From assembly GCA_905234455.1 (NCBI GenBank), contig CAJOIH010000009.1, positions 1 to 64,000 on the forward strand: a stretch of 64,000 bases of DNA, written 5' to 3'. The notes beneath the pieces were generated by a model. The model was not told where the DNA came from. It searched no databases and was given only the letters and a program-made list of their open reading frames with translations. The stretch's first letter is position 1; the number at the start of each line of letters is the position of its first letter. The position numbers and the translations under genes are program-made. Source of the DNA: an uncultured Bacteroidales bacterium. GTDB lineage: Bacteria > Bacteroidota > Bacteroidia > Bacteroidales > F082. This document shows, in pieces, positions 1 through 64,000 of this stretch.

Positions 1-38
1 TTTTTTTTGTTTCTTTGCAAAGTCTAAACCAATAAAAG

Positions 39-728
39 ATGAACAAATTCATAAAGGCCATAACAGCCATGATGCTAATGATAGCGTTGATAATGATAAC
101 GGGCTGTGAAAAAGAAAATATGTTTTATAAACATGGCTTTTATGACTTGGGCCTGCCAAGTGGTAATTTGTGGGCTACATGTAATGTGGGTGCTGATTCA
201 CCGGAAGAATATGGAGACTATTTTGCATGGGGAGAAACGAACCATAAGGATTTTTACAATTGGACGAATTATTTATATTGTGATGGTAGTGAAAGGACTT
301 TGACAAAGTACTGCAATAATCCGAGTTTTGGTTTGAATGGTTTTGTTGACTCATTGGATGTTCTGGAGACTGTTGATGATGTTGCGAATACTCGTTGGGG
401 TGGTGATTGGCGCACACCAACGGCGTATGATTGGTACGAGCTATTTCAATATACTACTCATCATTGGGCTAATATGAATGGAGTGAACGGAGTACTATTT
501 GTGGGGGAGAAAGGTTTGGGAATCTTTCTTCCTGCTGCGGGTATTATGATGGGTGATAGTCTGATAAACGATGATGTCTATGGTTACTATAGTTCCAATC
601 AGATAGAAACCATCTTGGATCCCTCGCGCACTATACAGTGTTTTATTGGTGCGGATGAATGCTTCTATGGGGGAAACTACTTTCGCTTTTGTGGACGAAC
701 TGTTCGCCCTGTGCGTTCCGCAGAATGA
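39..728 (+). CDS. FISUMP-domain lipoprotein
   Basis: Predicted exported lipoprotein of 229 aa. A hydrophobic signal segment (residues 5-21) ends in a lipobox-like ITGC, placing the lipid-anchored Cys at about residue 23. The body has the hallmarks of the Fibrobacter succinogenes major paralogous (FISUMP) domain: DLGLPSGNLWATCNVGA near residue 37, YGDYFAWGET near 58, GGDWRTPTAYDW near 120, and a C-terminal RTVRPVRS. These domains are common on surface lipoproteins of Bacteroidota and Fibrobacteres; their biochemical role is unknown. The gene is visibly more AT-rich than htpG and the TIR operons downstream, which fits horizontal acquisition or relaxed selection. It is followed by REP-like palindromes. 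Family call is fairly firm; function unknown. Confidence 0.8.
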   Translation: MNKFIKAITAMMLMIALIMITGCEKENMFYKHGFYDLGLPSGNLWATCNVGADSPEEYGDYFAWGETNHKDFYNWTNYLYCDGSERTLTKYCNNPSFGLNGFVDSLDVLETVDDVANTRWGGDWRTPTAYDWYELFQYTTHHWANMNGVNGVLFVGEKGLGIFLPAAGIMMGDSLINDDVYGYYSSNQIETILDPSRTIQCFIGADECFYGGNYFRFCGRTVRPVRSAE

Positions 729-789
729 TTGATAAAGGCTTTTATTATGTCAATCTCTCATTTATAGTTTCTCAACAATTCTTGTTGAC

Positions 790-890
790 GGCCTGAAAGG
801 CCAAAAGCCAATAGTCCAGGGCAACGCCCTGGATAAATGATGCGATGCCACGATAACCGATTTTTGTTTTAGGTTTCGCCCTGAAAGGGC
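790..890. repeat. REP-like palindrome cluster, left of transposase
   Basis: Three short hairpins lie between the lipoprotein and the transposase: GGCCTGAAAGGCC at 790-802, CCAGGGCAACGCCCTGG at 816-832 and GCCCTGAAAGGGC at 878-890. Their loops (AAC, GAA) are the reverse complement of the loops (GTT, TTC) of the cluster right of the transposase, so the two clusters are in opposite orientation. Confidence 0.75.
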
Positions 891-903
891 AAAAGCATTA
901 TGG

Positions 904-1359
904 TCAATCAGATAACACGTATCGTTCATCATATTCGACCTTGTAGTGCTTCAGGAAATCCAGATACTCCTTCCGGAATGACGATTTTGCATGGTGCGCT
1001 TTTTGATTCCTCACATAATTGATTGTTTTTGGCAATACGGACTCGCTAATTGAAAAAGCGGCGTAACCACCTTGCCAAGCAAAATGTCCGTATCTGTCAT
1101 CAATAGTCTTGATCCAACGGCTGCTGTTCCGCTTGACCTCTTCCAAAAGATGTGAGACGTTTTCATTCTTCGACAGTTGACAGACTATGTGAACGTGGTT
1201 GGAAACACCACCAACAATCAGTGTTTGGCAACCCGTGGTATTGACCAGTTGTCCGATGTAGGAATGAACACGCTCCAGATGCTCCTCCTTTATAGAAGGG
1301 CTGGTGGTTTTGATGTGGAAGATAATATGTAGATATATTTTGGAGAGCGATTGTGACAT
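904..1359 (-). CDS. REP-associated tyrosine transposase (Y1/IS200-like)
   Basis: A 151-aa single-domain Y1 transposase of the HUH nuclease superfamily, which nicks and rejoins single-stranded DNA through a 5' phosphotyrosine link. Visible motifs are the N-terminal HIIFHIKT strand, the metal-binding HUH motif in SNHVHIV (His55, His57), and the catalytic Tyr of INYVRNQKAHH (Tyr115). Length matches the family. Short palindromes flank it on both sides in mirrored orientation, the pattern expected of REP-associated transposases (RAYTs) that act on chromosomal palindromes. No IS200/IS605 TnpB gene is present. The frame is intact with all catalytic residues, so the protein may be active. IS200 TnpA is the alternative reading, but flanking REP clusters favour RAYT. 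Confidence 0.88.
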   Translation of the reverse strand: MSQSLSKIYLHIIFHIKTTSPSIKEEHLERVHSYIGQLVNTTGCQTLIVGGVSNHVHIVCQLSKNENVSHLLEEVKRNSSRWIKTIDDRYGHFAWQGGYAAFSISESVLPKTINYVRNQKAHHAKSSFRKEYLDFLKHYKVEYDERYVLSD

Positions 1360-1376
1360 GATTTGATTGCTTATAC

Positions 1377-1560
1377 CCAGGGCGTTGCCCTAGGTTGTTG
1401 ACTGTTGCCCTTTCAGGGCGTTGACATGGTTCAATCGTTCTCGAAAATAAATTATTCGGGGCGTTTCCCCGATTTATGCGGGTATTTCCCCGATTTATCC
1501 GGGCATTGCCCGTTAACCCAGGGCGTTGCCCTGGGCTGGTAGCTGTTGCCCCTTCGGGGC
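1377..1560. repeat. REP-like palindrome cluster, right of transposase
   Basis: At least six short hairpins follow one another: a slightly imperfect CCAGGGCGTTGCCCTAGG (1377-1394), GCCCTTTCAGGGC (1407-1419), CGGGGCGTTTCCCCG (1457-1471), CGGGCATTGCCCG (1500-1512), CCCAGGGCGTTGCCCTGGG (1517-1535) and GCCCCTTCGGGGC (1548-1560). The last ends 5 bp from the htpG stop codon, so this cluster may also serve as the 3' end structure of htpG mRNA. Confidence 0.75.
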
Positions 1561-1565
1561 GGCCT

Positions 1566-3485
1566 TTATAACAGATCCATGTTCCGTTTCACAAACTCGC
1601 TCAAATCCTTGCCTTTCAGCAAGTTCTTCGAGAGCAAGGCGAGGTCGTAAATCTGCCTAATGGTGGCTTCCTGTGCGGCTTCGTCTTTGTCCAAAAGGCC
1701 GGTGATGACGGGGCTGTTGGTGTTGAGCATCAGCGTGTAGCTGTCGGGCATGGAGCCGTAGAACGACATGGCGCCGCCGCCCATCTGCTCCATCTCCTTC
1801 ATACGACGCATCCACTCGTTTTGGGTGACCTCCACGGGTGCGGCCTCCGCACCTTCATTGCTGAACTCCACGTTGAACTTCACCTTGTCGATGACCTTCT
1901 CAAAGGCGGCTTTCACGGTCTCTTTCTGCTTGTCGTCGAGACCTGAGGCAGCTTCCTTGTCGTCCTTCACGATGAGCTTGTCGATGGTGTTGGAGTCGAC
2001 GCGGGCGAACATGGCGCGGTTGTCATCACCCTTTTCACCTTCCTTCTGCTCGTAGGCACTGATGAAATGCGGGTCGAGGATGCCGTCCATCATCAACACG
2101 TTGTAGCCTTTTGCCTTGGCGTTCTCGATGTTGGTATACTGGTCGTCCTTATCGGTGGCGTAAAGATACACTAGCATTTTGTCCTTGTTAGTCTGCTGCT
2201 CCTTGATGAGGGTCTTGTACTCTTCGATGGTGTAGTACTTGTCGTCCACATCCTTGAAGAGGAAGAATTTTTCGGCGCGCTCGTAGAACTTCGGGTCGCT
2301 CATCATGCCGTATTCGATGAACACGCGGATGTCGTCCCAGTTCTTCTCATAGGTCTCGCGGTCTTTCTTGAAGAGCTCCTCCAGCTTTTCAGCTACCTTT
2401 TTAGTAATATAGGTCGAGATCTTTTTCACGCTTTGGTCGCTTTGCAGGAACGAGCGGCTGACGTTCAGCGGGATGTCGGGCGAGTCGATGACGCCGTGCA
2501 GCAGCGAGAGGAATTCGGGCAGGATGCCTTCCACCGAGTCGGTGACGAAGACCTCGTTGCAGTAGAGCTGGATCTTGTTGCGCTGGAACTCGTAGCGGTT
2601 CTTCACCTTCGGGAAATAGAGGATGCCCGTGAGGTTGAAGGGGTAGTCCACGTTGAGGTGGATATGGAACAGCGGCTCGCCGAAGTTCATCGGGTAGAGG
2701 GTGTGGTAGAAGTCGTTGTATTCCTCATCCTTGATGTCGGTCGGGGCTTTCTTCCACAAAGGAGCGACGTCGTTGATGATCCACGGCTTTTCCACTTCCT
2801 TGGTCTTGGGTTTGCCGTCCTTGTCGGTTTCGCCCTCGATTTCCTCCTGCACTTTTTTGGTGCCGAACTGAATCGGGATGGGCAGGAACTTGCAGTATTT
2901 GTTGAGTAGCTCGCGGATGCGGCCTTCTTCGAGGAACTCGGCGGAGTCGTCGCTGATGTAAAGGATGACGTCGGTGCCGCGGTCGCCCTTCGGGATCTCG
3001 TTCATGGTGTACTCGGGACTGCCGTCGCACTCCCAAATGACGCCGTTTTTGCCTTCTTCCTTATAGGATTTCGAGATTAGCGACACCTTCGAGGAGACCA
3101 TGAAGGCGGAGTAGAAGCCCAGTCCAAAGTGGCCGATGATATTTGCGGCCTCCGCTTCACTTTGGGTCTTGAACTTGGCGATGAACTCCTCGGCGCCCGA
3201 GAAAGCGATCTGATTAATATACTTATCCACTTCTTCGGCGTTCATGCCGATGCCTCTATCGCGCACGGTGAGGGTCTTTTTCTTCTTGTCGACTTCCACC
3301 TTGATGGTGAGGTCGCCCAGCTCGCCCTTGAACTCGCCCGAGGCGGCCAAGGCCTTCAACTTCTGTGTGGCGTCCACAGCGTTACTGATGATTTCGCGCA
3401 GGAAGATTTCCTGGTCCGAATACAAAAACTTCTTGATGACAGGGAAAATGTTTTCTGTCTTTACTCCAATGTTACCAGTTGTCAT
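1566..3485 (-). CDS. htpG: Molecular chaperone HtpG (bacterial Hsp90)
   Basis: A 639-aa homodimeric ATP-dependent cytosolic chaperone. The N-terminal GHKL ATPase shows the conserved helix LREIISNAVDAT, the ATP-binding loop DRGIGM and the lid motif GHFGLGFYSAFMV. The middle domain includes NVSRSFLQ, the conserved Hsp90 middle-domain segment that contains the gamma-phosphate-contacting Arg, and a typical dimerisation domain ends the protein. Length is normal for HtpG. The start is the Met of MTTGNIGVKTENIFP, and the strand is opposite to the TPR operon that diverges from it. No CIRCE-type inverted repeat is visible upstream; AACTTTTG at 3529-3536 (minus) is a weak -7 candidate. Identification is secure. 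Confidence 0.97.
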   Translation of the reverse strand: MTTGNIGVKTENIFPVIKKFLYSDQEIFLREIISNAVDATQKLKALAASGEFKGELGDLTIKVEVDKKKKTLTVRDRGIGMNAEEVDKYINQIAFSGAEEFIAKFKTQSEAEAANIIGHFGLGFYSAFMVSSKVSLISKSYKEEGKNGVIWECDGSPEYTMNEIPKGDRGTDVILYISDDSAEFLEEGRIRELLNKYCKFLPIPIQFGTKKVQEEIEGETDKDGKPKTKEVEKPWIINDVAPLWKKAPTDIKDEEYNDFYHTLYPMNFGEPLFHIHLNVDYPFNLTGILYFPKVKNRYEFQRNKIQLYCNEVFVTDSVEGILPEFLSLLHGVIDSPDIPLNVSRSFLQSDQSVKKISTYITKKVAEKLEELFKKDRETYEKNWDDIRVFIEYGMMSDPKFYERAEKFFLFKDVDDKYYTIEEYKTLIKEQQTNKDKMLVYLYATDKDDQYTNIENAKAKGYNVLMMDGILDPHFISAYEQKEGEKGDDNRAMFARVDSNTIDKLIVKDDKEAASGLDDKQKETVKAAFEKVIDKVKFNVEFSNEGAEAAPVEVTQNEWMRRMKEMEQMGGGAMSFYGSMPDSYTLMLNTNSPVITGLLDKDEAAQEATIRQIYDLALLSKNLLKGKDLSEFVKRNMDLL

Positions 3486-3577
3486 ATTGTTGCGTTTTTT
3501 GAATTTTCAAAGGATGTTTGCCGTTGGTCAAAAGTTGTGCCACTGAAAAAATCTGACATTTTGGCAAGTTTTTTTTG

Positions 3578-3585
3578 TATTTTTG
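3578..3585 (+). promoter_or_regulatory. -7 promoter box for the TPR-TPR-TIR operon
   Basis: TATTTTTG matches the Bacteroidota -7 consensus TAnnTTTG and lies 25 nt before the ATG at 3611. A TTTG at 3560-3563 is closer than the usual spacing of a -33 element. The box overlaps the more upstream in-frame ATG at 3575, which therefore is unlikely to be the start. Confidence 0.65.
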
Positions 3586-3610
3586 CCCATTCAACAAATG
3601 GATTTTTCTC

Positions 3611-5677
3611 ATGAAAAGAAGCTTTCTACTTGTTTTTATGGCGATGTCCCTTCTCGCTTCCGCCCAGACCCAGCAGGGCTATGTGAAGACCAAAGGCCGT
3701 ATGGACGCCCAAGGCAACCTCATCCCCGGACAAGGGCTGAAAGGGGCCACGGTCTCTGTGCAGGGCCTTACCGCCGTGTTGGTGAACTCCGACAACGGCG
3801 ATTTCTCCTTCCCCGTGAGCAATGGGCAATTCCGCTTGGAATCAGTGAATAAGAAAGGCTACCAACTGGTGGATATGGATGCATGCCCAAGGAATTACAA
3901 CTACTCGGGGAATCCACTCTATATCGTGATGGAAACGCCCGACCAGCAGCTGCAAGACAAACTTACCGCCGAACGAAAGATCCGCCGCAACCTTCAAAGA
4001 CAGCTTCAGGAACGGGAAGACGAGATTGAAACGTTGAAAGCCAACCAAAAGATCACCGACGAAGAGTATTGTCAGGCCTTGCAAAAATTGTATTCCGACC
4101 AGGAAAGCAACGAACAACTTATTTCCGACATGGCCAAACGTTACTCCGAATTGGATTACGACCAACTGGACGAGTTCTACCGCCAAGTGTCATATTGCAT
4201 TGAGAACGGCGAGCTGGTGAGGGCCGACTCGTTGCTGAACACCAAAGGCGATGTGACCCAACAGGTGGAAGAACAGCTAAGGAAAGGCCAAGCCATCAAA
4301 GAAAAAGAAGAACAGCTTGGCAAAGCCAAAGCGGCCCATGCCGCCGATCGGGAAGAACTTGCCAAACGTTGCTACAGCTATTTTGAGGCTTTTGCGGCCC
4401 AGCATCTCAATGACACGGCAGCCTATTACCTTGAATTACGGGCGAGTTTGGATAGTGCCAATGTGGATTGGCAACTGACAGCCGCCGAGTTTTTCATGGA
4501 ATATGTAGGGGATTATGACAAGTCGTTCGAGATATATCAACGAGCCTATCGGACGATAATGCAGCGCCCAGATACCTACCAAGTTGAACTGTTCAAGCTG
4601 TATAACAACATGGGCATCTATTACTATTATATAGGTGACATCGATTTGGCCAAGACAAATCTTTTAAAGGGTATCGGCATCATGAAGCAGATGCGGGGAG
4701 AAAACGCCTCCGATCTCTCGTCATCATACGAGAATCTGTCAGTCATCTACGACGATGAAGGCACGTCCGACTCAGCTGTGTTTTATGCCGAGAAAGCAAG
4801 GAGTGTTGAAGCTGCTTCCTTCGGCAAGGAGTCGCCAGGAATGGCCAGTATATTGCACAACCTTGGAATGAACTACATGCATTATGCAATGGCCGAAGAC
4901 ACCGAAGAATACTACGACAAAGCATTGGAATACTACCAAGAGGCCTTGCGAATTGCACGATTGAACTTCGGAGAAGAGAGCTCGACTGTCAGCAATATCT
5001 ACAATAGCATGTCCGCATTGTATGATTATCGCAAGGACTATCGAAAAGCATTGGAATATGCACAAAAAGACGTGGAGACTACAAAGGCGATCTACGGCGA
5101 GCACCATCCATTGGTGGCCGAGAGTTATAACGGTATGGGATTGACTTGTTACTATTTGGGTGATTATGAACGGGCCGCAGCATGCTATTACAAGTCCCTC
5201 ACCATGATGAAAAGGTATTTTGCCAATGAACAGACCAGCAAATACGAGGTTTATGTGAACCTTGGCTCCCTTCACCTTAAGCAGCAGGAGTACGACAGCT
5301 CAGCCTACTATTATTCAAGCTTTATCAACGCCTACGAGAAAATCTACGGCAAGCATCGCGACATTGCCTTGGTCTACGGAAAACTGGCCAATGTTTATAT
5401 CGAACAGAAAGACTATCCCGAGGCAATCCGCCTCCTGTTAATAGCTGCCAATATGGAGGAAGAATTGGGGGGCAGCAACAAAGTGTATCTTGCCACTTAT
5501 TATCTTAACATCGGCGTTTTGTACGGCAAAATGGAGCAATACGACAAGTCGTTGCCTTATTTAGAGAATGCTTATCGGATCAGAAAAGAGGTTTATGGAG
5601 AGGAAGATGAGCGTGCCGTGAACCTGCTGGAAAGAATCAATACGACAAAAGAGGAGATCAAGAAACAAAAGAAATAA
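3611..5677 (+). CDS. Exported TPR protein with N-terminal CarboxypepD_reg-like module (copy 1)
   Basis: A 688-aa protein. The chosen start MKRSFLLVF gives a clean Sec signal peptide cut near SAQ-T; the upstream in-frame ATG at 3575 would add 12 residues that break it. After the signal comes a carboxypeptidase-regulatory-like beta module (about 22-110: GQGLKGATVSVQG, NSDNGDFSFP), a charged coiled coil (about 110-250: AERKIRRNLQRQLQ, DQESNEQLISDMAKRYSELD), then kinesin-light-chain-type tetratricopeptide repeats of about 42 residues to the end (for example YNGMGLTCYYLGDYERA). It has no lipobox and no T9SS sorting domain, so it is probably periplasmic. It is the first gene of an operon with a close paralogue and a membrane TIR protein. 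TPR arrays usually bind peptides or proteins; the ligand is unknown. Confidence 0.82.
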   Translation: MKRSFLLVFMAMSLLASAQTQQGYVKTKGRMDAQGNLIPGQGLKGATVSVQGLTAVLVNSDNGDFSFPVSNGQFRLESVNKKGYQLVDMDACPRNYNYSGNPLYIVMETPDQQLQDKLTAERKIRRNLQRQLQEREDEIETLKANQKITDEEYCQALQKLYSDQESNEQLISDMAKRYSELDYDQLDEFYRQVSYCIENGELVRADSLLNTKGDVTQQVEEQLRKGQAIKEKEEQLGKAKAAHAADREELAKRCYSYFEAFAAQHLNDTAAYYLELRASLDSANVDWQLTAAEFFMEYVGDYDKSFEIYQRAYRTIMQRPDTYQVELFKLYNNMGIYYYYIGDIDLAKTNLLKGIGIMKQMRGENASDLSSSYENLSVIYDDEGTSDSAVFYAEKARSVEAASFGKESPGMASILHNLGMNYMHYAMAEDTEEYYDKALEYYQEALRIARLNFGEESSTVSNIYNSMSALYDYRKDYRKALEYAQKDVETTKAIYGEHHPLVAESYNGMGLTCYYLGDYERAAACYYKSLTMMKRYFANEQTSKYEVYVNLGSLHLKQQEYDSSAYYYSSFINAYEKIYGKHRDIALVYGKLANVYIEQKDYPEAIRLLLIAANMEEELGGSNKVYLATYYLNIGVLYGKMEQYDKSLPYLENAYRIRKEVYGEEDERAVNLLERINTTKEEIKKQKK

Positions 5678-5688
5678 AACAATTGCCC

Positions 5689-7362
5689 ATGAAACAAATC
5701 GCTCTACTCAGTGCTATCCTGCTCGCTAGCCTCATCGCTTCCGCCCAGACCCAGCAGGGCTATGTGAAGACCAAAGGCCGCATGGTTAACGGCCAACATG
5801 TGCCAGGACAGGGCTTGAAAGGAGCCGTGGTCTCCTTGCATGGATACAATGCCGTATTGGTGAACTCCGATGACGGATTGTTCTCCTTCCCGGTAGCTAC
5901 GGCCCAATTCCGTTTGGACTCGGTGAATAAGAAAGGTTACCAACTGGTCGATATGGATGTCTGCCCCCAAAGCTATTCCTACTCGGAAAACCCGCTGTAT
6001 ATCGTCATGGAAACGCCTGACCAGCAACTTCAAGACAAACTGTCCGCCGAAAGGAAAATACGTCGAAACCTCCAAAAACAGCTTCAGGAAAAGGAAGACG
6101 AGATAGAGGACCTGAAAGCCAGCCAGAAGATTTCGGACGACGAATACCGTCAGGCTTTGCAAAAACTCTATGCCGACCAGGAAAGCAACGAGCAACTCAT
6201 CTCCGACATGGCCAAACGCTATTCCGAGCTTGACTATGACCAATTGGACGAATTCTATCGTCAGGTCTCGTATTTCATCGAGAACGGCGAACTGGTGAAG
6301 GCGGATTCCCTCTTGAACACGAGGGGTGATCTCAATCAACAGGTAGAGGAACAGTTGCAGAGAGGACAAGCCATTCAGGCGAAAGAGCAACAGATAGAGC
6401 AGGCAAAATCTGTTCATGCCGCTGACAATGAAGAGCTTGCGAAACGATGCTATAGCTATTTCGAGACTTTCGCAGCCCAGCATCTGAACGATACGGCCGC
6501 CTATTATCTTGAGTTGAGAGCCCGCTTGGACACCACCAATGTGGATTGGCTGTATGACGCTGGACTGTTCCTGGAAGGTTATGTCGGCGATTATGATAAA
6601 ACGCTTCAGTATTATCGAATGGGACTTCGGCAGTCGATGCAACAATTTGGAGAAAACAAAGCAAAGACAGCTTTGTTTTATGCTGCTATCGGCGTGGTGA
6701 GTTATTATTTAGCCGATTTTGAAACTGCCATGGAATATCTTGACAAGTCCCTCAAAATCCGCCAATCACTTTTTGGAGAAAACCACCCGGATGTTGCCGA
6801 AAGCTATGCCAATATCGGTTCGATCTATTCCATCACTGGACAATTTGACAAAGCTTTGGAATGTCATCGAAAGTCTCTTTCCATCAACTTGGCTTGCCAT
6901 GGAGAAAACAATTCGGATGTGGCCTTTAGCTACCACAATATAGGTTTTGCCTATGCCAGAAGCGGCAACCACGAAAAAGCTATAGAATATTACCTGAAGG
7001 CACTGGAGATAGCCATCCCTACATTAGGTGACAACCATCCCATTGTGGCCGGTTTCTGCCAGAATATCGGATTGGTGTACGCCTATTTGAAAGATTATGA
7101 GAAGGCATTGCAATACATGGGCCAGGCAAGCTCCATATTGATTTCTACGGTAGGGGAAAAGCACCCTAATCTTGTATATGTGTATCAAAACATTGGATTT
7201 GTTTACTTCAGTCAGGGTGACTATGACAAGGCTCGGGAGTATTTCGATAAGGAGTTGGAGATTGTGGAAACAACCTTTGGACCGGAACATCCGAGAACCC
7301 TAGAGGCAAAGGGGACTGTTGCTGCCTACGAGGAACGAATGAAAGAATCCAGCCATGAATAA
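5689..7362 (+). CDS. Exported TPR protein with N-terminal CarboxypepD_reg-like module (copy 2)
   Basis: A 557-aa paralogue of the preceding gene. The start MKQIALLSAILLA gives a signal peptide ending in SAQ-T. Residues up to about 280 are nearly the same as copy 1 (QTQQGYVKTKGRM, NPLYIVMETPDQQLQDKL, SNEQLISDMAKRYSEL), and a stretch of about 44 bp at 3659-3702 recurs almost unchanged at 5737-5780. The C-terminal half diverges: it holds about six regular 42-residue TPRs with the YxNIGxxY...DKALEYxxKxLxI...GExHPDVA pattern. It lies 11 nt after copy 1 and overlaps the TIR gene by 8 nt, so the three are very likely translated from one mRNA. The shared N-terminus with variable TPRs suggests a common docking part and different ligand-binding parts (inference). 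Confidence 0.82.
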   Translation: MKQIALLSAILLASLIASAQTQQGYVKTKGRMVNGQHVPGQGLKGAVVSLHGYNAVLVNSDDGLFSFPVATAQFRLDSVNKKGYQLVDMDVCPQSYSYSENPLYIVMETPDQQLQDKLSAERKIRRNLQKQLQEKEDEIEDLKASQKISDDEYRQALQKLYADQESNEQLISDMAKRYSELDYDQLDEFYRQVSYFIENGELVKADSLLNTRGDLNQQVEEQLQRGQAIQAKEQQIEQAKSVHAADNEELAKRCYSYFETFAAQHLNDTAAYYLELRARLDTTNVDWLYDAGLFLEGYVGDYDKTLQYYRMGLRQSMQQFGENKAKTALFYAAIGVVSYYLADFETAMEYLDKSLKIRQSLFGENHPDVAESYANIGSIYSITGQFDKALECHRKSLSINLACHGENNSDVAFSYHNIGFAYARSGNHEKAIEYYLKALEIAIPTLGDNHPIVAGFCQNIGLVYAYLKDYEKALQYMGQASSILISTVGEKHPNLVYVYQNIGFVYFSQGDYDKAREYFDKELEIVETTFGPEHPRTLEAKGTVAAYEERMKESSHE

Positions 7363-8485
7363 TGCTTTCAAATATTTTGCCTTCATCAGTTATAGCTCGA
7401 AGGACATTGCCTGGGGCAAGAAGCTTCAGAAGAAGCTGGAACACTACCGGATGCCGGCCACCCTATGTAGCGAGCATGGCTGGGAACGCAAGCCGATAAA
7501 ACCGGTGTTCTTTGCACCTACCGACATCCAGCCGGGAGGGCTTTCGGAAGAATTGCGCGAAAGGCTTAAAGATTCGCAACACCTCATCGTCATCTGCTCG
7601 CCCAACTCCGCCAAATCCAAATGGGTAGGGAAGGAGATAGAATATTTCCATGGTCTCGGACGCCCCCAAAATATCCATTTCTTCATCGTGGATGGTTCGC
7701 CCCATAGCGGTGACCCTGACACGGAATGCTTCAACCCCGTTGTCGAGGAATTGGGCCTTCCTGAGATCCTTGGTGCCAACGTCAATGAGAAAATCTATCG
7801 AAGCCCACAACTCAACCGTGAAAGGGCTTACGTCCAGCTCATATCCAAGATGCTTGGCGTGGAGTTCGATGCCATCTGGCAACGGCATAAACGCTTGAGG
7901 ATTAGAAAAGCAGTGTTCTGGGTCTTGGGAGGTTTGGCTGTCATCGCCGTCATGTTGGGCATCTGGAAAGCCAACCAGTCGTTCGACGCACAAATCCATT
8001 TGAACGAAGCTTCGATCCACAATGAGCAGCTGCCCCCACTCCAAAACGCATTGGTGACCATGACTCTCGATAATGAAACCAAGGAAGACACCATAGCCTC
8101 CCTGGAGACGTGCTGCGCTTTTGCCAATATTCCCCACCGATATCTCCATCAACCGGTGCGATTTGTGGTTTCCGCCCAAGATTACCTCCGGCTCGACACG
8201 GTTGTCGCCCTTGAGAAGACGACCACGTTGAATGTCCGTCGTGACCCGGCTGTTTACGGAGAAGTCCATTTCTGGCTCTGGAACCCCCATACGGAGGAGT
8301 TCGTCACCGGTGAAACCTTGCTGGTTGACGGAAAGGAAGTGTCATCGGGAACCGATGGACGGGTGTCGCTGTTCATCCCTGTGGAAGACCAGAAACGGGT
8401 ATATTCTGTCCAGGCCGCTTTCCCCTTATCCATGGATTCGGTCATTATGCCTCTGGCAGAGAACGCTATCGTGTCGTTAAAATAA
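7355..8485 (+). CDS. Membrane-anchored TIR-domain protein
   Basis: A 376-aa protein with an N-terminal TIR domain (about 5-175), one transmembrane helix (about 187-204: FWVLGGLAVIAVMLGIW) and an extracytoplasmic beta-rich C-terminus (about 206-376, carboxypeptidase-regulatory-like: GEVHFWLWNP, SSGTDGRVSL). The TIR core has AFISYSSKD, a BB-loop-like segment DIQPGGLSEEL and SPNSAKSKWVGKEIEYF; the Glu in KWVGKEI (Glu94) sits where TIR NADases carry their catalytic Glu. There is no signal peptide, so the TIR domain should be cytoplasmic and the tail periplasmic. It overlaps the TPR gene by 8 nt. Known bacterial TIR domains cleave NAD+ or make cyclic ADP-ribose signals, often in phage defence; whether this one does is inference. 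Confidence 0.85.
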   Translation: MNNAFKYFAFISYSSKDIAWGKKLQKKLEHYRMPATLCSEHGWERKPIKPVFFAPTDIQPGGLSEELRERLKDSQHLIVICSPNSAKSKWVGKEIEYFHGLGRPQNIHFFIVDGSPHSGDPDTECFNPVVEELGLPEILGANVNEKIYRSPQLNRERAYVQLISKMLGVEFDAIWQRHKRLRIRKAVFWVLGGLAVIAVMLGIWKANQSFDAQIHLNEASIHNEQLPPLQNALVTMTLDNETKEDTIASLETCCAFANIPHRYLHQPVRFVVSAQDYLRLDTVVALEKTTTLNVRRDPAVYGEVHFWLWNPHTEEFVTGETLLVDGKEVSSGTDGRVSLFIPVEDQKRVYSVQAAFPLSMDSVIMPLAENAIVSLK

Positions 8486-8520
8486 TATCGCTTCAAAAGA
8501 CTTCCTTAAATATTTATTAC

Positions 8521-8528
8521 TATTTTTG
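8521..8528 (+). promoter_or_regulatory. -7 promoter box for T9SS adhesin gene
   Basis: TATTTTTG, a perfect TAnnTTTG match, lies 27 nt before the ATG at 8556. It marks a separate transcription unit from the TIR operon just upstream and supports the start at 8556. Confidence 0.65.
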
Positions 8529-8555
8529 TGGGTGAATAATCAAGTAGTTACATCT

Positions 8556-11039
8556 ATGAAAAGACTGTTTACCCTATGTGCGATGCTCCTCCTGATGGGT
8601 GGTGTGTTCGCTCAAGTGCTTGTCAATGAGACTTTTGAAAATGGAAATACCGTCGGTCAATCCCCTGTGGGCTGGATCTGCGACGACAACGGCTGGAAAG
8701 CTGGCATCACCATTCCCGACGATAACGAAGCCCGCGGAAGAAAGCCCCATACCGGCGATTGGTACATGTATGCCACCTACAACACGGATGTGTGGATCTA
8801 TAAGGAAATCAACGTGACCACGGGGAGCTATTACCGGGTGTCGTTCTGGTATTCCACCTGGCATGTCGACCATTTCGACCTGGAAGTGAGAGCCGGTGCA
8901 AGCGCCACCCCTTCGGCCATGAACGTGACGGTGGTGCCTCAGTTCCAAGTCGCCAACGAGGAATATGAACAAGCCACGGCGGTGTTCCAAGCGCCGAGCT
9001 CAGGAGCCTTTTATGTGGGCTTCCATAGTGTAGCCACCAATAACCCCTGGTACCTCTCCATCGACGATGTCGTCATCGAACAGACTGCACAATACTTCTT
9101 TGATATTGAACAACTCACGGCCGACACCTCGGTCTACTTCGGCGAGTCGGCCTTCCTGCGCTTCCTGCTCACCAACACGGGCGAACAGTCGGATACCTAC
9201 CAGCTGACCAACACCAGCAGCCTTCCCATGGAGTTCTATCAGAACGGCACCCCTGTGACTCAGGTCAGCCTGCCCTACAACAACACTGTGGAACTGGTTG
9301 CCAAAGTCACCCTTCCCATGGATCTGACCAACAACCAGGAATTGCATGCCACCTTCAACGTGACCTCGGCCCATGCGGCCCCGACACAGTCGGCCGATTT
9401 CCTGATTACCGCTCTGGAGCCTGTGAACAGCTTCCCGCTCAACGAAGGCTTCGACGGCACCGTGTTCCCTCCTGAGGGATGGCTGAATGTGGCCACCAAC
9501 GGTACCTACGTCTTCCAGCGCAGGACCTCGAACGACTGGCCGGCATGCAATCCCCACGATGAGAGTGCCGCCATGGCACGATACTACAGCTATTCCGCTC
9601 CCGAAGGCTGGTCGTGCTCGTTGATTTCCCCCAAGTTGCAACTCAATGCCACCGACAATACCGTGCGTTACTGGATTTTCCGTAACTTCAACAATAACAT
9701 CAACCGACCCGACAGAATCAATGTCTACTATTCCCCGACCACCAACACTGCCGACGGGACCTTGCTCGGCACAGTGCACCGCAACACCATGATGGAGCCT
9801 GTGGTGGGGGAGGTGAGCGACTGGTATGAATACACCTATACCTTCGACAGCCCTGAAGGCTATGGTTTTGTCATCTTCGAAGCCGTGAGCGGCTACGGTT
9901 GGGACCTTTGCATCGACGATGTGTACGTCAACAACACCTCGGTCGACAACAATCCTCCCACCGTCGTCTCACTCAATGGCACCCAGACCTGGGCCGACAC
10001 CGAGATGAACATCACCTTGAGGGTGTACGACGAATCGAATGTGCCCAACCAAATGCAAGCCACCTATACCATCAACGGTCAGTCGCACGACATCACGATG
10101 AACAAGACGTCCAAAGGCAACTACGACTACACGGCGACTTTGCCGGCACAACCCAACCATACCACGGCAAGCATCGTGTTCCACCTGGCCGACGACCTCG
10201 GCCACACCGCCGACTCCGACCCCTATGAGCTGCATTGGGATTGGCAAGCGCCGATCCTCCTGGAGGGCTTCGAAGGCGAACAGTTCCCTCCCGCGGGGTG
10301 GTCGTTGGAATCGATCAACATGAGCTGGTTCACTTGGTACAGGGCCAGCGCCGAATGGGCTACCAACTGGTTCGGCGACGAATATTACGTGGTGCCGCCA
10401 CAAGGCGTGAAACAAGCTGCACTCGAATGGGATGAGTCGGAAGAGTGGGGGCCGCAGGACGAAGCACTGGTCACTCCTTTGCTCGCCATCGACCGCCCGA
10501 CAGTGTTGACATTTGAGACTTCTTGCCAATACGGCATCTCCCAATACAATGACCATTATAAAGTGGATGTCCTGAATACCAATACGGGTTCGTGGACCAC
10601 CCTCTGGGATGCGGTGGATCAGCCCGAATACCTCAACAACTATCTGGAGCCGGTCAGCATCGATCTGTCGCAGTACCAAGGCTCGAATATCCGGCTGCGT
10701 TGGCGTGGCCATAACAATGGGCAAGACGTCCTGACCTTCTCCTGGTTCATCGACAATGTCAAAGTGGTGGCCACCGATACCACCAACGTCGAGGTGGCTG
10801 AGATGGATCTCAATGCCGTCAGAATGTTCCCGAACCCGACCCAGGGCGTGGTTTATATCGAATCAGCCAACACCTTGATTAGCATGGCGTTGTATGGCAT
10901 CAAGGGTGAAATGGTGGAAAGCCGTCCGGTGGGGGCAAAGGAACTTGAGCTCCATTTGGAAGGCTATTCCAAGGGCGTTTACTTTATCCGCCTGGTCACC
11001 GACGAGGGTGTGACCACCAAGAAACTGATTGTGAAATAG
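8556..11039 (+). CDS. T9SS-exported protein with choice-of-anchor J / cleaved-adhesin domains
   Basis: An 827-aa exported protein. The start MKRLFTLCAMLLLMGG gives a signal peptide cleaved near FAQ-V. Three jelly-roll-type domains of the choice-of-anchor J/cleaved adhesin kind are visible by their openings and closings: ETFENGNTVGQSPVGW (about 25-190, ends YLSIDDVVIEQ), NEGFDGTVFPPEGW (about 300-470, ends LCIDDVYVNN) and EGFEGEQFPPAGW (about 575-750, ends WFIDNVKV). A linker of Ig-like sequence separates them. The last 75 residues are a type A T9SS sorting domain (MFPNPTQG, SKGVYFIRL, TTKKLIVK). Such domains occur in gingipain adhesin regions and bind host or polysaccharide ligands; the target here is unknown. 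The methyltransferase gene follows 21 nt later. Confidence 0.85.
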   Translation: MKRLFTLCAMLLLMGGVFAQVLVNETFENGNTVGQSPVGWICDDNGWKAGITIPDDNEARGRKPHTGDWYMYATYNTDVWIYKEINVTTGSYYRVSFWYSTWHVDHFDLEVRAGASATPSAMNVTVVPQFQVANEEYEQATAVFQAPSSGAFYVGFHSVATNNPWYLSIDDVVIEQTAQYFFDIEQLTADTSVYFGESAFLRFLLTNTGEQSDTYQLTNTSSLPMEFYQNGTPVTQVSLPYNNTVELVAKVTLPMDLTNNQELHATFNVTSAHAAPTQSADFLITALEPVNSFPLNEGFDGTVFPPEGWLNVATNGTYVFQRRTSNDWPACNPHDESAAMARYYSYSAPEGWSCSLISPKLQLNATDNTVRYWIFRNFNNNINRPDRINVYYSPTTNTADGTLLGTVHRNTMMEPVVGEVSDWYEYTYTFDSPEGYGFVIFEAVSGYGWDLCIDDVYVNNTSVDNNPPTVVSLNGTQTWADTEMNITLRVYDESNVPNQMQATYTINGQSHDITMNKTSKGNYDYTATLPAQPNHTTASIVFHLADDLGHTADSDPYELHWDWQAPILLEGFEGEQFPPAGWSLESINMSWFTWYRASAEWATNWFGDEYYVVPPQGVKQAALEWDESEEWGPQDEALVTPLLAIDRPTVLTFETSCQYGISQYNDHYKVDVLNTNTGSWTTLWDAVDQPEYLNNYLEPVSIDLSQYQGSNIRLRWRGHNNGQDVLTFSWFIDNVKVVATDTTNVEVAEMDLNAVRMFPNPTQGVVYIESANTLISMALYGIKGEMVESRPVGAKELELHLEGYSKGVYFIRLVTDEGVTTKKLIVK

Positions 11040-11060
11040 ACCGCCGCGATTGGGATAGAC

Positions 11061-12215
11061 ATGGATAGGTATTTCGACCGCGTAGCTGAAGCCATCGAGC
11101 AAAGCACCCTGGTGAAGATGACGCTGAGTAAGCCGTCGCAGAAACGTGATGACCTTAGAAATATTTATATAAAGCCTGTTTTAATAAAAGAGCAGCGTTT
11201 CTTTGCCTTTACCTACCACTACGAGCGCCGCGACGAGGTGAAAAACTATGATGCAGGTCAGACGCTAGCCCTGTTGAGAGACCTTATTCCGAGCCGTTTC
11301 ATGAACGCGGTGCTGTTTACCGTCAACGAGGATGTGACCCTGTTGGTTTCGAGCAAGGGGAAACCGACCATCCAGACCAAGAAGGTGCAGGAATGCCGGG
11401 AGCAGAACCTTGAACACGACAAGCAGAAGGTCCGTCTCATCAACCCGGCCAATCCTTGGTGGTACCAACTCGGACTGACGACACGCGAGGGCAGGATCAC
11501 CATCGACATGCAGCATAAGTTCAAGCAGATCTACAAATATGCCGAGATCGTGGAGAGCCTCATCAAGCCGATGAAGCTGAAGGGAACGGTGCATGTCGCC
11601 GACATGGGGGCAGGGAAGGGGTACCTCACCTTTGCCTTGCATGAGTTGCTGACCCAACGGCTGGACCTCGACGTGGACATCAAAGGGGTGGAGATCCGAC
11701 CCGACTTGGTGATGAAAATCAATGAGATCATCAAGTCGTCGGGATTGAAGGGGCTGGAGTTTGTGGAGAGCAGTATCGAGGACTATCATCCTGAACAACT
11801 CGACGTCCTGATTGCCCTTCACGCCTGCAACACCGCCACCGACGACGCCATTGCCTCAGGCATCAAGGCAGGAGCGAAACTGATCGTGTGCGCCCCGTGC
11901 TGTCACAAACAAATCCGTCAGGAAATGGAACGCTCGGGCATCACCGACGCCATCACCCGTTACGGCATCTTCATGGAACGACAAGCCGTGATGATAACAG
12001 ACGCCATCCGCGCCTTGATCATGGAATATTTTGGTTATAAGACCCAGGTGATGGAGTTTATCGAGATGGAACATACACCCAAAAACGTGCTTTTGGTAGG
12101 CAAGAAGACCAACAATCCTGCTGATAAAAAAGCTATTTTACAGAAAATCAATGATTTAAAAAAACAATACGGCATAGAAAAACATTATCTCGAAACGCTG
12201 CTTTCCGTAAAGTAA
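11061..12215 (+). CDS. Class I SAM-dependent methyltransferase (METTL25/GSTCD-like)
   Basis: A 384-aa cytosolic protein. Residues about 1-165 form an uncharacterised N-terminal domain; the Rossmann methyltransferase domain follows, with SAM motif I VADMGAGKGYLTFAL near residue 178 and the acidic end of strand 2 in GVEIRPDLV. The segment ALHACNTATDDAIASG followed by CAPCCHKQ is characteristic of the Methyltransf_32 family that includes eukaryotic METTL25 and GSTCD. The substrate is not known; RNA is possible for related proteins. The gene lies 21 nt after the T9SS adhesin gene with no promoter motif between, so it is probably cotranscribed, although the products need not work together. Confidence 0.8.
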   Translation: MDRYFDRVAEAIEQSTLVKMTLSKPSQKRDDLRNIYIKPVLIKEQRFFAFTYHYERRDEVKNYDAGQTLALLRDLIPSRFMNAVLFTVNEDVTLLVSSKGKPTIQTKKVQECREQNLEHDKQKVRLINPANPWWYQLGLTTREGRITIDMQHKFKQIYKYAEIVESLIKPMKLKGTVHVADMGAGKGYLTFALHELLTQRLDLDVDIKGVEIRPDLVMKINEIIKSSGLKGLEFVESSIEDYHPEQLDVLIALHACNTATDDAIASGIKAGAKLIVCAPCCHKQIRQEMERSGITDAITRYGIFMERQAVMITDAIRALIMEYFGYKTQVMEFIEMEHTPKNVLLVGKKTNNPADKKAILQKINDLKKQYGIEKHYLETLLSVK

Positions 12216-12222
12216 TTTTTCG

Positions 12223-12230
12223 TACCTTTG
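12223..12230 (+). promoter_or_regulatory. -7 promoter box for TIR-BACON operon
   Basis: TACCTTTG matches TAnnTTTG, 26 nt before the TIR start at 12257. A CTTT at 12201-12204 sits at roughly the distance of a -33 element. Confidence 0.65.
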
Positions 12231-12256
12231 CGCGATAATTAGATGATTGGCATTCT

Positions 12257-13225
12257 ATGTCATACGATGTTTTTATAAGCTATAGAAGAAAAGGTTCAGG
12301 CGCTGGCGTGGCGGGCGAAATGCAGTCGAAATTGCAAAGCCGCGGCTACAAGGTGTTCCTGGATGTGGACAATATCGGCAGCGGAGCCTTCCCTGACCAG
12401 ATCGACAGTGCGATACAACAGTGCAACGACTTCCTGCTGATCCTTTCACCAGGCATGTTGGACCGTTGTTCCGACGAAGAGGATTGGGTAAGGCATGAGA
12501 TTGTGCTTGCCGAAAAATACGGAAAGAATATTGTTGGAGTGTCGTTGCCGGGATTCCTCATGCCCACGGCGGAAGAGCTGCCTGCAGAGTTGCACGAGAT
12601 TCCTGAGAAGCAGGTGTTCCTTTGGTCGCATGAGTATCGCCATGCCTCTTTTGAGAAGATTGTGGAGAATCTCAAGACCACTTCCTTGAAAAAGAAACGC
12701 GTCAGACGCAACTATTTGTTGACAGGAGCCGCAGTGGTACTTCTGGCCGTCGGCTTGTGGTGGCTCATTCCGACCTCGGCCGTTGGTGGCACCGAGTCCG
12801 ACCTTACGCCCACCAAGGAGGAGGTGGTGATCGACTATAGGCAGGTGTTCGCCCAAGCGGTGAACGATACCTTCGCATCCTTCCTGAAAACGGGCGACAG
12901 CCTCTTGAGGCTGGTTCCGGACAATCCGACCGATCAACAGGATTTCGCCTTGCTTATGGAAGGCATTGGCGAATACCAAGGTGCCATGGACTATGAAAGC
13001 AACTATCCTGGGGTCGTTTCCAACAAATCGAAAGCAAAAAAGGCCCTCGACTCGCTCATGGTGGTTCGTAAGAATTGGTTCAATGAGGAATTGGAGGCAG
13101 CATCCCAGTTCCTGAAAGCGGATCTCGTTGATTTCGCCCATTACAGATACGAGAATGCCCAAATCCTCGTCCTTCCTGAAGAGACAAGTAAGTTGGAAGC
13201 GGTAGGCAAGAAATTTCCTAAATAA
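12257..13225 (+). CDS. Membrane-anchored TIR-domain protein (second)
   Basis: A 322-aa protein: TIR domain (about 2-140), one transmembrane helix (about 154-171: LLTGAAVVLLAVGLWWL) and an extracytoplasmic C-terminus (172-322) that looks helical, possibly with degenerate TPR-like pairs. TIR motifs are YDVFISYRRKG at the start, a DVDNIGSGAFPDQI BB-loop region, LLILSPGMLDRC and EEDWVRHEIVLA; Glu81 of WVRHEI matches the catalytic Glu of TIR NADases. The protein differs strongly from the TIR protein at 7355 and belongs to another subgroup, with the SYRR opening common in bacterial TIR proteins fused to other modules. It leads an operon with two exported proteins 17 nt and 5 nt apart. An NADase or signalling output is inferred. 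Confidence 0.85.
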   Translation: MSYDVFISYRRKGSGAGVAGEMQSKLQSRGYKVFLDVDNIGSGAFPDQIDSAIQQCNDFLLILSPGMLDRCSDEEDWVRHEIVLAEKYGKNIVGVSLPGFLMPTAEELPAELHEIPEKQVFLWSHEYRHASFEKIVENLKTTSLKKKRVRRNYLLTGAAVVLLAVGLWWLIPTSAVGGTESDLTPTKEEVVIDYRQVFAQAVNDTFASFLKTGDSLLRLVPDNPTDQQDFALLMEGIGEYQGAMDYESNYPGVVSNKSKAKKALDSLMVVRKNWFNEELEAASQFLKADLVDFAHYRYENAQILVLPEETSKLEAVGKKFPK

Positions 13226-13242
13226 GAATTAAAATACTGAAT

Positions 13243-15300
13243 ATGAGAATAATACGAGTTTTACTCAGCTTTTTTTTGATGGCAAGCGGTCTTCAGTTGT
13301 TGGCGCAAGCCAATTGCTATGAGACTACCCGAAAGCTTGGTATCGAGTTGTTCGAGAAAGGGGATCTGCCCGCCGCATCCAAGAAATTCGAAGCGGCGAA
13401 GTATTGCCCCGACAAACCGGCGAACAACGACCTTGATTCATGGATTGCGAAGTGCGTTGTCGTGGTGAGGGTTACCCCCCATGAATTGGTTTTTGAAGCC
13501 TCCGAAGCTGATGAGCAAACTGTCGAGATCAGCACCAATGCCAAGTCGTTTAAAGTGGGAGCGGCCCCCAAGTGGTGTACTGTGAGCCAGCAAGGCAAGG
13601 TGTTGACCGTGTCGTGCGAGGACAATCTGGACATCGTTCCGAGAGAGGCCAAAATCTCCATCCAGTCGGGTGGCAAGGTGGCGTATCTTGACATCGTCCA
13701 GAATGCCGCCGGCCTTGAGCTTGAATTTGATCCTGAGACAGTGGAATTCTCCAGCCAGGAAGAGACCCAATCGGTCGTGGTGACCACCAACGCTTCGGAA
13801 TGGGTGGTGGACTCGCTGCCATCATGGCTGGTGTCGGATAAACGTGCGGATACCTTGCTGCTGTTCAGCACCAAGAACACTTCGTCCCAGTTCCGCGAGG
13901 CGGAAGTGGTGATTCAATCCTCCGGCCAGTATTTCGAACTTCCGGTTCGCCAGCATCCCGGTGATACCGTCATCGATGCCAGCAGGAAAGAGCTGGTGCT
14001 TCCCAGCGATATCAGCATGGAGAAGTTCCTCGTGATCAGCAACATGGAGGGTTGGACGGTGGAAACTGCCGACCAATGGATTGAATTGACACCGCTGAAA
14101 GACAGTGTCCAAGTGGTAGTGCAGGAAAACCAATCGCTCTTCAGCCGTCATGGCAGTTTGCGCCTGAAATCAGGCCGCCGCTATCGTGATGTCGTGGTTC
14201 ATCAAGGTCCCCATGTCTCCACATTTACCATGCCTGAGTCGGAGTTGAAAAACTACAACGTCACCAGTAATGATACCATCATGGTGAGGAGCGTCCCTTC
14301 GGATTTGGTGGTCTATATGGACGACCAATATGTACAAACCACTCCATTTGCATGCCAGGTCGACTTCGAGCACCACTCCCTGCTGATGGGCTTTGAACGT
14401 CGTGAGTTCCTCTTCAACGAGCAACAACAGGATATCGTGTTTGAACCCGGATTGCGTTTTGCCACCCTCACCCTTACCGCACCCACCAACATCGGTTTGA
14501 GGACAGGCTTTATCAGCGCCAACGATTTCGGGGCCTATTCGCATTTCCAGGCTTCGATGCCCCTGGTCAAACAGTTCGCTACCGACTCGATCAAGGCTGA
14601 CGGATACCATTTCATGGTCGGCCCGGTGTATAGCCCGATCAAATTTGCTGCCATCTATGCAGGTGTGGGCATGGGCATCCACGAGGGACCCTCGTCAAAA
14701 GGAGTGCCGAATGTCAACCTCGATTACGAGGCAGGCGTCATGGGCATGTTCAAGAACGCCATGCTCTCCATGGGCTTCAGGACTACCCGCTGGGGCTTTG
14801 GCAAGTCGTCCAGCAGAACTACCTTCGTGTTTGGCATAGGAGGTTACCTGAAACGTTATTATGATGCTGAAAAAGGCTATTGTGCTAGCGATAGCAGAAG
14901 ATGGGTGTCCCTGAACTATGTGGCCCGTCCCGCCGCTCAAAGCCGTGGCTTGATGGTGGGCGACATGGGGAAAGCCAAAGTCCGGACCTACTTCAAGACC
15001 TTGTACGGACATCCCACCGACACTGTGCATAACGTGGACGCCTCGCTGGGTGTCGTGTTTACCCCGGTGAACGGAATCATCGACATGTGTGCCGGCCTGG
15101 GAGCCGCCTCATCGATCGTCAACAAGGAGTTCGGTATCCCCACCATGGAGGCGGAGGTTGGATTCATCCTCAACTTCTGGAGAATCCCCCTGACGGTCAT
15201 GCTGCACGAATCCGACCTGCTTCACGACACACGCCACCTGTATGTGGATCTGGGAATCGGCTTCCATCTAGGAGAATTTAATCGTAACAGTTATAAATAG
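13243..15300 (+). CDS. BACON-repeat protein with PEGA-like and barrel-like C-terminus
   Basis: A 685-aa exported protein with signal peptide (cleaved near LAQ-A). It starts with a short TPR-like helical pair (about 25-65: IELFEKGDLPAASKKFEAA), followed by three BACON-type beta-sandwich repeats (about 80-155, 165-240, 245-325), recognisable by WCTVSQQGKVLTVS and SIQSGGKVAYLDIVQ-like endings. Next is a PEGA-like segment (about 345-400: SVPSDLVVYMDDQYVQTTPF). The last 280 residues have alternating hydrophobic strands and an aromatic-rich end like an outer-membrane beta barrel. BACON domains often bind carbohydrate or mucin. Tight linkage to a membrane TIR protein (17 nt) suggests an outer-membrane partner of that protein. 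Barrel topology is a guess from the strand pattern. Confidence 0.75.
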   Translation: MRIIRVLLSFFLMASGLQLLAQANCYETTRKLGIELFEKGDLPAASKKFEAAKYCPDKPANNDLDSWIAKCVVVVRVTPHELVFEASEADEQTVEISTNAKSFKVGAAPKWCTVSQQGKVLTVSCEDNLDIVPREAKISIQSGGKVAYLDIVQNAAGLELEFDPETVEFSSQEETQSVVVTTNASEWVVDSLPSWLVSDKRADTLLLFSTKNTSSQFREAEVVIQSSGQYFELPVRQHPGDTVIDASRKELVLPSDISMEKFLVISNMEGWTVETADQWIELTPLKDSVQVVVQENQSLFSRHGSLRLKSGRRYRDVVVHQGPHVSTFTMPESELKNYNVTSNDTIMVRSVPSDLVVYMDDQYVQTTPFACQVDFEHHSLLMGFERREFLFNEQQQDIVFEPGLRFATLTLTAPTNIGLRTGFISANDFGAYSHFQASMPLVKQFATDSIKADGYHFMVGPVYSPIKFAAIYAGVGMGIHEGPSSKGVPNVNLDYEAGVMGMFKNAMLSMGFRTTRWGFGKSSSRTTFVFGIGGYLKRYYDAEKGYCASDSRRWVSLNYVARPAAQSRGLMVGDMGKAKVRTYFKTLYGHPTDTVHNVDASLGVVFTPVNGIIDMCAGLGAASSIVNKEFGIPTMEAEVGFILNFWRIPLTVMLHESDLLHDTRHLYVDLGIGFHLGEFNRNSYK

Positions 15301-15305
15301 TTAAG

Positions 15306-16691
15306 ATGATGAAAAAGAGTTTTGTCACACTGTTATTTGTTTTGTGGAGTTGGGGCGTTTTATCGGCTCAGCAATCCGAGAACCTTTCGAGGAATGTGCT
15401 GGCCACAGTCCCCGAAAACGAAGTTGTCGAATACGGTGAATTCCAGGCCGAACTGATGAAGACACATGACTATAAGACGACCATGGAAGGCTATTGGTTC
15501 TCGTACATCTTCACCACCAAGAATAAATATACCGACAAGTGCAATATCATGCTCAATGGCAATCCGTTGCTCCAAAACAGGAATATGAGAGTGAGGACCT
15601 ACCGTCTGGGTTCATCGTCAGATAAGAGTATCTTTGTGATGAAGAACCTGGATAAGGAAGCTGACGACATCGGATATGGCATGGAGGTGGTCAGGGCATA
15701 CGGCATCCCCCAACTGATCTGCGACAGTGTTCTCTATCTCAATGATGATGGCTATGCTTTTCTGTTGGATGGGAAATCCTATTACAGCCCTTACCAACTT
15801 TCCATTGACAAGCAAGTGAACAAAGTACCCGTTACCTGGCTGATGAGGAAAGTCTACGACAAGGATGCCGTCTCGTTCCCTCCCGAGAAAGCCTCGGCTT
15901 TCAGCCGGCTTCAGAATGGCGATGTCTATTATGAGAGCTTCGAGGGATCGTATTATTACCTCTATCGCGACCAGTATATGCCCAATACCGTCCTGGTGGT
16001 CAATAACAGGACCGTTGAGCTGTTCGACGTGTACAACGAGGACAACTTCGACCTGCGTTTTTCCTACAATGGGAAGCATTGGATGGCTGTCGGCAAAAAG
16101 GACTACAGGGTTGGTGGCGAGAACAAGTCGATTGTTCGCTATTGGATCGATGGCGAGCTCAAATCGGTGGAAGGCTTCGTCATTAGCGATTTTGTGGTGG
16201 CCAACGACGGTCATTATAGCTACAAAGCCTATAAGGATGGCGCTCCGGAAGGCGGAGAGGTGGTCGTGGTTGATGGCCGAGTGGTAAGAAGAAACGCCAA
16301 GGTGTGTTATTATGGACTGAACTCCCAAGGACAGCTCAAGTTCCGTTTCATCAACAACGACAGATATTTGCAGTATGAAAACGAGCTTATCACGGATGTG
16401 ACCGCTGATCTGTACTCCACCTTCTATCCTGACAATGTCTTCAATGGAAGGGAAATCACCGTGAAGTCAAATGACGGAAACCATAAACTGGTCTACCAGA
16501 AAGACCGGCTGTCGGTGAAGATCGATGGGGAGGAGGTGGCCCAAACGTCGCCCTGCTTCGCTCTCTACGATGAGAGTGAGAAGTCTTTCGTGTGGAATGC
16601 CATCGAGACACAAGGGTCGAAGACCGAGTTGGTGATCTATAAATATAAAGTACAAAGCCAATTCTTCAAGAACCTGTTCAAAAAGGATTAA
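15306..16691 (+). CDS. Unrecognised exported protein of the TIR-BACON operon
   Basis: A 461-aa protein that I cannot assign to a family. It has a signal peptide (MKKSFVTLLFVLWSWGVLSA, cleaved near SAQ) and no lipobox, T9SS domain or later transmembrane helix, so it is predicted periplasmic or secreted. The body is rich in short beta strands with repeated aromatic and Gly-Lys turns (for example FSYNGKHWMAVGKKDYRV, GHYSYKAYKDG, NRTVELFDVYNEDNFDLRF), resembling the spacing of propeller blades about 40-50 residues apart. It starts 5 nt after the BACON gene, so it is almost certainly coexpressed with the TIR protein. It may be the ligand-binding part of the same complex (inference). Confidence 0.6.
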   Translation: MMKKSFVTLLFVLWSWGVLSAQQSENLSRNVLATVPENEVVEYGEFQAELMKTHDYKTTMEGYWFSYIFTTKNKYTDKCNIMLNGNPLLQNRNMRVRTYRLGSSSDKSIFVMKNLDKEADDIGYGMEVVRAYGIPQLICDSVLYLNDDGYAFLLDGKSYYSPYQLSIDKQVNKVPVTWLMRKVYDKDAVSFPPEKASAFSRLQNGDVYYESFEGSYYYLYRDQYMPNTVLVVNNRTVELFDVYNEDNFDLRFSYNGKHWMAVGKKDYRVGGENKSIVRYWIDGELKSVEGFVISDFVVANDGHYSYKAYKDGAPEGGEVVVVDGRVVRRNAKVCYYGLNSQGQLKFRFINNDRYLQYENELITDVTADLYSTFYPDNVFNGREITVKSNDGNHKLVYQKDRLSVKIDGEEVAQTSPCFALYDESEKSFVWNAIETQGSKTELVIYKYKVQSQFFKNLFKKD

Positions 16692-16738
16692 AATATCAGA
16701 TAACTAAATAAAACAACCATTTAATTTCATTTTTTATC

Positions 16739-17764
16739 ATGCAAAACATTGATTGGGCAAATTTAACGTTTGGTTACTATCCAACGAATTACAATGTCCG
16801 CTGCTATTTCCGCAACGGTCAGTGGGGTGAACTTGAAATCAGCTCCGACACCGGCATCAACATCCATATGGCTGCCACCTGCCTGCACTATGGACAGGAA
16901 GCCTTCGAAGGCATGAAGGCCTTCCGTGGCAAAGACGGCAAGGTGCGCGTGTTCCGTTGGGACGAGAACTGCAAGCGTTTGCAGCGCTCGGCCCAGGGCA
17001 TCATGATGGCCGAGGTTCCGGATGCTTTGTTCAAGGAAGCCGTCGAGAAGGTCATCCGTCTCAATGCCGAATTCATCCCGCCTTATGAGACTGGTGCTTC
17101 GCTGTACCTCCGCCCGCTGCTCATCGGCACAGGCGCCCGCGTGGGTGTGAAACCTGCCGACGAATACCTGTTCATGATCTTCGTGACCCCAGTCGGTCCT
17201 TACTTCAAGGGCGGCTTCATGGCTAACCCCTACGTCATCACGCGCAAATACGACCGCGCCGCCCCGCTGGGTACCGGCACCTATAAGGTCGGTGGCAACT
17301 ACGCCGCTTCGCTGCGCCCGCACGTCGAGGCCTGCCATGGTGGCCAATATGCCTGTGAGTTCTATCTCGACGCCAAAGAGAAGAAATATATCGACGAAGC
17401 CGGCGCTGCCAACTTCTTCGGTATCAAGAACGATACCTATATCACTCCTCAATCCACTTCCATCCTCCCGTCCATCACCAACAAGAGCTTGATGCAGTTG
17501 GCTGAGACCATCGGCATGAAGGTGGAACGCCGTCCCATCGCCGAAGAGGAACTGGCCACCTTCGAGGAAGCTGGCGCCTGCGGTACCGCGGCCGTGATCA
17601 GCCCGATTTCCCGTATCGACGATCCCGAAAATGGCAAGTCATACACCTTCGGTGACGGCAAACCAGGCCCCTGGAGCCTGAAGCTTTACAACAAGCTCCG
17701 TGGCATCCAGTATGGTACCGAACCCGATGAGTTCGGCTGGACTTGGGTGATCGAGGGACTATAA
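16739..17764 (+). CDS. ilvE: Branched-chain amino acid aminotransferase
   Basis: A 341-aa fold-type IV PLP enzyme that transfers the amino group between glutamate and the 2-oxo acids of Val, Leu and Ile, in the cytosol. The PLP lysine is in TGTYKVGGNYAASL. The large-subgroup BCAT signature appears as YGQEAFEGMKAFRG, with SLYLRPLLIGTG and EAGACGTAAVISP also conserved. Length is normal. The start at MQNIDWANLTFGYYPT is the only sensible one. No -7 box is visible in the 47 nt after the TIR-BACON operon, so read-through transcription is possible, but metabolic linkage to that operon is unlikely. Confidence 0.95.
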   Translation: MQNIDWANLTFGYYPTNYNVRCYFRNGQWGELEISSDTGINIHMAATCLHYGQEAFEGMKAFRGKDGKVRVFRWDENCKRLQRSAQGIMMAEVPDALFKEAVEKVIRLNAEFIPPYETGASLYLRPLLIGTGARVGVKPADEYLFMIFVTPVGPYFKGGFMANPYVITRKYDRAAPLGTGTYKVGGNYAASLRPHVEACHGGQYACEFYLDAKEKKYIDEAGAANFFGIKNDTYITPQSTSILPSITNKSLMQLAETIGMKVERRPIAEEELATFEEAGACGTAAVISPISRIDDPENGKSYTFGDGKPGPWSLKLYNKLRGIQYGTEPDEFGWTWVIEGL

Positions 17765-17781
17765 TCCTTAAACTAATTCAT

Positions 17782-19536
17782 ATGAAAAAGTACACTCTCG
17801 CTTTAATGGCTATACTGGCACTCGCTTTCTCAGTGAAAGCCCAGCAATTTGTGTCGACGACACCTACCAATAGGAATGTCATCCTAGAGGAGTTTACCGG
17901 CCGTAACTGTGGCTACTGCCCCGATGGCCATTTGATCGCCAACCAGATCATGGCCAACAACCCGGGTCGTGTGTGGGCCATCAACGTCCATGCCGGTGGC
18001 TATGCCCCGACATCGTATCCCAACTTCATCACTCCTGACGGCAACACCATTCACGGAGGTTTCTCCATCAGTGGCTATCCTACCGGTGTGGTGAATCGCT
18101 CTACTGCAGCCGGCCAGAGCCGCTCTGCATGGAACAACCTTACCAACGCCCAGCTGAATCAGGCCTCGGAATGCAATATCGCCGGAAGAGCAGTCGTCAA
18201 CGAAGGCTCCCGTACCGCTACCATTACCGTTGAGGTGTACTATACGGGAAGTAGCGCCTACGAAGAAAACTACCTGACCGTGGCCATGCTTCAAGATAGC
18301 ATCTTGGGCTCTCAGTCGGGCATGAGTGGCAACCCCAGTCAGGTGATTGGCAACCAATACTGCCACATGCATGTCCTTCGCGACGTGATCACCGCGAGCG
18401 CTTGGGGCGATGCCATTTCACCCACCACACAGGGAACATTGATTACCAGGACTTACGAATATCAGATTCCTGAGACCATTGGAAGCCCTAATGGAGTGGA
18501 TGTCGACCTGAACAACATCTTCTTCCTTGCCTGGGTATCGGAACGCTTCCAAGGCACTCCGGCCCGTCCCATCCTTACCGCTTGCGAACTCGAGAAGACC
18601 AATATGACCGATGAGCCGATCTATCCCATCGCCACCAATGTCGCTCCCGCAGTCGGTGCCTCGTGCAGCCATACCAAGACCTTCTCGTTCGAATTGGCCA
18701 ACATTGGTACCGATGAACTGACTTCCATGAAATTCAGCGCTCAAGCAGGTGATGTCATCCGCGATTTCGAATGGAATGGCAGCCTTCCCTCAGGGGACAA
18801 GACGCTCATGAGTTTCGATATGGAATTGCCTTTCGGCACTTTTGACGGAACGCTCAATATCGTGGAAGCCAACGGTGAGCCTTATGAATACCAAGTCGCT
18901 TTCCAAGCCACCTGCGAGGAATGGATCGAATTCCAAGTGGAAGAAGAAGGTACTACCACTTTGAAAGTCTATGTCATCCAAGACCAATTCGGTGAGCAGA
19001 TCACTTGGGACATCATCAATTCGGCTGGCGAGACCATCGCCGAAGGTGGCCCCTATCAGCATCTGATGGGCAGCGGCTCCACTCAGCCCAACGTGAAGAC
19101 CATCGACGACGTCCCGGTCAATGACTGCTATCTGTTCCGTATCTACGACAACAATGGCAACGGCATCTGCTGCAACTATGGCAACGGCTACTATTATGTG
19201 AGAGACGGACACGGCAACATGATCTTCGGCGGCGAGGGCAATGGCGACTTCGGCGAAATGGCCAGCCAGCAGTTCTCGCTCGTGAATACCACCGGCGTTG
19301 AAAACCAGGTGGAGCACAGCTTGAAAGTCTATCCCAATCCCGCCAACCAAACCCTGAACGTGGAAGGTGAGCTTACCTCGATTGAGGTGTACAACACCGT
19401 GGGACAGTGCCTGCTTTCAAGAAAGGTGAACGGCAACACCCAGATCGACCTCTCCAACTACAGCAACGGCATGTACTTCCTCCGCGTTTACAACAACGGT
19501 GAAGTCACTGTCCGTAAGTTCTCCGTGAATCGATAA
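17782..19536 (+). CDS. Omp28-like thioredoxin-fold T9SS protein
   Basis: A 584-aa exported protein. The start MKKYTLALMAILALAF yields a signal peptide cut near KAQ-Q. The N-terminal half resembles the Omp28/thioredoxin-like family of Bacteroidota surface proteins: EEFTGRNCGYCPDG carries a CxxC motif in the thioredoxin active-site position, and HGGFSISGYPTGVVNR fits the cis-Pro side. The middle (about 290-500) is beta-rich, with a DNNGNGICCNYGNGYY segment. The final 75 residues are a type A T9SS sorting domain (VYPNPANQTLNV, NGMYFLRVYNNGE, VRKFSVNR). A redox or adhesive surface role is possible. It follows ilvE by 17 nt and is closed by a strong terminator. Confidence 0.85.
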   Translation: MKKYTLALMAILALAFSVKAQQFVSTTPTNRNVILEEFTGRNCGYCPDGHLIANQIMANNPGRVWAINVHAGGYAPTSYPNFITPDGNTIHGGFSISGYPTGVVNRSTAAGQSRSAWNNLTNAQLNQASECNIAGRAVVNEGSRTATITVEVYYTGSSAYEENYLTVAMLQDSILGSQSGMSGNPSQVIGNQYCHMHVLRDVITASAWGDAISPTTQGTLITRTYEYQIPETIGSPNGVDVDLNNIFFLAWVSERFQGTPARPILTACELEKTNMTDEPIYPIATNVAPAVGASCSHTKTFSFELANIGTDELTSMKFSAQAGDVIRDFEWNGSLPSGDKTLMSFDMELPFGTFDGTLNIVEANGEPYEYQVAFQATCEEWIEFQVEEEGTTTLKVYVIQDQFGEQITWDIINSAGETIAEGGPYQHLMGSGSTQPNVKTIDDVPVNDCYLFRIYDNNGNGICCNYGNGYYYVRDGHGNMIFGGEGNGDFGEMASQQFSLVNTTGVENQVEHSLKVYPNPANQTLNVEGELTSIEVYNTVGQCLLSRKVNGNTQIDLSNYSNGMYFLRVYNNGEVTVRKFSVNR

Positions 19537-19552
19537 GGATTCCGTTTGTTAT

Positions 19553-19587
19553 AAAGAAAGGTGGTCTTTTAAAGGCCACCTTTCTTT
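19553..19587. terminator. Bidirectional hairpin terminator
   Basis: AAAGAAAGGTGG pairs perfectly with CCACCTTTCTTT over 12 bp around a short loop, with T-rich sequence after it on the plus strand and the complementary A-rich side before it. It lies between the convergent ends of the Omp28-like gene and pyrF, so it can stop transcripts from both sides. Confidence 0.85.
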
Positions 19588-19589
19588 GT

Positions 19590-19626
19590 TTTATAGCAAC
19601 GCTGACACTTTATAGCAACGCTGACA
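19590..19626. repeat. 19-bp tandem duplication at the pyrF 3' end
   Basis: The 18-mer TTTATAGCAACGCTGACA occurs at 19590-19607 and again at 19609-19626, a period of 19 bp. The second copy contains the pyrF stop codon and last four codons; the first lies just beyond the stop. It looks like a slippage duplication with no effect on the reading frame. Confidence 0.85.
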
Positions 19627-20419
19627 TCTGCCGTTGCAATTTCTGGGCTTCCTCCGCCGCTCGGTCGGCAAAGTCGAACTTGTTGGAGGCGTAGATGATG
19701 CCTCTGGAGGAGTTGACCAGCAGACCACAATCCTTGTTCAGACCATATTTGGCCACCGTTTGAAGGTCGCCGCCTTGGGCACCCACACCAGGGACGAGGA
19801 AGAAATAGTCGGGGAGGAGCTTGCGGATCTCGCCCAACTCCTCGGGATGGGTGGCACCCACCACAAACATCATCTTCTCCGAAGAGGCCCAGGTGGTGGC
19901 AGTCTGCAACACTTGTTGATACAGCAGTCTGTCGCCAGTGTTGAGGTATTGGAAATCCTTGGAGCCTGCGTTTGAAGTCAGGGCCAACAGGATCACCCAT
20001 TTGTCCTCGAAGTTCAAAAACGGTTCTACCGAGTCCTTGCCCATATAAGGGGCCACAGTCAGTGCATCGGCTTTCAAGCTGTTGAAGAAAGCCTTGGCAT
20101 AGTTGGCCGAGGTGTTCCCGATGTCGCCGCGCTTGGCATCGGCGATGATGAAAATCTCGGGATAGTTCACCTTGATGTATTGGATGGTGCGTTCCAAACT
20201 CTGCCAACCTTTGGCGCCATACACCTCGTAGAAGGCGGTGTTGGGCTTGTAGGCCACGGCAAACTCCGCCGTCTTGGTGATGATCTGTTTGTTGAACTCG
20301 AAAACAGGATCTTCCAAAGACAACAGGTCTTGGGGGATCTTGTTGATATCAGTGTCCAATCCTACGCAAAGGAAGGATTTCTTCTTTTGGATCTGTTCGA
20401 TAAGCTGTTGTTTGTTCAT
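19610..20419 (-). CDS. pyrF: Orotidine 5'-phosphate decarboxylase (type 2)
   Basis: A 269-aa TIM-barrel enzyme converting OMP to UMP, the last step of de novo pyrimidine synthesis. The active-site motif [13 protein letters not shown] carries the Asp-Lys-Asp catalytic network; the length and sequence around it ([28 protein letters not shown]) fit the longer type 2 PyrF subfamily of Bacteroidota and mycobacteria. It lies 8 nt after prfA on the same strand and is the last gene of the purM-prfA-pyrF run, ending at the bidirectional terminator. Confidence 0.95.
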
Positions 20420-20427
20420 ATATATTA

Positions 20428-21531
20428 CTATTCTATATTTTCTTTCAATCGTTCGGCGTTTTCGGCCATCTGCAGACGGTTGATGATTTCGTTGAGGTCG
20501 CCATCCATCACGGCGGCGAGGTTATAGACCGTCAGTCCCTCCACCCGGTGGTCGGTGACGCGGCCTTGGGGGTAGTTGTAGGTGCGGATCTTCGCCGAGC
20601 GGTCGCCGGTGGAGACCATGGTCTTGCGCTTGGCGGAGATGTCGCTGATATACTTCTGGTACTCCATGTCGTAGATGCGCGTGCGCAGTCTAGCCAAAGC
20701 GCGTTCACGGTTCTTGGGTTGGTCGCGGGTCTCGGTGCACTCGATGAGGATCTCCTGCATCTCGCCCGTGTTGGGGTTCTTCCACATATAACGCAGGCGC
20801 ACGCCCGATTCCACCTTGTTCACATTCTGTCCGCCAGCGCCTGAAGAACGGAAGGTATCCCACTTGATCTCACCTTCGTTGATTTCCACGTCGAACTCCT
20901 CGGCCTCGGGCAACACGGCCACAGAAGCGGCGGAGGTGTGGATACGGCCTTGTGTCTCGGTTTTGGGTACACGTTGCACGCGATGTACACCCGATTCGAA
21001 TTTCAAGATGCCATAACAGCCGTTACCCGTCACGGTGAAGTCGATCTCTTTGTAGCCGCCGCTGGCACCTTCGCTCACGGAGGTCACTTCGGTCTTCCAG
21101 CCTTTGCTTTCACAGAACTTCACATACATGCGGAACAAATCTCCTGCAAAGAGGCAGGCCTCGTCGCCACCCGTTCCGGCACGAATTTCCATGATGGCGT
21201 TCTTGCTGTCCTGCGGGTCTTTGGGAATCATCATCACTCGGATGTCCTGTTCCAGTTGCTCGATACGTTCTAGGGCGGTGTCCATCTCCTCCTGGGCCAT
21301 CTTACGCATCTCCTCGTCCTTTTCCGTGGCCAGGATCTCCTTGGCTTCCTCCACGTTGGCTTGCAGGGTCTTGTATTCCTTGAAAGCCATCACGATCGGC
21401 TCCAAGTCCTTATAGTCCTTGTTAAGCTTCACGAATTTCTTCATGTCGGCGGCCACGGCAGGGTCGGCGAGCTGTTCGCCCATTTCCTCCCAGCGGTGAC
21501 GGATGGTTTCGAGTTTTTCGCTGATATCCAT
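20428..21531 (-). CDS. prfA: Peptide chain release factor 1
   Basis: A 367-aa translation factor that reads UAA and UAG in the ribosomal A site. The catalytic GGQ is in [16 protein letters not shown], and the tripeptide region that recognises stop codons is seen as [22 protein letters not shown]-type sequence (PKT at the PxT position), which fits RF1 rather than RF2. An N-terminal helical domain and domain 2-4 organisation are complete. There is no frameshift site of the kind found in prfB. It lies 3 nt after purM. Confidence 0.96.
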
Positions 21532-21534
21532 GGC

Positions 21535-22698
21535 TTAGTACTCGAACGTTCCGAATTCACTCTTAATCGTCAATCGCTTTACGTTGGAATCCTCAACGTG
21601 TCCAATGATTTGGCTGTCAATATTGAATCCTTTAGCAATAGCGATCATTTCATTGGCAGCCTTTTCGTTGGTGTAGATTTCCAAACGGTGGCCCATATTG
21701 AAGACCTTGTACATCTCCTTCCAGTCGGTGCCAGAGGCCTGCTGGATCATGCGGAACAAAGGAGGAAGGGCCATCATATTGTCTTTCACGATATGGAGCT
21801 TGTCCACAAAGTGCAGCACCTTGGTCTGGGCACCGCCACTGCAATGGATGATGCCATGGATTTGCTTGCGGAACTCCTTCAGGATGGGAATCATCAGCGG
21901 GGCATAGGTGCGAGTAGGTGAGAGGATGAGTTTGCCCACGTCCACGCCAGGGACCTCGGTGGGATCGGTCAACCGATAGGGACCGGAATAGACCAAATCC
22001 TCAGGAATGCTGTGGTCATAGCTCTCATCATATTTCTCAGCCAGATAATGGTTGAGCATATCGTGGCGTGCCGAGGTAAGGCCGTTACTGCCCATGCCGC
22101 CGTTGTAGCTGTCCTCGTAGGTGGCTTGTCCGTAAGAGGCGAAGGCCACGATGACATCGCCGGGCTGCAGGTTGTTCTCGATGACTTCATCGAGCTTTAA
22201 ACGAGTGGTGACAGTGCTGTCCACAATGACGGTGCGCACCAAATCGCCCACGTCGGCGGTCTCGCCACCAGTCAAAACGATGCCGATACCCAACCCACGC
22301 AGCTTCTCCAGGAAGTGTTCCGTACCATTTATCAAAGCCGAAATGACCGCTCCGGGAATCAGGTTCTTGTTGCGTCCAATGGTGGACGAGAGCAGCATGT
22401 TGTCGGTGGCGCCCACGCAGATGAGATCGTCGGTGTTCATCACCACGGCGTCTTGGGCCACGCCTTCCCACACACTCATGTCGCCAGTCTCTTTCCAATA
22501 AAGGTAGGCCAAGGACGATTTTGTCCCTGCGCCGTCGGCGTGCATGATGTTGCAGTATTCGGGATCGCCGCCGAGGATGTCGGGGATGATCTTGCAAAAA
22601 GCATTGGGATAGAGCCCCTTGTCGAGGTTCTTGATGGCGTTGTGGATGTCTTCCTTCTCGGCGGAGACGCCACGTTGGCTATAACGTTGATGATCCAT
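21535..22698 (-). CDS. purM: Phosphoribosylformylglycinamidine cyclo-ligase (AIR synthase)
   Basis: A 387-aa enzyme catalysing ATP-dependent closure of the imidazole ring in de novo purine synthesis. Family motifs: the N-terminal YSQRGVSAEKEDIH, the metal/nucleotide segment HADGAGTKSSLA, VVMNTDDLICVGA, LTGGETADVGD and the C-terminal FNMGHRLEIYT. This is the Bacteroidota-type PurM, longer than the E. coli enzyme. Its ATG overlaps the stop of the upstream OmpA-family gene by one base (TAATG), so translational coupling is likely. Confidence 0.93.
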   Translation of the reverse strand: MDHQRYSQRGVSAEKEDIHNAIKNLDKGLYPNAFCKIIPDILGGDPEYCNIMHADGAGTKSSLAYLYWKETGDMSVWEGVAQDAVVMNTDDLICVGATDNMLLSSTIGRNKNLIPGAVISALINGTEHFLEKLRGLGIGIVLTGGETADVGDLVRTVIVDSTVTTRLKLDEVIENNLQPGDVIVAFASYGQATYEDSYNGGMGSNGLTSARHDMLNHYLAEKYDESYDHSIPEDLVYSGPYRLTDPTEVPGVDVGKLILSPTRTYAPLMIPILKEFRKQIHGIIHCSGGAQTKVLHFVDKLHIVKDNMMALPPLFRMIQQASGTDWKEMYKVFNMGHRLEIYTNEKAANEMIAIAKGFNIDSQIIGHVEDSNVKRLTIKSEFGTFEY

Positions 22699-25151
22699 TA
22701 TTTGAATTTCAATAGTTTCTCTTTGGTGTCGAACTCGAAGTTGCCCATCTGGCTCATGGTGCTCTTGCCGATCACCCAGTCTTCGATCATCTTCTTCACC
22801 ACCTTCACCCGAACGTCGGTGAGGCTCTTGTTGGCGATGCGCACTTCTTTGATGACGACGATGGCGCCGTTGGCGACAGAGCCGGTGCCGAGGATGTTCT
22901 CTACGTCGCCTTCGAAGCTGTCGCGGTTGATGCGGCCGTCCTTCAGCAGCCTCAAAGCGGTGGTTTCCGACATGCTGAACTCAGCATTCTGGCTGTAGGT
23001 GAAGGTCTCCTTATAGGCATCCACGCTGGCGACGAAGGTAAAGTAACCGCGTTTGTCGGTGGTGAAGTCCACATAGTCTTTCTCTGTGGGGTTGATGGCG
23101 ATGTTGACGGTGCCACCGTCGCCGATGATGTCGCGCGGCACATAGTCCTTGCTCAAGATGCGGAACTCGGTGCGTCGGTTCATCTGGTGGGCCGCCTCGC
23201 GAAGGTCGTTGCTGGGCAGCTTGTTGATGAAGTCCTCGGTGAGCTGGGTGCCTGCCTTGAAGGTGTAACCTTTCACGGTGATGTCCTTTTGGATGGTGCG
23301 AGGCACGCGTTCGCCGTAGCCCTTGGCAGTCAGACGTAGCGGGTCGATACCGCGGATGATGAGGTAGTCCACCACGCTTTGGGCACGTTTCTGCGAGAGG
23401 ATGTCGTTGCTTTCCTCGGAGGCACGGGCGTCAGTATGTGAGGCAAGCTCGATGGTGATGGTCGGGTTGACCTGCAATGTCTCGATCAAGCCTTGCAGTG
23501 AGTCCTCGAACTGGGGTTTGAGGTCCCACTTGCCCAGGTCGTAAAGGATGTCGGGCAGCATGATGGGCTCTTCGGGGATGGGCTGCAGAGTGTATTCCTT
23601 CACGAAGTCCTTGCTGAACTCGAGTCCTACGGTGGTCTCGGTGGCGCTGAGGGTGAAGTAGTTGTCTTTGTCGATGGTGATGTCGTAAGTGGTATTTTTG
23701 TTGACTTGCGACTCGCTGAAGCTGAAATAGCCCTTGTCGTTGGTGCGTGTACTCATGACTGAGCCGTCGGATCCTACGAAACGCACTGAGGCATTGGAGA
23801 CATATTGCAAGGTGCTCTCGTCTTTGACGGTACCTGAGAAGGTGAAGTGGATGGAAGGCTCCTCAAAATAGTAGATGTTGTCGGTGCCACGGCTGTTGCC
23901 TCGATTTGACGACATGAAGCCTTTCTCCTGGGTGGGGTGGAATACGATGGCGAAGTCATCGCCGGTGGAGTTCATGGGGTATTTCAGGTTGACGGGTTGA
24001 CCCCAATTGCCAGCGGTGTCGACGGTGGCCACGAAGATGTCAAGTCCGCCCATGCCGCCATGGCCGTTGGACGAGAAGTAAAGGGTGGTGTCGTTGCGCA
24101 GGAAGGGGAACACCTCATCGCCTGCCGTGTTGATGTTCTCACCAAGGTTAAAGGGTCGTCCGAAGGGTTCGTTGGTGCTCTTGCGGGTCGAGACCCAGAG
24201 GTCCTTGCCTCCGAAGCCGCCTCTGCGTTCCGCCGAGAAGTAAAGGATGAGCTCGTCGTCAGAGAGGGTGGGGTGGCCCACGATGTCGAGGGTGTCGATG
24301 GTGGCAATCTCGACGGGACGGGCGTTGGAGAAGGAGCCTCCCGACTTGGAGGCGACCATGATCTTGCAGCCGTTCTTCTTGTGTTCGCCAGCCTCACAGC
24401 GGGTGAAGTAGAGCTTGGTGCAGTTGGAGTTCATAAATCCGGCACCGTCGCTGTCGTCGGTGTTGATGTTGCCACCCTCATCGGCCAGTGTTGGAGTGCT
24501 CCAGTCGCCTTTGCGGTCCTGCTTCGAAGTCCAAAAGTCGGTGAAGTCCTGTCCGGTGATGCCTTCCTTCTCGCCTCCAGTGGCACCGGGGCGCGACGAG
24601 GTGAAGATGATTTCGTTGTAGTTGGTGCTGGTCCAGATGGCACCGAAATCGGAATAGCGTGAGTTGACCTTCTTCAACTCGGTGAGCTCATAGCGTGAGG
24701 GGTTGTCGATCCATTCCTGTATCATCTGCGTGGTCTCCAGTCCCAGCTGGCCTCTCGGGTCATCGGGCATGGCCTTGATATAGTTCTCGTAGCAATCGAT
24801 GGCTTGGTCGAACTTCTCGTTGGTCTTGAAAGTCTCGGCAGCGCTGAGGTAGGCCTCGGGATGGGTGCTGGGGAAGTCGGTCTTGAGAACCCTGCTGTAA
24901 TAGGGCTCGGCGCGTTTGCTGAGACCGATCAAGCGGTAGCATTCGCCCATCTGGAAGCTGATGCGTGCGCGTTCAGCCTTGTTGCGTTTGCTCTTCTTGT
25001 AGGCCTTCTTGTACATGTCGACGGCTTCGGTGTATTGCTTGCGACCAAAGGCCAGGTCGGCGTTCTTGGCGGGATTCCTCCTTTGTGCGTAAAGCTCGGC
25101 GTCGAGGCAGAGAAACAGTACGTAAAGCAAGATGACGATTACTCTTCTCAT
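22698..25151 (-). CDS. PorE-like TPR-PD40-CRD-OmpA protein with C-terminal retropepsin-like tail
   Basis: An 817-aa exported protein. Order of parts: signal peptide (1-22), TPR region (about 25-140), five or so PD40/WD40-like blades (about 150-430: IIFTSSRPGA, LYFSSNGHGGMGGLDIFV), carboxypeptidase-regulatory-like fold (about 443-525), OmpA C-terminal peptidoglycan-binding domain (about 540-650: LYDLGKWDLKPQFEDSL, SHTDARASEESNDILSQKRA). This order matches PorE (PG1058 type), the peptidoglycan-anchoring part of the T9SS. Residues about 694-817 are extra and resemble a clan AA retropepsin-like domain (LLKDGRINRDSF, VRIANKSLTDVRVKV), but SQNAE (720-724) stands where DTGAS is expected, so it should be inactive. 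No lipobox is evident. It follows the C25 protease by 15 nt. Confidence 0.82.
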   Translation of the reverse strand: MRRVIVILLYVLFLCLDAELYAQRRNPAKNADLAFGRKQYTEAVDMYKKAYKKSKRNKAERARISFQMGECYRLIGLSKRAEPYYSRVLKTDFPSTHPEAYLSAAETFKTNEKFDQAIDCYENYIKAMPDDPRGQLGLETTQMIQEWIDNPSRYELTELKKVNSRYSDFGAIWTSTNYNEIIFTSSRPGATGGEKEGITGQDFTDFWTSKQDRKGDWSTPTLADEGGNINTDDSDGAGFMNSNCTKLYFTRCEAGEHKKNGCKIMVASKSGGSFSNARPVEIATIDTLDIVGHPTLSDDELILYFSAERRGGFGGKDLWVSTRKSTNEPFGRPFNLGENINTAGDEVFPFLRNDTTLYFSSNGHGGMGGLDIFVATVDTAGNWGQPVNLKYPMNSTGDDFAIVFHPTQEKGFMSSNRGNSRGTDNIYYFEEPSIHFTFSGTVKDESTLQYVSNASVRFVGSDGSVMSTRTNDKGYFSFSESQVNKNTTYDITIDKDNYFTLSATETTVGLEFSKDFVKEYTLQPIPEEPIMLPDILYDLGKWDLKPQFEDSLQGLIETLQVNPTITIELASHTDARASEESNDILSQKRAQSVVDYLIIRGIDPLRLTAKGYGERVPRTIQKDITVKGYTFKAGTQLTEDFINKLPSNDLREAAHQMNRRTEFRILSKDYVPRDIIGDGGTVNIAINPTEKDYVDFTTDKRGYFTFVASVDAYKETFTYSQNAEFSMSETTALRLLKDGRINRDSFEGDVENILGTGSVANGAIVVIKEVRIANKSLTDVRVKVVKKMIEDWVIGKSTMSQMGNFEFDTKEKLLKFK

Positions 25152-25166
25152 TTTTTATTCAATACA

Positions 25167-28100
25167 TTAATTCATCTTCACAATTCGCTTGGTGATGCTT
25201 TGATGGTTGTCTGAAACTTGAAGGAAATAAATGCCGTTCGGCTGGCCTGAGAGGTCAATCTCGACATCCTCTGATCCGTTGCTGTTCAGACTTAAAACCA
25301 TCACTCCCAAGGTGTTGTAGACTCTCACCTCGTTGAAACCGTGGTTGGTCAACTTGAACTGGCCCGAGGTCGGATTCGGATAGACAACGAGGGCTTGGGC
25401 TTCGGTTTCATCGGTGCCCAGCGTTTGGTTGAAGGTGACGTGGATGGTGTGGTCCGAAGTAACCTCTTCGAAGGTGTATTCAGTCACTGCACCGACGGAA
25501 GTGCCGTCAACGAGGACTTCCAGAACTTCACAGTCGTAATCAGGAGTCATTTCGAAGTGCTGGCTGCCGCCATAGACCACTGTGATGTCGCCAGCGGGGG
25601 TGATGCTGCCAAACTCACCGGCAGAAGCCGTGATGGTGAAGGTGATCTGCTCGAAGTGGGCCACAAGGTTCCGGTTGCCGGTGACGGTGAAGCTGTAATC
25701 GGCATTGGTGGAGATTACAAAACCGTTTTCGGTCCAGTTGACGAAGTTGTAGCCGTCGTTGGCATCGGCGGAGACGGTGCAGGAAGTGCCTTCCTCGTAG
25801 GTGCCGCCGCCAGTGACTGTGCCACCGTCAGCGGGTAGGGCTGACACATTGATAGTGAACATTTCGGGCTGGGGCTGGGGCTCGAGTGAGAAGTTGGCCA
25901 CCAGTTCCCTGTCGCCGGTAACGTTGAAGCTGTAATGTGCGTTGGTGGAGACCACGGTGCCGTTCTCGGTCCAGTTGTCAAACAGATAGCCAGTGTTGGC
26001 TGTCGCAATGGCAGTGCAGGGGGTGCCTTCATCATAAGTGCCTCCGCCTGACACCTCGCCGCCTTCAACAGGATCGGCAGTCAAGGTGATGGTGTATTGC
26101 TCCGGTTGAGGCTGAGGCTCGTAAGAGAAATGAGCTACTAGGTTTCTGTCGCCGTTGACGGTGAAGGTGTAGCTGGCATTGGTGGAGACCACAGTGCCGT
26201 TCTCGGTCCAATTCTCGAAGTCGTAGTCGGTGTTGGCTGTCGCTGTGACAGTGCACGAAGAGCCTTCGTCATAGGTGCCACCGCCTGTCACTGTTCCGCC
26301 TGCTGCGGGGTCGGCGGATACATTGATGGTGTACTGCTCAGGCTGAGGTTGGGGCTCAGTCGAGAAGTTGGCCACCAAGGTGCGGTCGTCGTTGACGGTG
26401 AAAGTATAGTTGGCGCTGCTGGAGACCACGTTGCCGTTCTCGGTCCAGTTGACGAAATTGTAACCGGTGCTGGGGGTGGCTGTCACGGTGCACGAGGTGC
26501 CGTGGTCGTAAATGGCGGTGATGGGTGTGGCTACAGCAACAGTGCTCAATGTGATGTCGTCCACATTCAAACGGAACCAGTCGGTGCAGTTGAAGTGGCG
26601 AATGGCGACATAAATGTCCTGGCCGGCATAGGCGCTGAGGTCAACGGTGTATTCGTAATAGGTGCCTAATTCGTTGGTGCCGCGCTCTCTCCTGTTACCC
26701 GTCCTCTTTGCGGTCATATCCCATTCTTGGATGGTCGTGAATGCCGAGGGGCTGGTGCCGTTGGTGGTCGAGACCGCCACGCCAAAGTGTTCTTGGGGCC
26801 ATGCGGCATCCTGGGCGCATGCCCAGAAACTAATGGAGGAATATTGTCCTTGAGGTGAAACCAAGTAATTGTCAGGTGTCAAAGGAACTTCTTGGTACGA
26901 GGCTGAGGTGACAAAGCCTTGGCTGCCGTTATGTCCAAGTGATTCCAATCCTGTGGGGCGGATGTACCATCCGTAACCGTCGCCATCAGCATCGATGACG
27001 GTCCAGTCGAGGATCTGTTGGGCTGCAAAGTCGGCCTCAAAGTCGTAGGTGATCTCATCCCTTTGGCCTTTGTTGCCGAAAGCCACGGTGCCGCCTTCAG
27101 CGGGATCGGCCTGTATGGTGACGGTGTGCGTGACAGTGCCGCCGGCAACGTTGAGGGTCTGGATATACGGCTGGCGTTGCGGCTTGGTGACCACAATCTT
27201 CACCTGACCTGAGGTGACGGGAGTGACGGGCACGTTGACGATACCCGTGCTGGGTACCAAGGCAGCGCCTTTCAGCACATTGTTTTGTGAGATACCCACA
27301 TACGAGCCTGCTTCGGCAGTGACCGTGAAAGAAGTGGCTCCCGCAGGGAAGGTGGTGCCATGGCTCACATTGTTGGCGGTGGGATTCACGCGATAGGGCA
27401 TGATGGAACCATCGCCGAGGACATGGTAGGCTTGCCAATAGTAAAGCGGAGTGGAATGGGTTTGGTAGCCGCCTGTATGGGCATAACAGACTGCCAAGTT
27501 ACCCAAAAAGACCATGGAAGAAACCGTGTTGTAGGTATCGTCCATCCAAATGCCGTCATAACATCCGGTGGAAGAGCCAGTGTAACTCGGGGTGGGACCG
27601 CCGTGGGTGTTGTGGGCACCAACGCCAAAGTAATAGTCTTCATACCAATAGGTTACAGGGCAGGAGCCGATGTAGGAATAGGCCCCTTTGTTCTCGGCGC
27701 GGATCATCGCTTCACCAAAGCATGCCGAGCTGTAGCCGAAGTTGCCGGTCAAACAGCAATTGCCCATGGCCAGGAAGTATTTGTTGGTGTTGGTCAAACT
27801 GTTGACGTTGGAGTTGGAGAACGCAGGGCCCGACCAGCCTGTCTCGCTGCCGTGGGCAGTGTAGTTGGCGAAGCCGACACCTGTGCTGAGGTTGTTGTAG
27901 CATCCGCTGTAGGAGTTCAGGTAGGCGTACACGTTGCTGAAACCATGAGCCGTATTGTAATAATAGGTTGTGGCATAGTTGATGGTGGGTTGGGCCACTA
28001 CGGGATTCCAATAGTTGTCCTGGCCGGCAATGAGGAGCACCTTGTTGAGATAACTCGGATCTGCCATCGTGTATTGCTCGTATTGCAGTATCTTGTTGAT

Positions 28101-29180
28101 GATGGAGGTGAGTTGGGTGGTGTTCTCAGCGGACATGCGGCTATAGAACATGTCGGGGAAATAGTCGCCGTCAACCGATCCGTAATAAAGGTCAGTCACT
28201 TTCTCGGAAGAGGAACCCGTGGTGGCGGGGATTTGGGCCACGTCTCCAACCAAGATGAGGAAGGTGGGCGTTTTGCCTTGGCTCACTCCGGTGTTGTACA
28301 GGTTCTGCACATAGCTGCGGATGGCGCTGTAGGAGGTGCCTGTCTGGGAGGTGGTATAGACATTCACGTCGAAGCCCTTCTGGATCTTCCAGTTGACCCA
28401 GGGCTGCAAGGCGGTGGTGTAGTTCTGCGGGGCGATGACGATCATGTGCACCGGATAAGCCATCAGGTCGGGATGGTCGGTGTAGACGTCAAGGATCTGG
28501 CGATAATTGAACATCTGCTGGTAAACGATGTCGAAATAGGGGCTGTAGGTGCTCAGCAACATGCGCTCGGTCTCGGCTAGGTCGGCGCCTTCAAAGCGGA
28601 CCTCCACCTCGATGTCGTTGAACACGCGCAGGGTGTTGGAAGTGGGGTTGTAGCTCACCGGGTTGACGACCAGCGAACCGATGCGGATACCACGCAGTGT
28701 GCCTTGCACTTCGATGGTAGCTTCGGGAGCCGTGGCAAGGCTGCGCGTCTGGTAGGAAGAGGCTTCGTAAACGAACTCCACGTCCTCAGGACGCTGGTCC
28801 TTGCGGATCGAGGGCTGATGGGGAAGGAGGGTCTTGATGCCATAGTCGGACAAACAATAATCGGTCGTGGTGTAACTGATGATATTGACACTAGGGGTGG
28901 CACCGAAAGGCACGGCCAGGAGCTGATGCGATGCGGGCAGCTGAGGCGTGCCGATTTCTCCGGAGGGGTAAGTGCCTTCAATGGCGATCTCGGAGAAGAT
29001 ACCTCTTGTGGTTGAGACCTCGGCGCTTTCGATGGCGCCGTAGCTGAATACAGCATTAAGGCTGGTAAAGTCGCTTCTGGTGATTTCAGCTTTCGACTCA
29101 CTGCGCATATCGATGCGGCTTTGGGCAAAGGCTGACATCGCGACCAAGGCCAAAACGGAAAGGATGAAATATTTTTTCAT
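25167..29180 (-). CDS. Kgp-like C25 (gingipain family) cysteine protease, T9SS cargo
   Basis: A 1337-aa secreted protease. Start MKKYFILSVLALVAM gives a signal peptide cut at FAQ-S; the longer in-frame start would run into the secDF terminator. Parts: C25 propeptide (about 21-235), catalytic domain (about 240-620) with YTAHGSETGW (His443) and KYFLAMGNCCLTGNF (Cys475/476) plus GAYSYIGSCPVTYWYEDYY, an Ig-like domain (about 625-715), a cleaved-adhesin domain (about 735-915), four InlB B-repeat-like units (about 920-1215), a fifth divergent repeat, and a T9SS type A sorting domain (VYPNPTSGQFKL, PNGIYFLQV). The GNCC motif is of the lysine-gingipain type. Activity is likely; Lys specificity is only inferred. 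Confidence 0.92.
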   Translation of the reverse strand: MKKYFILSVLALVAMSAFAQSRIDMRSESKAEITRSDFTSLNAVFSYGAIESAEVSTTRGIFSEIAIEGTYPSGEIGTPQLPASHQLLAVPFGATPSVNIISYTTTDYCLSDYGIKTLLPHQPSIRKDQRPEDVEFVYEASSYQTRSLATAPEATIEVQGTLRGIRIGSLVVNPVSYNPTSNTLRVFNDIEVEVRFEGADLAETERMLLSTYSPYFDIVYQQMFNYRQILDVYTDHPDLMAYPVHMIVIAPQNYTTALQPWVNWKIQKGFDVNVYTTSQTGTSYSAIRSYVQNLYNTGVSQGKTPTFLILVGDVAQIPATTGSSSEKVTDLYYGSVDGDYFPDMFYSRMSAENTTQLTSIINKILQYEQYTMADPSYLNKVLLIAGQDNYWNPVVAQPTINYATTYYYNTAHGFSNVYAYLNSYSGCYNNLSTGVGFANYTAHGSETGWSGPAFSNSNVNSLTNTNKYFLAMGNCCLTGNFGYSSACFGEAMIRAENKGAYSYIGSCPVTYWYEDYYFGVGAHNTHGGPTPSYTGSSTGCYDGIWMDDTYNTVSSMVFLGNLAVCYAHTGGYQTHSTPLYYWQAYHVLGDGSIMPYRVNPTANNVSHGTTFPAGATSFTVTAEAGSYVGISQNNVLKGAALVPSTGIVNVPVTPVTSGQVKIVVTKPQRQPYIQTLNVAGGTVTHTVTIQADPAEGGTVAFGNKGQRDEITYDFEADFAAQQILDWTVIDADGDGYGWYIRPTGLESLGHNGSQGFVTSASYQEVPLTPDNYLVSPQGQYSSISFWACAQDAAWPQEHFGVAVSTTNGTSPSAFTTIQEWDMTAKRTGNRRERGTNELGTYYEYTVDLSAYAGQDIYVAIRHFNCTDWFRLNVDDITLSTVAVATPITAIYDHGTSCTVTATPSTGYNFVNWTENGNVVSSSANYTFTVNDDRTLVANFSTEPQPQPEQYTINVSADPAAGGTVTGGGTYDEGSSCTVTATANTDYDFENWTENGTVVSTNASYTFTVNGDRNLVAHFSYEPQPQPEQYTITLTADPVEGGEVSGGGTYDEGTPCTAIATANTGYLFDNWTENGTVVSTNAHYSFNVTGDRELVANFSLEPQPQPEMFTINVSALPADGGTVTGGGTYEEGTSCTVSADANDGYNFVNWTENGFVISTNADYSFTVTGNRNLVAHFEQITFTITASAGEFGSITPAGDITVVYGGSQHFEMTPDYDCEVLEVLVDGTSVGAVTEYTFEEVTSDHTIHVTFNQTLGTDETEAQALVVYPNPTSGQFKLTNHGFNEVRVYNTLGVMVLSLNSNGSEDVEIDLSGQPNGIYFLQVSDNHQSITKRIVKMN
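25640..26532 (-). repeat. Tandem InlB B-repeat-like units in the C25 protease
   Basis: Four consecutive units of about 79 residues (237 bp) carry the pattern GGTYDEG-CTVTA-A...F-NWTENG-V-ST-A-Y-F-V-GDR-LVA-F and are joined by the linker EPQPQPE. The first unit lacks its first strand. They match the divergent InlB B-repeat (Listeria-Bacteroides repeat) fold and probably act as a stalk. High similarity at DNA level makes the copy number prone to change or misassembly. Confidence 0.88.
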
Positions 29181-29213
29181 GGTTCGTGTATTTTTGGATT
29201 TTCCTTTAACCTG

Positions 29214-29221
29214 CAAAGATA
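29214..29221 (-). promoter_or_regulatory. -7 promoter box for the C25-porE-purM-prfA-pyrF run
   Basis: On the minus strand this reads TATCTTTG, a perfect TAnnTTTG, 33 nt before the C25 start at 29180. No other -7 box was seen between the downstream genes, so it may drive all five. Confidence 0.65.
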
Positions 29222-29255
29222 ATAAAAAAAGAGGGTGACTGTAACAGCCACCCTC
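29221..29255 (-). terminator. secDF terminator
   Basis: On the minus strand GAGGGTGGCTG and CAGTCACCCTC form a hairpin around a TTA loop (one mismatch), followed by TTTTTTTATT. It lies 22 bp after the secDF stop. Its T tract abuts the C25 promoter box, so the two transcription units are separate. Confidence 0.85.
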
Positions 29256-29277
29256 GAAATTTTGATTAACGACGGTA

Positions 29278-32200
29278 TTATTTCTTCTTACCGTCTTCTT
29301 CAGCCTCAGCAAGTGCCTTGTCCTGCTTGTGACCTTTGAGGAGGTTGTAAGCGATGGGCGAAGACAGGAACACTGAGGAGAAGGTACCAGCCAGGATACC
29401 GACCAACAGGGCGAAGATGAATCCGCGGATGGTGTCGCCGCCGAAGAAGAAGATGGCGAGCAACACGACGAAGGTGGAACCTGAGGTGTTGAACGAACGG
29501 GTCAACGTGCTGTTGACGGCGTTGTTGATGTTCTCCCTCCAAGTGGCCTTCGGGTGCAGGTTGGTGTTCTCACGCACACGGTCGAAGATCACCACGGTGG
29601 CGTTGATGGAGTAACCGATGATGGTCAACACGGCGGCGATGAAGGCCTGGTCAACTTCCATGGTGAACGGCAGGATGTTGAAGAACAGGGAGTACATGCC
29701 GAGCATGATGACGGTATCGTGGGTCAGGGCTGCCAAGGCGGAGAGACCGTACTGCCATCTGCGGAAACGGATGGCGATGTAGGCGAACATCAAGACCAGT
29801 GATACGACGATGGCCCAAACGGATTTGCGCTTGACGTCGCTGGCGATGGTGGCGCCCACTTTCTGGGTGCTCAGCACGCCGATGGTCTCGTCCTCCGAGG
29901 AGAACTGCTCAGGGCTGAGGCTCTGGCTGAACAAGCCGTTCAAGCCTTGGTAGAGGATGCCTTGGATCTCGCTGTCCACTTCGGGGTTGTTGTCTTCGAT
30001 CTTGTACTTGGTCGTGATTTTCACCTGGCCGTTGGGACCGTAGGTCTTCACCTCAGGAGTCTCCCAACCTTCCACGTTGACGGCCGACAGGGCTTCACGC
30101 ACTTGGTCAACCTTCACATCCTGGTCGAAACGCACGATGTAGTTACGACCACCCTTGAAGTCGATGCCGAGGTTCAGGCCCTTGAAGGCGAGTGAACCGA
30201 CGCTGATGACGATCATCACGAGGGCGATGATGTAAGCGGTCTTGCGGAACTTGATGAAATCGAAGTGGGTGTCCTTCAGGAAGTTCTCGGTGAACTTGGT
30301 GGTGAAGGAGATCTCCTTTTCCTTGTCAAGCATTCTCGTGAAGATGAGACGGCTGATGAAGATGGAGGTGAACAGGGAGGTGAGGATACCGATGCAGAGG
30401 GTAACGGCGAAACTGTGGACAGGGCCGGTACCGAGGATGATCAGCACCACGCCGGTGATCAAGGTGGTGACGTTACCGTCGATGATGGCGGAGTAGGCGT
30501 TCTTGTAACCCGCGTCGATGGCCGGGCGGAGGCCCTTGCCGTTGCGGAGCTCTTCCTTGATACGCTCAAAGATAATCACGTTCGAGTCGACAGCCATACC
30601 GAGGGTCAACACGATACCTGCGATGCCAGGCAGGGTCAGCACGGAGCCGAGGCAAGCCAGCACACCGAACAGGAAGAATACGTTGACGATCAAAGCGATA
30701 TCGGCAACCAGACCGGCTTTCTTGTAGAAGAAGACCATGTAGACCAGTACGAGGAGGAAGGCGAACACCATCGACCACATACCTTTCTGGACGGATTCCT
30801 TACCGAGTGAAGGACCAACGACCTGCTCTTCGAGGATACGGGCGGGAGCGGGCAGCTTACCGGCCTTCAGGATGTTGGCCAAGTCTTGTGCCTCTTCGAT
30901 GCTCATGCCGCCGCCGGAGATGCTTGAACGGCCGTTCGGGATCTCGTCGTTGACGACGGGATAGCTGTATACGTAGTTGTCAAGCACGATGGCAATCTGC
31001 TTGCCGACGTTCTCGCCGGTGAGGCGCTTCCAGGCCTTGGCACCTTCCGAGTTCATCTGCAGGGTGACTTCCACCTGGTTGCTCTGGCCGTAGTCCTGAC
31101 GGGCGTCGGTGATGACTTCGCCACCGAGGGCGCACTTGTTGTCGCGCGACATCTTCAGGGCCACGAGTTCGAGATACTCGGCTTCGTCACCGTAGCTCTC
31201 GGGCTTCACCGTCCAAGCGAGCTTCATGGTGCGGGGGAAGATGTTCTCTTCGGCGGCCACGCTCAACATGCGGTTGATGGCGGCGGTGTCCTTCACCTGA
31301 GCCATACCCACGCGAGCGGTGTTGGCAGGACCCTGTTGGGTGTAAGAGGGTTGCAGCAGGAAGTACAAGGGGTTGGCCTCGCGAGCCTTGGCCAAGGCCT
31401 CGTCGTCGCTGAGGTTATCCGTGTTGGTGCTGTCCTGGGCAATCTGGTCGAGAAGGCTGCTGGTGGTGTCGGCCACGGCAAGCTCTTCACCTTCGGCGGG
31501 CTGAGCCTCGAGGGCTTCGGCAGCTTCGGCCTCAGGGGCGACTTCCTCAACAACTTCACCTTCGGCAAGGGCTTTCTGGTCCTTGTTCTTCTGGGCAATC
31601 AGGGCGTTGGCCTGATCGAAGTACTGGTAGATCTCGCTGAAGTTGTAGGTCTCCCAGAACTCGAGTTGTGCAGTGCCTTGGAGGAGCTTACGCACACGGG
31701 CCGGATCCTTGATGCCGGGAAGCTCGACCAGGATGCGGCCGCTGCCCTCCAGCTTCTGGATGTTGGGCTGGGCAACGCCAAAACGGTCGATACGGGTTCT
31801 CAGGATCTGATAGGAACGGTCGATGGCACCATCGGTTTCCTGCTTCAAGACCTTCAGCACTTCGTCGTTGGTGGAGTTGATACTGATATCGTTGTCCTTG
31901 AATTCATAAAGGAAAATGGAGGCAAGGCTTGAGCCGGCGGGGGCGACTTCCTGATAGGCTTGACCGAACAGGGTCACAAAATCGCCTTCACTCTTCTCCT
32001 GACGCTCGGTGGCCAGCTGCATGGCTTGTTGGAAGTAGGGGTCGTTGGCGTTGGCACCGGCCAAGGCGTTCACAATGTCCTTTACTGAGACTTCCAAAGT
32101 GACGTTCATGCCGCCCTTCAAGTCCAAACCTAAGTTGATTTCTCTCTCCTTGGCATCGCGATAGGTGTACTTCTTCACCAGAAGGTTGTACACGTTCACG

Positions 32201-32364
32201 TTGCTCACCGAGTCTAAATAGTAATTCTCCTTGGCCTCATCGCCCTGGGCGAACTCCGCAGCCCGCTTCTCCACCACCTTGGTGACCACGGTGAAGGAAA
32301 GCTGGTAAAGGAAGATCAGCCCGAAAATGATGGCTAAGGTCTTGATTGCTCCTTTGTTTTGCAT
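29278..32364 (-). CDS. secDF: SecD-SecF fusion protein translocase subunit
   Basis: A 1028-aa inner-membrane protein that uses the proton gradient to pull exported proteins through SecYEG. The SecD half has the first TM helix (about 10-30), the LGLDLKGGMNVTLEV motif, a large periplasmic region and five TM helices with GMAVDSNVIIFERIKEE; the SecF half begins near 700 with GLNLGIDFKGGRNYIVRF and ends with GYSINATVVIFDRVRENT. Fusion of the two is normal in Bacteroidota. A low-complexity Glu/Ala-rich insert (about 265-340: EVAPEAEAAEALEAQPAEGE) interrupts the SecD periplasmic domain. The gene has its own promoter and terminator. The many T9SS cargo proteins nearby must first use the Sec route. 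Confidence 0.97.
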   Translation of the reverse strand: MQNKGAIKTLAIIFGLIFLYQLSFTVVTKVVEKRAAEFAQGDEAKENYYLDSVSNVNVYNLLVKKYTYRDAKEREINLGLDLKGGMNVTLEVSVKDIVNALAGANANDPYFQQAMQLATERQEKSEGDFVTLFGQAYQEVAPAGSSLASIFLYEFKDNDISINSTNDEVLKVLKQETDGAIDRSYQILRTRIDRFGVAQPNIQKLEGSGRILVELPGIKDPARVRKLLQGTAQLEFWETYNFSEIYQYFDQANALIAQKNKDQKALAEGEVVEEVAPEAEAAEALEAQPAEGEELAVADTTSSLLDQIAQDSTNTDNLSDDEALAKAREANPLYFLLQPSYTQQGPANTARVGMAQVKDTAAINRMLSVAAEENIFPRTMKLAWTVKPESYGDEAEYLELVALKMSRDNKCALGGEVITDARQDYGQSNQVEVTLQMNSEGAKAWKRLTGENVGKQIAIVLDNYVYSYPVVNDEIPNGRSSISGGGMSIEEAQDLANILKAGKLPAPARILEEQVVGPSLGKESVQKGMWSMVFAFLLVLVYMVFFYKKAGLVADIALIVNVFFLFGVLACLGSVLTLPGIAGIVLTLGMAVDSNVIIFERIKEELRNGKGLRPAIDAGYKNAYSAIIDGNVTTLITGVVLIILGTGPVHSFAVTLCIGILTSLFTSIFISRLIFTRMLDKEKEISFTTKFTENFLKDTHFDFIKFRKTAYIIALVMIVISVGSLAFKGLNLGIDFKGGRNYIVRFDQDVKVDQVREALSAVNVEGWETPEVKTYGPNGQVKITTKYKIEDNNPEVDSEIQGILYQGLNGLFSQSLSPEQFSSEDETIGVLSTQKVGATIASDVKRKSVWAIVVSLVLMFAYIAIRFRRWQYGLSALAALTHDTVIMLGMYSLFFNILPFTMEVDQAFIAAVLTIIGYSINATVVIFDRVRENTNLHPKATWRENINNAVNSTLTRSFNTSGSTFVVLLAIFFFGGDTIRGFIFALLVGILAGTFSSVFLSSPIAYNLLKGHKQDKALAEAEEDGKKK

Positions 32365-32440
32365 TGTAGAAACGATTTAATTATTTGACTTTCAATATTT
32401 TATATTTCTTTTTTAGCTTTTTTGCCTAAAATTGAGCCTG

Positions 32441-32448
32441 CAAAATTA
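32441..32448 (-). promoter_or_regulatory. -7 promoter box for secDF
   Basis: The minus strand reads TAATTTTG (TAnnTTTG), 76 nt before the secDF ATG at 32364, in an AT-rich gap after the ABC permease gene. The leader would be about 70 nt. Confidence 0.55.
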
Positions 32449-32478
32449 GAAATAATTGTTCGATTTCGCAAATTGTTT

Positions 32479-33789
32479 TTAATATTTTAGCCATTTGAAG
32501 ATTTCCTTGTAGGTGGGTTTCTTGCCGTACATCAAGATTCCAGTGCGATAAACCTTGGCGGCCACCCAGGTCATCCCGACGAAGGAGCCGGCGAGGATGA
32601 GGGCGGAGACGACGACCTGCCAGATGGGTATCCCGAAGGGGATGCGGACCATCATCACTACAGGCGAGGTGAAAGGAATCATCGACAGCCAGAGGGCCAA
32701 ACTGCCGTCAGGGTCGTTGACGATGTAGATGGCAGAGAGGAAAGCGATGAGCAAGGGTACCGTCACGGGCAAGGAGAACTGCTGCGAATCGGTGTTGTTG
32801 TCGACCAGGGATCCGATGGCGGCGAACATGGTGGCATAGAGCAGGTAGCCCAGCAGGAAAAACACAAAGAAGCTGAAAATGATGGTGCCGAAGTCGATGG
32901 AATGCACGATGTTGAGCACGTCCTGCACGGCCTCGTTGTCCATAATGTTGGTGCTGCTGATCTCCTGGGCCATGACAGTGCCTTGGCTGATGGCCTCGGG
33001 ATGGCTGATGCCCACGGCGGTTGAGAAGCCGATGTAGATGACGCCGGTGAGCAGGATCCACATCACGAACTGGGTGAGGGCCACCAACGAAACGCCGATG
33101 ATCTTGCCCATCATCAGCTGGAAGGGCTTCACGCTGCTCACGATGACCTCCACGATGCGGCTGCTCTTCTCTTCGGTGACCCCCTGCATCACCTGTCCAC
33201 CAAAGAGCATGATGAACATGTAAATCAATATGGCGAGGATCATCCCGAGGACGAACTGAACTTCTGTAAATGTCTCTTTTTCACCGCCTTCCTCGTCCAT
33301 GCGGATGACGGAGAGGGTGATGCTGGTCTTGATGCTTTCCAAGATGTCGGGGTCGACACCCGAGGCGAGAAGCTTTTGCACCTGGATCTCGTTTTTCATC
33401 ACGTCCTTGATGTGCTCCTCCACGTTCAGTGGCACCTGTTTCATGCTGTAGACCACGGCGCTCGACGGGATGTTGAGTTGGGTCTCAGGGATGAAGAGGG
33501 CAATGTCGAAGAAACCCTGTTGCACCAGCTTTTTGGTGGAATCGATGCTGATGTCGTCGAGCCGGATGAAGGTCTGGTTCTCGGTGCTGACAAATTGTCG
33601 CTCGAACCAATGGCTCTGGTCGACGACGGCGATGGTGCGCTTCTCGTTGTCGGCATGAAGGGCCAGCAGGATGGGGATGATGTAGACGGCGGCGATGAGC
33701 AGGGGACCCAGGAAGGTCATGATGATGAAGCTGCGCTTCTTCACACGGGTGAAATACTCGCGTTTGATGATGAGTCCGATTTTGTTCAT
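32479..33789 (-). CDS. ABC-2 type transporter permease (NatB-like)
   Basis: A 436-aa integral membrane protein. One TM helix near the N-terminus (about 20-43: SFIIMTFLGPLLIAAVYIIPILL) is followed by a large extracytoplasmic domain (about 50-175) and five or six TM helices (about 178-420, for example FVLGMILAILIYMFIMLFGG and FFVFFLLGYLLYATMFA). EEKSSRIVEVIVSSVKPFQLMMGKIIG is the typical ABC-2 coupling loop. The architecture fits NatB/YhaP-type exporters, originally tied to sodium or toxic-compound efflux; the substrate here is unknown. It overlaps the ATPase gene by 4 nt (ATGA), so the two form one exporter. Confidence 0.9.
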   Translation of the reverse strand: MNKIGLIIKREYFTRVKKRSFIIMTFLGPLLIAAVYIIPILLALHADNEKRTIAVVDQSHWFERQFVSTENQTFIRLDDISIDSTKKLVQQGFFDIALFIPETQLNIPSSAVVYSMKQVPLNVEEHIKDVMKNEIQVQKLLASGVDPDILESIKTSITLSVIRMDEEGGEKETFTEVQFVLGMILAILIYMFIMLFGGQVMQGVTEEKSSRIVEVIVSSVKPFQLMMGKIIGVSLVALTQFVMWILLTGVIYIGFSTAVGISHPEAISQGTVMAQEISSTNIMDNEAVQDVLNIVHSIDFGTIIFSFFVFFLLGYLLYATMFAAIGSLVDNNTDSQQFSLPVTVPLLIAFLSAIYIVNDPDGSLALWLSMIPFTSPVVMMVRIPFGIPIWQVVVSALILAGSFVGMTWVAAKVYRTGILMYGKKPTYKEIFKWLKY

Positions 33790-34529
33790 GGCTTGAGGTT
33801 TCTGGATTGGACTTCCTGGATGAAGATGTCGGTCATCGACGGCAGGGGAGAGGTTTCGGATTCGCGGTGCATGGCCTTCACATCGGCCACCTTGCCTTCC
33901 AAGATCTTCTCACCTTTATTAATAAGGGATATGCTGTCGCAAAGTTCCTCCACCGAACTCATGTTATGGGTGGAGAGCAGGACGGTGGCTCCTTTGTCGC
34001 GCAACTCCAGTATCGACTCCTTGAGCAGGTTGGCGTTGATGGGGTCGAAGCCGGAGAAGGGCTCGTCGAAGATGAGGATGTCGGGCTCGTGGATCACCGT
34101 GGTGATGAACTGCACCTTCTGTTGCATGCCCTTGGAGAGTTCCTCCACCTTCTTGTCCCACCACTCGCCGATCTCGAACTTCTCAAACCATTGTTTGAGC
34201 CTCCTAGTGGCTTCGGCTTTGCCGATGCCTTTGAGCTGGGCCAGGTAGATGGCCTGCTCGCCGACTTTCATTTTCTTGTAGAGGCCACGTTCCTCGGGGA
34301 GGTAGCCGATGCGTTCCACGTGCTGGGGACGGAGGGGCTCACCGTCGATGAGCACCTGGCCGGTGTCGGGACCGGTGATCTGGTTGAGGATGCGGATGAG
34401 GGTGGTCTTGCCCGCTCCGTTGGGGCCTAATAAACCGTAAACGCTCTGCTCGGGCACGGTGAGGCTCACGTTGTTGAGCGCCACATGGTCGGCATAGCGT
34501 TTGGTTACGTTGATGACTTCTATTTTCAT
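33786..34529 (-). CDS. ABC transporter ATP-binding protein (NatA-like)
   Basis: A 247-aa ATPase subunit for the adjacent ABC-2 permease. Walker A is GPNGAGKTTLIRIL, the signature is a variant LSKGMQQKVQ in place of LSGGQ, and Walker B is ILIFDEPFSGFDP. The H-loop is in LLSTHNMSSVEEL. The variant signature is common in NatA/YhaQ-type proteins. It lies 18 nt after dnaJ and overlaps the permease by 4 nt, so the exporter appears to be cotranscribed with chaperone genes. Confidence 0.93.
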   Translation of the reverse strand: MKIEVINVTKRYADHVALNNVSLTVPEQSVYGLLGPNGAGKTTLIRILNQITGPDTGQVLIDGEPLRPQHVERIGYLPEERGLYKKMKVGEQAIYLAQLKGIGKAEATRRLKQWFEKFEIGEWWDKKVEELSKGMQQKVQFITTVIHEPDILIFDEPFSGFDPINANLLKESILELRDKGATVLLSTHNMSSVEELCDSISLINKGEKILEGKVADVKAMHRESETSPLPSMTDIFIQEVQSRNLKP

Positions 34530-34547
34530 GGAAGTGAGGTTTCAGGA

Positions 34548-35714
34548 TTAGCTGAAATAGTCGCGCAGTTTCTTGAAGAACGACCGGTCGTCGTCGTTGG
34601 GGGCGGGTTTGAAGCTCTCCGACTTGTTGAGTTCCTGCAGGAGTTTCTCGTCGTCACGGGTGACTTTCTTGGGGATCCACACGTTGACGTAGACCAGGAG
34701 GTCGCCGCTCCCGTAGCCGTTGACCACGGGCAGGCCCTTGCCACGGAGTCGCAGGATCTTGCCGCTCTGTGTGCCGGGGGCGATTTTGACCCTCACCTTG
34801 CCGCTTACCGTAGGTACTTCTGCTTCGGTGCCGAGGATGGCCTGGGGCACCGAGATGAACAGGTTGTAGATGAGGTTGCTTCCGTCGCGCTCGAGCTCGG
34901 GATGGGCTTCCTCTTCGATGAGCACATAGAGGTCGCCGTTGACGCCGTTATGCGGACCCGCGCCGCCTTTGCCGCGCAGGGTGAGCTGCATGCCTTCGCC
35001 GACGCCGGCAGGGATGTCGATGTCGATGACTTCCTCGCCTTTGACGATGCCGTCGCCGTGACAGTGGGTGCATTTGTTCTTGATGATCTTGCCCGTGCCG
35101 CCGCAGTTGGGACAGGTCGAGGCCGTCTGCATCTGGCCGAACAGGGAGTTGACGGTGCGGACGACCTGGCCACGGCCCTTGCAGGTGGGACAGGTGTCGG
35201 TGGTGCCGTCCTCCGACCCTGAGCCATGGCAACGGTCGCAGGTGACGTATTTGCTGACTTTGATCTTTTTCTTCGCGCCTTTCTCAATCTCCTGGAGGTT
35301 CATCTTGACTTTGACGCGGATGTTGCCGCCGCGTTCGCGCACGGTGCCGCCTGAGCGGGAGCCGCCGAAGCCGCCTCCGAAGCCTCCGCTGAAGAAGCTG
35401 CCCAACCCGAAGTCGGCGAATAAGTCGCCGAACTGGCTGAAGATGTCGTCCATCGACATGCCTTGTCCGCTGTAGCCGCCCGCGCCGCCCATGCCGGCGA
35501 AGCCGAACTGGTCGTAACGTTGCCGCTTCTCAGGGTTGCTCAGCACCTCGTAGGCCTCAGCGGCTTCCTTGAACTTCTCCTCGGCCTCCTTGTCGCCAGG
35601 GTTGCGGTCGGGGTGATATTGCAAGGCCAGCTTCCGGTAGGCTTTCTTCAGCTCCTCCGGAGTGGCGCTCTTGCTGACGCCTAATACCTCGTAATAATCT
35701 CTTTTTTCTGCCAT
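34548..35714 (-). CDS. dnaJ: Chaperone DnaJ
   Basis: A 388-aa type I Hsp40 co-chaperone that delivers clients to DnaK and stimulates its ATPase. The J domain (1-70) carries HPD in [11 protein letters not shown]; a Gly/Phe-rich linker follows (about 75-125: [29 protein letters not shown]); then four CxxCxGxG zinc motifs ([32 protein letters not shown]) and the C-terminal client-binding domains. All zinc ligands are intact. It lies 13 nt after grpE. The dnaK gene is not in the window. Confidence 0.97.
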
Positions 35715-35727
35715 AATCTATTAACTC

Positions 35728-36315
35728 CTAACTCCCCACTACCACTCTGGCGAAGCGAATCACCACGCCATTGAGTTTGTAACCTTTTTGGATGACATCG
35801 ATGACCTTGCCCTTCTTCGACTCGTCGGGGGCGGGGATGGTAGTCAGGGCCTCGTGCTCGTCGGTGTTGAAGTCGCAGTCGATGGCCACAATCTCCTCTA
35901 GACCTCTCTTTTGGAGCGTGGACTTGAATTTGTTATAGATGAGCGTGACACCTTGAAGGTCGGCTTCGTTGCCGTTCTTCTCCATGTTCTGTATGGCGCG
36001 CTCGAAGTCGTCGAGCACCGGCAACAGGTCTTTCATCACCGCCGCCGAGGCAGTGGCCGAGAGCTCGAGCTTCTCCTTGGCAGTGCGTTTGCGGTAGTTG
36101 TCGAACTCAGAGTAAAGCCGCAGGTAGGTTTCGTTGAGCTCGGCGTACTTCGCCTTGGCTTCTTCCAAAGCCTTGACGTGGGCGCGTCTGCCTTTATGTC
36201 GCTTGCTGCTGGACTCGGCTTCAGGCGCTTGCTGCTGCTCGGTCTCCTGTTGGGGCTGCTCTATGGGTTCATCTTCTTGAATCTCAATGTCTTTCTTTTC
36301 TTCCTTTTCTTCCAT
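35728..36315 (-). CDS. grpE: Nucleotide exchange factor GrpE
   Basis: A 195-aa cytosolic factor that exchanges nucleotide on DnaK. An acidic, Gln-rich N-terminal tail (about 1-40) leads into the long dimerising coiled coil (about 45-100: KYAELNETYLRLYSEFDNY), and the C-terminal beta domain ends in ITY-type sequence GYKLNGVVIRFARVVVG. It precedes dnaJ by 13 nt. The 71 nt between murA and grpE hold an AT-rich stretch but no -7 box that I can support, so grpE may be transcribed with uvrD-murA. Confidence 0.95.
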   Translation of the reverse strand: MEEKEEKKDIEIQEDEPIEQPQQETEQQQAPEAESSSKRHKGRRAHVKALEEAKAKYAELNETYLRLYSEFDNYRKRTAKEKLELSATASAAVMKDLLPVLDDFERAIQNMEKNGNEADLQGVTLIYNKFKSTLQKRGLEEIVAIDCDFNTDEHEALTTIPAPDESKKGKVIDVIQKGYKLNGVVIRFARVVVGS

Positions 36316-36386
36316 GATACATAATTAATTTAATGATGCGGTGACATCATCAAACTGTTTGCCAATAAGGTGATGTTGACAAAATG

Positions 36387-37688
36387 TCAGATGCGTTCGA
36401 TGTGGGCGCCAAGGCTGTTGAGGCGCAGGTCGATATATTGATAGCCACGGTCGATCTGGTCGATGTTGTCGATGATGCTGATGCCCTGTGCCGACATGGC
36501 GGCGATGAGCAGTGCGACACCGGCGCGGATGTCGGGCGAACTCATTCGGATGCCTCGTAAGGCATGATGGTGGTCCAAGCCGATGACGTTGGCCCTGTGG
36601 GGGTCGCAAAGGATGATCTGTGCGCCCATGTCGATGAGCTTGTCGACGAAGAACAAGCGGCTCTCGAACATCTTCTGGTGGATCAACACAGTGCCTTTGG
36701 CCTGGGTGGCGACCACCAGGATGATGCTGATCAAGTCAGGGGTGAAGCCGGGCCACGGAGCATCGGCGATGGTGAGGATGCTGCCGTCCATGAAGGTCTC
36801 CACCTCGTAATGGTCCTGGGCGGGGATGTAGATGTCATCGCCTTTGTACTCCATCTTCACACCGATGCGGCGGAACATCTCGGGGATGATGCCGAGTTGC
36901 TCGATGCCGGCGTTCTTGATGGTAAGCTCCGAGCCGGTCATGGCGGCCATGCCGATGAATGAACCGACCTCAATCATATCTGACAGCAAACGATGATGGG
37001 TCCCCTTTAATTTGCTTACTCCATTGATTTTTAGTAAGTTGGAACCAATGCCTTCGATTTTGGCTCCCATGCTTACGAGCATCCTGCACAACTGCACCAG
37101 ATAAGGCTCACAAGCCGCATTGAAGATGGTGGTCTCGCCTTCGGCCATCACGGCGGCCATCACGATGTTGGCGGTGCCGGTGACGGAGGCTTCGTCCAAG
37201 AGCATGTAGCAGCCATGCAATCCCTGAGGAGCCGTGGCTTTCTGAACGATGCCGTCGTTGTTGAACACAGCGCCGAGTTTCTGGAGACCGATGACGTGGG
37301 TATCCAAACGCCTACGGCCGATCTTGTCGCCCCCGGGCTTGGGCATATAGGCCATGCCGAAACGGGCGATCAGGGGACCGATCATCATCACGCTACCGCG
37401 AAGACGTGATGCCTTTTGGATGAAATCGTCAGTCTGGAAATAGTCGAAGTCGATCTCGCTGGCTTGCAGGCTGACCTTGTCGGGGGTGTCGCGACGCACC
37501 TTCACGCCCATGCCTTTCAGCAGGTCGATAAGGTTGTTGATATCGAGAATGTTGGGGAGGTTCTCGATGACGACTTCCTCACTGGTGAGCAGGCTGGCGC
37601 AGATGATCTGCATGGCCTCGTTCTTGGCGCCTTGAGGCACAATCTCGCCTTTGAGCTTGTGGCCTCCTTCGATGCGGAATGATCCCAT
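36387..37688 (-). CDS. murA: UDP-N-acetylglucosamine 1-carboxyvinyltransferase
   Basis: A 433-aa cytosolic enzyme for the first committed step of peptidoglycan synthesis, adding enolpyruvate from PEP to UDP-GlcNAc. Motifs: GAKNEAMQIICASLL near the N-terminus (catalytic Lys22 of the KN pair), PGGDKIGRRRLDTH (119-130) and the C-terminal RGYQYIDLRLNSLGAHIERI-type ending. The residue at the place of the E. coli catalytic Cys115 is Asp121, which is known in other MurA proteins to abolish covalent fosfomycin binding. It lies 3 nt after the DUF4290 gene in the uvrD run. Confidence 0.96.
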   Translation of the reverse strand: MGSFRIEGGHKLKGEIVPQGAKNEAMQIICASLLTSEEVVIENLPNILDINNLIDLLKGMGVKVRRDTPDKVSLQASEIDFDYFQTDDFIQKASRLRGSVMMIGPLIARFGMAYMPKPGGDKIGRRRLDTHVIGLQKLGAVFNNDGIVQKATAPQGLHGCYMLLDEASVTGTANIVMAAVMAEGETTIFNAACEPYLVQLCRMLVSMGAKIEGIGSNLLKINGVSKLKGTHHRLLSDMIEVGSFIGMAAMTGSELTIKNAGIEQLGIIPEMFRRIGVKMEYKGDDIYIPAQDHYEVETFMDGSILTIADAPWPGFTPDLISIILVVATQAKGTVLIHQKMFESRLFFVDKLIDMGAQIILCDPHRANVIGLDHHHALRGIRMSSPDIRAGVALLIAAMSAQGISIIDNIDQIDRGYQYIDLRLNSLGAHIERI

Positions 37689-37691
37689 GGC

Positions 37692-38372
37692 TTATTGTTG
37701 GAGTTTGCGTTTCTTGTAAAGGGGGTTGTTGGGGTTGTTCATGTCGGCCTTGGTGTTCGACTGTTTCTTTTTCTTCTTTTTCTTGCCCTGACCTTGCTGT
37801 CCCTGCTTCTGAAGGGCTTCGGCACCGTTGAGCTTGGTCTCCTCGTCAAGCACCAGCCGGCCGTTCGACATGGTCTTCAGGTCGGCGATGATCTGCTGGT
37901 CGCTGACCACATTGCCGCCCCATTCGGCGTAGTTGCGCTTCATCTGGTTGGCGATGGAGTGGGCCAAGGCCAGGCGCATCTCCTCGTCTTCGACTTCGGC
38001 AGCCATGTCGATCATCTTGGACATATAATGACCGTAATGCCCATATTTAATGTCATTGTTTTGATAACCAACATGTTGCGGTTTTGTAGCCTCAGCCATC
38101 GGTGCTGGGGCGGGGAAGGGACTGTCCACATCCAGCTGGTAGTCGGAGATGATGTAGAGATGGTCCCAGAGTTTGTGGATGTAGTCGTCCGACTGTTTCA
38201 CCTGGGGGTTCATCTGGGCCATCACCGAGATGATGAAGTGGGCTGCCTCGGTGCGTTTCTGGCGGTCTTCGATCTCCATCAGGTGACGTATCATCTCTTG
38301 CATGTTGCGGCCGTATTCCGAGATGATGATCTGGCCGCGTTCGGTGTTGTATAATAAGCCTTGTTTATCCAT
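37692..38372 (-). CDS. DUF4290 family protein
   Basis: A 226-aa cytosolic protein of a Bacteroidota-specific family of unknown function. The first 170 residues are helical and conserved in type (LYNTERGQIIISEYGRNMQEMI, DYIHKLWDHLYIISDYQLDVDSPFPAP), and the last 40 are a Lys/Gln-rich tail (QGQGKKKKKKKQSN) that could contact nucleic acid. It is placed between uvrD (1 nt) and murA (3 nt), so it is strictly cotranscribed with both. The same neighbourhood with murA is common in Bacteroidota, as far as I recall, which hints at a cell-division or wall-linked role; this is inference. Confidence 0.85.
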   Translation of the reverse strand: MDKQGLLYNTERGQIIISEYGRNMQEMIRHLMEIEDRQKRTEAAHFIISVMAQMNPQVKQSDDYIHKLWDHLYIISDYQLDVDSPFPAPAPMAEATKPQHVGYQNNDIKYGHYGHYMSKMIDMAAEVEDEEMRLALAHSIANQMKRNYAEWGGNVVSDQQIIADLKTMSNGRLVLDEETKLNGAEALQKQGQQGQGKKKKKKKQSNTKADMNNPNNPLYKKRKLQQ

Positions 38373-38373
38373 A

Positions 38374-40758
38374 TTAGATGATTTTTAATTTTGCAAATTT
38401 AAGCATTAATTGTTTGGTACCGCTCGTGTCGAAGTGGACCGTGGCTTTTTTGTTGGCTCCGGCGCCGTCGACGGAGATCACGGTGCCTTCGCCGAACTTC
38501 TGGTGGAGCACACGGAAACCTTCCTGGATGAGGTCGGGGTTGGAGGCTTCGAAAGGCCCGCTTGGGGCGTTGGAAGCCGGAGCACTGGTGGCGGCGCTGA
38601 CTCTCGTAAATCCATGTTTCTCCGGTTCGGAGAGGGTCTTCCCTGTTTGAGGCTTGCCGCCTCCGTTTGACCCATAGCTTCCTCCGCTTGATCCATAGCT
38701 TCCTCCGCTCGAGCCGAATCCTGGCCTGCGTCCCCAGCCGCGGCGTTCTTCCTCGAACGACGAAGTCCCATGGAACGAGGCTTTCCTCGGCTTGTCAATG
38801 AGTTTCTCGTCGATTTCTTCGATAAACCTCGAAGGCTCACTCAAGGTGAGGTTGCCGTAGCGATAGCGGGTCTCGGCGTAGCTCAGGGTGAGCTTGGTCA
38901 TGGCTCGGGTGACGGCCACGTAAAACAGGCGGCGTTCTTCCTCGAGCTCCTCTCGGGTGCTTAAGGAGAGGATGCCGGGAAAGAGATTCTCCTCCATGCC
39001 CACTACATAGACATAGGGGAACTCCAGCCCCTTGGCGGAGTGGACGGTCATCAGGCTCACGCAGTCCTCGGTGTTGTCGTCCTTCTTCATCTCGTTGTCG
39101 GTGAGCAGGGCCACGTCTTCCATGAAACGCACCAGGTCGACTTGTGCGGCTTCGCCGGTGGTCTCGTCCACCTGTTGGTCGCTGAACTCCATGATGGCGT
39201 TGAGCAGCTCTTCAATGTTCTCCACACGGCTGACGCTCTCAGGGGTGTCTTCTTCCTTCAACAGCTTGATGATGCCGATGCTGTTGGTAATATGTTTGGC
39301 CAGCTCGAAGGCGTTCATCTTGCCTTGCAGGCTCTGGAAACTCTTGATGAGCACCACGAAGTCACGCACCTTGTTGACTGTGCCCATGTTGAAGTCCTGT
39401 GGGTATTGGTCGTTGGCGATGCACTGCCAGATGGAGGTCTTGTGCTCGTTGGCGAACACCATCATCCGTTCAATGGTCTTCTCACCGATGCCACGGGCAG
39501 GATAATTGATGATTCTCAAGAGCGACTGTTCGTCCTCGGGGTTGATGGTGACACGGAAGTAGGCCAATAAATCCTTGATTTCCTTGCGGTCATAGAACGA
39601 GAGGCCGCCATAGATCTTGTAGGGGATGTTTTGCTTGCGCAGTGCGGCTTCCATGGATCTCGACTGGGCGTTGGTGCGGTAGAGGATGGCGAAGTCCTTG
39701 TTGCTGAGTTGCCGCGACATCTTGTAGTGGAAGATGGAGTTGGCCACCAGGGTGCCTTCTTCCGAGTCGGTGGCGGCGTGCAGCAGGGTGATGAGCTCAC
39801 CTTGTTCCTTGTCGCTCCACACGCGTTTCTTGATCTGGTCGCGGTTGTGCGCGATGATGTTGTTCGACGCCTCGACGATGGTCTTGGTGGAGCGGTAGTT
39901 CTGCTCCAGCCTTATGAGTTTGTAGTCGGGGTAGTCGTTCTTGAAGTTCAGGATATTCTGGATGTTGGCGCCGCGGAAGCCGTAGATCGACTGGGCGTCG
40001 TCGCCCACCACGCAGAGGTTTTCGAAAAGTGCAGCTAATCGTCTGACAATCAAGTATTGTGCGAAGTTGGTGTCCTGGTACTCGTCCACCAGGATGTACT
40101 TGAAATGGTTTTGGTATTTATAGAGGATGTTGGGGTTGTCGCGGAGCAGGACGTTGGTGAAATAAAGGATGTCGTCGAAGTCCATGGCGTTGGCGCGGTG
40201 TAGCCGGTCGTTGTAGGTCTGGAAGATCTGGGCGATGAGCGGCTTGTTGGCCTTGCGGTCAGTCTCTTGGATCTCGGCGTCGTTGGCATAGTCTTGAGGC
40301 GAGTAGAGGCTCGACTTGGCGGCGGAAATTCGTGCCAGGATGGACTTGGCGGGATATACCTTGGTGTCCAACTGCATCTCCTTGAGGATCTGGTTGATAA
40401 GCGCCTTGGAGTCGTCGGTGTCGTAGATGGTGAAAGTGGAGGTGAATCCAATATACTGGGCTTCGATGCGGAGGATGCGGGCGAAGATGGAGTGGAAGGT
40501 GCCCATCCACACATTGCGGGCGTCGTCGGCATTGACGAGCTTGACGATACGGTCTTTCATCTCGCGGGCGGCCTTGTTGGTGAAGGTCAGCGCCATGATC
40601 GAGAAGGGGTCGATGCCCTCCGAGATCATATAGGCGATGCGGTAGGTGAGGGCGCGGGTCTTGCCCGAGCCGGCACCTGCGATGACCATCAGGGGACCGT
40701 TCACCGTGGTGACAGCTTCACGCTGGGGCTCATTGAGTTGATCGAGTATGTTAGACAT
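38374..40758 (-). CDS. UvrD/PcrA-type superfamily 1 DNA helicase
   Basis: A 794-aa 3'-5' DNA helicase for nucleotide excision and mismatch repair and for clearing stalled forks. Motifs: Q-motif LNEPQREAV, Walker A AGAGSGKTRAL, motif II VDEYQDTN, motif III VVGDDAQSIYGFRGA, motif IV LEQNYRSTKTI and motif VI YVAVTRAM. The C-terminus has a Gly/Ser-rich linker (GSSGGSY repeats) before a small Tudor-like end domain (FGEGTVISVDGAGANKKATVHF), as in PcrA, which binds RNA polymerase. The start is the Met at 40758, because a -7 box covers the more upstream in-frame codon. First gene of the uvrD-DUF4290-murA run. Confidence 0.95.
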   Translation of the reverse strand: MSNILDQLNEPQREAVTTVNGPLMVIAGAGSGKTRALTYRIAYMISEGIDPFSIMALTFTNKAAREMKDRIVKLVNADDARNVWMGTFHSIFARILRIEAQYIGFTSTFTIYDTDDSKALINQILKEMQLDTKVYPAKSILARISAAKSSLYSPQDYANDAEIQETDRKANKPLIAQIFQTYNDRLHRANAMDFDDILYFTNVLLRDNPNILYKYQNHFKYILVDEYQDTNFAQYLIVRRLAALFENLCVVGDDAQSIYGFRGANIQNILNFKNDYPDYKLIRLEQNYRSTKTIVEASNNIIAHNRDQIKKRVWSDKEQGELITLLHAATDSEEGTLVANSIFHYKMSRQLSNKDFAILYRTNAQSRSMEAALRKQNIPYKIYGGLSFYDRKEIKDLLAYFRVTINPEDEQSLLRIINYPARGIGEKTIERMMVFANEHKTSIWQCIANDQYPQDFNMGTVNKVRDFVVLIKSFQSLQGKMNAFELAKHITNSIGIIKLLKEEDTPESVSRVENIEELLNAIMEFSDQQVDETTGEAAQVDLVRFMEDVALLTDNEMKKDDNTEDCVSLMTVHSAKGLEFPYVYVVGMEENLFPGILSLSTREELEEERRLFYVAVTRAMTKLTLSYAETRYRYGNLTLSEPSRFIEEIDEKLIDKPRKASFHGTSSFEEERRGWGRRPGFGSSGGSYGSSGGSYGSNGGGKPQTGKTLSEPEKHGFTRVSAATSAPASNAPSGPFEASNPDLIQEGFRVLHQKFGEGTVISVDGAGANKKATVHFDTSGTKQLMLKFAKLKII
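38655..38714 (-). repeat. 21-bp tandem repeat in the uvrD linker
   Basis: CATAGCTTCCTCCGCTTGAT at 38673-38692 is repeated with small changes at 38694-38714 and in degraded form before it, encoding GSSGGSYGSSGGSYGSNGGG. It is an in-frame short tandem repeat that could vary in copy number. Confidence 0.8.
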
Positions 40759-40782
40759 GGGAGATGCGTTCAAAATAGCTTG

Positions 40783-40790
40783 CAAAGATA
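40783..40790 (-). promoter_or_regulatory. -7 promoter box for uvrD operon
   Basis: The minus strand reads TATCTTTG, a perfect TAnnTTTG, 24 nt before the ATG at 40758. It rules out the upstream in-frame codon at 40785 as the start, and it almost touches the stop of the SprT-like gene at 40797. Confidence 0.7.
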
Positions 40791-40796
40791 CACATT

Positions 40797-41408
40797 TTAT
40801 TTCACTTCCGCCATTCCTGACACGGAATAAATCCTGCCGTTATTCAAACACTCGCATTGATAACGCGTGCGACGCTTCGGGCCTTTCTTGAATGTCATGC
40901 CATTGGGGAGCTGGAAGACCGAGCCTTCGGGGAGGTCTTCCACGGTGAGCGTGCCCGAATCCTTGATATCGTAACGTTTCATCACCTTGGCTAAATTGGT
41001 GTCGGCGGTGGAACTGGCTTTGATGTGCTTGAGATGCCGCTGCAAGGCCATGATGACGTCCTCGGGGAAGATGTCGCTGCGAAGGTAGGGGAGAAGTAGC
41101 TCCGCGAAAGTCTGCTTCCACTCCTCGCCGTGAGGCTCCAAACGGCGTCTCGGATAGTTTACGTATACCAGGTAGTGAGCGTATTCATGCACGAAGGTGA
41201 CCAGCATCTGGTATGGATTGAGGTCGCCGTTCAAGGTGATGCAGCAAATCCCTTTCTCGCCCCGTGGCGCACGGAAATCGCCCAATTTGGAGTTCCGGGG
41301 CTTCTTGAATTTCAGCTGGAAACGCGAATGGGTATAGGCTTCCGCCACCATCGGCACCGCCGCTGGGGGAAAATACCTTTGTAGGATCTGAAGCTCTTTT
41401 TCTGTCAT
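40797..41408 (-). CDS. SprT-like zinc metalloprotease-fold protein
   Basis: A 203-aa cytosolic protein of the SprT/Spartan-like family. The zinc site is VTFVHEYAHYLVY (HExxH), with a likely third ligand in EPHGEEWKQTF. The N-terminal helix-strand part (about 1-75) and a basic C-terminal region (about 165-203: KGPKRRTRYQCECLNNG) complete the fold; the paired Cys of that tail may form part of a zinc ribbon. Eukaryotic Spartan cuts DNA-protein crosslinks; bacterial members are poorly studied. The ATG lies only 4 nt after a -7 box, which predicts a leaderless mRNA. Confidence 0.85.
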   Translation of the reverse strand: MTEKELQILQRYFPPAAVPMVAEAYTHSRFQLKFKKPRNSKLGDFRAPRGEKGICCITLNGDLNPYQMLVTFVHEYAHYLVYVNYPRRRLEPHGEEWKQTFAELLLPYLRSDIFPEDVIMALQRHLKHIKASSTADTNLAKVMKRYDIKDSGTLTVEDLPEGSVFQLPNGMTFKKGPKRRTRYQCECLNNGRIYSVSGMAEVK

Positions 41409-41412
41409 ACTG

Positions 41413-41420
41413 CAAAAATA
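41413..41420 (-). promoter_or_regulatory. -7 promoter box, leaderless SprT-like gene
   Basis: The minus strand reads TATTTTTG followed by CAGT and then the ATG. With initiation a few bases after the box, transcription should begin at or next to the start codon. Confidence 0.65.
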
Positions 41421-41461
41421 AACATCTCTAAATTCATAATTCTAAATTCTTAATAATTTCT

Positions 41462-41469
41462 TACTTTTG
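41462..41469 (+). promoter_or_regulatory. -7 promoter box for COG0523 gene
   Basis: TACTTTTG matches TAnnTTTG and is 24 nt before the ATG at 41494. It excludes the in-frame TTG at 41467 as a start. No Zur-like palindrome could be supported by eye. Confidence 0.65.
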
Positions 41470-41493
41470 CACTCCAATTTTAAAACGAATACT

Positions 41494-42738
41494 ATGGCAG
41501 TCCCTCAAATACCCACCCTGCTGCTCACGGGATACCTCGGCAGCGGCAAGACCACGCTGGTCAACAAAATCCTCAACAACCGCAAAGGTATTAAATTCGC
41601 CGTCATCGTCAACGACATCGGTGAGGTCAACATCGACGCCGACCTCATCGAGAAAGGCGGCATCGTCGGCCAAGGTGATGACAGCCTGATGGCCCTCCAG
41701 AACGGCTGCATCTGCTGCACCCTGAAGATGGATCTGGTGAAGCAGCTGAGCGAGATTACCTCCATGCGCCGTTTCGACTACATCGTCATCGAGGCCAGCG
41801 GCATCTGCGAGCCGGAGCCTATTGCCCAGACTATCTGCACCTATCCCCGCATGGGCTATGATTACTACAAGAACGGTCTGGCCCGTCTGGACTGCATCGT
41901 CACAGTGGTCGACGCCCTGCGCCTGCAAGATGAGTTTGCCTGTGGCGATAACCTGGTGGGCAAGACCTTGAAGGAGGACGACCTCGAGAGCCTCGTCATC
42001 CAACAAATCGAATTTTGCAATGTCATCCTTTTGAACAAAGCCTCCGAGGTGTCCGATTCAGAGCGTGGCCGCATCAAGCAAATCATCCGTGCCTTGCAGC
42101 CGAAAGCTGAGATCATCGAGTGCGACTACTGCGACATCGACTTCGACAAGATCTTGAATACCCGCATGTTCGACTTCGATGAGGTGGCTACCTCCGCCAC
42201 ATGGATCCAGAAGGTGGAAGGCCACGATGAGGATGAAGACCACGATGAAGACGACGATGATGACCACGACCACGAAGAGCAGCATCATCACCATCATGAT
42301 GACGACCATGACGACCATGAAGGAGGCCATCATCACCACCATCATGACCATGAAGGGGGAGAAGTTGAAGAATATGGTATCGGGACCTTTGTGTATTTCC
42401 GTAGGGAGCCCTTTAATTTGGCTCGTTTCGATGAATTTGTGGCTCGCAAACTACCACGTAACGTGATTCGCGTGAAAGGCATCTGCTGGTTCAAGAACGA
42501 AGACGAGGTGTGCTACATCTTCGAGCAGGCGGGCAAACAGGTGCAGCTTCGCAATGCTGGTGCTTGGTTCGCCACGATGCCCAAGCCGGAGCTTCGCGAG
42601 ATGATGGAACAGGACGAAGGGCTGCGTCGCGACTGGGATGAGAAATACGGCGACCGCATGCAGAAACTGGTCTTCATCGGTCAGCATATGGACCGGAAAG
42701 CCATTGAGAAGGCTTTGGACGAGTGCTTGACAGTATAA
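41494..42738 (+). CDS. COG0523 (CobW/ZigA-like) GTP-dependent metallochaperone
   Basis: A 414-aa cytosolic G3E GTPase. The P loop is GYLGSGKTTLVNKIL, the metal-binding CxCC motif is in QNGCICCTLKMDL, and the guanine-specific motif is LLNKASEV. A His/Asp/Glu-rich stretch (about 246-290, with clusters such as HHHHHDDDHDDH and GGHHHHHHDHEGG) lies between the GTPase and the C-terminal CobW_C domain, typical of zinc or nickel handling members. Such proteins deliver metal to client enzymes under metal limitation. It has its own promoter, and its stop lies 3 nt from the convergent gene. Zinc is the likeliest metal by family; this is inference. Confidence 0.9.
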   Translation: MAVPQIPTLLLTGYLGSGKTTLVNKILNNRKGIKFAVIVNDIGEVNIDADLIEKGGIVGQGDDSLMALQNGCICCTLKMDLVKQLSEITSMRRFDYIVIEASGICEPEPIAQTICTYPRMGYDYYKNGLARLDCIVTVVDALRLQDEFACGDNLVGKTLKEDDLESLVIQQIEFCNVILLNKASEVSDSERGRIKQIIRALQPKAEIIECDYCDIDFDKILNTRMFDFDEVATSATWIQKVEGHDEDEDHDEDDDDDHDHEEQHHHHHDDDHDDHEGGHHHHHHDHEGGEVEEYGIGTFVYFRREPFNLARFDEFVARKLPRNVIRVKGICWFKNEDEVCYIFEQAGKQVQLRNAGAWFATMPKPELREMMEQDEGLRRDWDEKYGDRMQKLVFIGQHMDRKAIEKALDECLTV

Positions 42739-42741
42739 AGC

Positions 42742-43752
42742 TTATTGCTTGATGAATTTGCGGGAAGAGACGCCTTGTGCTGAGACGGTCCTCTCAATGT
42801 AAACGCCTGGTTTCAGACGAGTCGGGTCGACCTTCTTGCCTGTAAGGTCGAACACTTCCACCTGTTGGGCGTTATCTTCATTTTCGTATTCGGCTACTCC
42901 GTCAGGGTCGTCAACGGTAACCCAAAGCGTTATCATTCGCGTGAGGCAGTCGCAACTCACGGTGAACATGATATCCATCCAGCAACGGGTGCCTTGGTTG
43001 AGATTCTGCGTGAGCGTTGCCGTGCAGGTGCAGTGAACGGTTTGGTTGGGTACGGTAGGGAAAGTGGTGCCTGCAAGGCCATCCACAGTGAAGTGGATGT
43101 TATCGAAATACTCGGTATAAGGCGTCATGGTCACGGTCAAGTCCTCGTAGCCGGTGTTGGCGACGTCGTACTCAAGGGTGATCTCAGTGCCGGCCAACAG
43201 CACGGTATCCCACTCCATGGGGGTGACATCGAGGTCGTACCTGGCCACCATGTCGATGTTGATGTCATCGATGGAGAGGTGATAAGCTCCGCTGGAAGCG
43301 ATGGCGTGGATGCCCAGATACCGATAATCCTCATTAATGGTCTCCACGTATTCTCTAAACTCCTCGTAATTCCCGCTATGGACAGTGGCGGTGAAGAGCA
43401 GTTGTGACATCTGTTCGGCAGAGGGTCCGCTGCCAGCCCATAGCTCCACTTCGTAGGTGCCGTCGGAGATGGCCCAATAGGAGTAATGGTAACGGATCTG
43501 CGAACTCATGAAGGTCTCAATGAACATCCATGAGTCATCGGTGGTGGTGAAGGCATACCAATCGCCCGTATGTGCCGTGCGGTTGTGGTCTTTGTCAAGA
43601 TAGCCGCAAAGCCACGACTGATCGTCGCAGTTCCATCCGATGGGCACGGTCAGGTCATGGTTGGCGTATTCGAAGCTTTCCCAGAAGACGCTTGTGGCAA
43701 AGGAGACCGAAGTTACCAGGCAAGCCAACAGCGTGAGTATCGTTTTTCTCAT
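42742..43752 (-). CDS. Secreted choice-of-anchor J protein with partial T9SS-type tail
   Basis: A 336-aa exported protein. The signal peptide MRKTILTLLACLVTSVSFA is followed by one choice-of-anchor J/cleaved-adhesin domain (about 20-170: FWESFEYANHDLTVPIGW, LSIDDINIDMV) and an Ig-like domain (about 175-285). The C-terminus FDLTGKKVDPTRLKPGVYIE...SSRKFIKQ looks like the last strands of a T9SS type A sorting domain, but the usual YPNP strand at its front is missing, so it is a short or degenerate signal. Sequence resembles the first domain of the protein at 8556 (GWNCDDQSW versus GWICDDNGW). Confidence 0.78.
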   Translation of the reverse strand: MRKTILTLLACLVTSVSFATSVFWESFEYANHDLTVPIGWNCDDQSWLCGYLDKDHNRTAHTGDWYAFTTTDDSWMFIETFMSSQIRYHYSYWAISDGTYEVELWAGSGPSAEQMSQLLFTATVHSGNYEEFREYVETINEDYRYLGIHAIASSGAYHLSIDDINIDMVARYDLDVTPMEWDTVLLAGTEITLEYDVANTGYEDLTVTMTPYTEYFDNIHFTVDGLAGTTFPTVPNQTVHCTCTATLTQNLNQGTRCWMDIMFTVSCDCLTRMITLWVTVDDPDGVAEYENEDNAQQVEVFDLTGKKVDPTRLKPGVYIERTVSAQGVSSRKFIKQ

Positions 43753-43772
43753 TTTTTCTATGGTTTAGAATG

Positions 43773-43780
43773 CAAAGATA
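43773..43780 (-). promoter_or_regulatory. -7 promoter box for 42742-43752 gene
   Basis: The minus strand reads TATCTTTG, 20 nt before the ATG at 43752. Confidence 0.65.
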
Positions 43781-43787
43781 GTAATAA

Positions 43788-44546
43788 TTATGAGACAAAT
43801 TGGATTTTAGTGCGACAAACCTCGGTGTCTTCTTTGGTGTGTTGATCCGTTTTCACCAATCGGATGCAATAGGTCTGTTCGCCGGTTTGTTCTCGGTAGA
43901 AATGCAGTTTGTCGCCTTGGTGAGTTTCCGCCACGTAGGCGATGTCGAAGCGCTTGATGTGATGCTCCTTGTACCACGGGATATCCCACAAATCGATCAC
44001 GTGCTCGATGTATTTGATGGAGTTGACGTGTCCGTTGATGTCGATGTCGTGGTAATAGATGTCGATGCTGCGGACGAGTTCGGCATTGGGGCTCATCTTC
44101 ACGCGGTCGCCTTTCTCGATGGGGCAGGGCTTGTCGGTCACGATGAAGTCGTTGATGGCCCCGTTGTCGATGGCGAAGATGTCGGTCATCTGTCGCGTCT
44201 CGGTGTCGATCATTGCCCATACCGACCGTCCGTAGCCGTACACCTTGCCGTCGTCGCTTGTGATCGCAAAGTTACGCTGGGTGAAGTACTTCATGGCCCC
44301 TTCGATCCATGTCTCCACGTTGAAGTGTTCTAGTTGCTGGGGCATGTCTTCCATCTCGATGGCCAGTCTTGACAGGACCCAGGCGCGGTGGATGCCCAAC
44401 AGGTGTTTCATGCCGAAGCCTCTGCCTGTGGCGTGGAAGTCGGCGGCGTTGAGCAGGTCGTTGCCGAGGTGTCCCAGGCACAGGTGTCCCGAGAAGTCGC
44501 AGTGGAACGGCTCGGCGGTGAATTCGTATTTTCCTATCTTATCCAT
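43788..44546 (-). CDS. Acyl-ACP thioesterase (FatA/FatB-like)
   Basis: A 252-aa double hot-dog enzyme that releases free fatty acids from acyl carrier protein in the cytosol. Visible motifs: MDKIGKYEFTAEPFHCDFSG at the start (first hot-dog), RGFGMKHLLGIHRAWVLSRL, and in the second hot-dog DIDINGHVNSIKYIEHVID, the family's catalytic Asn-His region (HVNS rather than HVNN). The Met at 44546 is chosen because the family begins just there; the frame stays open far upstream only as a shadow of the hydE-like gene, which it overlaps by 8 nt. It could supply fatty acids for exchange or recycling (inference). Confidence 0.87.
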   Translation of the reverse strand: MDKIGKYEFTAEPFHCDFSGHLCLGHLGNDLLNAADFHATGRGFGMKHLLGIHRAWVLSRLAIEMEDMPQQLEHFNVETWIEGAMKYFTQRNFAITSDDGKVYGYGRSVWAMIDTETRQMTDIFAIDNGAINDFIVTDKPCPIEKGDRVKMSPNAELVRSIDIYYHDIDINGHVNSIKYIEHVIDLWDIPWYKEHHIKRFDIAYVAETHQGDKLHFYREQTGEQTYCIRLVKTDQHTKEDTEVCRTKIQFVS

Positions 44547-45618
44547 GTTTCTTGCGGAAAGCGAGGGAATCTCCCCATTCGTTATACAGTACTTTATGTC
44601 CGATGGCGGCCAGTCGTATATCGAGACAGCTGTGGCATTCGTCGGGTTTGTCATTGACGCAGGCCTTGTCGGGATAGATGAGGTAGTTCTCGCGGAACTC
44701 ATTGGGCGTGAGGTTGGGCATGATGACGTTGGCGCCTGCCAGGATGGCTTTTTCGCGACCTTGCGGGTCGACGGTCTGGTTGGCGGTGGCGGCCACCATA
44801 TTAATCTCCGGCATCATGATTCTAAGGACGGCGATCATCTTCAAGGTCAGCTCCATGCGTTTCTCTGCCGATGGAATCTGGTCGCGGTACTGCCACAGCG
44901 GCGTGTCGGGGTGGGGGATGAAGGGTCCCATGCCTACCATGGCTACGTCTCTTTGCTTGAAGAACAATAAGTCATCCGCAAGATCATCGAGGGTCTGGAA
45001 GGGGAGACCCACCATCACGCCGGTGCCTGTCTGGTAGCCGATCTTCAACAGGCTGTCAATGCAGCTAAGCCGTTGCTGGAAGTCGTGTTTTTCGTCGTGT
45101 GGGTGAATCTTATAATAAAGGTCTTCGTTCGAAGCCTCGATGCGGAGAAGATAACGGTGCGCACCCGCCTCAAACCAGCGGCGATAAGTCTCTTCGGTCT
45201 GTTCGCCTAACGACAAGGTGATGCCCAGACTGCCATTGTCGATCTTCTTGATTTCTTTCACCAGAGATGTGATCTTATCCACAAAGGCTTGATCACTCCG
45301 TTCGCCGCTTTGCAGGGCCACCGAGCCGTAGCCCAATTCGTGCGCCAGTCGAGCGCATGCCATGACCTCTTCGTCGCTGAGCGTGTAGCGTTCCACCTTC
45401 AGGTTCTTGCAACGCACCCCGCAATACAGGCAGTATTTCGTGCAGATGTTGCTGTATTCGATTAATCCTCTTAAATGAACGTAATTGTCCAAATGCTCCA
45501 GCTTCACTTGCAGGGCGCGGTCGAAGAGCAACTTCTTGTCTTCGCCTTCAGCGGCTAAGAGGAGTTTGATTTCCTCATGAGTGAGGTTGTTTTTATGTAG
45601 GACTTCTGTGATGGTCAT
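44539..45618 (-). CDS. hydE: HydE-like radical SAM enzyme ([FeFe]-hydrogenase maturase family)
   Basis: A 359-aa radical SAM TIM-barrel enzyme. The SAM cluster motif CxxxCxxC is in NICTKYCLYCGVRCKNL; the barrel shows ALQSGERSDQAFVD, LRIEASNEDLYYKIHP, GVMVGLPFQTLDDLADDL and the C-terminal ATANQTVDPQGREKAILAGANVIMPN, all typical of HydE. HydE acts in assembling the diiron H-cluster, probably on the cysteine-bound iron-cyanide-carbonyl precursor. The start MTITEVLHKN is fixed by a -7 box 20 nt upstream. No hydF, hydG or hydrogenase genes are in the window, so they would have to lie elsewhere, or the protein may do another job. Confidence 0.82.
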   Translation of the reverse strand: MTITEVLHKNNLTHEEIKLLLAAEGEDKKLLFDRALQVKLEHLDNYVHLRGLIEYSNICTKYCLYCGVRCKNLKVERYTLSDEEVMACARLAHELGYGSVALQSGERSDQAFVDKITSLVKEIKKIDNGSLGITLSLGEQTEETYRRWFEAGAHRYLLRIEASNEDLYYKIHPHDEKHDFQQRLSCIDSLLKIGYQTGTGVMVGLPFQTLDDLADDLLFFKQRDVAMVGMGPFIPHPDTPLWQYRDQIPSAEKRMELTLKMIAVLRIMMPEINMVAATANQTVDPQGREKAILAGANVIMPNLTPNEFRENYLIYPDKACVNDKPDECHSCLDIRLAAIGHKVLYNEWGDSLAFRKKHG

Positions 45619-45638
45619 GTGTGGGCTTAAATCGGGTA

Positions 45639-45646
45639 CAAAAATA
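45639..45646 (-). promoter_or_regulatory. -7 promoter box for hydE-thioesterase
   Basis: The minus strand reads TATTTTTG, 20 nt before the ATG at 45618. It lies downstream of the more distal in-frame Met at 45657, which is thereby excluded. Confidence 0.65.
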
Positions 45647-45691
45647 AGATATTTCACGAATGAGGTAATGCGTGAAATGGAAGAATTATTG

Positions 45692-46141
45692 TTACACCTC
45701 CATTAGTTCTCTTCCCAAGCTATGTAACGTATCCTTAATCTGCTGGAGCCTTTCGGGACTGGGTTTCTTGATCCCATAGATATATTTTGAGAGTAGACTC
45801 TTGTTGATTCCCATTTGTCGGGCGATTTCAGAAACGTTGAGTTGGGGAAATCGGATGAAAATGGCAGCAACTTCGTTTTGCCCATCAGGCTCTTGGGTAA
45901 TAAAAAAGCTGGAGATGTGAATGTCTTCATCTAATGCTTTCCAACGCAATGCAGTTCCATGGTGCGTGATGATGAACGCGTTTCGTTTTTCTTCCGAAGC
46001 TTCTTTCAGTACAGGAAAAGCCTCCAAAGGACGACTATAAACACTGTCGTTGCTCGACAGCATATAGATCCTTTCGTTTTCAAACCAGACTCTTTTGATG
46101 GTTACTGCTTCGTCTGGCGTTAGTCGTAATACTGGTTCCAT
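45692..46141 (-). CDS. DUF2442-HTH fusion protein (possible antitoxin)
   Basis: A 149-aa protein with an N-terminal DUF2442-like domain (about 1-60: VWFENERIYMLSSNDSVYSRPLEAFPVL) and a C-terminal helix-turn-helix (about 100-149: FPQLNVSEIARQMGINKSLLSKYIYGIKKPS). The HTH suggests DNA binding and autoregulation. Its start overlaps the DUF4160 gene by 22 nt. Pairing of DUF2442 and DUF4160 proteins is widespread and has been proposed as a toxin-antitoxin-like module; no activity can be seen from sequence. Both genes are visibly more AT-rich than their neighbours, which fits a mobile module. Confidence 0.78.
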   Translation of the reverse strand: MEPVLRLTPDEAVTIKRVWFENERIYMLSSNDSVYSRPLEAFPVLKEASEEKRNAFIITHHGTALRWKALDEDIHISSFFITQEPDGQNEVAAIFIRFPQLNVSEIARQMGINKSLLSKYIYGIKKPSPERLQQIKDTLHSLGRELMEV

Positions 46142-46353
46142 GTCTCGACAATTTCTGCCTTGTACATCTTGACGAGTTTTAATGCTCTCTTCACATCTTG
46201 TTCTTTGAGACCATGGTTGTAAACCAATTTAACTTCTGGTTCGACGGCAATTTTGGCTTCCTCGTCATCCCTTTCCACATGAACGTGAATGGGAGGATGG
46301 TCATCAGAATAAAAGAAGAATCGGAGACCGAATAACTCGAATACAGTAGGCAT
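46120..46353 (-). CDS. DUF4160 protein (partner of DUF2442-HTH)
   Basis: A 77-aa cytosolic protein of the DUF4160 family: MPTVFELFGLRFFFYSDDHPPIHVHVERDDEEAKI-type sequence with the conserved HPPIHVHV, then a short helix (LKEQDVKRALKLVKMY). The start at 46353 is chosen because a -7 box covers the more upstream Met codon at 46377. It is translated just before, and overlaps, the DUF2442-HTH gene. If the pair is a toxin-antitoxin system, this would be the candidate toxin, but that is unproven. Confidence 0.8.
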   Translation of the reverse strand: MPTVFELFGLRFFFYSDDHPPIHVHVERDDEEAKIAVEPEVKLVYNHGLKEQDVKRALKLVKMYKAEIVETWNQYYD

Positions 46354-46374
46354 ATAGATTTTGTTTTTACGCTG

Positions 46375-46382
46375 CAAAGATA
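46375..46382 (-). promoter_or_regulatory. -7 promoter box for DUF4160-DUF2442 pair
   Basis: The minus strand reads TATCTTTG, 21 nt before the ATG at 46353. Confidence 0.65.
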
Positions 46383-46469
46383 GGGATAAATTTTTATCCC
46401 CGCAACACTTTTCTGCTATTTTATTTCTCCCATTTGGTTGAAAAGGGAATCATATATCTTTATTTTATC

Positions 46470-46477
46470 TATCTTTG
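46470..46477 (+). promoter_or_regulatory. -7 promoter box for etfB-etfA-acyl-CoA dehydrogenase
   Basis: TATCTTTG matches TAnnTTTG and lies 32 nt before the etfB ATG at 46510, which favours that start over the in-frame Met at 46438. Confidence 0.65.
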
Positions 46478-46509
46478 CCGACGATTTTGAAAACGAGTAT
46501 TTTTATTTT

Positions 46510-47385
46510 ATGACAAAAGCATTGAAAATCGTGGTGCTTGCCAAGCAAGTGCCCGATACGAGAAATGTGGGTAAGGACGCCATGACGCCCGAGGGGACTG
46601 TGAACCGCGCCGCCTTGCCCGCCATCTTCAATCCTGAAGATCTGAACGCCCTTGAACAGGCCCTGCGCCTCAAGGAACAAAACCCCGGCAGCACCGTCGG
46701 CGTGCTCACCATGGGCCCGCCCCGCGCCGGTGAGATCATCCGCCAAGGCCTCTTTCGTGGAGCCGACACGGGCTGGCTGCTCACCGACAGACTGTTCGCC
46801 GGTGCCGATACCTTAGCCACCTCATACGCCCTCGCCACTGCCATCAAGAAGATCGGCGACGTGGATATCGTCATCGGCGGCCGTCAGGCCATCGACGGCG
46901 ATACCGCCCAGGTGGGTCCCCAGGTGGCACAGAAACTGGGCCTCAACCAGGTGACCTACGCCGAGGAAATCCTTAAGATAGAGAATGATGTTGCTACCAT
47001 TAAACGTCATATTGATGGTGGCGTGGAGACCGTGGAAGTGCCGCTGCCTTGTGTCATCACGGTCAATGGTAGCGCGGCCCCCTGCCGTCCTTGCAACGCC
47101 AAGTTGGTGATGAAGTATAAGTATGCCTCTTGCCCGCTGGAGCGTCAGCCCGAGGATCCTCGCGCCGACCTCTATGCCCAACGCGACTACCTCAACCTTA
47201 ACCAGTGGAGTGTGGCCGACGTGGATGGCGACCCCAACCAGTGCGGCCTCTCAGGTAGCCCCACCAAGGTGAAAACCGTGCAGAACATCGTCTTCCAGGC
47301 CAAGGAGAGCAAGACCCTCACCGCCAGCGACGCCGATGTGGAAGGATTGATCAAAGAATTGTTGGACGAAAAGATTATCGGATAA
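46510..47385 (+). CDS. etfB: Electron transfer flavoprotein subunit beta
   Basis: A 291-aa cytosolic subunit that with EtfA carries electrons from acyl-CoA dehydrogenase. It opens with IVVLAKQVPDTRNVG and shows NPEDLNALEQALRLKEQ, the nucleotide-binding part DVDIVIGGRQAIDGDTAQVGPQVA and LPCVITVNGSAAPCRPCNAK. The last differs from the common LPALVTV-type segment and is Cys-rich. First gene of a tight operon with etfA (2 nt) and an acyl-CoA dehydrogenase (2 nt). Confidence 0.95.
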   Translation: MTKALKIVVLAKQVPDTRNVGKDAMTPEGTVNRAALPAIFNPEDLNALEQALRLKEQNPGSTVGVLTMGPPRAGEIIRQGLFRGADTGWLLTDRLFAGADTLATSYALATAIKKIGDVDIVIGGRQAIDGDTAQVGPQVAQKLGLNQVTYAEEILKIENDVATIKRHIDGGVETVEVPLPCVITVNGSAAPCRPCNAKLVMKYKYASCPLERQPEDPRADLYAQRDYLNLNQWSVADVDGDPNQCGLSGSPTKVKTVQNIVFQAKESKTLTASDADVEGLIKELLDEKIIG

Positions 47386-47387
47386 CC

Positions 47388-48410
47388 ATGAACAACGTAT
47401 TCGTATACATCGAGACCGAAGGCACCCAAGTGGCCGAAGTCTCTCAGGAGTTGCTCACCAAAGGGCGTAAACTGGCCGACCAGCTGGGCGTGGAACTGCA
47501 CGCCGTGGTGGCTGGCACGGGCATCAAGGGCAAGGTGGAAGACCAGATCCTGCCTTACGGCGTGGACAAACTCTTCGCTTTCGACGGCGAAGGCCTGTTC
47601 CCCTACACCTCTGCTCCGCATACCGATATCCTTGTCAACCTCTTCAAGGAGGAACAGCCGCAAATCTGCCTGATGGGCGCCACCGTCATCGGCCGCGACC
47701 TCGGCCCGCGCGTCAGTTCTTCATTGACCAGCGGCCTCACCGCCGACTGCACCCAACTTGAGATCGGTGACTTCGACGACATCAAGACAAAGAAGCACTA
47801 CGACAACCTGCTGTATCAGATTCGTCCCGCTTTCGGTGGTAACATTGTGGCGACTATCGTCAACCCCGATCACCGACCGCAGATGGCTACTGTCCGCTCG
47901 GGTGTGATGCAGAAGGCTGTTTATGAAGGCAAGGCCAAGAACGAAGTGGTCTATCCTGAAGTGAGCAAATATGTCTCACCCGAGGCTTACGTTGTAAAGG
48001 TCCTCGACCACCATGTGGAGGCCGCCAAACACAACCTGAAAGGCTCGCCCATCGTCGTGGCCGGCGGTTACGGCATGGGCTCGAAGGAAGGCTTCGACAT
48101 GCTGTTTGAACTCGCCAAGGTGCTTCACGGCGAAGTCGGTGCTTCGCGTGCCGCCGTCGATGCAGGCTTCTGCGACAGCGACCGCCAAATCGGTCAGACC
48201 GGCGTCACCGTGCACCCCAAGGTGTATATCGCCTGCGGCATCAGCGGACAGATTCAGCACATCGCCGGTATGCAGGACTCCAAGATCATCATCTCGGTGA
48301 ACAGCGATCCCGATGCTCCGATTAACAAGATTGCCGATTACGTCATCGTTGGCACCGTAGAAGAAGTCGTTCCCAAACTCATCAAGTATTACAAGCAAAA
48401 CTCGAAATAA
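47388..48410 (+). CDS. etfA: Electron transfer flavoprotein subunit alpha
   Basis: A 340-aa cytosolic partner of EtfB that binds the redox-active FAD. The N-terminal part (1-190) is the EtfA/B-like domain; the C-terminal FAD domain has VVAGGYGMGSKEGFDML, GASRAAVDAGFCDSDRQIGQTG and YIACGISGQIQHIAGM, followed by INSDP-type sequence SVNSDPDAPI. All FAD-contact motifs are intact. It sits 2 nt after etfB and 2 nt before the dehydrogenase gene, so the three products likely form one electron path, either fatty-acid or amino-acid oxidation, or a reversed, bifurcating reduction. Confidence 0.96.
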   Translation: MNNVFVYIETEGTQVAEVSQELLTKGRKLADQLGVELHAVVAGTGIKGKVEDQILPYGVDKLFAFDGEGLFPYTSAPHTDILVNLFKEEQPQICLMGATVIGRDLGPRVSSSLTSGLTADCTQLEIGDFDDIKTKKHYDNLLYQIRPAFGGNIVATIVNPDHRPQMATVRSGVMQKAVYEGKAKNEVVYPEVSKYVSPEAYVVKVLDHHVEAAKHNLKGSPIVVAGGYGMGSKEGFDMLFELAKVLHGEVGASRAAVDAGFCDSDRQIGQTGVTVHPKVYIACGISGQIQHIAGMQDSKIIISVNSDPDAPINKIADYVIVGTVEEVVPKLIKYYKQNSK

Positions 48411-48412
48411 TC

Positions 48413-50128
48413 ATGGCAAACTATTATAACGACAACCCGAACCTTGATTTCTATCTCGACCACCCGCTGATGAAGCGCATCGTCGAGCTGAAGGAACGCA
48501 ACTTTGCGGATAAGGACAACTACGATTATGCTCCTGTGGATTACGAAGACGCGATGGAGAACTACCGCCGTGTCCTCGACATCACGGGCGACATCACCGG
48601 CAACATCTTGGAACCCAACTCCGAGAGCGTCGACCTCGAAGGTCCGCATCTCGAGAACGGCCGCATGATCTATGCCTCCAAGACAGTCGAAAACATCGAT
48701 GCCTGCACCAAAGGCGGCCTCTGGGGCGTCTCCATGCCGCGTCGTTACGGCGGTCTCAATCTGCCTATCACGGTCTTCTCTATGTTGAGCGAGATGGTGG
48801 CCAGCGCCGATGCGGGCTTCCAGAACATCTGGTCGCTGCAGTCGTGCATCGACACACTGTATGAGTTCGGCAACGAAGAGCAGCGCATGAAATACATCCC
48901 TCGCGTCTGCGCTGGCGAGACCATGTCGATGGACCTCACCGAGCCCGATGCCGGTAGTGACCTGCAGAGCGTCATGCTGAAGGCTACCTATAGTGAAAAG
49001 GACGGCTGCTGGCTGCTCAACGGTGTGAAGCGTTTCATCACCAACGGCGACTCCCACATCCATCTGGTGCTGGCCCGTTCCGAAGAAGGCACCAAGGACG
49101 GTCGTGGCCTCTCGATGTTCATCTACGACAAGCGCAATGGCGGCGTCACCGTGCGTCACATCGAGCACAAGCTGGGTATCCACGGTTCACCGACCTGCGA
49201 GCTGGTGTTCAAGAACGCCAAAGCCGAACTCTGTGGCGAGACCCGCATGGGTTTGATCAAATACGTGATGGCCCTGATGAACAGCGCCCGTCTCGGCATC
49301 GCCGCACAGTCGGTGGGTCTGGGACAAGAGGCTTACAACGAGGCATTGAAATATGCTGGCGAGCGTCAGCAGTTCCACAAGAAGATCATAGAATTCCCGG
49401 CCGTCTATGACATGCTTTCCCGCATGAAGGCCAAGATCGACGCGGGTCGTTCGCTGCTCTACATGACCGCCCGTTATGTGGATGTCTACAAATGCTTGGA
49501 AGACATCCAGCGCGAGCGTCCGCTCACTCCTGAAGAGCGTGCCGAGCTCAAGAAATACAGCCGTTTAGCTGATGCCTTCACACCCATTGCCAAGGGCATG
49601 AACTCCGAGTATGCCAACCAGAACGCTTACGACTGCATCAGCATCCACGGCGGCTCAGGCTTCATCATGGAGTACAAGTGCCAGCGCCTTTACCGCGATG
49701 CCCGTATCTTCTCCATCTACGAAGGTACCACACAGCTGCAGGTGGTGGCTGCCATCCGTTACATCACCAACGGCACTTATCTCGGCATCATTAAGGAAAT
49801 GCTTGAAAACGAAGTCTCTGAAGACCTGAAACCTTTGCAGAACACGGTGCGCACCCTCGTGGAACTCTACGAGCAGAGCATCAACTATGTGAAGGGCGCC
49901 AACAACCAGGAGGTCCAGGATTTCTTGGCACGTCGTTTGTATGACATGACCGGCGACATCATCATGTCGTTGCTCATCCTCGATGATGCCACGCGCGCTC
50001 CGCACCTCTTCTCCCGCTCAGCCAACGTATACATCCACGCTGCCGAGGAAGATGTGATCGGCAAGAGCGTCTACGTGAAGAATTTCATCGAGGAGGACTT
50101 GGTGAATTTCAGGGCACAGGCACTTTAA
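48413..50128 (+). CDS. Acyl-CoA dehydrogenase
   Basis: A 571-aa FAD enzyme that oxidises an acyl-CoA to the enoyl-CoA (or the reverse). The flavin and substrate signatures are seen in MSMDLTEPDAGSDLQSVMLKA, VKRFITNGDSHIHLVLARS and NSARLGIAAQSVGLGQEAY, and the region ISIHGGSGFIMEYKCQRLYRDARI includes the usual loop near the active site. It is about 190 residues longer than classic short-chain enzymes, with an extra C-terminal helical domain (about 430-571), as in the long Bacteroidota type. Substrate chain length cannot be told. Last core gene of the etf operon. Confidence 0.93.
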   Translation: MANYYNDNPNLDFYLDHPLMKRIVELKERNFADKDNYDYAPVDYEDAMENYRRVLDITGDITGNILEPNSESVDLEGPHLENGRMIYASKTVENIDACTKGGLWGVSMPRRYGGLNLPITVFSMLSEMVASADAGFQNIWSLQSCIDTLYEFGNEEQRMKYIPRVCAGETMSMDLTEPDAGSDLQSVMLKATYSEKDGCWLLNGVKRFITNGDSHIHLVLARSEEGTKDGRGLSMFIYDKRNGGVTVRHIEHKLGIHGSPTCELVFKNAKAELCGETRMGLIKYVMALMNSARLGIAAQSVGLGQEAYNEALKYAGERQQFHKKIIEFPAVYDMLSRMKAKIDAGRSLLYMTARYVDVYKCLEDIQRERPLTPEERAELKKYSRLADAFTPIAKGMNSEYANQNAYDCISIHGGSGFIMEYKCQRLYRDARIFSIYEGTTQLQVVAAIRYITNGTYLGIIKEMLENEVSEDLKPLQNTVRTLVELYEQSINYVKGANNQEVQDFLARRLYDMTGDIIMSLLILDDATRAPHLFSRSANVYIHAAEEDVIGKSVYVKNFIEEDLVNFRAQAL

Positions 50129-50138
50129 AACAATTGAT

Positions 50139-50663
50139 ATGAAGCGTATTTTATTAATAGTCAGTTTATTAATATTTTCATCAACGGTATTTTCACAACA
50201 AAGCTTTGACACTGATTTCATTCAGACCAAAGTGGTGAAAGTTTCAGGTAAGACAACGGAGAAAGCTGGTCATCTCGTCTTCGACGGGCACGACCAGCTT
50301 TCCATGGTCTACACGGAACCCGAAGGGGATTATTTCAATATTGAAGGCAATCAGGTGAAGATCAACCTCGACGGGAAGAAGGCGGAGCTCAACGCCGACA
50401 AGGTGAAGATGGTCAAGCTGCAGCGTGCCACGTTGCTGAACTGCCTCTCGGGTAACTGGGAGCAGGCGGCTACCGACAACAACGCCGAAGTGACCACCGA
50501 AGAGGAGAATGGCTTCACCACCATCACCTTGACTGCCAAGGGCAAGATCCCGAGAGGGGGCTACTCCTCCGTCATATTAAAATACGGCACCGACGGGGTG
50601 CTCGTCAAAATGGTACTTGAAGAGGCCGTCGGTGCCATTAACACCTACGAAATGAGCCATTAG
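50139..50663 (+). CDS. LolA-like outer-membrane lipoprotein carrier
   Basis: A 174-aa exported protein with a signal peptide (MKRILLIVSLLIFSSTVFS) and a LolA-like open beta barrel: FIQTKVVKVSGKTTEKAGHLVFDGHDQLSMVYTEPEG-type strands, followed by FNIEGNQVKINLDGKKAE and a C-terminal LKYGTDGVLVKMVLEEAVGAINTYE. LolA carries lipoproteins across the periplasm. It is 10 nt after the acyl-CoA dehydrogenase gene, so it is probably cotranscribed. It is shorter and more divergent than E. coli LolA, and could instead be a LolA-fold relative with another lipid ligand. Confidence 0.75.
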   Translation: MKRILLIVSLLIFSSTVFSQQSFDTDFIQTKVVKVSGKTTEKAGHLVFDGHDQLSMVYTEPEGDYFNIEGNQVKINLDGKKAELNADKVKMVKLQRATLLNCLSGNWEQAATDNNAEVTTEEENGFTTITLTAKGKIPRGGYSSVILKYGTDGVLVKMVLEEAVGAINTYEMSH

Positions 50664-50675
50664 GCCCTTCGTGGT

Positions 50676-52178
50676 TTATTCTTCCGGGTAATAAGCGTTG
50701 TAAATGGTCTCCAGGATGTCGTGGAACTGTTCCATGGTTCCGTCCTCATTGCGTCGTGCCCACCAGTAGAGGAACATCTCGCCGGTGTTGCCGTAGACGT
50801 AGCTGCCGTCTTCGAGGTCGAGTTCACCCAATAACTCGCATGAGGGACATTCTCCCCAGTCAAGGTAAATATTGCCATTCCGGAATAGGATGTCCTTAAG
50901 GACGGCTTGTTTGTCGGAACAGATTTTGGGGTCGTTCATGCCGTCGTAAAGACCTCTCATGATAAACATTTGGCGTTTGAGGTACTCATCGACGAGGGGG
51001 CGGGTGCTTTCTACAAATTTCTTGTCGGCAACCACCTTCTTGGCCAGATTGCCGAGGTAGGTGACGGCTTCGGGGTTATAGTGGCCAAAGTCATCGTCGT
51101 CTTCCAGTTCCCAACGATTGTAGTGGTGGGGTCCTGACACATAAAGGTCACAGGGCAGCATGCGGTTGAGGCTGTAGAGCGAGACGAGTGAGAAGAGATG
51201 GCCACCTGTCACACGGATGCCGCATTCCGGCCAATAGTCGAACTCGTTCCCCAGCACCAGCTCGGTCTTGTCGAGGTTTTTGACTGCGTTGCGGATGATC
51301 TCAACGGCGTCTTTTTCTTTGATGCGATCAGCGTCGGCAATGGGATCGTCATCGTCCAAGTCGCAGGTATAGACGGTCTCGCCCGTATCTCCATCATACC
51401 ACCATCCTTCGTCTCCTTCGAACCATTCACCTTCGTACATGTTGTAATACTTTTCTGTCTCATAAACATATTCGGGATGATATGCCTTGAAAATGGTGCT
51501 GAGGCCTTGGTAGAACTGGTCGATGGTGCCGTCTCTCCAACGTCTGGCCCACCAGTAGTAGAACTCGTAGTTGAAGCCCCAATACACGTAGGAATCATCG
51601 TTGTCGATTTCTGGTATCTGAACGTTGTTCAGGTAATAGTAGAGCTCTTCGCTGTAGCCATAGTTGTCGATCGATTGGCCGAACAGGTAGTCGCGGTAGT
51701 CCTTGTCGGTAATCATATCATCATACATCAGGTCGTGGATCACCATCATGCAGAGCATCTGGCGGTAGAGATATTTGTCGACCAGCGGCTTGCTTGCTGC
51801 AACGAACTTCTTGTCGGAAACCACCTTCTGGGCGAGGTTGGCAAGGTATTCGATGGCCTTGGGGTTGTAATGTCCGAAGTCATCGCTGTAGAGGTTCCAT
51901 TCGTTGTTGTGGTGCGGACCAGAGAGGTATAGCTGGCAGGGAAGCATGGACTGGAGTTCTTCTAAGGAGATGAGCGAGGCAAGATGGCCGCCGATGTTAC
52001 GGATGCCGCCATCCGGCCAGTAATCGTATTCCCAATCAAGGGTCAGATGGGTGTTGCCAAGTTCCATGGCAGCTTCCTTGAAGCGGTCTGCGTTCTTGTC
52101 GCCACATGAGCTGAACGCAAAGACAAAGGTGATGGCCGCAAGGGCCAGGACCGATTTGCAAAGGGTAGAATTCTTCAT
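50676..52178 (-). CDS. Lipoprotein with two tandem copies of an unrecognised domain
   Basis: A 500-aa predicted lipoprotein: signal segment ending FAFSSCGDK with the Cys at about residue 26. I do not recognise its family. Two homologous halves are plain: residues about 37-260 and about 305-500 each contain EYDYWPDGGIR/EFDYWPECGIR, GGHLASLISL/GGHLFSLVSL, MLPCQLYLSGPHH/MLPCDLYVSGPHH, DDFGHYNP and a late YWWARR segment. An acidic linker (about 265-295: CDLDDDDPIADADRI) separates them. The invariant His, Asp and Trp suggest a metal or ligand site repeated twice. It has its own promoter. Confidence 0.72.
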   Translation of the reverse strand: MKNSTLCKSVLALAAITFVFAFSSCGDKNADRFKEAAMELGNTHLTLDWEYDYWPDGGIRNIGGHLASLISLEELQSMLPCQLYLSGPHHNNEWNLYSDDFGHYNPKAIEYLANLAQKVVSDKKFVAASKPLVDKYLYRQMLCMMVIHDLMYDDMITDKDYRDYLFGQSIDNYGYSEELYYYLNNVQIPEIDNDDSYVYWGFNYEFYYWWARRWRDGTIDQFYQGLSTIFKAYHPEYVYETEKYYNMYEGEWFEGDEGWWYDGDTGETVYTCDLDDDDPIADADRIKEKDAVEIIRNAVKNLDKTELVLGNEFDYWPECGIRVTGGHLFSLVSLYSLNRMLPCDLYVSGPHHYNRWELEDDDDFGHYNPEAVTYLGNLAKKVVADKKFVESTRPLVDEYLKRQMFIMRGLYDGMNDPKICSDKQAVLKDILFRNGNIYLDWGECPSCELLGELDLEDGSYVYGNTGEMFLYWWARRNEDGTMEQFHDILETIYNAYYPEE

Positions 52179-52201
52179 AGTTCTTGTTGTTTTAGGTGAG
52201 C

Positions 52202-52209
52202 CAAAAGTA
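52202..52209 (-). promoter_or_regulatory. -7 promoter box for duplicated lipoprotein
   Basis: The minus strand reads TACTTTTG, 23 nt before the ATG at 52178. Confidence 0.6.
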
Positions 52210-52258
52210 CAATTTTTATGAATTCTGAGAAACTCAAGCGAAAAAAACTTTTTTTATT

Positions 52259-52266
52259 TATCTTTG
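52259..52266 (+). promoter_or_regulatory. -7 promoter box for C10 protease
   Basis: TATCTTTG lies 24 nt before the ATG at 52291 and diverges from the box at 52202-52209. Confidence 0.65.
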
Positions 52267-52290
52267 CACCTCAATACTAATTAAAGGAAA

Positions 52291-54639
52291 ATGAAAAAAC
52301 TATCTCTTCTTTTAGGCCTGATGGCCATGATGGCTTTGGGACTGCAAGCCGGTCCTGTTGACCAACAAAAAGCCCAGTCGCTGGGAACCCGTTTCATGAG
52401 CACCACTGCTGTCGCACAGCGCACGGCCGACATCCAGCTCAACCTGGTCTCGGTGGCCTTCGACCGCTCTGGCGTCGATTACTATGCCTTTAACGTCAGG
52501 GGCGACAACGGTTTTGTGATCGTTGCCGGCGACGATTGTGTGAAGCCCATTCTGGCCTATTCCACCTCGGGTGCCTTCAACCCCCAGGATGTGTCGGATG
52601 GCTTTGCCTTCATGCTCAACAGCTATCGCGAGGAGATCCATTATATCCGTGACCATCAGCTGAGCGCTACGCCCGACATCGTGGCCGAGTGGGATGCGGT
52701 CGCCAAAAGCGGACAAATCAAAAATGGCCGTCAAGCACGCGCCGTGGTGGGTCCGCTGTGTCAGACCACCTGGCACCAGAACTACCCCTACAACAGCCAG
52801 TGCCCTGAAGACGAAGAAGGCCACGGTGGCCATGTGTATGCAGGCTGCGTGGCTACCGCCATGGCCCAGGTGATGAAGTTCTGGGATTGGCCGGCACAGG
52901 GAACGGGATCCTATTCTTATAACCCTAGTGGATACCCCCAGCAGACCGCCAACTTCGGCGAGACGGAGTATCATTTCGAACTCATGCCGCTGGCGATCGA
53001 CTCCACCAGCACCGAAGACGAAATCTTCTATATCGCCCAACTTCAGCACCATTGCGGCATCGCCGTTGACATGCAATATGGCAACAATGGCAGCGGTGCC
53101 TATTCCGGTGATGTGCCACCTGCGTTGAGCAATTACTTCAGGTATACCACCCAAGAGTATGAAACCTTGAGTTTTTGGGGCTTCAATTGGTACACCATCG
53201 AACAATGGACCCAAATGCTGAAGGACGGTGGCCTCGACGAGCACCTGCCGCTCTATTATAGTGGCTCCGACGACAATGGCGCTGGTGGCCATGCCTTCGT
53301 GTGTGACGGCTACGATGAGAACGACTATTTCCATTTCAACTGGGGATGGAGCGGCCGCGACGACGCCTGGTGCCCCATCGGTGCGCTCAATACCACCAAA
53401 TACGCCTTCAACGACAACAACAGCTACATTGGCCATATCCTTCCTTCGTCGACCGACTATTATCTGAGAGCCGACAGCGTAGCCGATTTCACCGTGGTCG
53501 AGAATGCCACGATGAACGGAGTACTGCTCAACTGGAATAACCCCACAACGGATCTGAACGGCAATGCCCTGTCGTCCATCGATGCCGTCACCATCCGCCG
53601 CAACAACCAAGTGATTGCCACTTTGACTGATGCCGGAGTGGGCGCTTCCATGAGCTATACCGACGAAGGCCTCGAGCCGGGTCTTTACGAATATGCCATC
53701 TATGTGTCCACCAGCGCCGGCATCAGCCGCAACGTCTATCGTTCCATCCTGGTGGGTGAGAAATGTACTGTCGTTTTCGAACTCCATGACGAGGGCGGCG
53801 ACGGTTGGAAAGGCGCTTCCATCAGCGTGACTTCCGAGAGTGGCCAACGTATTGCCATCATCACCATGACCGAGGGCTCCGAACTGACTGCTTCCGTCCC
53901 GCTGCTGCAACAAAATCTTAACTTCATCTGGAACCACGGCTGGTATCATACCCAAGCGGCCTACGACACCGATTACGAATGCTTCTTCACCATCTATGAC
54001 AGCGATGGCAATGAACTTTTCACCTCGGGTGAGTTGGAAGGCGGCATCTTCTTGACCTACGAGAACAGCTGCGATGGATCGCTGTCATGCTATCCCGTTC
54101 GCGAACTTGATGGTGGATACCAATGGCATCATGGCGAGGAGTTCGGTGCCGCCATCACTTGGCTGAAACCCGTCATTACCACCAACCTCGACCATTTCAA
54201 TGTGGTCCGGACCACTGGCGCAAACCAAGGTGAATTGGTGGCTGAGATTCCGTTTGACGGCAGCAGCCGCTATGGGTATTTCGATAACACCTACGGCATC
54301 ACGCCGGCCGATACCTATTATTCCGTCAGCAGCGTCTATATAAGAGGTGACGAACAATGTGAGTCAGAATCCATGGATGTGTTGATTCATATTACTGATG
54401 TCGCTGAGAATGACGCCGATCTCCACATTTATCCCAACCCGACTTCGGGCCAGCTTCATATCGAAGGTCAAGGCACGATGCGCATCATGGTGTCGAACCT
54501 TGTCGGACAGAAACTCCTTGAGGTGGAGATGGATGACCAAGCTGTTGTGGATCTCAGCCGTTTCGGCCAGGGTGTGTATATGCTCCGCATTGAGACTTCT
54601 AATGGCGTCACCATCCAAAAGGTGAGTGTCAGGAAGTAA
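52291..54639 (+). CDS. C10 family (streptopain-like) cysteine protease, T9SS cargo
   Basis: A 782-aa secreted protease. The signal peptide (1-20) is followed by a Spi-like inhibitory propeptide (about 21-150: GFVIVAGDDCVKPILAYS) and the C10 catalytic domain (about 150-395), with the catalytic Cys in YAGCVATAMAQVMKFW (Cys186) and His in AGGHAFVCDGY (His334), plus FHFNWGWSGRDD. A fibronectin type III-like domain follows (about 400-490), then a jelly-roll-like domain (about 490-600) and a further Ig-like part. The last 75 residues are a T9SS type A domain (IYPNPTSGQLHIEG, GQGVYMLRIETSNG). The catalytic pair is intact. It overlaps the convergent radical SAM gene by 11 bp. Confidence 0.92.
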   Translation: MKKLSLLLGLMAMMALGLQAGPVDQQKAQSLGTRFMSTTAVAQRTADIQLNLVSVAFDRSGVDYYAFNVRGDNGFVIVAGDDCVKPILAYSTSGAFNPQDVSDGFAFMLNSYREEIHYIRDHQLSATPDIVAEWDAVAKSGQIKNGRQARAVVGPLCQTTWHQNYPYNSQCPEDEEGHGGHVYAGCVATAMAQVMKFWDWPAQGTGSYSYNPSGYPQQTANFGETEYHFELMPLAIDSTSTEDEIFYIAQLQHHCGIAVDMQYGNNGSGAYSGDVPPALSNYFRYTTQEYETLSFWGFNWYTIEQWTQMLKDGGLDEHLPLYYSGSDDNGAGGHAFVCDGYDENDYFHFNWGWSGRDDAWCPIGALNTTKYAFNDNNSYIGHILPSSTDYYLRADSVADFTVVENATMNGVLLNWNNPTTDLNGNALSSIDAVTIRRNNQVIATLTDAGVGASMSYTDEGLEPGLYEYAIYVSTSAGISRNVYRSILVGEKCTVVFELHDEGGDGWKGASISVTSESGQRIAIITMTEGSELTASVPLLQQNLNFIWNHGWYHTQAAYDTDYECFFTIYDSDGNELFTSGELEGGIFLTYENSCDGSLSCYPVRELDGGYQWHHGEEFGAAITWLKPVITTNLDHFNVVRTTGANQGELVAEIPFDGSSRYGYFDNTYGITPADTYYSVSSVYIRGDEQCESESMDVLIHITDVAENDADLHIYPNPTSGQLHIEGQGTMRIMVSNLVGQKLLEVEMDDQAVVDLSRFGQGVYMLRIETSNGVTIQKVSVRK

Positions 54640-55555
54640 ACAACCGTCCCTGCCACGTTTCCCGCTCCTCCATGCGTGCTTCGATTTTTTGAAGCACCTG
54701 GTCGTAGCGTAGCTTCATCCAAGGTTCCGCAATCAGGTATCTTGGGGGTACCTCGCCGGCGAAGCGTTCGATGACGACCGTGGGGTTGAGGCGTTCGGCA
54801 AAGTCGATGACGAAATCGATGTATTCTTCTAAATCAAAGAGATGGAATAACTCAGGATGTTGCTGGAACTCCATGGCCATCGGTGTGTCCCTGAAGATCT
54901 GCAACTGATGGAACTTCACCATGGTTAAGGGTAGCTGTGCGATGACGTCGGCGGCGTCGAGCATCATGGTCTTGGTCTCGCCGGGCAGCCCGAAGATGAA
55001 ATGCGCCCCGCAAGGGATGCCATGTTCGGCAGTCATGCGGATGGCCTGTTCAGCCGTGGCGAAGTCATGCCCTCGGTTGACCCGCCTCAGGGTCTCGTCG
55101 TAAACGCTCTCCACCCCGTATTCCAGCATGACATAATGCGTCTTCTGGAGATCGTTGAGATGGTGGAGTAGGGGCTCGTCGACCAGATCAGGTCTCGTGC
55201 CGATGACAATGCCAACGATTTCGGGGATCTCCAGGGCTTGTGCATAGATTTTTTGGAGCTTTTCGAGTGGCTTGTAGGTGTTGGAATATGGCTGGAAATA
55301 GGCGAGATACTTGCTTGCCTTGCGATGGCGCCGCTGGTGGAACTCGATGCCTTCCTCGATCTGCTGGCGGATGCTTTTTTCAGGTTTGCAGTAGGAAGGG
55401 TTGAAGGCGGCGTTGCTGCAGAAGGTGCAGCCACCGGTGCTGAGGGTGCCGTCGCGGTTGGGACAGGAGAAGCCGGCGGCGACGCTGATTTTCCGGATGG
55501 GGGAGGCGAAAAGGGTCGAGCAATAGTTGGAGTAGGAGTTGAAGCGGCGGATCAT
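54629..55555 (-). CDS. TIGR01212-type (YhcC-like) radical SAM protein
   Basis: A 308-aa cytosolic radical SAM protein. The cluster region is CPNRDGTLSTGGCTFCSN, the long-spaced Cys motif of the YhcC/TIGR01212 family, preceded by RKISVAAGFS. Other family segments are FQPYSNTYKPLEKLQKIY, EYGVESVYDETLRRVNRGHD and AHFIFGLPGETKTMMLDAA. The reaction is unknown; the fold resembles Elp3-type enzymes. The Met at 55555 is chosen because the frame above it runs through a structured element and a tRNA gene and because a -7 box lies just 4 nt away, which predicts a leaderless mRNA. Confidence 0.9.
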   Translation of the reverse strand: MIRRFNSYSNYCSTLFASPIRKISVAAGFSCPNRDGTLSTGGCTFCSNAAFNPSYCKPEKSIRQQIEEGIEFHQRRHRKASKYLAYFQPYSNTYKPLEKLQKIYAQALEIPEIVGIVIGTRPDLVDEPLLHHLNDLQKTHYVMLEYGVESVYDETLRRVNRGHDFATAEQAIRMTAEHGIPCGAHFIFGLPGETKTMMLDAADVIAQLPLTMVKFHQLQIFRDTPMAMEFQQHPELFHLFDLEEYIDFVIDFAERLNPTVVIERFAGEVPPRYLIAEPWMKLRYDQVLQKIEARMEERETWQGRLFTS

Positions 55556-55559
55556 GGGG

Positions 55560-55567
55560 CAAAGATA
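55560..55567 (-). promoter_or_regulatory. -7 promoter box, leaderless radical SAM gene
   Basis: The minus strand reads TATCTTTG, then CCCC, then the ATG at 55555. The spacing is the same as in the SprT-like and aroQ genes. Confidence 0.65.
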
Positions 55568-55624
55568 CACAAATAATTGGGATGAAGAGGCGGGGGGGGA
55601 TCGACCGATGAGCGGGCGATCACG

Positions 55625-55808
55625 CGGGATTACCGAGCTGCGCTCGGTGATCCCGGCGGGGGCCCTTACGTTGGTGCGAAGTCGGCTGGGCGGAGCCCAG
55701 CCTGGGGCTTCACTGTATGGGGCGGCCGGCCTCAAGAGCGGGGCTCTTGGGCCTGCTGCCCCATACAGTGAAGCCGGCCCGCAATAGCGGGCCGGCTTCG
55801 CACCAACG
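55625..55808. other. GC-rich nested-palindrome element abutting tRNA-Ser
   Basis: This non-coding stretch is built almost wholly of inverted repeats. A 13-bp stem CGGGATTACCGAG/CTCGGTGATCCCG (55625-55637/55643-55655, one wobble) is followed by a larger unit: outer stem CGTTGGTGCGAAG (55669-55681) with CTTCGCACCAACG (55796-55808), an 8-bp hairpin GGCTGGGC/GCCCAGCC, an 18-bp stem GGCTTCACTGTATGGGGC (55706-55723) with its exact complement (55758-55775) around a CAAGAGC/GCTCTTG hairpin, and a GGCCCGC/GCGGGCC hairpin. The outer stem ends one base from the tRNA-Ser 3' end. It could be a mobile repeat, a processing or terminator structure, or a small RNA. Confidence 0.7.
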
Positions 55809-55894
55809 CGGAAAGAAAGGGATTCGAACCCTTGGAACGCAAAGCGTTCAACGGTTTTCGAGACCGCCCCGATCGACCACTCCGGCATCTTTCC
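55809..55894 (-). tRNA. tRNA-Ser (anticodon CGA)
   Basis: On the minus strand an 86-nt gene begins GGAAAGATGCCGGAGTGG and ends CTTTCC plus discriminator G. Acceptor stem GGAAAGA/TCTTTCC is perfect, the T arm holds GGGTTCGAATCCC, and a long variable arm (AACGC/GCGTT) marks a serine tRNA. The anticodon loop CTCGAAA gives CGA, reading UCG. CCA is not encoded. Confidence 0.95.
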
Positions 55895-55935
55895 TGGTCA
55901 AAAATAAAAGCGACCTGAGCCGCTCTCTTAAGCTG

Positions 55936-56020
55936 CGGAGACAGAGGGATTCGAACCCCCGAAGCCTTTCGGCTTAACGGTTTTCAAGACCGCCGCTATC
56001 GACCACTCAGCCATATCTCC
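55936..56020 (-). tRNA. tRNA-Ser (anticodon UGA)
   Basis: On the minus strand an 85-nt gene begins GGAGATATGGCTGAGTGG and ends TGTCTCC plus G. It has a T arm with GGGTTCGAATCCC, a long variable arm (AGCC/GGCT) and anticodon loop CTTGAAA, giving UGA. It lies 41 nt before the CGA tRNA-Ser gene and is probably cotranscribed with it. Confidence 0.95.
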
Positions 56021-56024
56021 GCTG

Positions 56025-56032
56025 CAAAAGTA
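56025..56032 (-). promoter_or_regulatory. -7 promoter box for tRNA-Ser pair
   Basis: The minus strand reads TACTTTTG ending 4 nt before the tRNA-Ser(UGA) 5' end, so transcription should begin at or very near the mature 5' end. Confidence 0.6.
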
Positions 56033-56065
56033 CAAGCATTTCTGCCAAAAAAAAATTTTTTTTGC

Positions 56066-56073
56066 TACCTTTG
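56066..56073 (+). promoter_or_regulatory. -7 promoter box for GWxTD gene
   Basis: TACCTTTG lies 19 nt before the ATG at 56093 and diverges from the tRNA-Ser promoter. Confidence 0.65.
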
Positions 56074-56092
56074 CAGCATCAATGGCAATCCT

Positions 56093-57574
56093 ATGAAAAA
56101 AACATTCCTTTCCCTCATCTGCCTCGCCCTCGCCACCATTGGCATGGGCCAGAACAAAGCAGTGCAATGCTTCCTCTCGTCGACCACCTATGGCGTCCCG
56201 GGCGACAACCCCTTCATCGAGAACGCCATCGCCTTCGACTGCTCCACCGTGGTCTACAACCAGTTCCAACCCGGACAGTTCAAGGCCACCGTCGAGATAC
56301 AAACCATCTTCAAGCAAGGCGACGAGATACGCAACTTTTCCAAAGAGGCCCTCGACAGCCCCGTGGTTGCCGACACCCTCCAAATCAGAGGCGCCTTCGT
56401 CGACCAACAGCGCTTCTCGCTGCCCAACGGCGAATACACCATGGAGATCACCGTGAGGGACCTCAACAACCCCCAACAGGTTCCCTATTCCTTCTCCCAA
56501 ACCATTAATATGGAGTATCCCTCCGATACCCCGGCCGTGTCCGACATCCTGCTGGTGGAGTCGTACAAAAAAGCATCCCAGCCCTCCAAACTCACCAAGA
56601 GCGGCTACGACCTGGTGCCCCGCGTGTACTCGTTCTACCTCAACAATAGCAACGAACTCACCTTCTACGCCGAACTCTATAACGCCGACAAATACTATCC
56701 CGATGGGGGACAATACCTCGTCAACTACTACATCCAGTCCTACGAGAACGCCACGAAAATGAAGCAATTCAATTTCATGAAGCGGATGGATGTTAATAAG
56801 GCCAACACCTTGTTGAACACAATCAATCTCAAGGCCCTTCCCACAGGGAACTACTATCTCGTGGTGGAGATGCGCGACCGTAGCAACGCCTTGCTGGCCT
56901 CCAAGAGTGTCTTCTTTCAACGCTATAACCCGGGTTGCGAGGTCGACCTCGAAGATCTGGCAGCCACCTCATTGGCCAACACTTTCGTTGAAGACATCAA
57001 TAACCTCGATACCCTGCGCGAATACCTCCGCTGCCTCAACCCGCGTTGCTCCGAGTCGGAACGCGACTATGTGGACAACCTGGTCAAGACCGACGATAAG
57101 CTGACCATGCAGCAGTTCCTCTATAACTTCTGGAATGCGCGCGCCCCGCTCAACCCGAAAGATGCCTGGGACGAATACTACAACCAGGTGAAACGCGTCA
57201 ACGCTTCCTATTCCACCCGCAACAGAAAAGGCTATATGACCGACCGCGGCTACATCTACCTCCGCTATGGCACGCCCGACAAAATCTGCGAGGAACCCTT
57301 CGAACCTGGTGCCTACCCCTACGAGATCTGGCATTACTACGAGGTGGCCGGACAACGCAACAAACACTGCGTGTTCATGTCGCAGGACATGGTTACCAAC
57401 GACTATTCGCTCATCCATTCGGATCTCATCGGCGAGGTGAACAACCCGCGCTGGCAGATGATGATCTATTCGCGTTTCTATGGGCCTGACTACACCGGCG
57501 ATATCATCGACCAAACCGAATCGCCAGGCGCCTGGGGTACCCGCGCGGGTGACCTCTATAACAACCCGAGATAA
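56093..57574 (+). CDS. GWxTD-domain exported protein
   Basis: A 493-aa exported protein: signal peptide ([19 protein letters not shown]), a beta-sandwich N-terminal half (about 20-290) and the C-terminal GWxTD domain (about 330-493). The naming motif is seen as [18 protein letters not shown], with Tyr in place of Trp, followed by [21 protein letters not shown]. The family is common in Bacteroidota and related phyla; its function is unknown, though members are often linked to envelope or secretion genes. It is followed by acyltransferase and glycosyltransferase genes. Confidence 0.86.
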
Positions 57575-57581
57575 ACCACCA

Positions 57582-58406
57582 ATGCATTACCTGGGATCCG
57601 ACATCTGCTGCTTCGTCCTGTACCATGTGGCCCGCTATCGCCGCAAAGTGGTGCGCGACAACCTTGTGCAGTCGTTTCCCGAGAAGTCGGCCCAGGAAAT
57701 CAAGAAGATCGAGAAGCAATTCTATCATAACTTCTGCGACCTCGTTGCCGAGACCCTGAAACTGCGTCGGATGAATACCGCCGAGGTCCTGCAGCACGTC
57801 ACCCTCACCAACCCTGAACTGCTCGAAACGCTGAGCCTGAAGGGGAGAAGCGTGCTGCTGGCCACGCAACACTCCAGCAACTGGGAATGGCTGTGGCAAA
57901 TCCAGCATACCGTCTCGACACACCGTCATTATGCCGTTTATAAGCGGCTCGAGAACCGGTTCTTCGACCGTAAGGTGTTTCAGCTGAGGACCCGCTTTGC
58001 CAACGGCCAGGAGGTGATGATCGAGGACCGGGCCGTCAAAGACGTCATGCAACGCCTCGAAGGTGCCACCAACGCCATACTGCTCCTGGGCGACCAGTCG
58101 CCGAAAGGGGCTGACACCGACTACTGGACCGACTTCCTGCACCGTGACACCTGCTGGTACACGGGCTTGGAGAAGCTGGCCAGGAAATACGACTATGCCG
58201 TGGTCTATGCCGAGATGATACGGACACAACGGGGGCGATACGCCGTCACCTTCAAGTTGATCTGTGAAGATCCCAAAACCATGGGAGAAGGTTTCATCAT
58301 GGAACAATATGTGAGGCAGGTGGAGCGTTTCATACAAAACCAACCCGACAACTGGCTGTGGTCGCACCGCCGGTGGAAACACTCACGAAAACAACAAGCA
58401 TCATGA
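57582..58406 (+). CDS. LpxL/HtrB-like lipid A-type acyltransferase
   Basis: A 274-aa inner-membrane-associated acyltransferase that adds an acyl chain to a lipid A precursor or related lipid. The catalytic HX4E is in ATQHSSNWEWLWQ, with YRRKVVRDNL, FYHNFCDLVAETLK and LLLGDQSPKGAD also typical. It is somewhat short: the N-terminal helix usual before YHVARYRRKVV is trimmed, and the reading frame above the chosen Met is only the shadow of the GWxTD gene. It starts 7 nt after the GWxTD stop and overlaps the glycosyltransferase by 4 nt. Confidence 0.87.
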   Translation: MHYLGSDICCFVLYHVARYRRKVVRDNLVQSFPEKSAQEIKKIEKQFYHNFCDLVAETLKLRRMNTAEVLQHVTLTNPELLETLSLKGRSVLLATQHSSNWEWLWQIQHTVSTHRHYAVYKRLENRFFDRKVFQLRTRFANGQEVMIEDRAVKDVMQRLEGATNAILLLGDQSPKGADTDYWTDFLHRDTCWYTGLEKLARKYDYAVVYAEMIRTQRGRYAVTFKLICEDPKTMGEGFIMEQYVRQVERFIQNQPDNWLWSHRRWKHSRKQQAS

Positions 58407-59431
58407 AACGCGTGGCAGTGGTCATATTGAACTACAACGGCAAGAAATTCCTCGAGGAGTTCCTTCCCACCGTCATTGCCAACACCGATGCCGAATTGGC
58501 CGACATCGTGGTGGCCGACAACGCCTCTACCGACGGGTCGATGGAGTTCATGCGGGAGCGTTTTCCCGACATCAAGCTCATCGACAACGGCTCCAACGGG
58601 GGCTTTGCCACGGGCTATAACATCGCCTTGAGGCAGATCGAGGCGGAATACTTCGTGCTGCTGAACTCCGACATCGAAGTCGCCCCGCATTGGATCGAGC
58701 CCGTGGTCGAACTCATGGACGCCGACCCGCAAATCGCCGCCTGCCAACCCAAGATCCTCTCGTACTATGAGAAGAACAAGTTCGAATACGCCGGCGCCTC
58801 GGGAGGCTTCATCGACCGTTACGGCTATCCCTTCTGCCGGGGACGCGTATTCCAGAACCTCGAAGAGGATAAGGGACAATATGACGATATTTGTGAGGTG
58901 TTCTGGGCTACTGGTGCCTGTCTGTTTGTCCGGGCCGACCTCTACCTGAAACACGGGGGGCTCGACGACGCCTTCTTCGCCCACATGGAGGAGATCGACT
59001 TTTGCTGGAGGATGAAGAACCTGGGTTATAAGATCTATTGTTGCCCGCTGTCGAAGGTCTATCACATCGGAGGAGGCACCCTGCCCAAGAGCTCGGCGCG
59101 CAAGACCTACCTCAACTTTCGTAACAACCTCTCGCTGCTTTTCAAGAACCTGCCCCGGAACCGCGTGTTCCGGGTCATCGCCTACCGTATCCTGCTCGAT
59201 TGGGTGGCAGCGGTCAAGTTCCTCTGCGGCGGCAGCCTGGCCGACTTCTGGGCGGTTACCCGTGCGCATTTCGCCTTCTATAAGCGTATCCCGGCCATCC
59301 GAAAAGAGCGTGAAAAGCTGAACAATCAACCGGTGAGCATGATGTATCAGCGCAACATCGTCTTTGAGAACTTCCTAAAAGGCAAGAAACTGTTTTCGGA
59401 TTTAGATCCCGAGCAATTCACGCACGCCTAA
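58403..59431 (+). CDS. Family 2 glycosyltransferase (rhamnosyltransferase-like)
   Basis: A 342-aa GT2 enzyme that transfers a sugar from a nucleotide donor, probably to a surface polysaccharide. The donor-binding part has VVILNYNGKKFLEEFLP, VADNASTDGSMEFMRE and LLNSDIEVAPHW (DxD-like metal site); FWATGACLFVRADLYLKHGGLDDAFFAHMEEIDFCW-type sequence is the acceptor region typical of rhamnosyltransferases. It overlaps the acyltransferase by 4 nt and runs 30 bp into the 3' end of the convergent aroQ gene. Confidence 0.88.
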   Translation: MKRVAVVILNYNGKKFLEEFLPTVIANTDAELADIVVADNASTDGSMEFMRERFPDIKLIDNGSNGGFATGYNIALRQIEAEYFVLLNSDIEVAPHWIEPVVELMDADPQIAACQPKILSYYEKNKFEYAGASGGFIDRYGYPFCRGRVFQNLEEDKGQYDDICEVFWATGACLFVRADLYLKHGGLDDAFFAHMEEIDFCWRMKNLGYKIYCCPLSKVYHIGGGTLPKSSARKTYLNFRNNLSLLFKNLPRNRVFRVIAYRILLDWVAAVKFLCGGSLADFWAVTRAHFAFYKRIPAIRKEREKLNNQPVSMMYQRNIVFENFLKGKKLFSDLDPEQFTHA

Positions 59432-59824
59432 GGCGTAGCCCTCCAAGCCATAACCTGAAAAGCATTTGACGCAGGCCTCGGCGGTGAAGGAATGCCGCCG
59501 GTAGGGCTCGCGTTTGGAGATGTCGGAGAGATGCACCTCGACCACGGGGATGCCGATGGCCCGGATGCAGTCCGCCAACGCGATGGAGGTGTGGGCGTAG
59601 CCCCCGGGATTCATCACCACGCCATCATAACAGCCATCGGCCTCCTGAAGCTTGTCGATCAAACAACCTTCGTGGTTCGACTGGTAATAGTCCAAAGCCA
59701 CTTCCGGGAAGGCACGTTGCAGTTCTGGATAATATTCCTCGAAACTCACGCTGCCGTAGACCTCGGGTTCGCGCCGTCCCAACAGGTTGAGGTTGGGTCC
59801 GTTGATGATGAGAATCCTTTTCAT
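59402..59824 (-). CDS. aroQ: 3-dehydroquinate dehydratase, type II
   Basis: A 140-aa dodecameric enzyme for the third step of the shikimate pathway. The active-site motifs are ILIINGPNLNLLGRREPEVYG (Asn and Tyr), YYQSNHEGCLIDKLQ, VMNPGGYAHTSIAL and VVEVHLSDISKREPYRRHSF. The length is normal. The ATG is 4 nt from a -7 box, which predicts a leaderless mRNA. Its 3' end overlaps the glycosyltransferase gene tail to tail by 30 bp. Confidence 0.96.
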   Translation of the reverse strand: MKRILIINGPNLNLLGRREPEVYGSVSFEEYYPELQRAFPEVALDYYQSNHEGCLIDKLQEADGCYDGVVMNPGGYAHTSIALADCIRAIGIPVVEVHLSDISKREPYRRHSFTAEACVKCFSGYGLEGYALGVRELLGI

Positions 59825-59828
59825 GTTG

Positions 59829-59836
59829 CAAAAATA
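59829..59836 (-). promoter_or_regulatory. -7 promoter box, leaderless aroQ
   Basis: The minus strand reads TATTTTTG, then CAAC, then the ATG at 59824: the same 4-nt gap as in two other genes of the window. Confidence 0.65.
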
Positions 59837-59848
59837 GTTTTTTTATTG

Positions 59849-59856
59849 TATATTTG
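59849..59856 (+). promoter_or_regulatory. -7 promoter box for aldo/keto reductase
   Basis: TATATTTG lies 17 nt before the ATG at 59874. A TTG at 59826-59828 is 20 nt upstream and may serve as the -33 element, overlapping the divergent aroQ promoter. Confidence 0.65.
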
Positions 59857-59873
59857 TGCCAAAATCCAAAAAC

Positions 59874-60893
59874 ATGAATATCGTATCCATCGGCAACACC
59901 GGCCTGAAGGTGAACAAGAACGGTTTCGGCGCCTTGCCGATCCAGCGTGTGAGCATGAAAGAGGCAGTGTACCTGCTCCAGAAAGCCTACGACCACGGCA
60001 TCGACTTTTACGATACCGCCCGCTTTTACACCGACAGCGAGGAGAAGATCGGCGAAGCCCTGTCGTCCTGCCGTAGCAAGATCGTCATTGCCTCCAAGAC
60101 CGGTGCCTCCACCGTGGAGGAGTTTTGGAAGGATCTCCACACCACACTTACCAACCTCAAGACCGATTACCTCGACCTCTATCAGTTCCACAACCCTGAC
60201 TATTGTCCCAAGCCGGGCGACAAGGCAGGGCTTTACGATGCCATCAAGGTGGCTCAGCGGCAGGGCAAGGTGCGCTTCATCGGCATCAGCAACCACCGTC
60301 AGGGCGTGGCTGTCGAGGCCATTGAGTCGGGGCTGTACGACACCTTGCAGTATCCTTTCTCCTATCTCTCAGCCCATCAGGACGAGATCATCGTGGAGGC
60401 TGCACGCCAGCATGGCATGGGGTTTATCTGTATGAAAGCGCTGGCGGGAGGCCTGATCAACGATTCGGCCCTGGCGTACGCCTACCTCAACCAGTACGAC
60501 CATGTGCTGCCCATCTGGGGCATCCAGCGCGAGAAGGAACTCGACGAGTTCCTCTCATACCAGACCGTGCCGCCTGTGATGACGCCCGAGCGTTGGAAGA
60601 AAGTAGAGGAGGAGCGCAAAAGCCTGTCGGGCGATTTCTGCCGTGGCTGCGGCTACTGCATGCCGTGTACCGTGGGCATCCAGATCAACGACTGCAATCG
60701 CATGAGCCTGTTCCTGCGTCGCGCCCCGCTGAGCGTCTACCTCACCGAAGAATGGGCCGAGAAGATGAAAGTCATCGAGCAATGCGTCGACTGTGGCTCC
60801 TGCAAGCAGAAATGCCCCTACGGACTCGACATCCCCACGCTTTTGAGAAGAAATTACGAAGATTTCAAGACTTTTTGGAACAATAAGCAATAA
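59874..60893 (+). CDS. Aldo/keto reductase with two C-terminal 4Fe-4S motifs
   Basis: A 339-aa cytosolic protein. The N-terminal two-thirds form an aldo/keto reductase barrel: GIDFYDTARFYTDSEEKIGEA (catalytic Asp and Tyr), VIASKTGAS (Lys), LDLYQFHNP (His). Then two ferredoxin-like clusters follow: CRGCGYCMPC near 257 and CVDCGSCKQKCPYGLDIP near 302. This fusion type is common in anaerobes and probably couples NAD(P)H or ferredoxin electrons to an unknown carbonyl substrate. The start at 59874 matches the promoter spacing; an in-frame TTG overlapping the -7 box is rejected. Confidence 0.9.
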   Translation: MNIVSIGNTGLKVNKNGFGALPIQRVSMKEAVYLLQKAYDHGIDFYDTARFYTDSEEKIGEALSSCRSKIVIASKTGASTVEEFWKDLHTTLTNLKTDYLDLYQFHNPDYCPKPGDKAGLYDAIKVAQRQGKVRFIGISNHRQGVAVEAIESGLYDTLQYPFSYLSAHQDEIIVEAARQHGMGFICMKALAGGLINDSALAYAYLNQYDHVLPIWGIQREKELDEFLSYQTVPPVMTPERWKKVEEERKSLSGDFCRGCGYCMPCTVGIQINDCNRMSLFLRRAPLSVYLTEEWAEKMKVIEQCVDCGSCKQKCPYGLDIPTLLRRNYEDFKTFWNNKQ

Positions 60894-60899
60894 TTTTAT

Positions 60900-60907
60900 T
60901 ATTTTTG
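60900..60907 (+). promoter_or_regulatory. -7 promoter box for the B12 operon
   Basis: TATTTTTG with a TTTG at 60874-60877 lying 22 nt upstream. Transcription should start near 60912, just before the riboswitch. Confidence 0.65.
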
Positions 60908-60914
60908 CAAACGA

Positions 60915-61100
60915 TATGTGGTGTCCGAAAGGACTCAATAGGGAATCGGGTGTGAATCCCGGACAGTTCCCGCTGCTGTGTCGGTTGGACGCTTGCCACT
61001 ATGCCACTGTGACGGGAAGGCGGCAAGTAGAGACCTTAGTCAGAAGACCTGCCCCATGTCGGTAAACAAGGCTTTCGGGATAAGAGCCGGCGTTCATTTA
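60915..61100 (+). ncRNA. Cobalamin (adenosylcobalamin-type) riboswitch
   Basis: The leader of the B12 operon contains the conserved riboswitch elements in order: hairpin GTCCGAAAGGAC (60923-60934), GGGAATCGGGTGTGAATCCC (60941-60960) with the following ACAGTTCCCGCTGCTGT, then GCCACTGTGACGGGAAGGC (61003-61021) and the B12-box-like AGTCAGAAGACCTGCC (61038-61053). After it, GGCTTTCGGGATAAGAGCC (61070-61088) can form an expression-platform hairpin that may block translation. Binding of cobalamin should lower expression of the downstream uptake genes. Confidence 0.93.
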
Positions 61101-61166
61101 TTAATAGGTGTACCCGACCCCAACTCGAAGTTTTGAGGGAATTGACATTATTAACCTTAAAAACTT

Positions 61167-62360
61167 ATGCGTATGCGTATTAAAAACTTTACTCTTTTGT
61201 TCCTTATGGGAATCTTTGGTCTTTTCACGACCAACCTCTTTGCACAGCAAGATGCCACCATCGATCCTGAGAACATCCGCTACTGGATCGGCGAAGGCGA
61301 AAATCAAGTGGTCTTCATCGCCAACTGGGCTGAGCCCGACACCGCACTGGCTTGGGGCTATCGCTTTGCAGGCGAAAGTGTTACCATCAAAGATGTCATG
61401 GACGGCATCGCCGAGGTGGACTATCGTTTCAGCTATGAAGCAAGCGGCAGCTGGCTTCTCGACATGCACTTCAAAGACGATGTCCTCGACCTGAGCCTTG
61501 TTGAACAGATGTGGGTCTCCTATCTGGTCAATGGCGAGTCGTCATGGGATACCTATGATGTAAAGACGCTTGTGAACAATGATTATGTGAAACTGGGCGA
61601 CACCCATTGCGGTACCCTGATTGACCCGGAGAACTACATCTATGTCTGGGAAAAGGAAGTCGTTGCCGTGTATCCTCTCGCCGACGAAGCCATGATTGAT
61701 CCCTCTGAGATCCTCTATTGGGTTGGTGAAGGCGAAAACGAAGTGATCTTTGCCGTCAACTGGGCTGAACCCGATGTGTGCTATGCCTGGGGTTACCGCT
61801 TCTCCACCAACGATGTGCTGGTGAAGACCGTGATGGATGGCATCGCCGCTGCCGACGACCGCTTCGCTTACGAAGTCGGTAGCTGGGGCGTGGGTGACAT
61901 CACCTTCAACTACGGCGATCTGCATCTGGCCCTCGTCGGTCCCTACTGGATGTACAACATCAACGGCGGCTATGCCTGGTATGGCTATGACGAACAGGCT
62001 GTGTCCAATGGCGATTTCATCAAATGGGGTGATGTCGCTGTCGGCACTGAAATCGCACCCTGGACCTATGTCTGGGAAACCCCTGTCACTCCTGTCGCCA
62101 ACAACACCTCCGTTGCTGAAAACAGCACCGTGTCGTCGCTCTATCCCAACCCCGCCACTTCGTTCACCATGCTCGAAGTCGGCATGAGCAATGCCACCGT
62201 GACCGTCACCGACCTCCAAGGCCGTGTGCTTCGCAGCTTCGCCGTCAATAACGACAACGAGGCCGTCCGTATTGAAACCGAAGGCTTCCAGGCCGGTCTG
62301 TACTTCGTGACCGTGAGTGATGGCACCAACACCCAGACCCTGAAACTCTCCGTGAAATGA
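61167..62360 (+). CDS. B12-regulated T9SS protein with duplicated domain
   Basis: A 397-aa exported protein, first gene after the riboswitch. The signal peptide (about 1-27, cut near FAQ-Q) is followed by two homologous domains (about 32-165 and 176-311), each with IxYWxGEGENxVxFxxNWAEPD, AWGYRF, DVMDGIA/TVMDGIA and xDxRFxYE, and then a T9SS type A sorting domain (LYPNPATSFTMLEV, QAGLYFVTVSDG). The YWVGEG domain is, as far as I recall, found in other B12-regulated surface proteins of Bacteroidota. Direct placement under the riboswitch suggests binding or capture of corrinoids at the cell surface; this is inference. ATG at 61173 is an alternative start. Confidence 0.8.
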   Translation: MRMRIKNFTLLFLMGIFGLFTTNLFAQQDATIDPENIRYWIGEGENQVVFIANWAEPDTALAWGYRFAGESVTIKDVMDGIAEVDYRFSYEASGSWLLDMHFKDDVLDLSLVEQMWVSYLVNGESSWDTYDVKTLVNNDYVKLGDTHCGTLIDPENYIYVWEKEVVAVYPLADEAMIDPSEILYWVGEGENEVIFAVNWAEPDVCYAWGYRFSTNDVLVKTVMDGIAAADDRFAYEVGSWGVGDITFNYGDLHLALVGPYWMYNINGGYAWYGYDEQAVSNGDFIKWGDVAVGTEIAPWTYVWETPVTPVANNTSVAENSTVSSLYPNPATSFTMLEVGMSNATVTVTDLQGRVLRSFAVNNDNEAVRIETEGFQAGLYFVTVSDGTNTQTLKLSVK

Positions 62361-62399
62361 TAAAATCTTATCCATATTTTTAGTGATTTTCCCGCTTAT

Positions 62400-62426
62400 G
62401 TCGGTGGCGCGAATCGCGCCACCGAC
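62400..62426. other. Intercistronic hairpin in the B12 operon
   Basis: GTCGGTGGCGCG, loop AAT, CGCGCCACCGAC: a perfect 12-bp stem between the T9SS gene and the BtuG-like gene, 27 nt before the latter's ATG. No T tract follows, so it looks more like an mRNA-stability or processing element than a complete terminator. Confidence 0.8.
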
Positions 62427-62453
62427 AGGCAGGAAGTTTGGAAAAATGATAAT

Positions 62454-63575
62454 ATGAAAAAACTGTTCTTTTTCTTGGCATGTCTTGTTGCCTTGACGAT
62501 CACCTCCTGCAAGCCGGATCCGCTCCCGGATGATCCGACTCCCGATGACCCCACCACGGATACGGTTGAGCCCGTTGTGCCGACCATTGCAAAAGGCGTG
62601 TTCGTCATCAATGAAGGCAATTTCACCTATGCCAACTCCACTTTGACCTTCTATGATCCCGAAATGGATACCGTGGCGAACAACTTGTTCTATCGTGCCA
62701 ATGGCGCTCCCATCGGCGATGTGGGTCAGAGTCTCACCCTGATCGACGGGAAACTCTATATCGTGGTCAACGCCAGCAATTATATCTATAAAGTGGATGC
62801 CAACACCATCAAGTGCGACCTTACCCAGCCATATATGATTGCCGATTTCGTGCAGCCGCGTTATATGCTTCCAATCGCCCCCAACAAGGCCTATGTGTCT
62901 GACTTGGCAAGTACCGAATTGTTCATCATCAACCCGCAGGACATGACCCATACCGGAAGCATCCACATGGGTAAGTCGACCGAGACCATGGTCCAGGTGG
63001 GACAGGAGGTCTATGTGACCAACTGGTCGAAGGTGTATATCCCTGATATGGTGAACAACACGGTCCAGGTGGTGGATGCCAACAACGATGTGAAAGTGGC
63101 TGACATCACCGTGGGCAAGGAACCCAACAGCATGGTGGTCGACAAGAACGGCCAAGTGTGGGTGCTTTGCGAAGGCGCCATGTGGGACCTCGAACCTGGG
63201 AAACCTGAGCTTTGGAAGATCGACCCGATGACGAAACAGGCCACCCTCATGGTGACATTCACTGAGACCACCTTGAACCTGGCTATCGACCCCTCGGGGA
63301 GTTATCTCTATTACGTCCGTGGCGGTGATTGGGTCAATGGCGGCGATGTGCATCGCGTCAGCATCGACACCCCCACCGAGGAGGATAGCTTCGTGATTCC
63401 CTCCGAAGGAAGAATGTTCTATAAAGTCTTCGTGAATCCCAATAATGGCGATATTTACCTGTCCGATGCCAAGACTTACGTGCAAAACGGCACCGTCTAC
63501 CGTTACTCGTCTGACGGCGTGCTGCTGAAGTCGTTCGATGCCGGCATCTGCCCGGGATTTATGTTGTTTAACTGA
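62454..63575 (+). CDS. btuG: BtuG-like cobalamin-binding surface lipoprotein (DUF5074-type propeller)
   Basis: A 373-aa lipoprotein. The signal segment ends in ITSCKPD (lipid Cys at about 19) and is followed by an acidic Pro-rich linker (DPLPDDPTPDDPTTD), typical of exposed lipoproteins. The rest is a YncE-like beta propeller beginning GVFVINEGNFTYANSTLTFYDP and including DIGQSL-type blades (VGQSLTLIDGKLYIVVNAS, VVDKNGQVWVLCEGAMW, YLYYVRGG). BtuG proteins of Bacteroides bind cobalamin very tightly beside the BtuB transporter. The riboswitch-led context supports the call; btuB itself is not in the window. Confidence 0.85.
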   Translation: MKKLFFFLACLVALTITSCKPDPLPDDPTPDDPTTDTVEPVVPTIAKGVFVINEGNFTYANSTLTFYDPEMDTVANNLFYRANGAPIGDVGQSLTLIDGKLYIVVNASNYIYKVDANTIKCDLTQPYMIADFVQPRYMLPIAPNKAYVSDLASTELFIINPQDMTHTGSIHMGKSTETMVQVGQEVYVTNWSKVYIPDMVNNTVQVVDANNDVKVADITVGKEPNSMVVDKNGQVWVLCEGAMWDLEPGKPELWKIDPMTKQATLMVTFTETTLNLAIDPSGSYLYYVRGGDWVNGGDVHRVSIDTPTEEDSFVIPSEGRMFYKVFVNPNNGDIYLSDAKTYVQNGTVYRYSSDGVLLKSFDAGICPGFMLFN

Positions 63576-63576
63576 T

Positions 63577-63738
63577 ATGAAAAAGATCTGTCCCAAATGC
63601 GGTAAGGAGTTCGAGTGCGTCCACTCGGTGGACTGCTGGTGCGTCAAGGTGAAACTCACCGACGAGGCCCGTCAGCGACTGAAAGTCTATAACAATTGCC
63701 TATGCAAGGAATGTCTCGAAAGCTTTGCCCAATCCTGA
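63577..63738 (+). CDS. Small cysteine-rich CWC-type protein
   Basis: A 53-aa protein that starts one base after the BtuG-like stop. It begins MKKICPKCGKEFEC and continues VDCWCVKVKL and NCLCKECL, with eight Cys in CxxC/CWC patterns, matching the Cys-rich CWC family, which is likely to bind zinc. No signal peptide. Similar small genes accompany B12-related operons in Bacteroidota (recalled, not searched). Role unknown; a metal sensor or carrier is possible. Confidence 0.82.
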   Translation: MKKICPKCGKEFECVHSVDCWCVKVKLTDEARQRLKVYNNCLCKECLESFAQS

Positions 63739-64000
63739 TGTCTTTGATGCTCACGGTGCTTTTGCTGGCATCGTGTGCATCGAAGACCGTGCAGGAATCC
63801 TCCGATAAGCCGCATGGGGAGAACCTCATGCGGTACGCCTGCAATGTGGCCGTTTACGAGGCCGACTCGGGCTATCGGATGGAGGTGCGCAACCCTTGGG
63901 ACACTGCCGTGTTGATGGGCAGCTACTTCATCCCACAAGAGGGTTTCGACGCCTTCATCTGCTTCTCGTCCACCCAATGGTCGGTGTTCCTCGAACTGGG
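63702..64000 (+). CDS. BtuF-like ABC transporter substrate-binding lipoprotein (partial)
   Basis: The 5' end of a gene cut by the window edge; 99 codons are visible. A signal segment ends in LLLASCASK (lipobox LASC), so it is a lipoprotein. The next residues, LMRYACNVAVYEADSGYRMEVRNPWDTA, and then GFDAFICFSSTQWSVFLELG match the opening of Bacteroidota iron/cobalamin ABC substrate-binding proteins. It starts inside the CWC gene (overlap of 37 nt from the first ATG, 28 nt from that at 63711). By context it should carry cobalamin to a BtuCD-type transporter. Confidence 0.78.
   Translation, partial: MQGMSRKLCPILMSLMLTVLLLASCASKTVQESSDKPHGENLMRYACNVAVYEADSGYRMEVRNPWDTAVLMGSYFIPQEGFDAFICFSSTQWSVFLEL

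Follow-up and report, generated by a model that had tools for sequence, protein, structure and literature searches.

What would an operon sense, and what would it control, if it pairs two exported TPR proteins with a TIR protein held in the membrane? Such an operon lies near the start of the window, by which we mean the whole 64,000-nucleotide stretch of an uncultured Bacteroidales gut bacterium analyzed here. We addressed its architecture, the conservation of its gene linkage and the genes that accompany its relatives, and from these a possible output side emerged.

The operon and its proteins

The first-pass annotation had described a three-gene operon of two exported TPR proteins and a membrane TIR protein, and its ORFs, spacing and domains were all found again. 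The three ORFs lie on the + strand, with an 11-nt gap between the two TPR genes and an 8-nt overlap between the second TPR gene and the TIR gene; the ORF caller takes the longest frame, and some starts are placed too early. The features are the following:

3578..3585, + strand: candidate -7 box TATTTTTG, read from the sequence; fits TAnnTTTG
3611..5677, + strand: predicted exported TPR protein 1, 688 aa; signal-peptide-like start, constant part to about residue 296, TPR array (TPR_12, 2.8e-51)
5689..7362, + strand: predicted exported TPR protein 2, 557 aa; layout as in protein 1 (TPR_12, 2.1e-59)
7355..8485, + strand: TIR-TM-periplasmic protein, 376 aa, from Pfam matches and predicted fold
7355..7894, + strand: TIR domain, residues 1-180; mean identity of 78.6% to 77 relatives
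7634..7636, + strand: codon of Glu94 in SKWVGKEI, invariant in 78 of 78 sequences; position of the TIR NADase catalytic Glu
7901..7957, + strand: predicted transmembrane segment, about residues 183-201, from hydropathy; model helix at 171-206; Arg/Lys-rich on the TIR side
7973..8482, + strand: predicted periplasmic beta-rich part, residues 207-376; mean identity of 45.0% to 77 relatives

The -7 box of Bacteroidetes has the motif TAnnTTTG, and TATTTTTG at 3578..3585 is a possible promoter element of the operon. Upstream, the operon is flanked by htpG on the opposite strand. The downstream neighbor, a gene for a T9SS-sorted protein (8526-11039), was considered as a fourth member; it is absent within four genes of the TIR gene in the other 31 genus loci and occupies the same slot without a TIR gene in two loci (L099 and L128), and it was therefore taken as a flank.

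The third protein matches TIR_2 (2.9e-11; 44.3 bits against a Pfam cut-off of 28) and ThsB_TIR (2.5e-9; 37.9 bits against a cut-off of 21.2). Hydropathy gives a single hydrophobic segment from about residue 183, and the stretch RHKRLRIRK just before it places the TIR domain in the cytosol and the last ~170 residues in the periplasm by prediction; in the predicted model, the helix is followed by a beta-rich periplasmic part. The TIR-TM-periplasmic architecture claimed for this protein is thus supported by the domain matches, the one hydrophobic segment and the predicted topology.

Glu94, which fits the motif S.W..E and which by this motif we take to be the equivalent of SARM1 E642, was retained throughout the alignment, in agreement with the claim that the residue at the NADase catalytic position is kept; Trp90 and Pro83 are likewise invariant (78 of 78). 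Since TLR2, for which we know of no NADase activity, has a Glu at the aligned position, Glu94 alone is not diagnostic of an NADase. Structure prediction, proposed in the first-pass annotation as a check, gave a TIR fold close to the SPARTA and SARM1 NADase TIRs, as judged by whole-fold comparison and not by pocket overlay. That the TIR domain lacks enzymatic activity and acts as an adaptor or a module for assembly, like that of Toll-like receptors, recruiting a partner when the TPR proteins fire, is highly improbable in our judgement, given the three invariant residues and the RyR-domain neighbors described below, which would suit a nucleotide product.

As read by eye from their sequences, both TPR proteins open with a Lys-hydrophobic-SAQ stretch resembling a signal peptide, which together with the TPR_12 matches agrees with the earlier description of a signal-peptide TPR pair, their export being predicted. 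Over the 77 loci introduced below, a crude signal-peptide rule was positive for 101 of 116 constant-part genes versus 217 of 553 other ORFs. Residues 21-296 are common to the two proteins (73, 89 and 77% identity over three stretches; dN 0.12, dS near saturation), whereas their TPR parts share only 19-33% identity, and in 93 of 100 TPR genes set against window protein 2, resemblance was closer in the constant part than in the TPR part. A weak CarboxypepD_reg match (0.052, below the Pfam cut-off) falls in the constant part. The inward part is thus held while outward parts vary, as expected of a sensor with a changing target.

Membrane proteins from nine other operons (L111-L119) have an outer part related to the periplasmic part of the TIR protein; in the one operon tested (L113), the preceding gene encodes a sigma factor (Sigma70_r4_2, 2.5e-6); this recurrence supports a signal-receiving role for the periplasmic part. 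In eight of these nine operons there is also a gene for a protein of 338-356 aa that weakly matches the system's TPR proteins (23-29%).

Conserved linkage and patchy spread

A search of 173 genomes of the family gave 32 full-length TIR copies, the window's included, in 31 genomes that all belong to the window's genus, together with matches to the TPR start and constant part in 39 of the 173. In 31 of the 32 genus loci the TIR gene has a constant-part TPR gene no more than four genes away in the same orientation, and the remaining locus (L079) has two such genes farther upstream on the same strand. Named species genomes were also scanned and the best 80 of 223 relatives taken, mostly labeled as Bacteroidales-type bacteria, many from the ruminant gut, and one labeled as Lachnospiraceae; three loci without a TIR ORF by our rule (L194, L204 and L208) were left out, which gave 77 loci. 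A constant-part or TPR gene occurs in the same-strand run in 70 of the 77, immediately adjacent to the TIR gene in 62 and within 8 kb in 73, counts that are not independent of the genus counts, as the profile HMMs derive from genus loci, and many of these share their contigs with the named loci. The neighborhood survey that the first-pass annotation had called for thus found the TPR-TIR linkage strongly conserved in the genus as well as in the wider set, and the arrangement of the three genes is beyond chance. The annotation had further read the operon as a trans-envelope signaling system; of that reading, the conserved linkage and the NADase-like fold stand as results, while the sensor and NAD-output roles are ones that we infer.

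Over the order, the TIR gene was found in seven of 393 genomes at E 1e-60 (the window's own included), which belong to six families. The identity of the TIR protein to a member of another family is 64%, with 54-67% within the genus, and this patchy spread, with a cross-family identity as high as most genus values, points to transfer between lineages. Neither a phage-borne nor a plasmid-borne origin was retained: the viral contigs and phages searched held no related gene, and the plasmid search gave nine records with distant TIRs only, at no more than 34.8% identity.

A trans-envelope TIR operon built from the same parts could also serve to sense envelope stress or attack by rivals instead of phages, with another cue and another outcome. 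The relatedness of the periplasmic part to the L111-L119 membrane proteins, with the sigma factor in L113 and the weak TPR-protein match in eight of these nine operons, would fit such a role, as would the lack of relatives in the phages and viral contigs searched. Nevertheless, the patchy spread, the use of several insertion slots, the tandem arrays and the caspase, CHAT and trypsin-like neighbors resemble conflict systems, and we consider a function in envelope stress or rivalry rather unlikely.

RyR-type domains and channel-like proteins beside related TIR genes

In the window operon, no channel or RyR gene stands beside the TIR and TPR genes. Among its relatives, 46 of the 77 loci encode a RyR-type domain at a distance of up to 8 kb, as do 32 of the 47 loci whose flanks reach 8 kb or more to either side. 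By contrast, 20 control regions of 16 kb, hand-picked from long contigs of genus genomes, gave a single generic TPR match and none to RyR, channel, TIR or constant part. Channel-like proteins of more than 600 aa occur within 8 kb in 30 of the 77 and MscS in eight; 31 loci lack a RyR-type gene within that distance, 16 of them having less than 8 kb on one side. In many loci the neighbor is either a channel-like protein, built of two to four N-terminal helices, RCK-type parts and a RyR-type C-terminal part, or an MscS channel (Pfam MS_channel_2nd) beside a soluble partner of RyR type; a stand-alone RyR protein of ~100 aa is sometimes present. Among the 35 channel-like proteins of more than 600 aa in the 80 loci, 34 match the RyR-type profile and the other has an EHxRW motif. 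The most compact form seen (L205) consists of genes for a channel-like protein of 712 aa, a RyR protein of 102 aa, a TIR protein of 376 aa and a TPR protein of 687 aa, flanked on both sides by opposite-strand genes. These RyR-domain channel-like neighbors are the likely output side, which is not visible from the window sequence alone.

Counted over the genus, a PF02026 match lies within 10 kb of 19 of 54 related TIR places (TIR-WD40 included), against an expectation of ~0.4% that assumes 98 genomes of 2.7 Mb, and in the reverse direction 24 of 49 genus PF02026 matches lie within 10 kb of such a place (TIR-WD40 included). For the window's TIR type alone, the corresponding figures are nine of 32 TIR genes and 14 of 49 PF02026 matches; the counts with TIR-WD40 included leave out TIR matches missing the TIR domain and PF02026 matches outside the genus or under the cut-off. 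Twenty other RyR loci were examined, with another kind of TIR in eight and no such TIR in 12.

On a TIR tree of 78 rows, a quick one made with no bootstrap and in which short flanks may add false changes, the presence of a RyR-type neighbor requires at least 17 changes against a shuffled mean of 24.3, and the channel label 13 against 23.8, seven of these being forced by well-supported branches. A number of changes below the shuffled mean suggests that the RyR association is partly inherited and partly re-made, and repeated re-association argues for a working link over one inherited neighborhood. Two further candidates were set aside: a 106-aa family (c8) is not RyR on reading its sequence, and EF-G-like genes (c28) beside some loci were taken as flanks. 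Some arrays also encode a caspase-LRR, CHAT, trypsin-like, kinase-like or calcineurin-PQQ protein.

This linkage bears on the possibility that the TIR domain is itself the toxic end, draining NAD once triggered, with the RyR-type neighbors acting only as regulators or being chance companions in an island. SPARTA drains NAD, and the TIR model is close to SPARTA; moreover, the window and the 31 loci mentioned above have no RyR-type gene nearby. Yet a RyR linkage far above the control, together with compact operons that join channel, RyR, TIR and TPR genes, makes this explanation quite improbable.

The model of the channel-like protein is that of a double-RCK channel of CASTOR/GsuK type, with fold matches to DMI1/CASTOR, GsuK, MthK and BK, and it shows two TM helices around a pore region together with RCK domains, as in RCK-gated channels. 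No TVGYG-type filter was found in the pore stretches of 28 aligned channels; filter-like stretches, none placed in a pore, are GGFG in the window's own genome, SVGFG in L176 (outside the 28) and GYG/GFG in L172. As for the RyR-type part, the channel profile searched against the PDB gave only RyR chains in all 11 matches up to E 0.1 (best 1.4e-6), and hhalign of the channel C-terminal part with the stand-alone RyR gave 87%. PF02026 is matched over its cut-off of 27.4 bits in 39 of 173 family genomes, by the stand-alone RyR protein of L205 (9681-9986; 8.2e-35, 119.4 bits) and, in the genome search, by the C-terminal parts of four channel-like genes (G080, G098, G101 and G114; 27.9-32.5 bits), while the channel-like proteins of L092 (25.5 bits), L155 (14.3 bits) and L205 (no match) fall under it. 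Of the channel-like and stand-alone RyR proteins tried, none is covered by a PADLOC or NCBIfam model. H640, W643, H680 and D697 are invariant in all 28 aligned channels and are of the same residue types as the RyDEP ligand residues H75/W78/H100/D117, a correspondence of types and spacing drawn from the text of a 2026 preprint (PMC13232231), not from structural overlay. According to that preprint, phage RyR proteins bind or cleave TIR-made cADPR (PMC13232231).

The window's own genome holds one TIR of the window type and two constant-part TPR genes, and a PF02026 search of it gave no match, at a completeness of 82.8% that makes absences weak. Its contig C17 encodes an RCK-type protein of 598 aa that ends in a RyR-like part (CHAN profile 9.9e-46; RyR-like 1e-4, weak), a distant member of the channel family that adjoins a C69 peptidase gene, and its contig C18 an MscS protein with a 352-aa RyR-like partner (2e-153 and 1e-28). 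The C17 genes adjoin slot B, the site of the TIR operon in nine genus loci, and the C18 pair adjoins slot C, whose inner site is empty in this genome.

Relation to known TIR systems and proposed route

Thoeris likewise combines a TIR protein with an effector that likely reads a nucleotide, and the window TIR matches ThsB_TIR (2.5e-9) and, weakly, the PADLOC ThsB models (best 7.4e-8). Unlike in Thoeris, the window TIR is membrane-bound, has a periplasmic part and is paired with exported TPR proteins, and RyR-type channel-like proteins stand in place of a SIR2-SLOG or macro effector. No Pfam domain of a ThsA-type effector (SIR2-SLOG, macro-TM) was found in the ten window proteins or the relatives' neighbor proteins scanned, and with the PADLOC matches weak, plain Thoeris was rejected. 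The system would work like Thoeris but lacks its effector feature in the proteins scanned, and is a variant of TIR signaling, not a Thoeris member.

The NADases SARM1 and SPARTA TIR-APAZ are soluble and triggered differently. Closer at hand, TIR-TM-WD40 proteins of the same genus have a related TIR (38-45% identity) and the same TM position, with RCK-RyR genes nearby in L075 and L076, but in the four tested the WD40 repeats are fused after the TM segment in one chain, in place of separate TPR proteins, a one-piece version of the TPR and TIR pair. FxSxx-COOH/FxsC TIR systems and TPR-S conflict systems also have TIR and TPR parts, but their TPRs are cytosolic, and membership of the former was rejected, the window TIR scoring 16.8 bits against the NF040588 cut-off of 130. 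The channel-like proteins differ from CASTOR/DMI1 and GsuK in their C-terminal RyR-type domain and in the filter, as described above for the 28 aligned. Related domains were reportedly treated by Burroughs and Aravind in 2020 (J Bacteriol). No description of a bacterial TIR with a RyR-domain channel was found in the open-access literature, surveyed mainly by listings; the available part of PMC7159879 has no mention of RyR, nor did a term search of that of PMC9503650 give RyR or ryanodine. The phage RyDEP/RyR proteins (PMC13232231) share the PF02026 family and the four ligand-residue types; they remove or trap the signal, whereas the RyR domains described here are encoded by bacteria, close to a TIR gene, and often form one chain with a channel-like protein.

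Gene order, conserved linkage, predicted folds and conserved ligand-type residues were observed, and with these at hand we infer sensing, NAD cleavage, the identity of the ligand, channel gating and a role in defense as follows. The operon would be one half of a trans-envelope TIR signaling system, the half that senses and makes the signal. Its two exported TPR proteins, with their constant N-terminal part and variable TPR face, would recognize a cue in the periplasm or at the surface and then act on the TIR protein through its periplasmic part. From there the cue would pass along the membrane helix to the cytosolic TIR, which would cut NAD to an ADP-ribose-type signal, a cADPR isomer being the leading guess. 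RyR-type domains would read this signal and control channels, either the CASTOR/GsuK-like double-RCK type or MscS with its RyR-like partner, and the opened channels would arrest the cell or cause its death, with defense against a phage or another attacker as the most likely purpose. In the window's own genome, the channel half would lie at other sites. Binding or removal of the signal may be the task of the stand-alone RyR proteins; since the known phage RyR proteins remove or trap it, these could by analogy be off-switches instead of receptors. The whole chain, from exported TPR sensors through a TIR-made ADP-ribose-type signal to a RyR-type receptor on a channel, has in our estimation an even chance of being correct. 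A more far-reaching idea, which we offer tentatively and doubt somewhat more than we believe, is that Bacteroidales possess, in full, a bacterial equivalent of the cADPR-ryanodine-receptor route of animals, with variable exported sensors, a membrane TIR that makes an ADP-ribose signal, RyR-domain channel proteins opened by the signal and swappable channel and protease outputs.

The bacterial TIR systems described so far are assumed to detect their cues intracellularly. The present system appears to take its cue outside and to carry it across the inner membrane, and through the combination of TIR with RyR-domain channel-like neighbors, the debated link between cADPR and the ryanodine receptor could be tested in a bacterial operon of few genes. 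The RyR domains with which phages counter TIR signals also gain a bacterial context here. If true, the complete counterpart of the animal route would constitute a trans-envelope branch of TIR immunity, possibly related to the origin of the ligand domain of animal RyRs.

Genes accompanying TIR proteins in relatives

Around related genes in one relative (stretch L155), the TIR gene is flanked by three others:
L155 7529-13272: caspase-LRR protein (502 aa), 288-aa protein of no assigned family, and calcineurin-PQQ protein (608 aa)
ORFs of sizes similar to this trio were seen again in several loci. RyR-type (ryanodine-receptor) genes also share a stretch with other kinds of TIR, as found in L221, L222, L223, L225, L226, L227, L228 and L235; all of these except L235 (seven of eight) carry an RCK-RyR channel-like gene, and the TPR set with the constant N-terminal part is absent from the eight stretches.

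Each of the L111-L119 operons encodes a membrane protein whose outer part is shared with the window's TIR protein. The L113 membrane protein bears a Peptidase_C39-like part N-terminal to its TM segment, and its gene is preceded by a sigma factor gene.

TIR-TM and RCK-RyR proteins in the genus and genome

Long TIR-TM proteins occur in the window's genus (L075, L076, L077 and L102). WD40 was detected in all four proteins tested. In L075 and L076 several such proteins stand in tandem, and genes for RCK-RyR proteins and for an AAA-type ATPase lie close by. Elsewhere in the window's own genome is this row of genes:
L132 7041-10885: RCK-RyR-like gene, then 118-aa ORF, then C69 peptidase gene

The htpG slot and a possible second TIR set

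The window's insertion slot, by htpG and a methyltransferase gene, contains TPR genes without the operon's TIR in three other genomes (L099, L100, L128). Also in the window, outside the operon, are:
904-1359: IS200-like transposase, near the operon (Y1_Tnp, 1.6e-18)
12257-16691: second TIR-TM protein (322 aa), then BACON-repeat protein, then 461-aa protein
The same three-gene set is present in L100, and its TIR was found in L099 too. Both the BACON-repeat and the 461-aa protein begin in a signal-peptide-like manner, and these genes possibly constitute a second trans-envelope TIR set.
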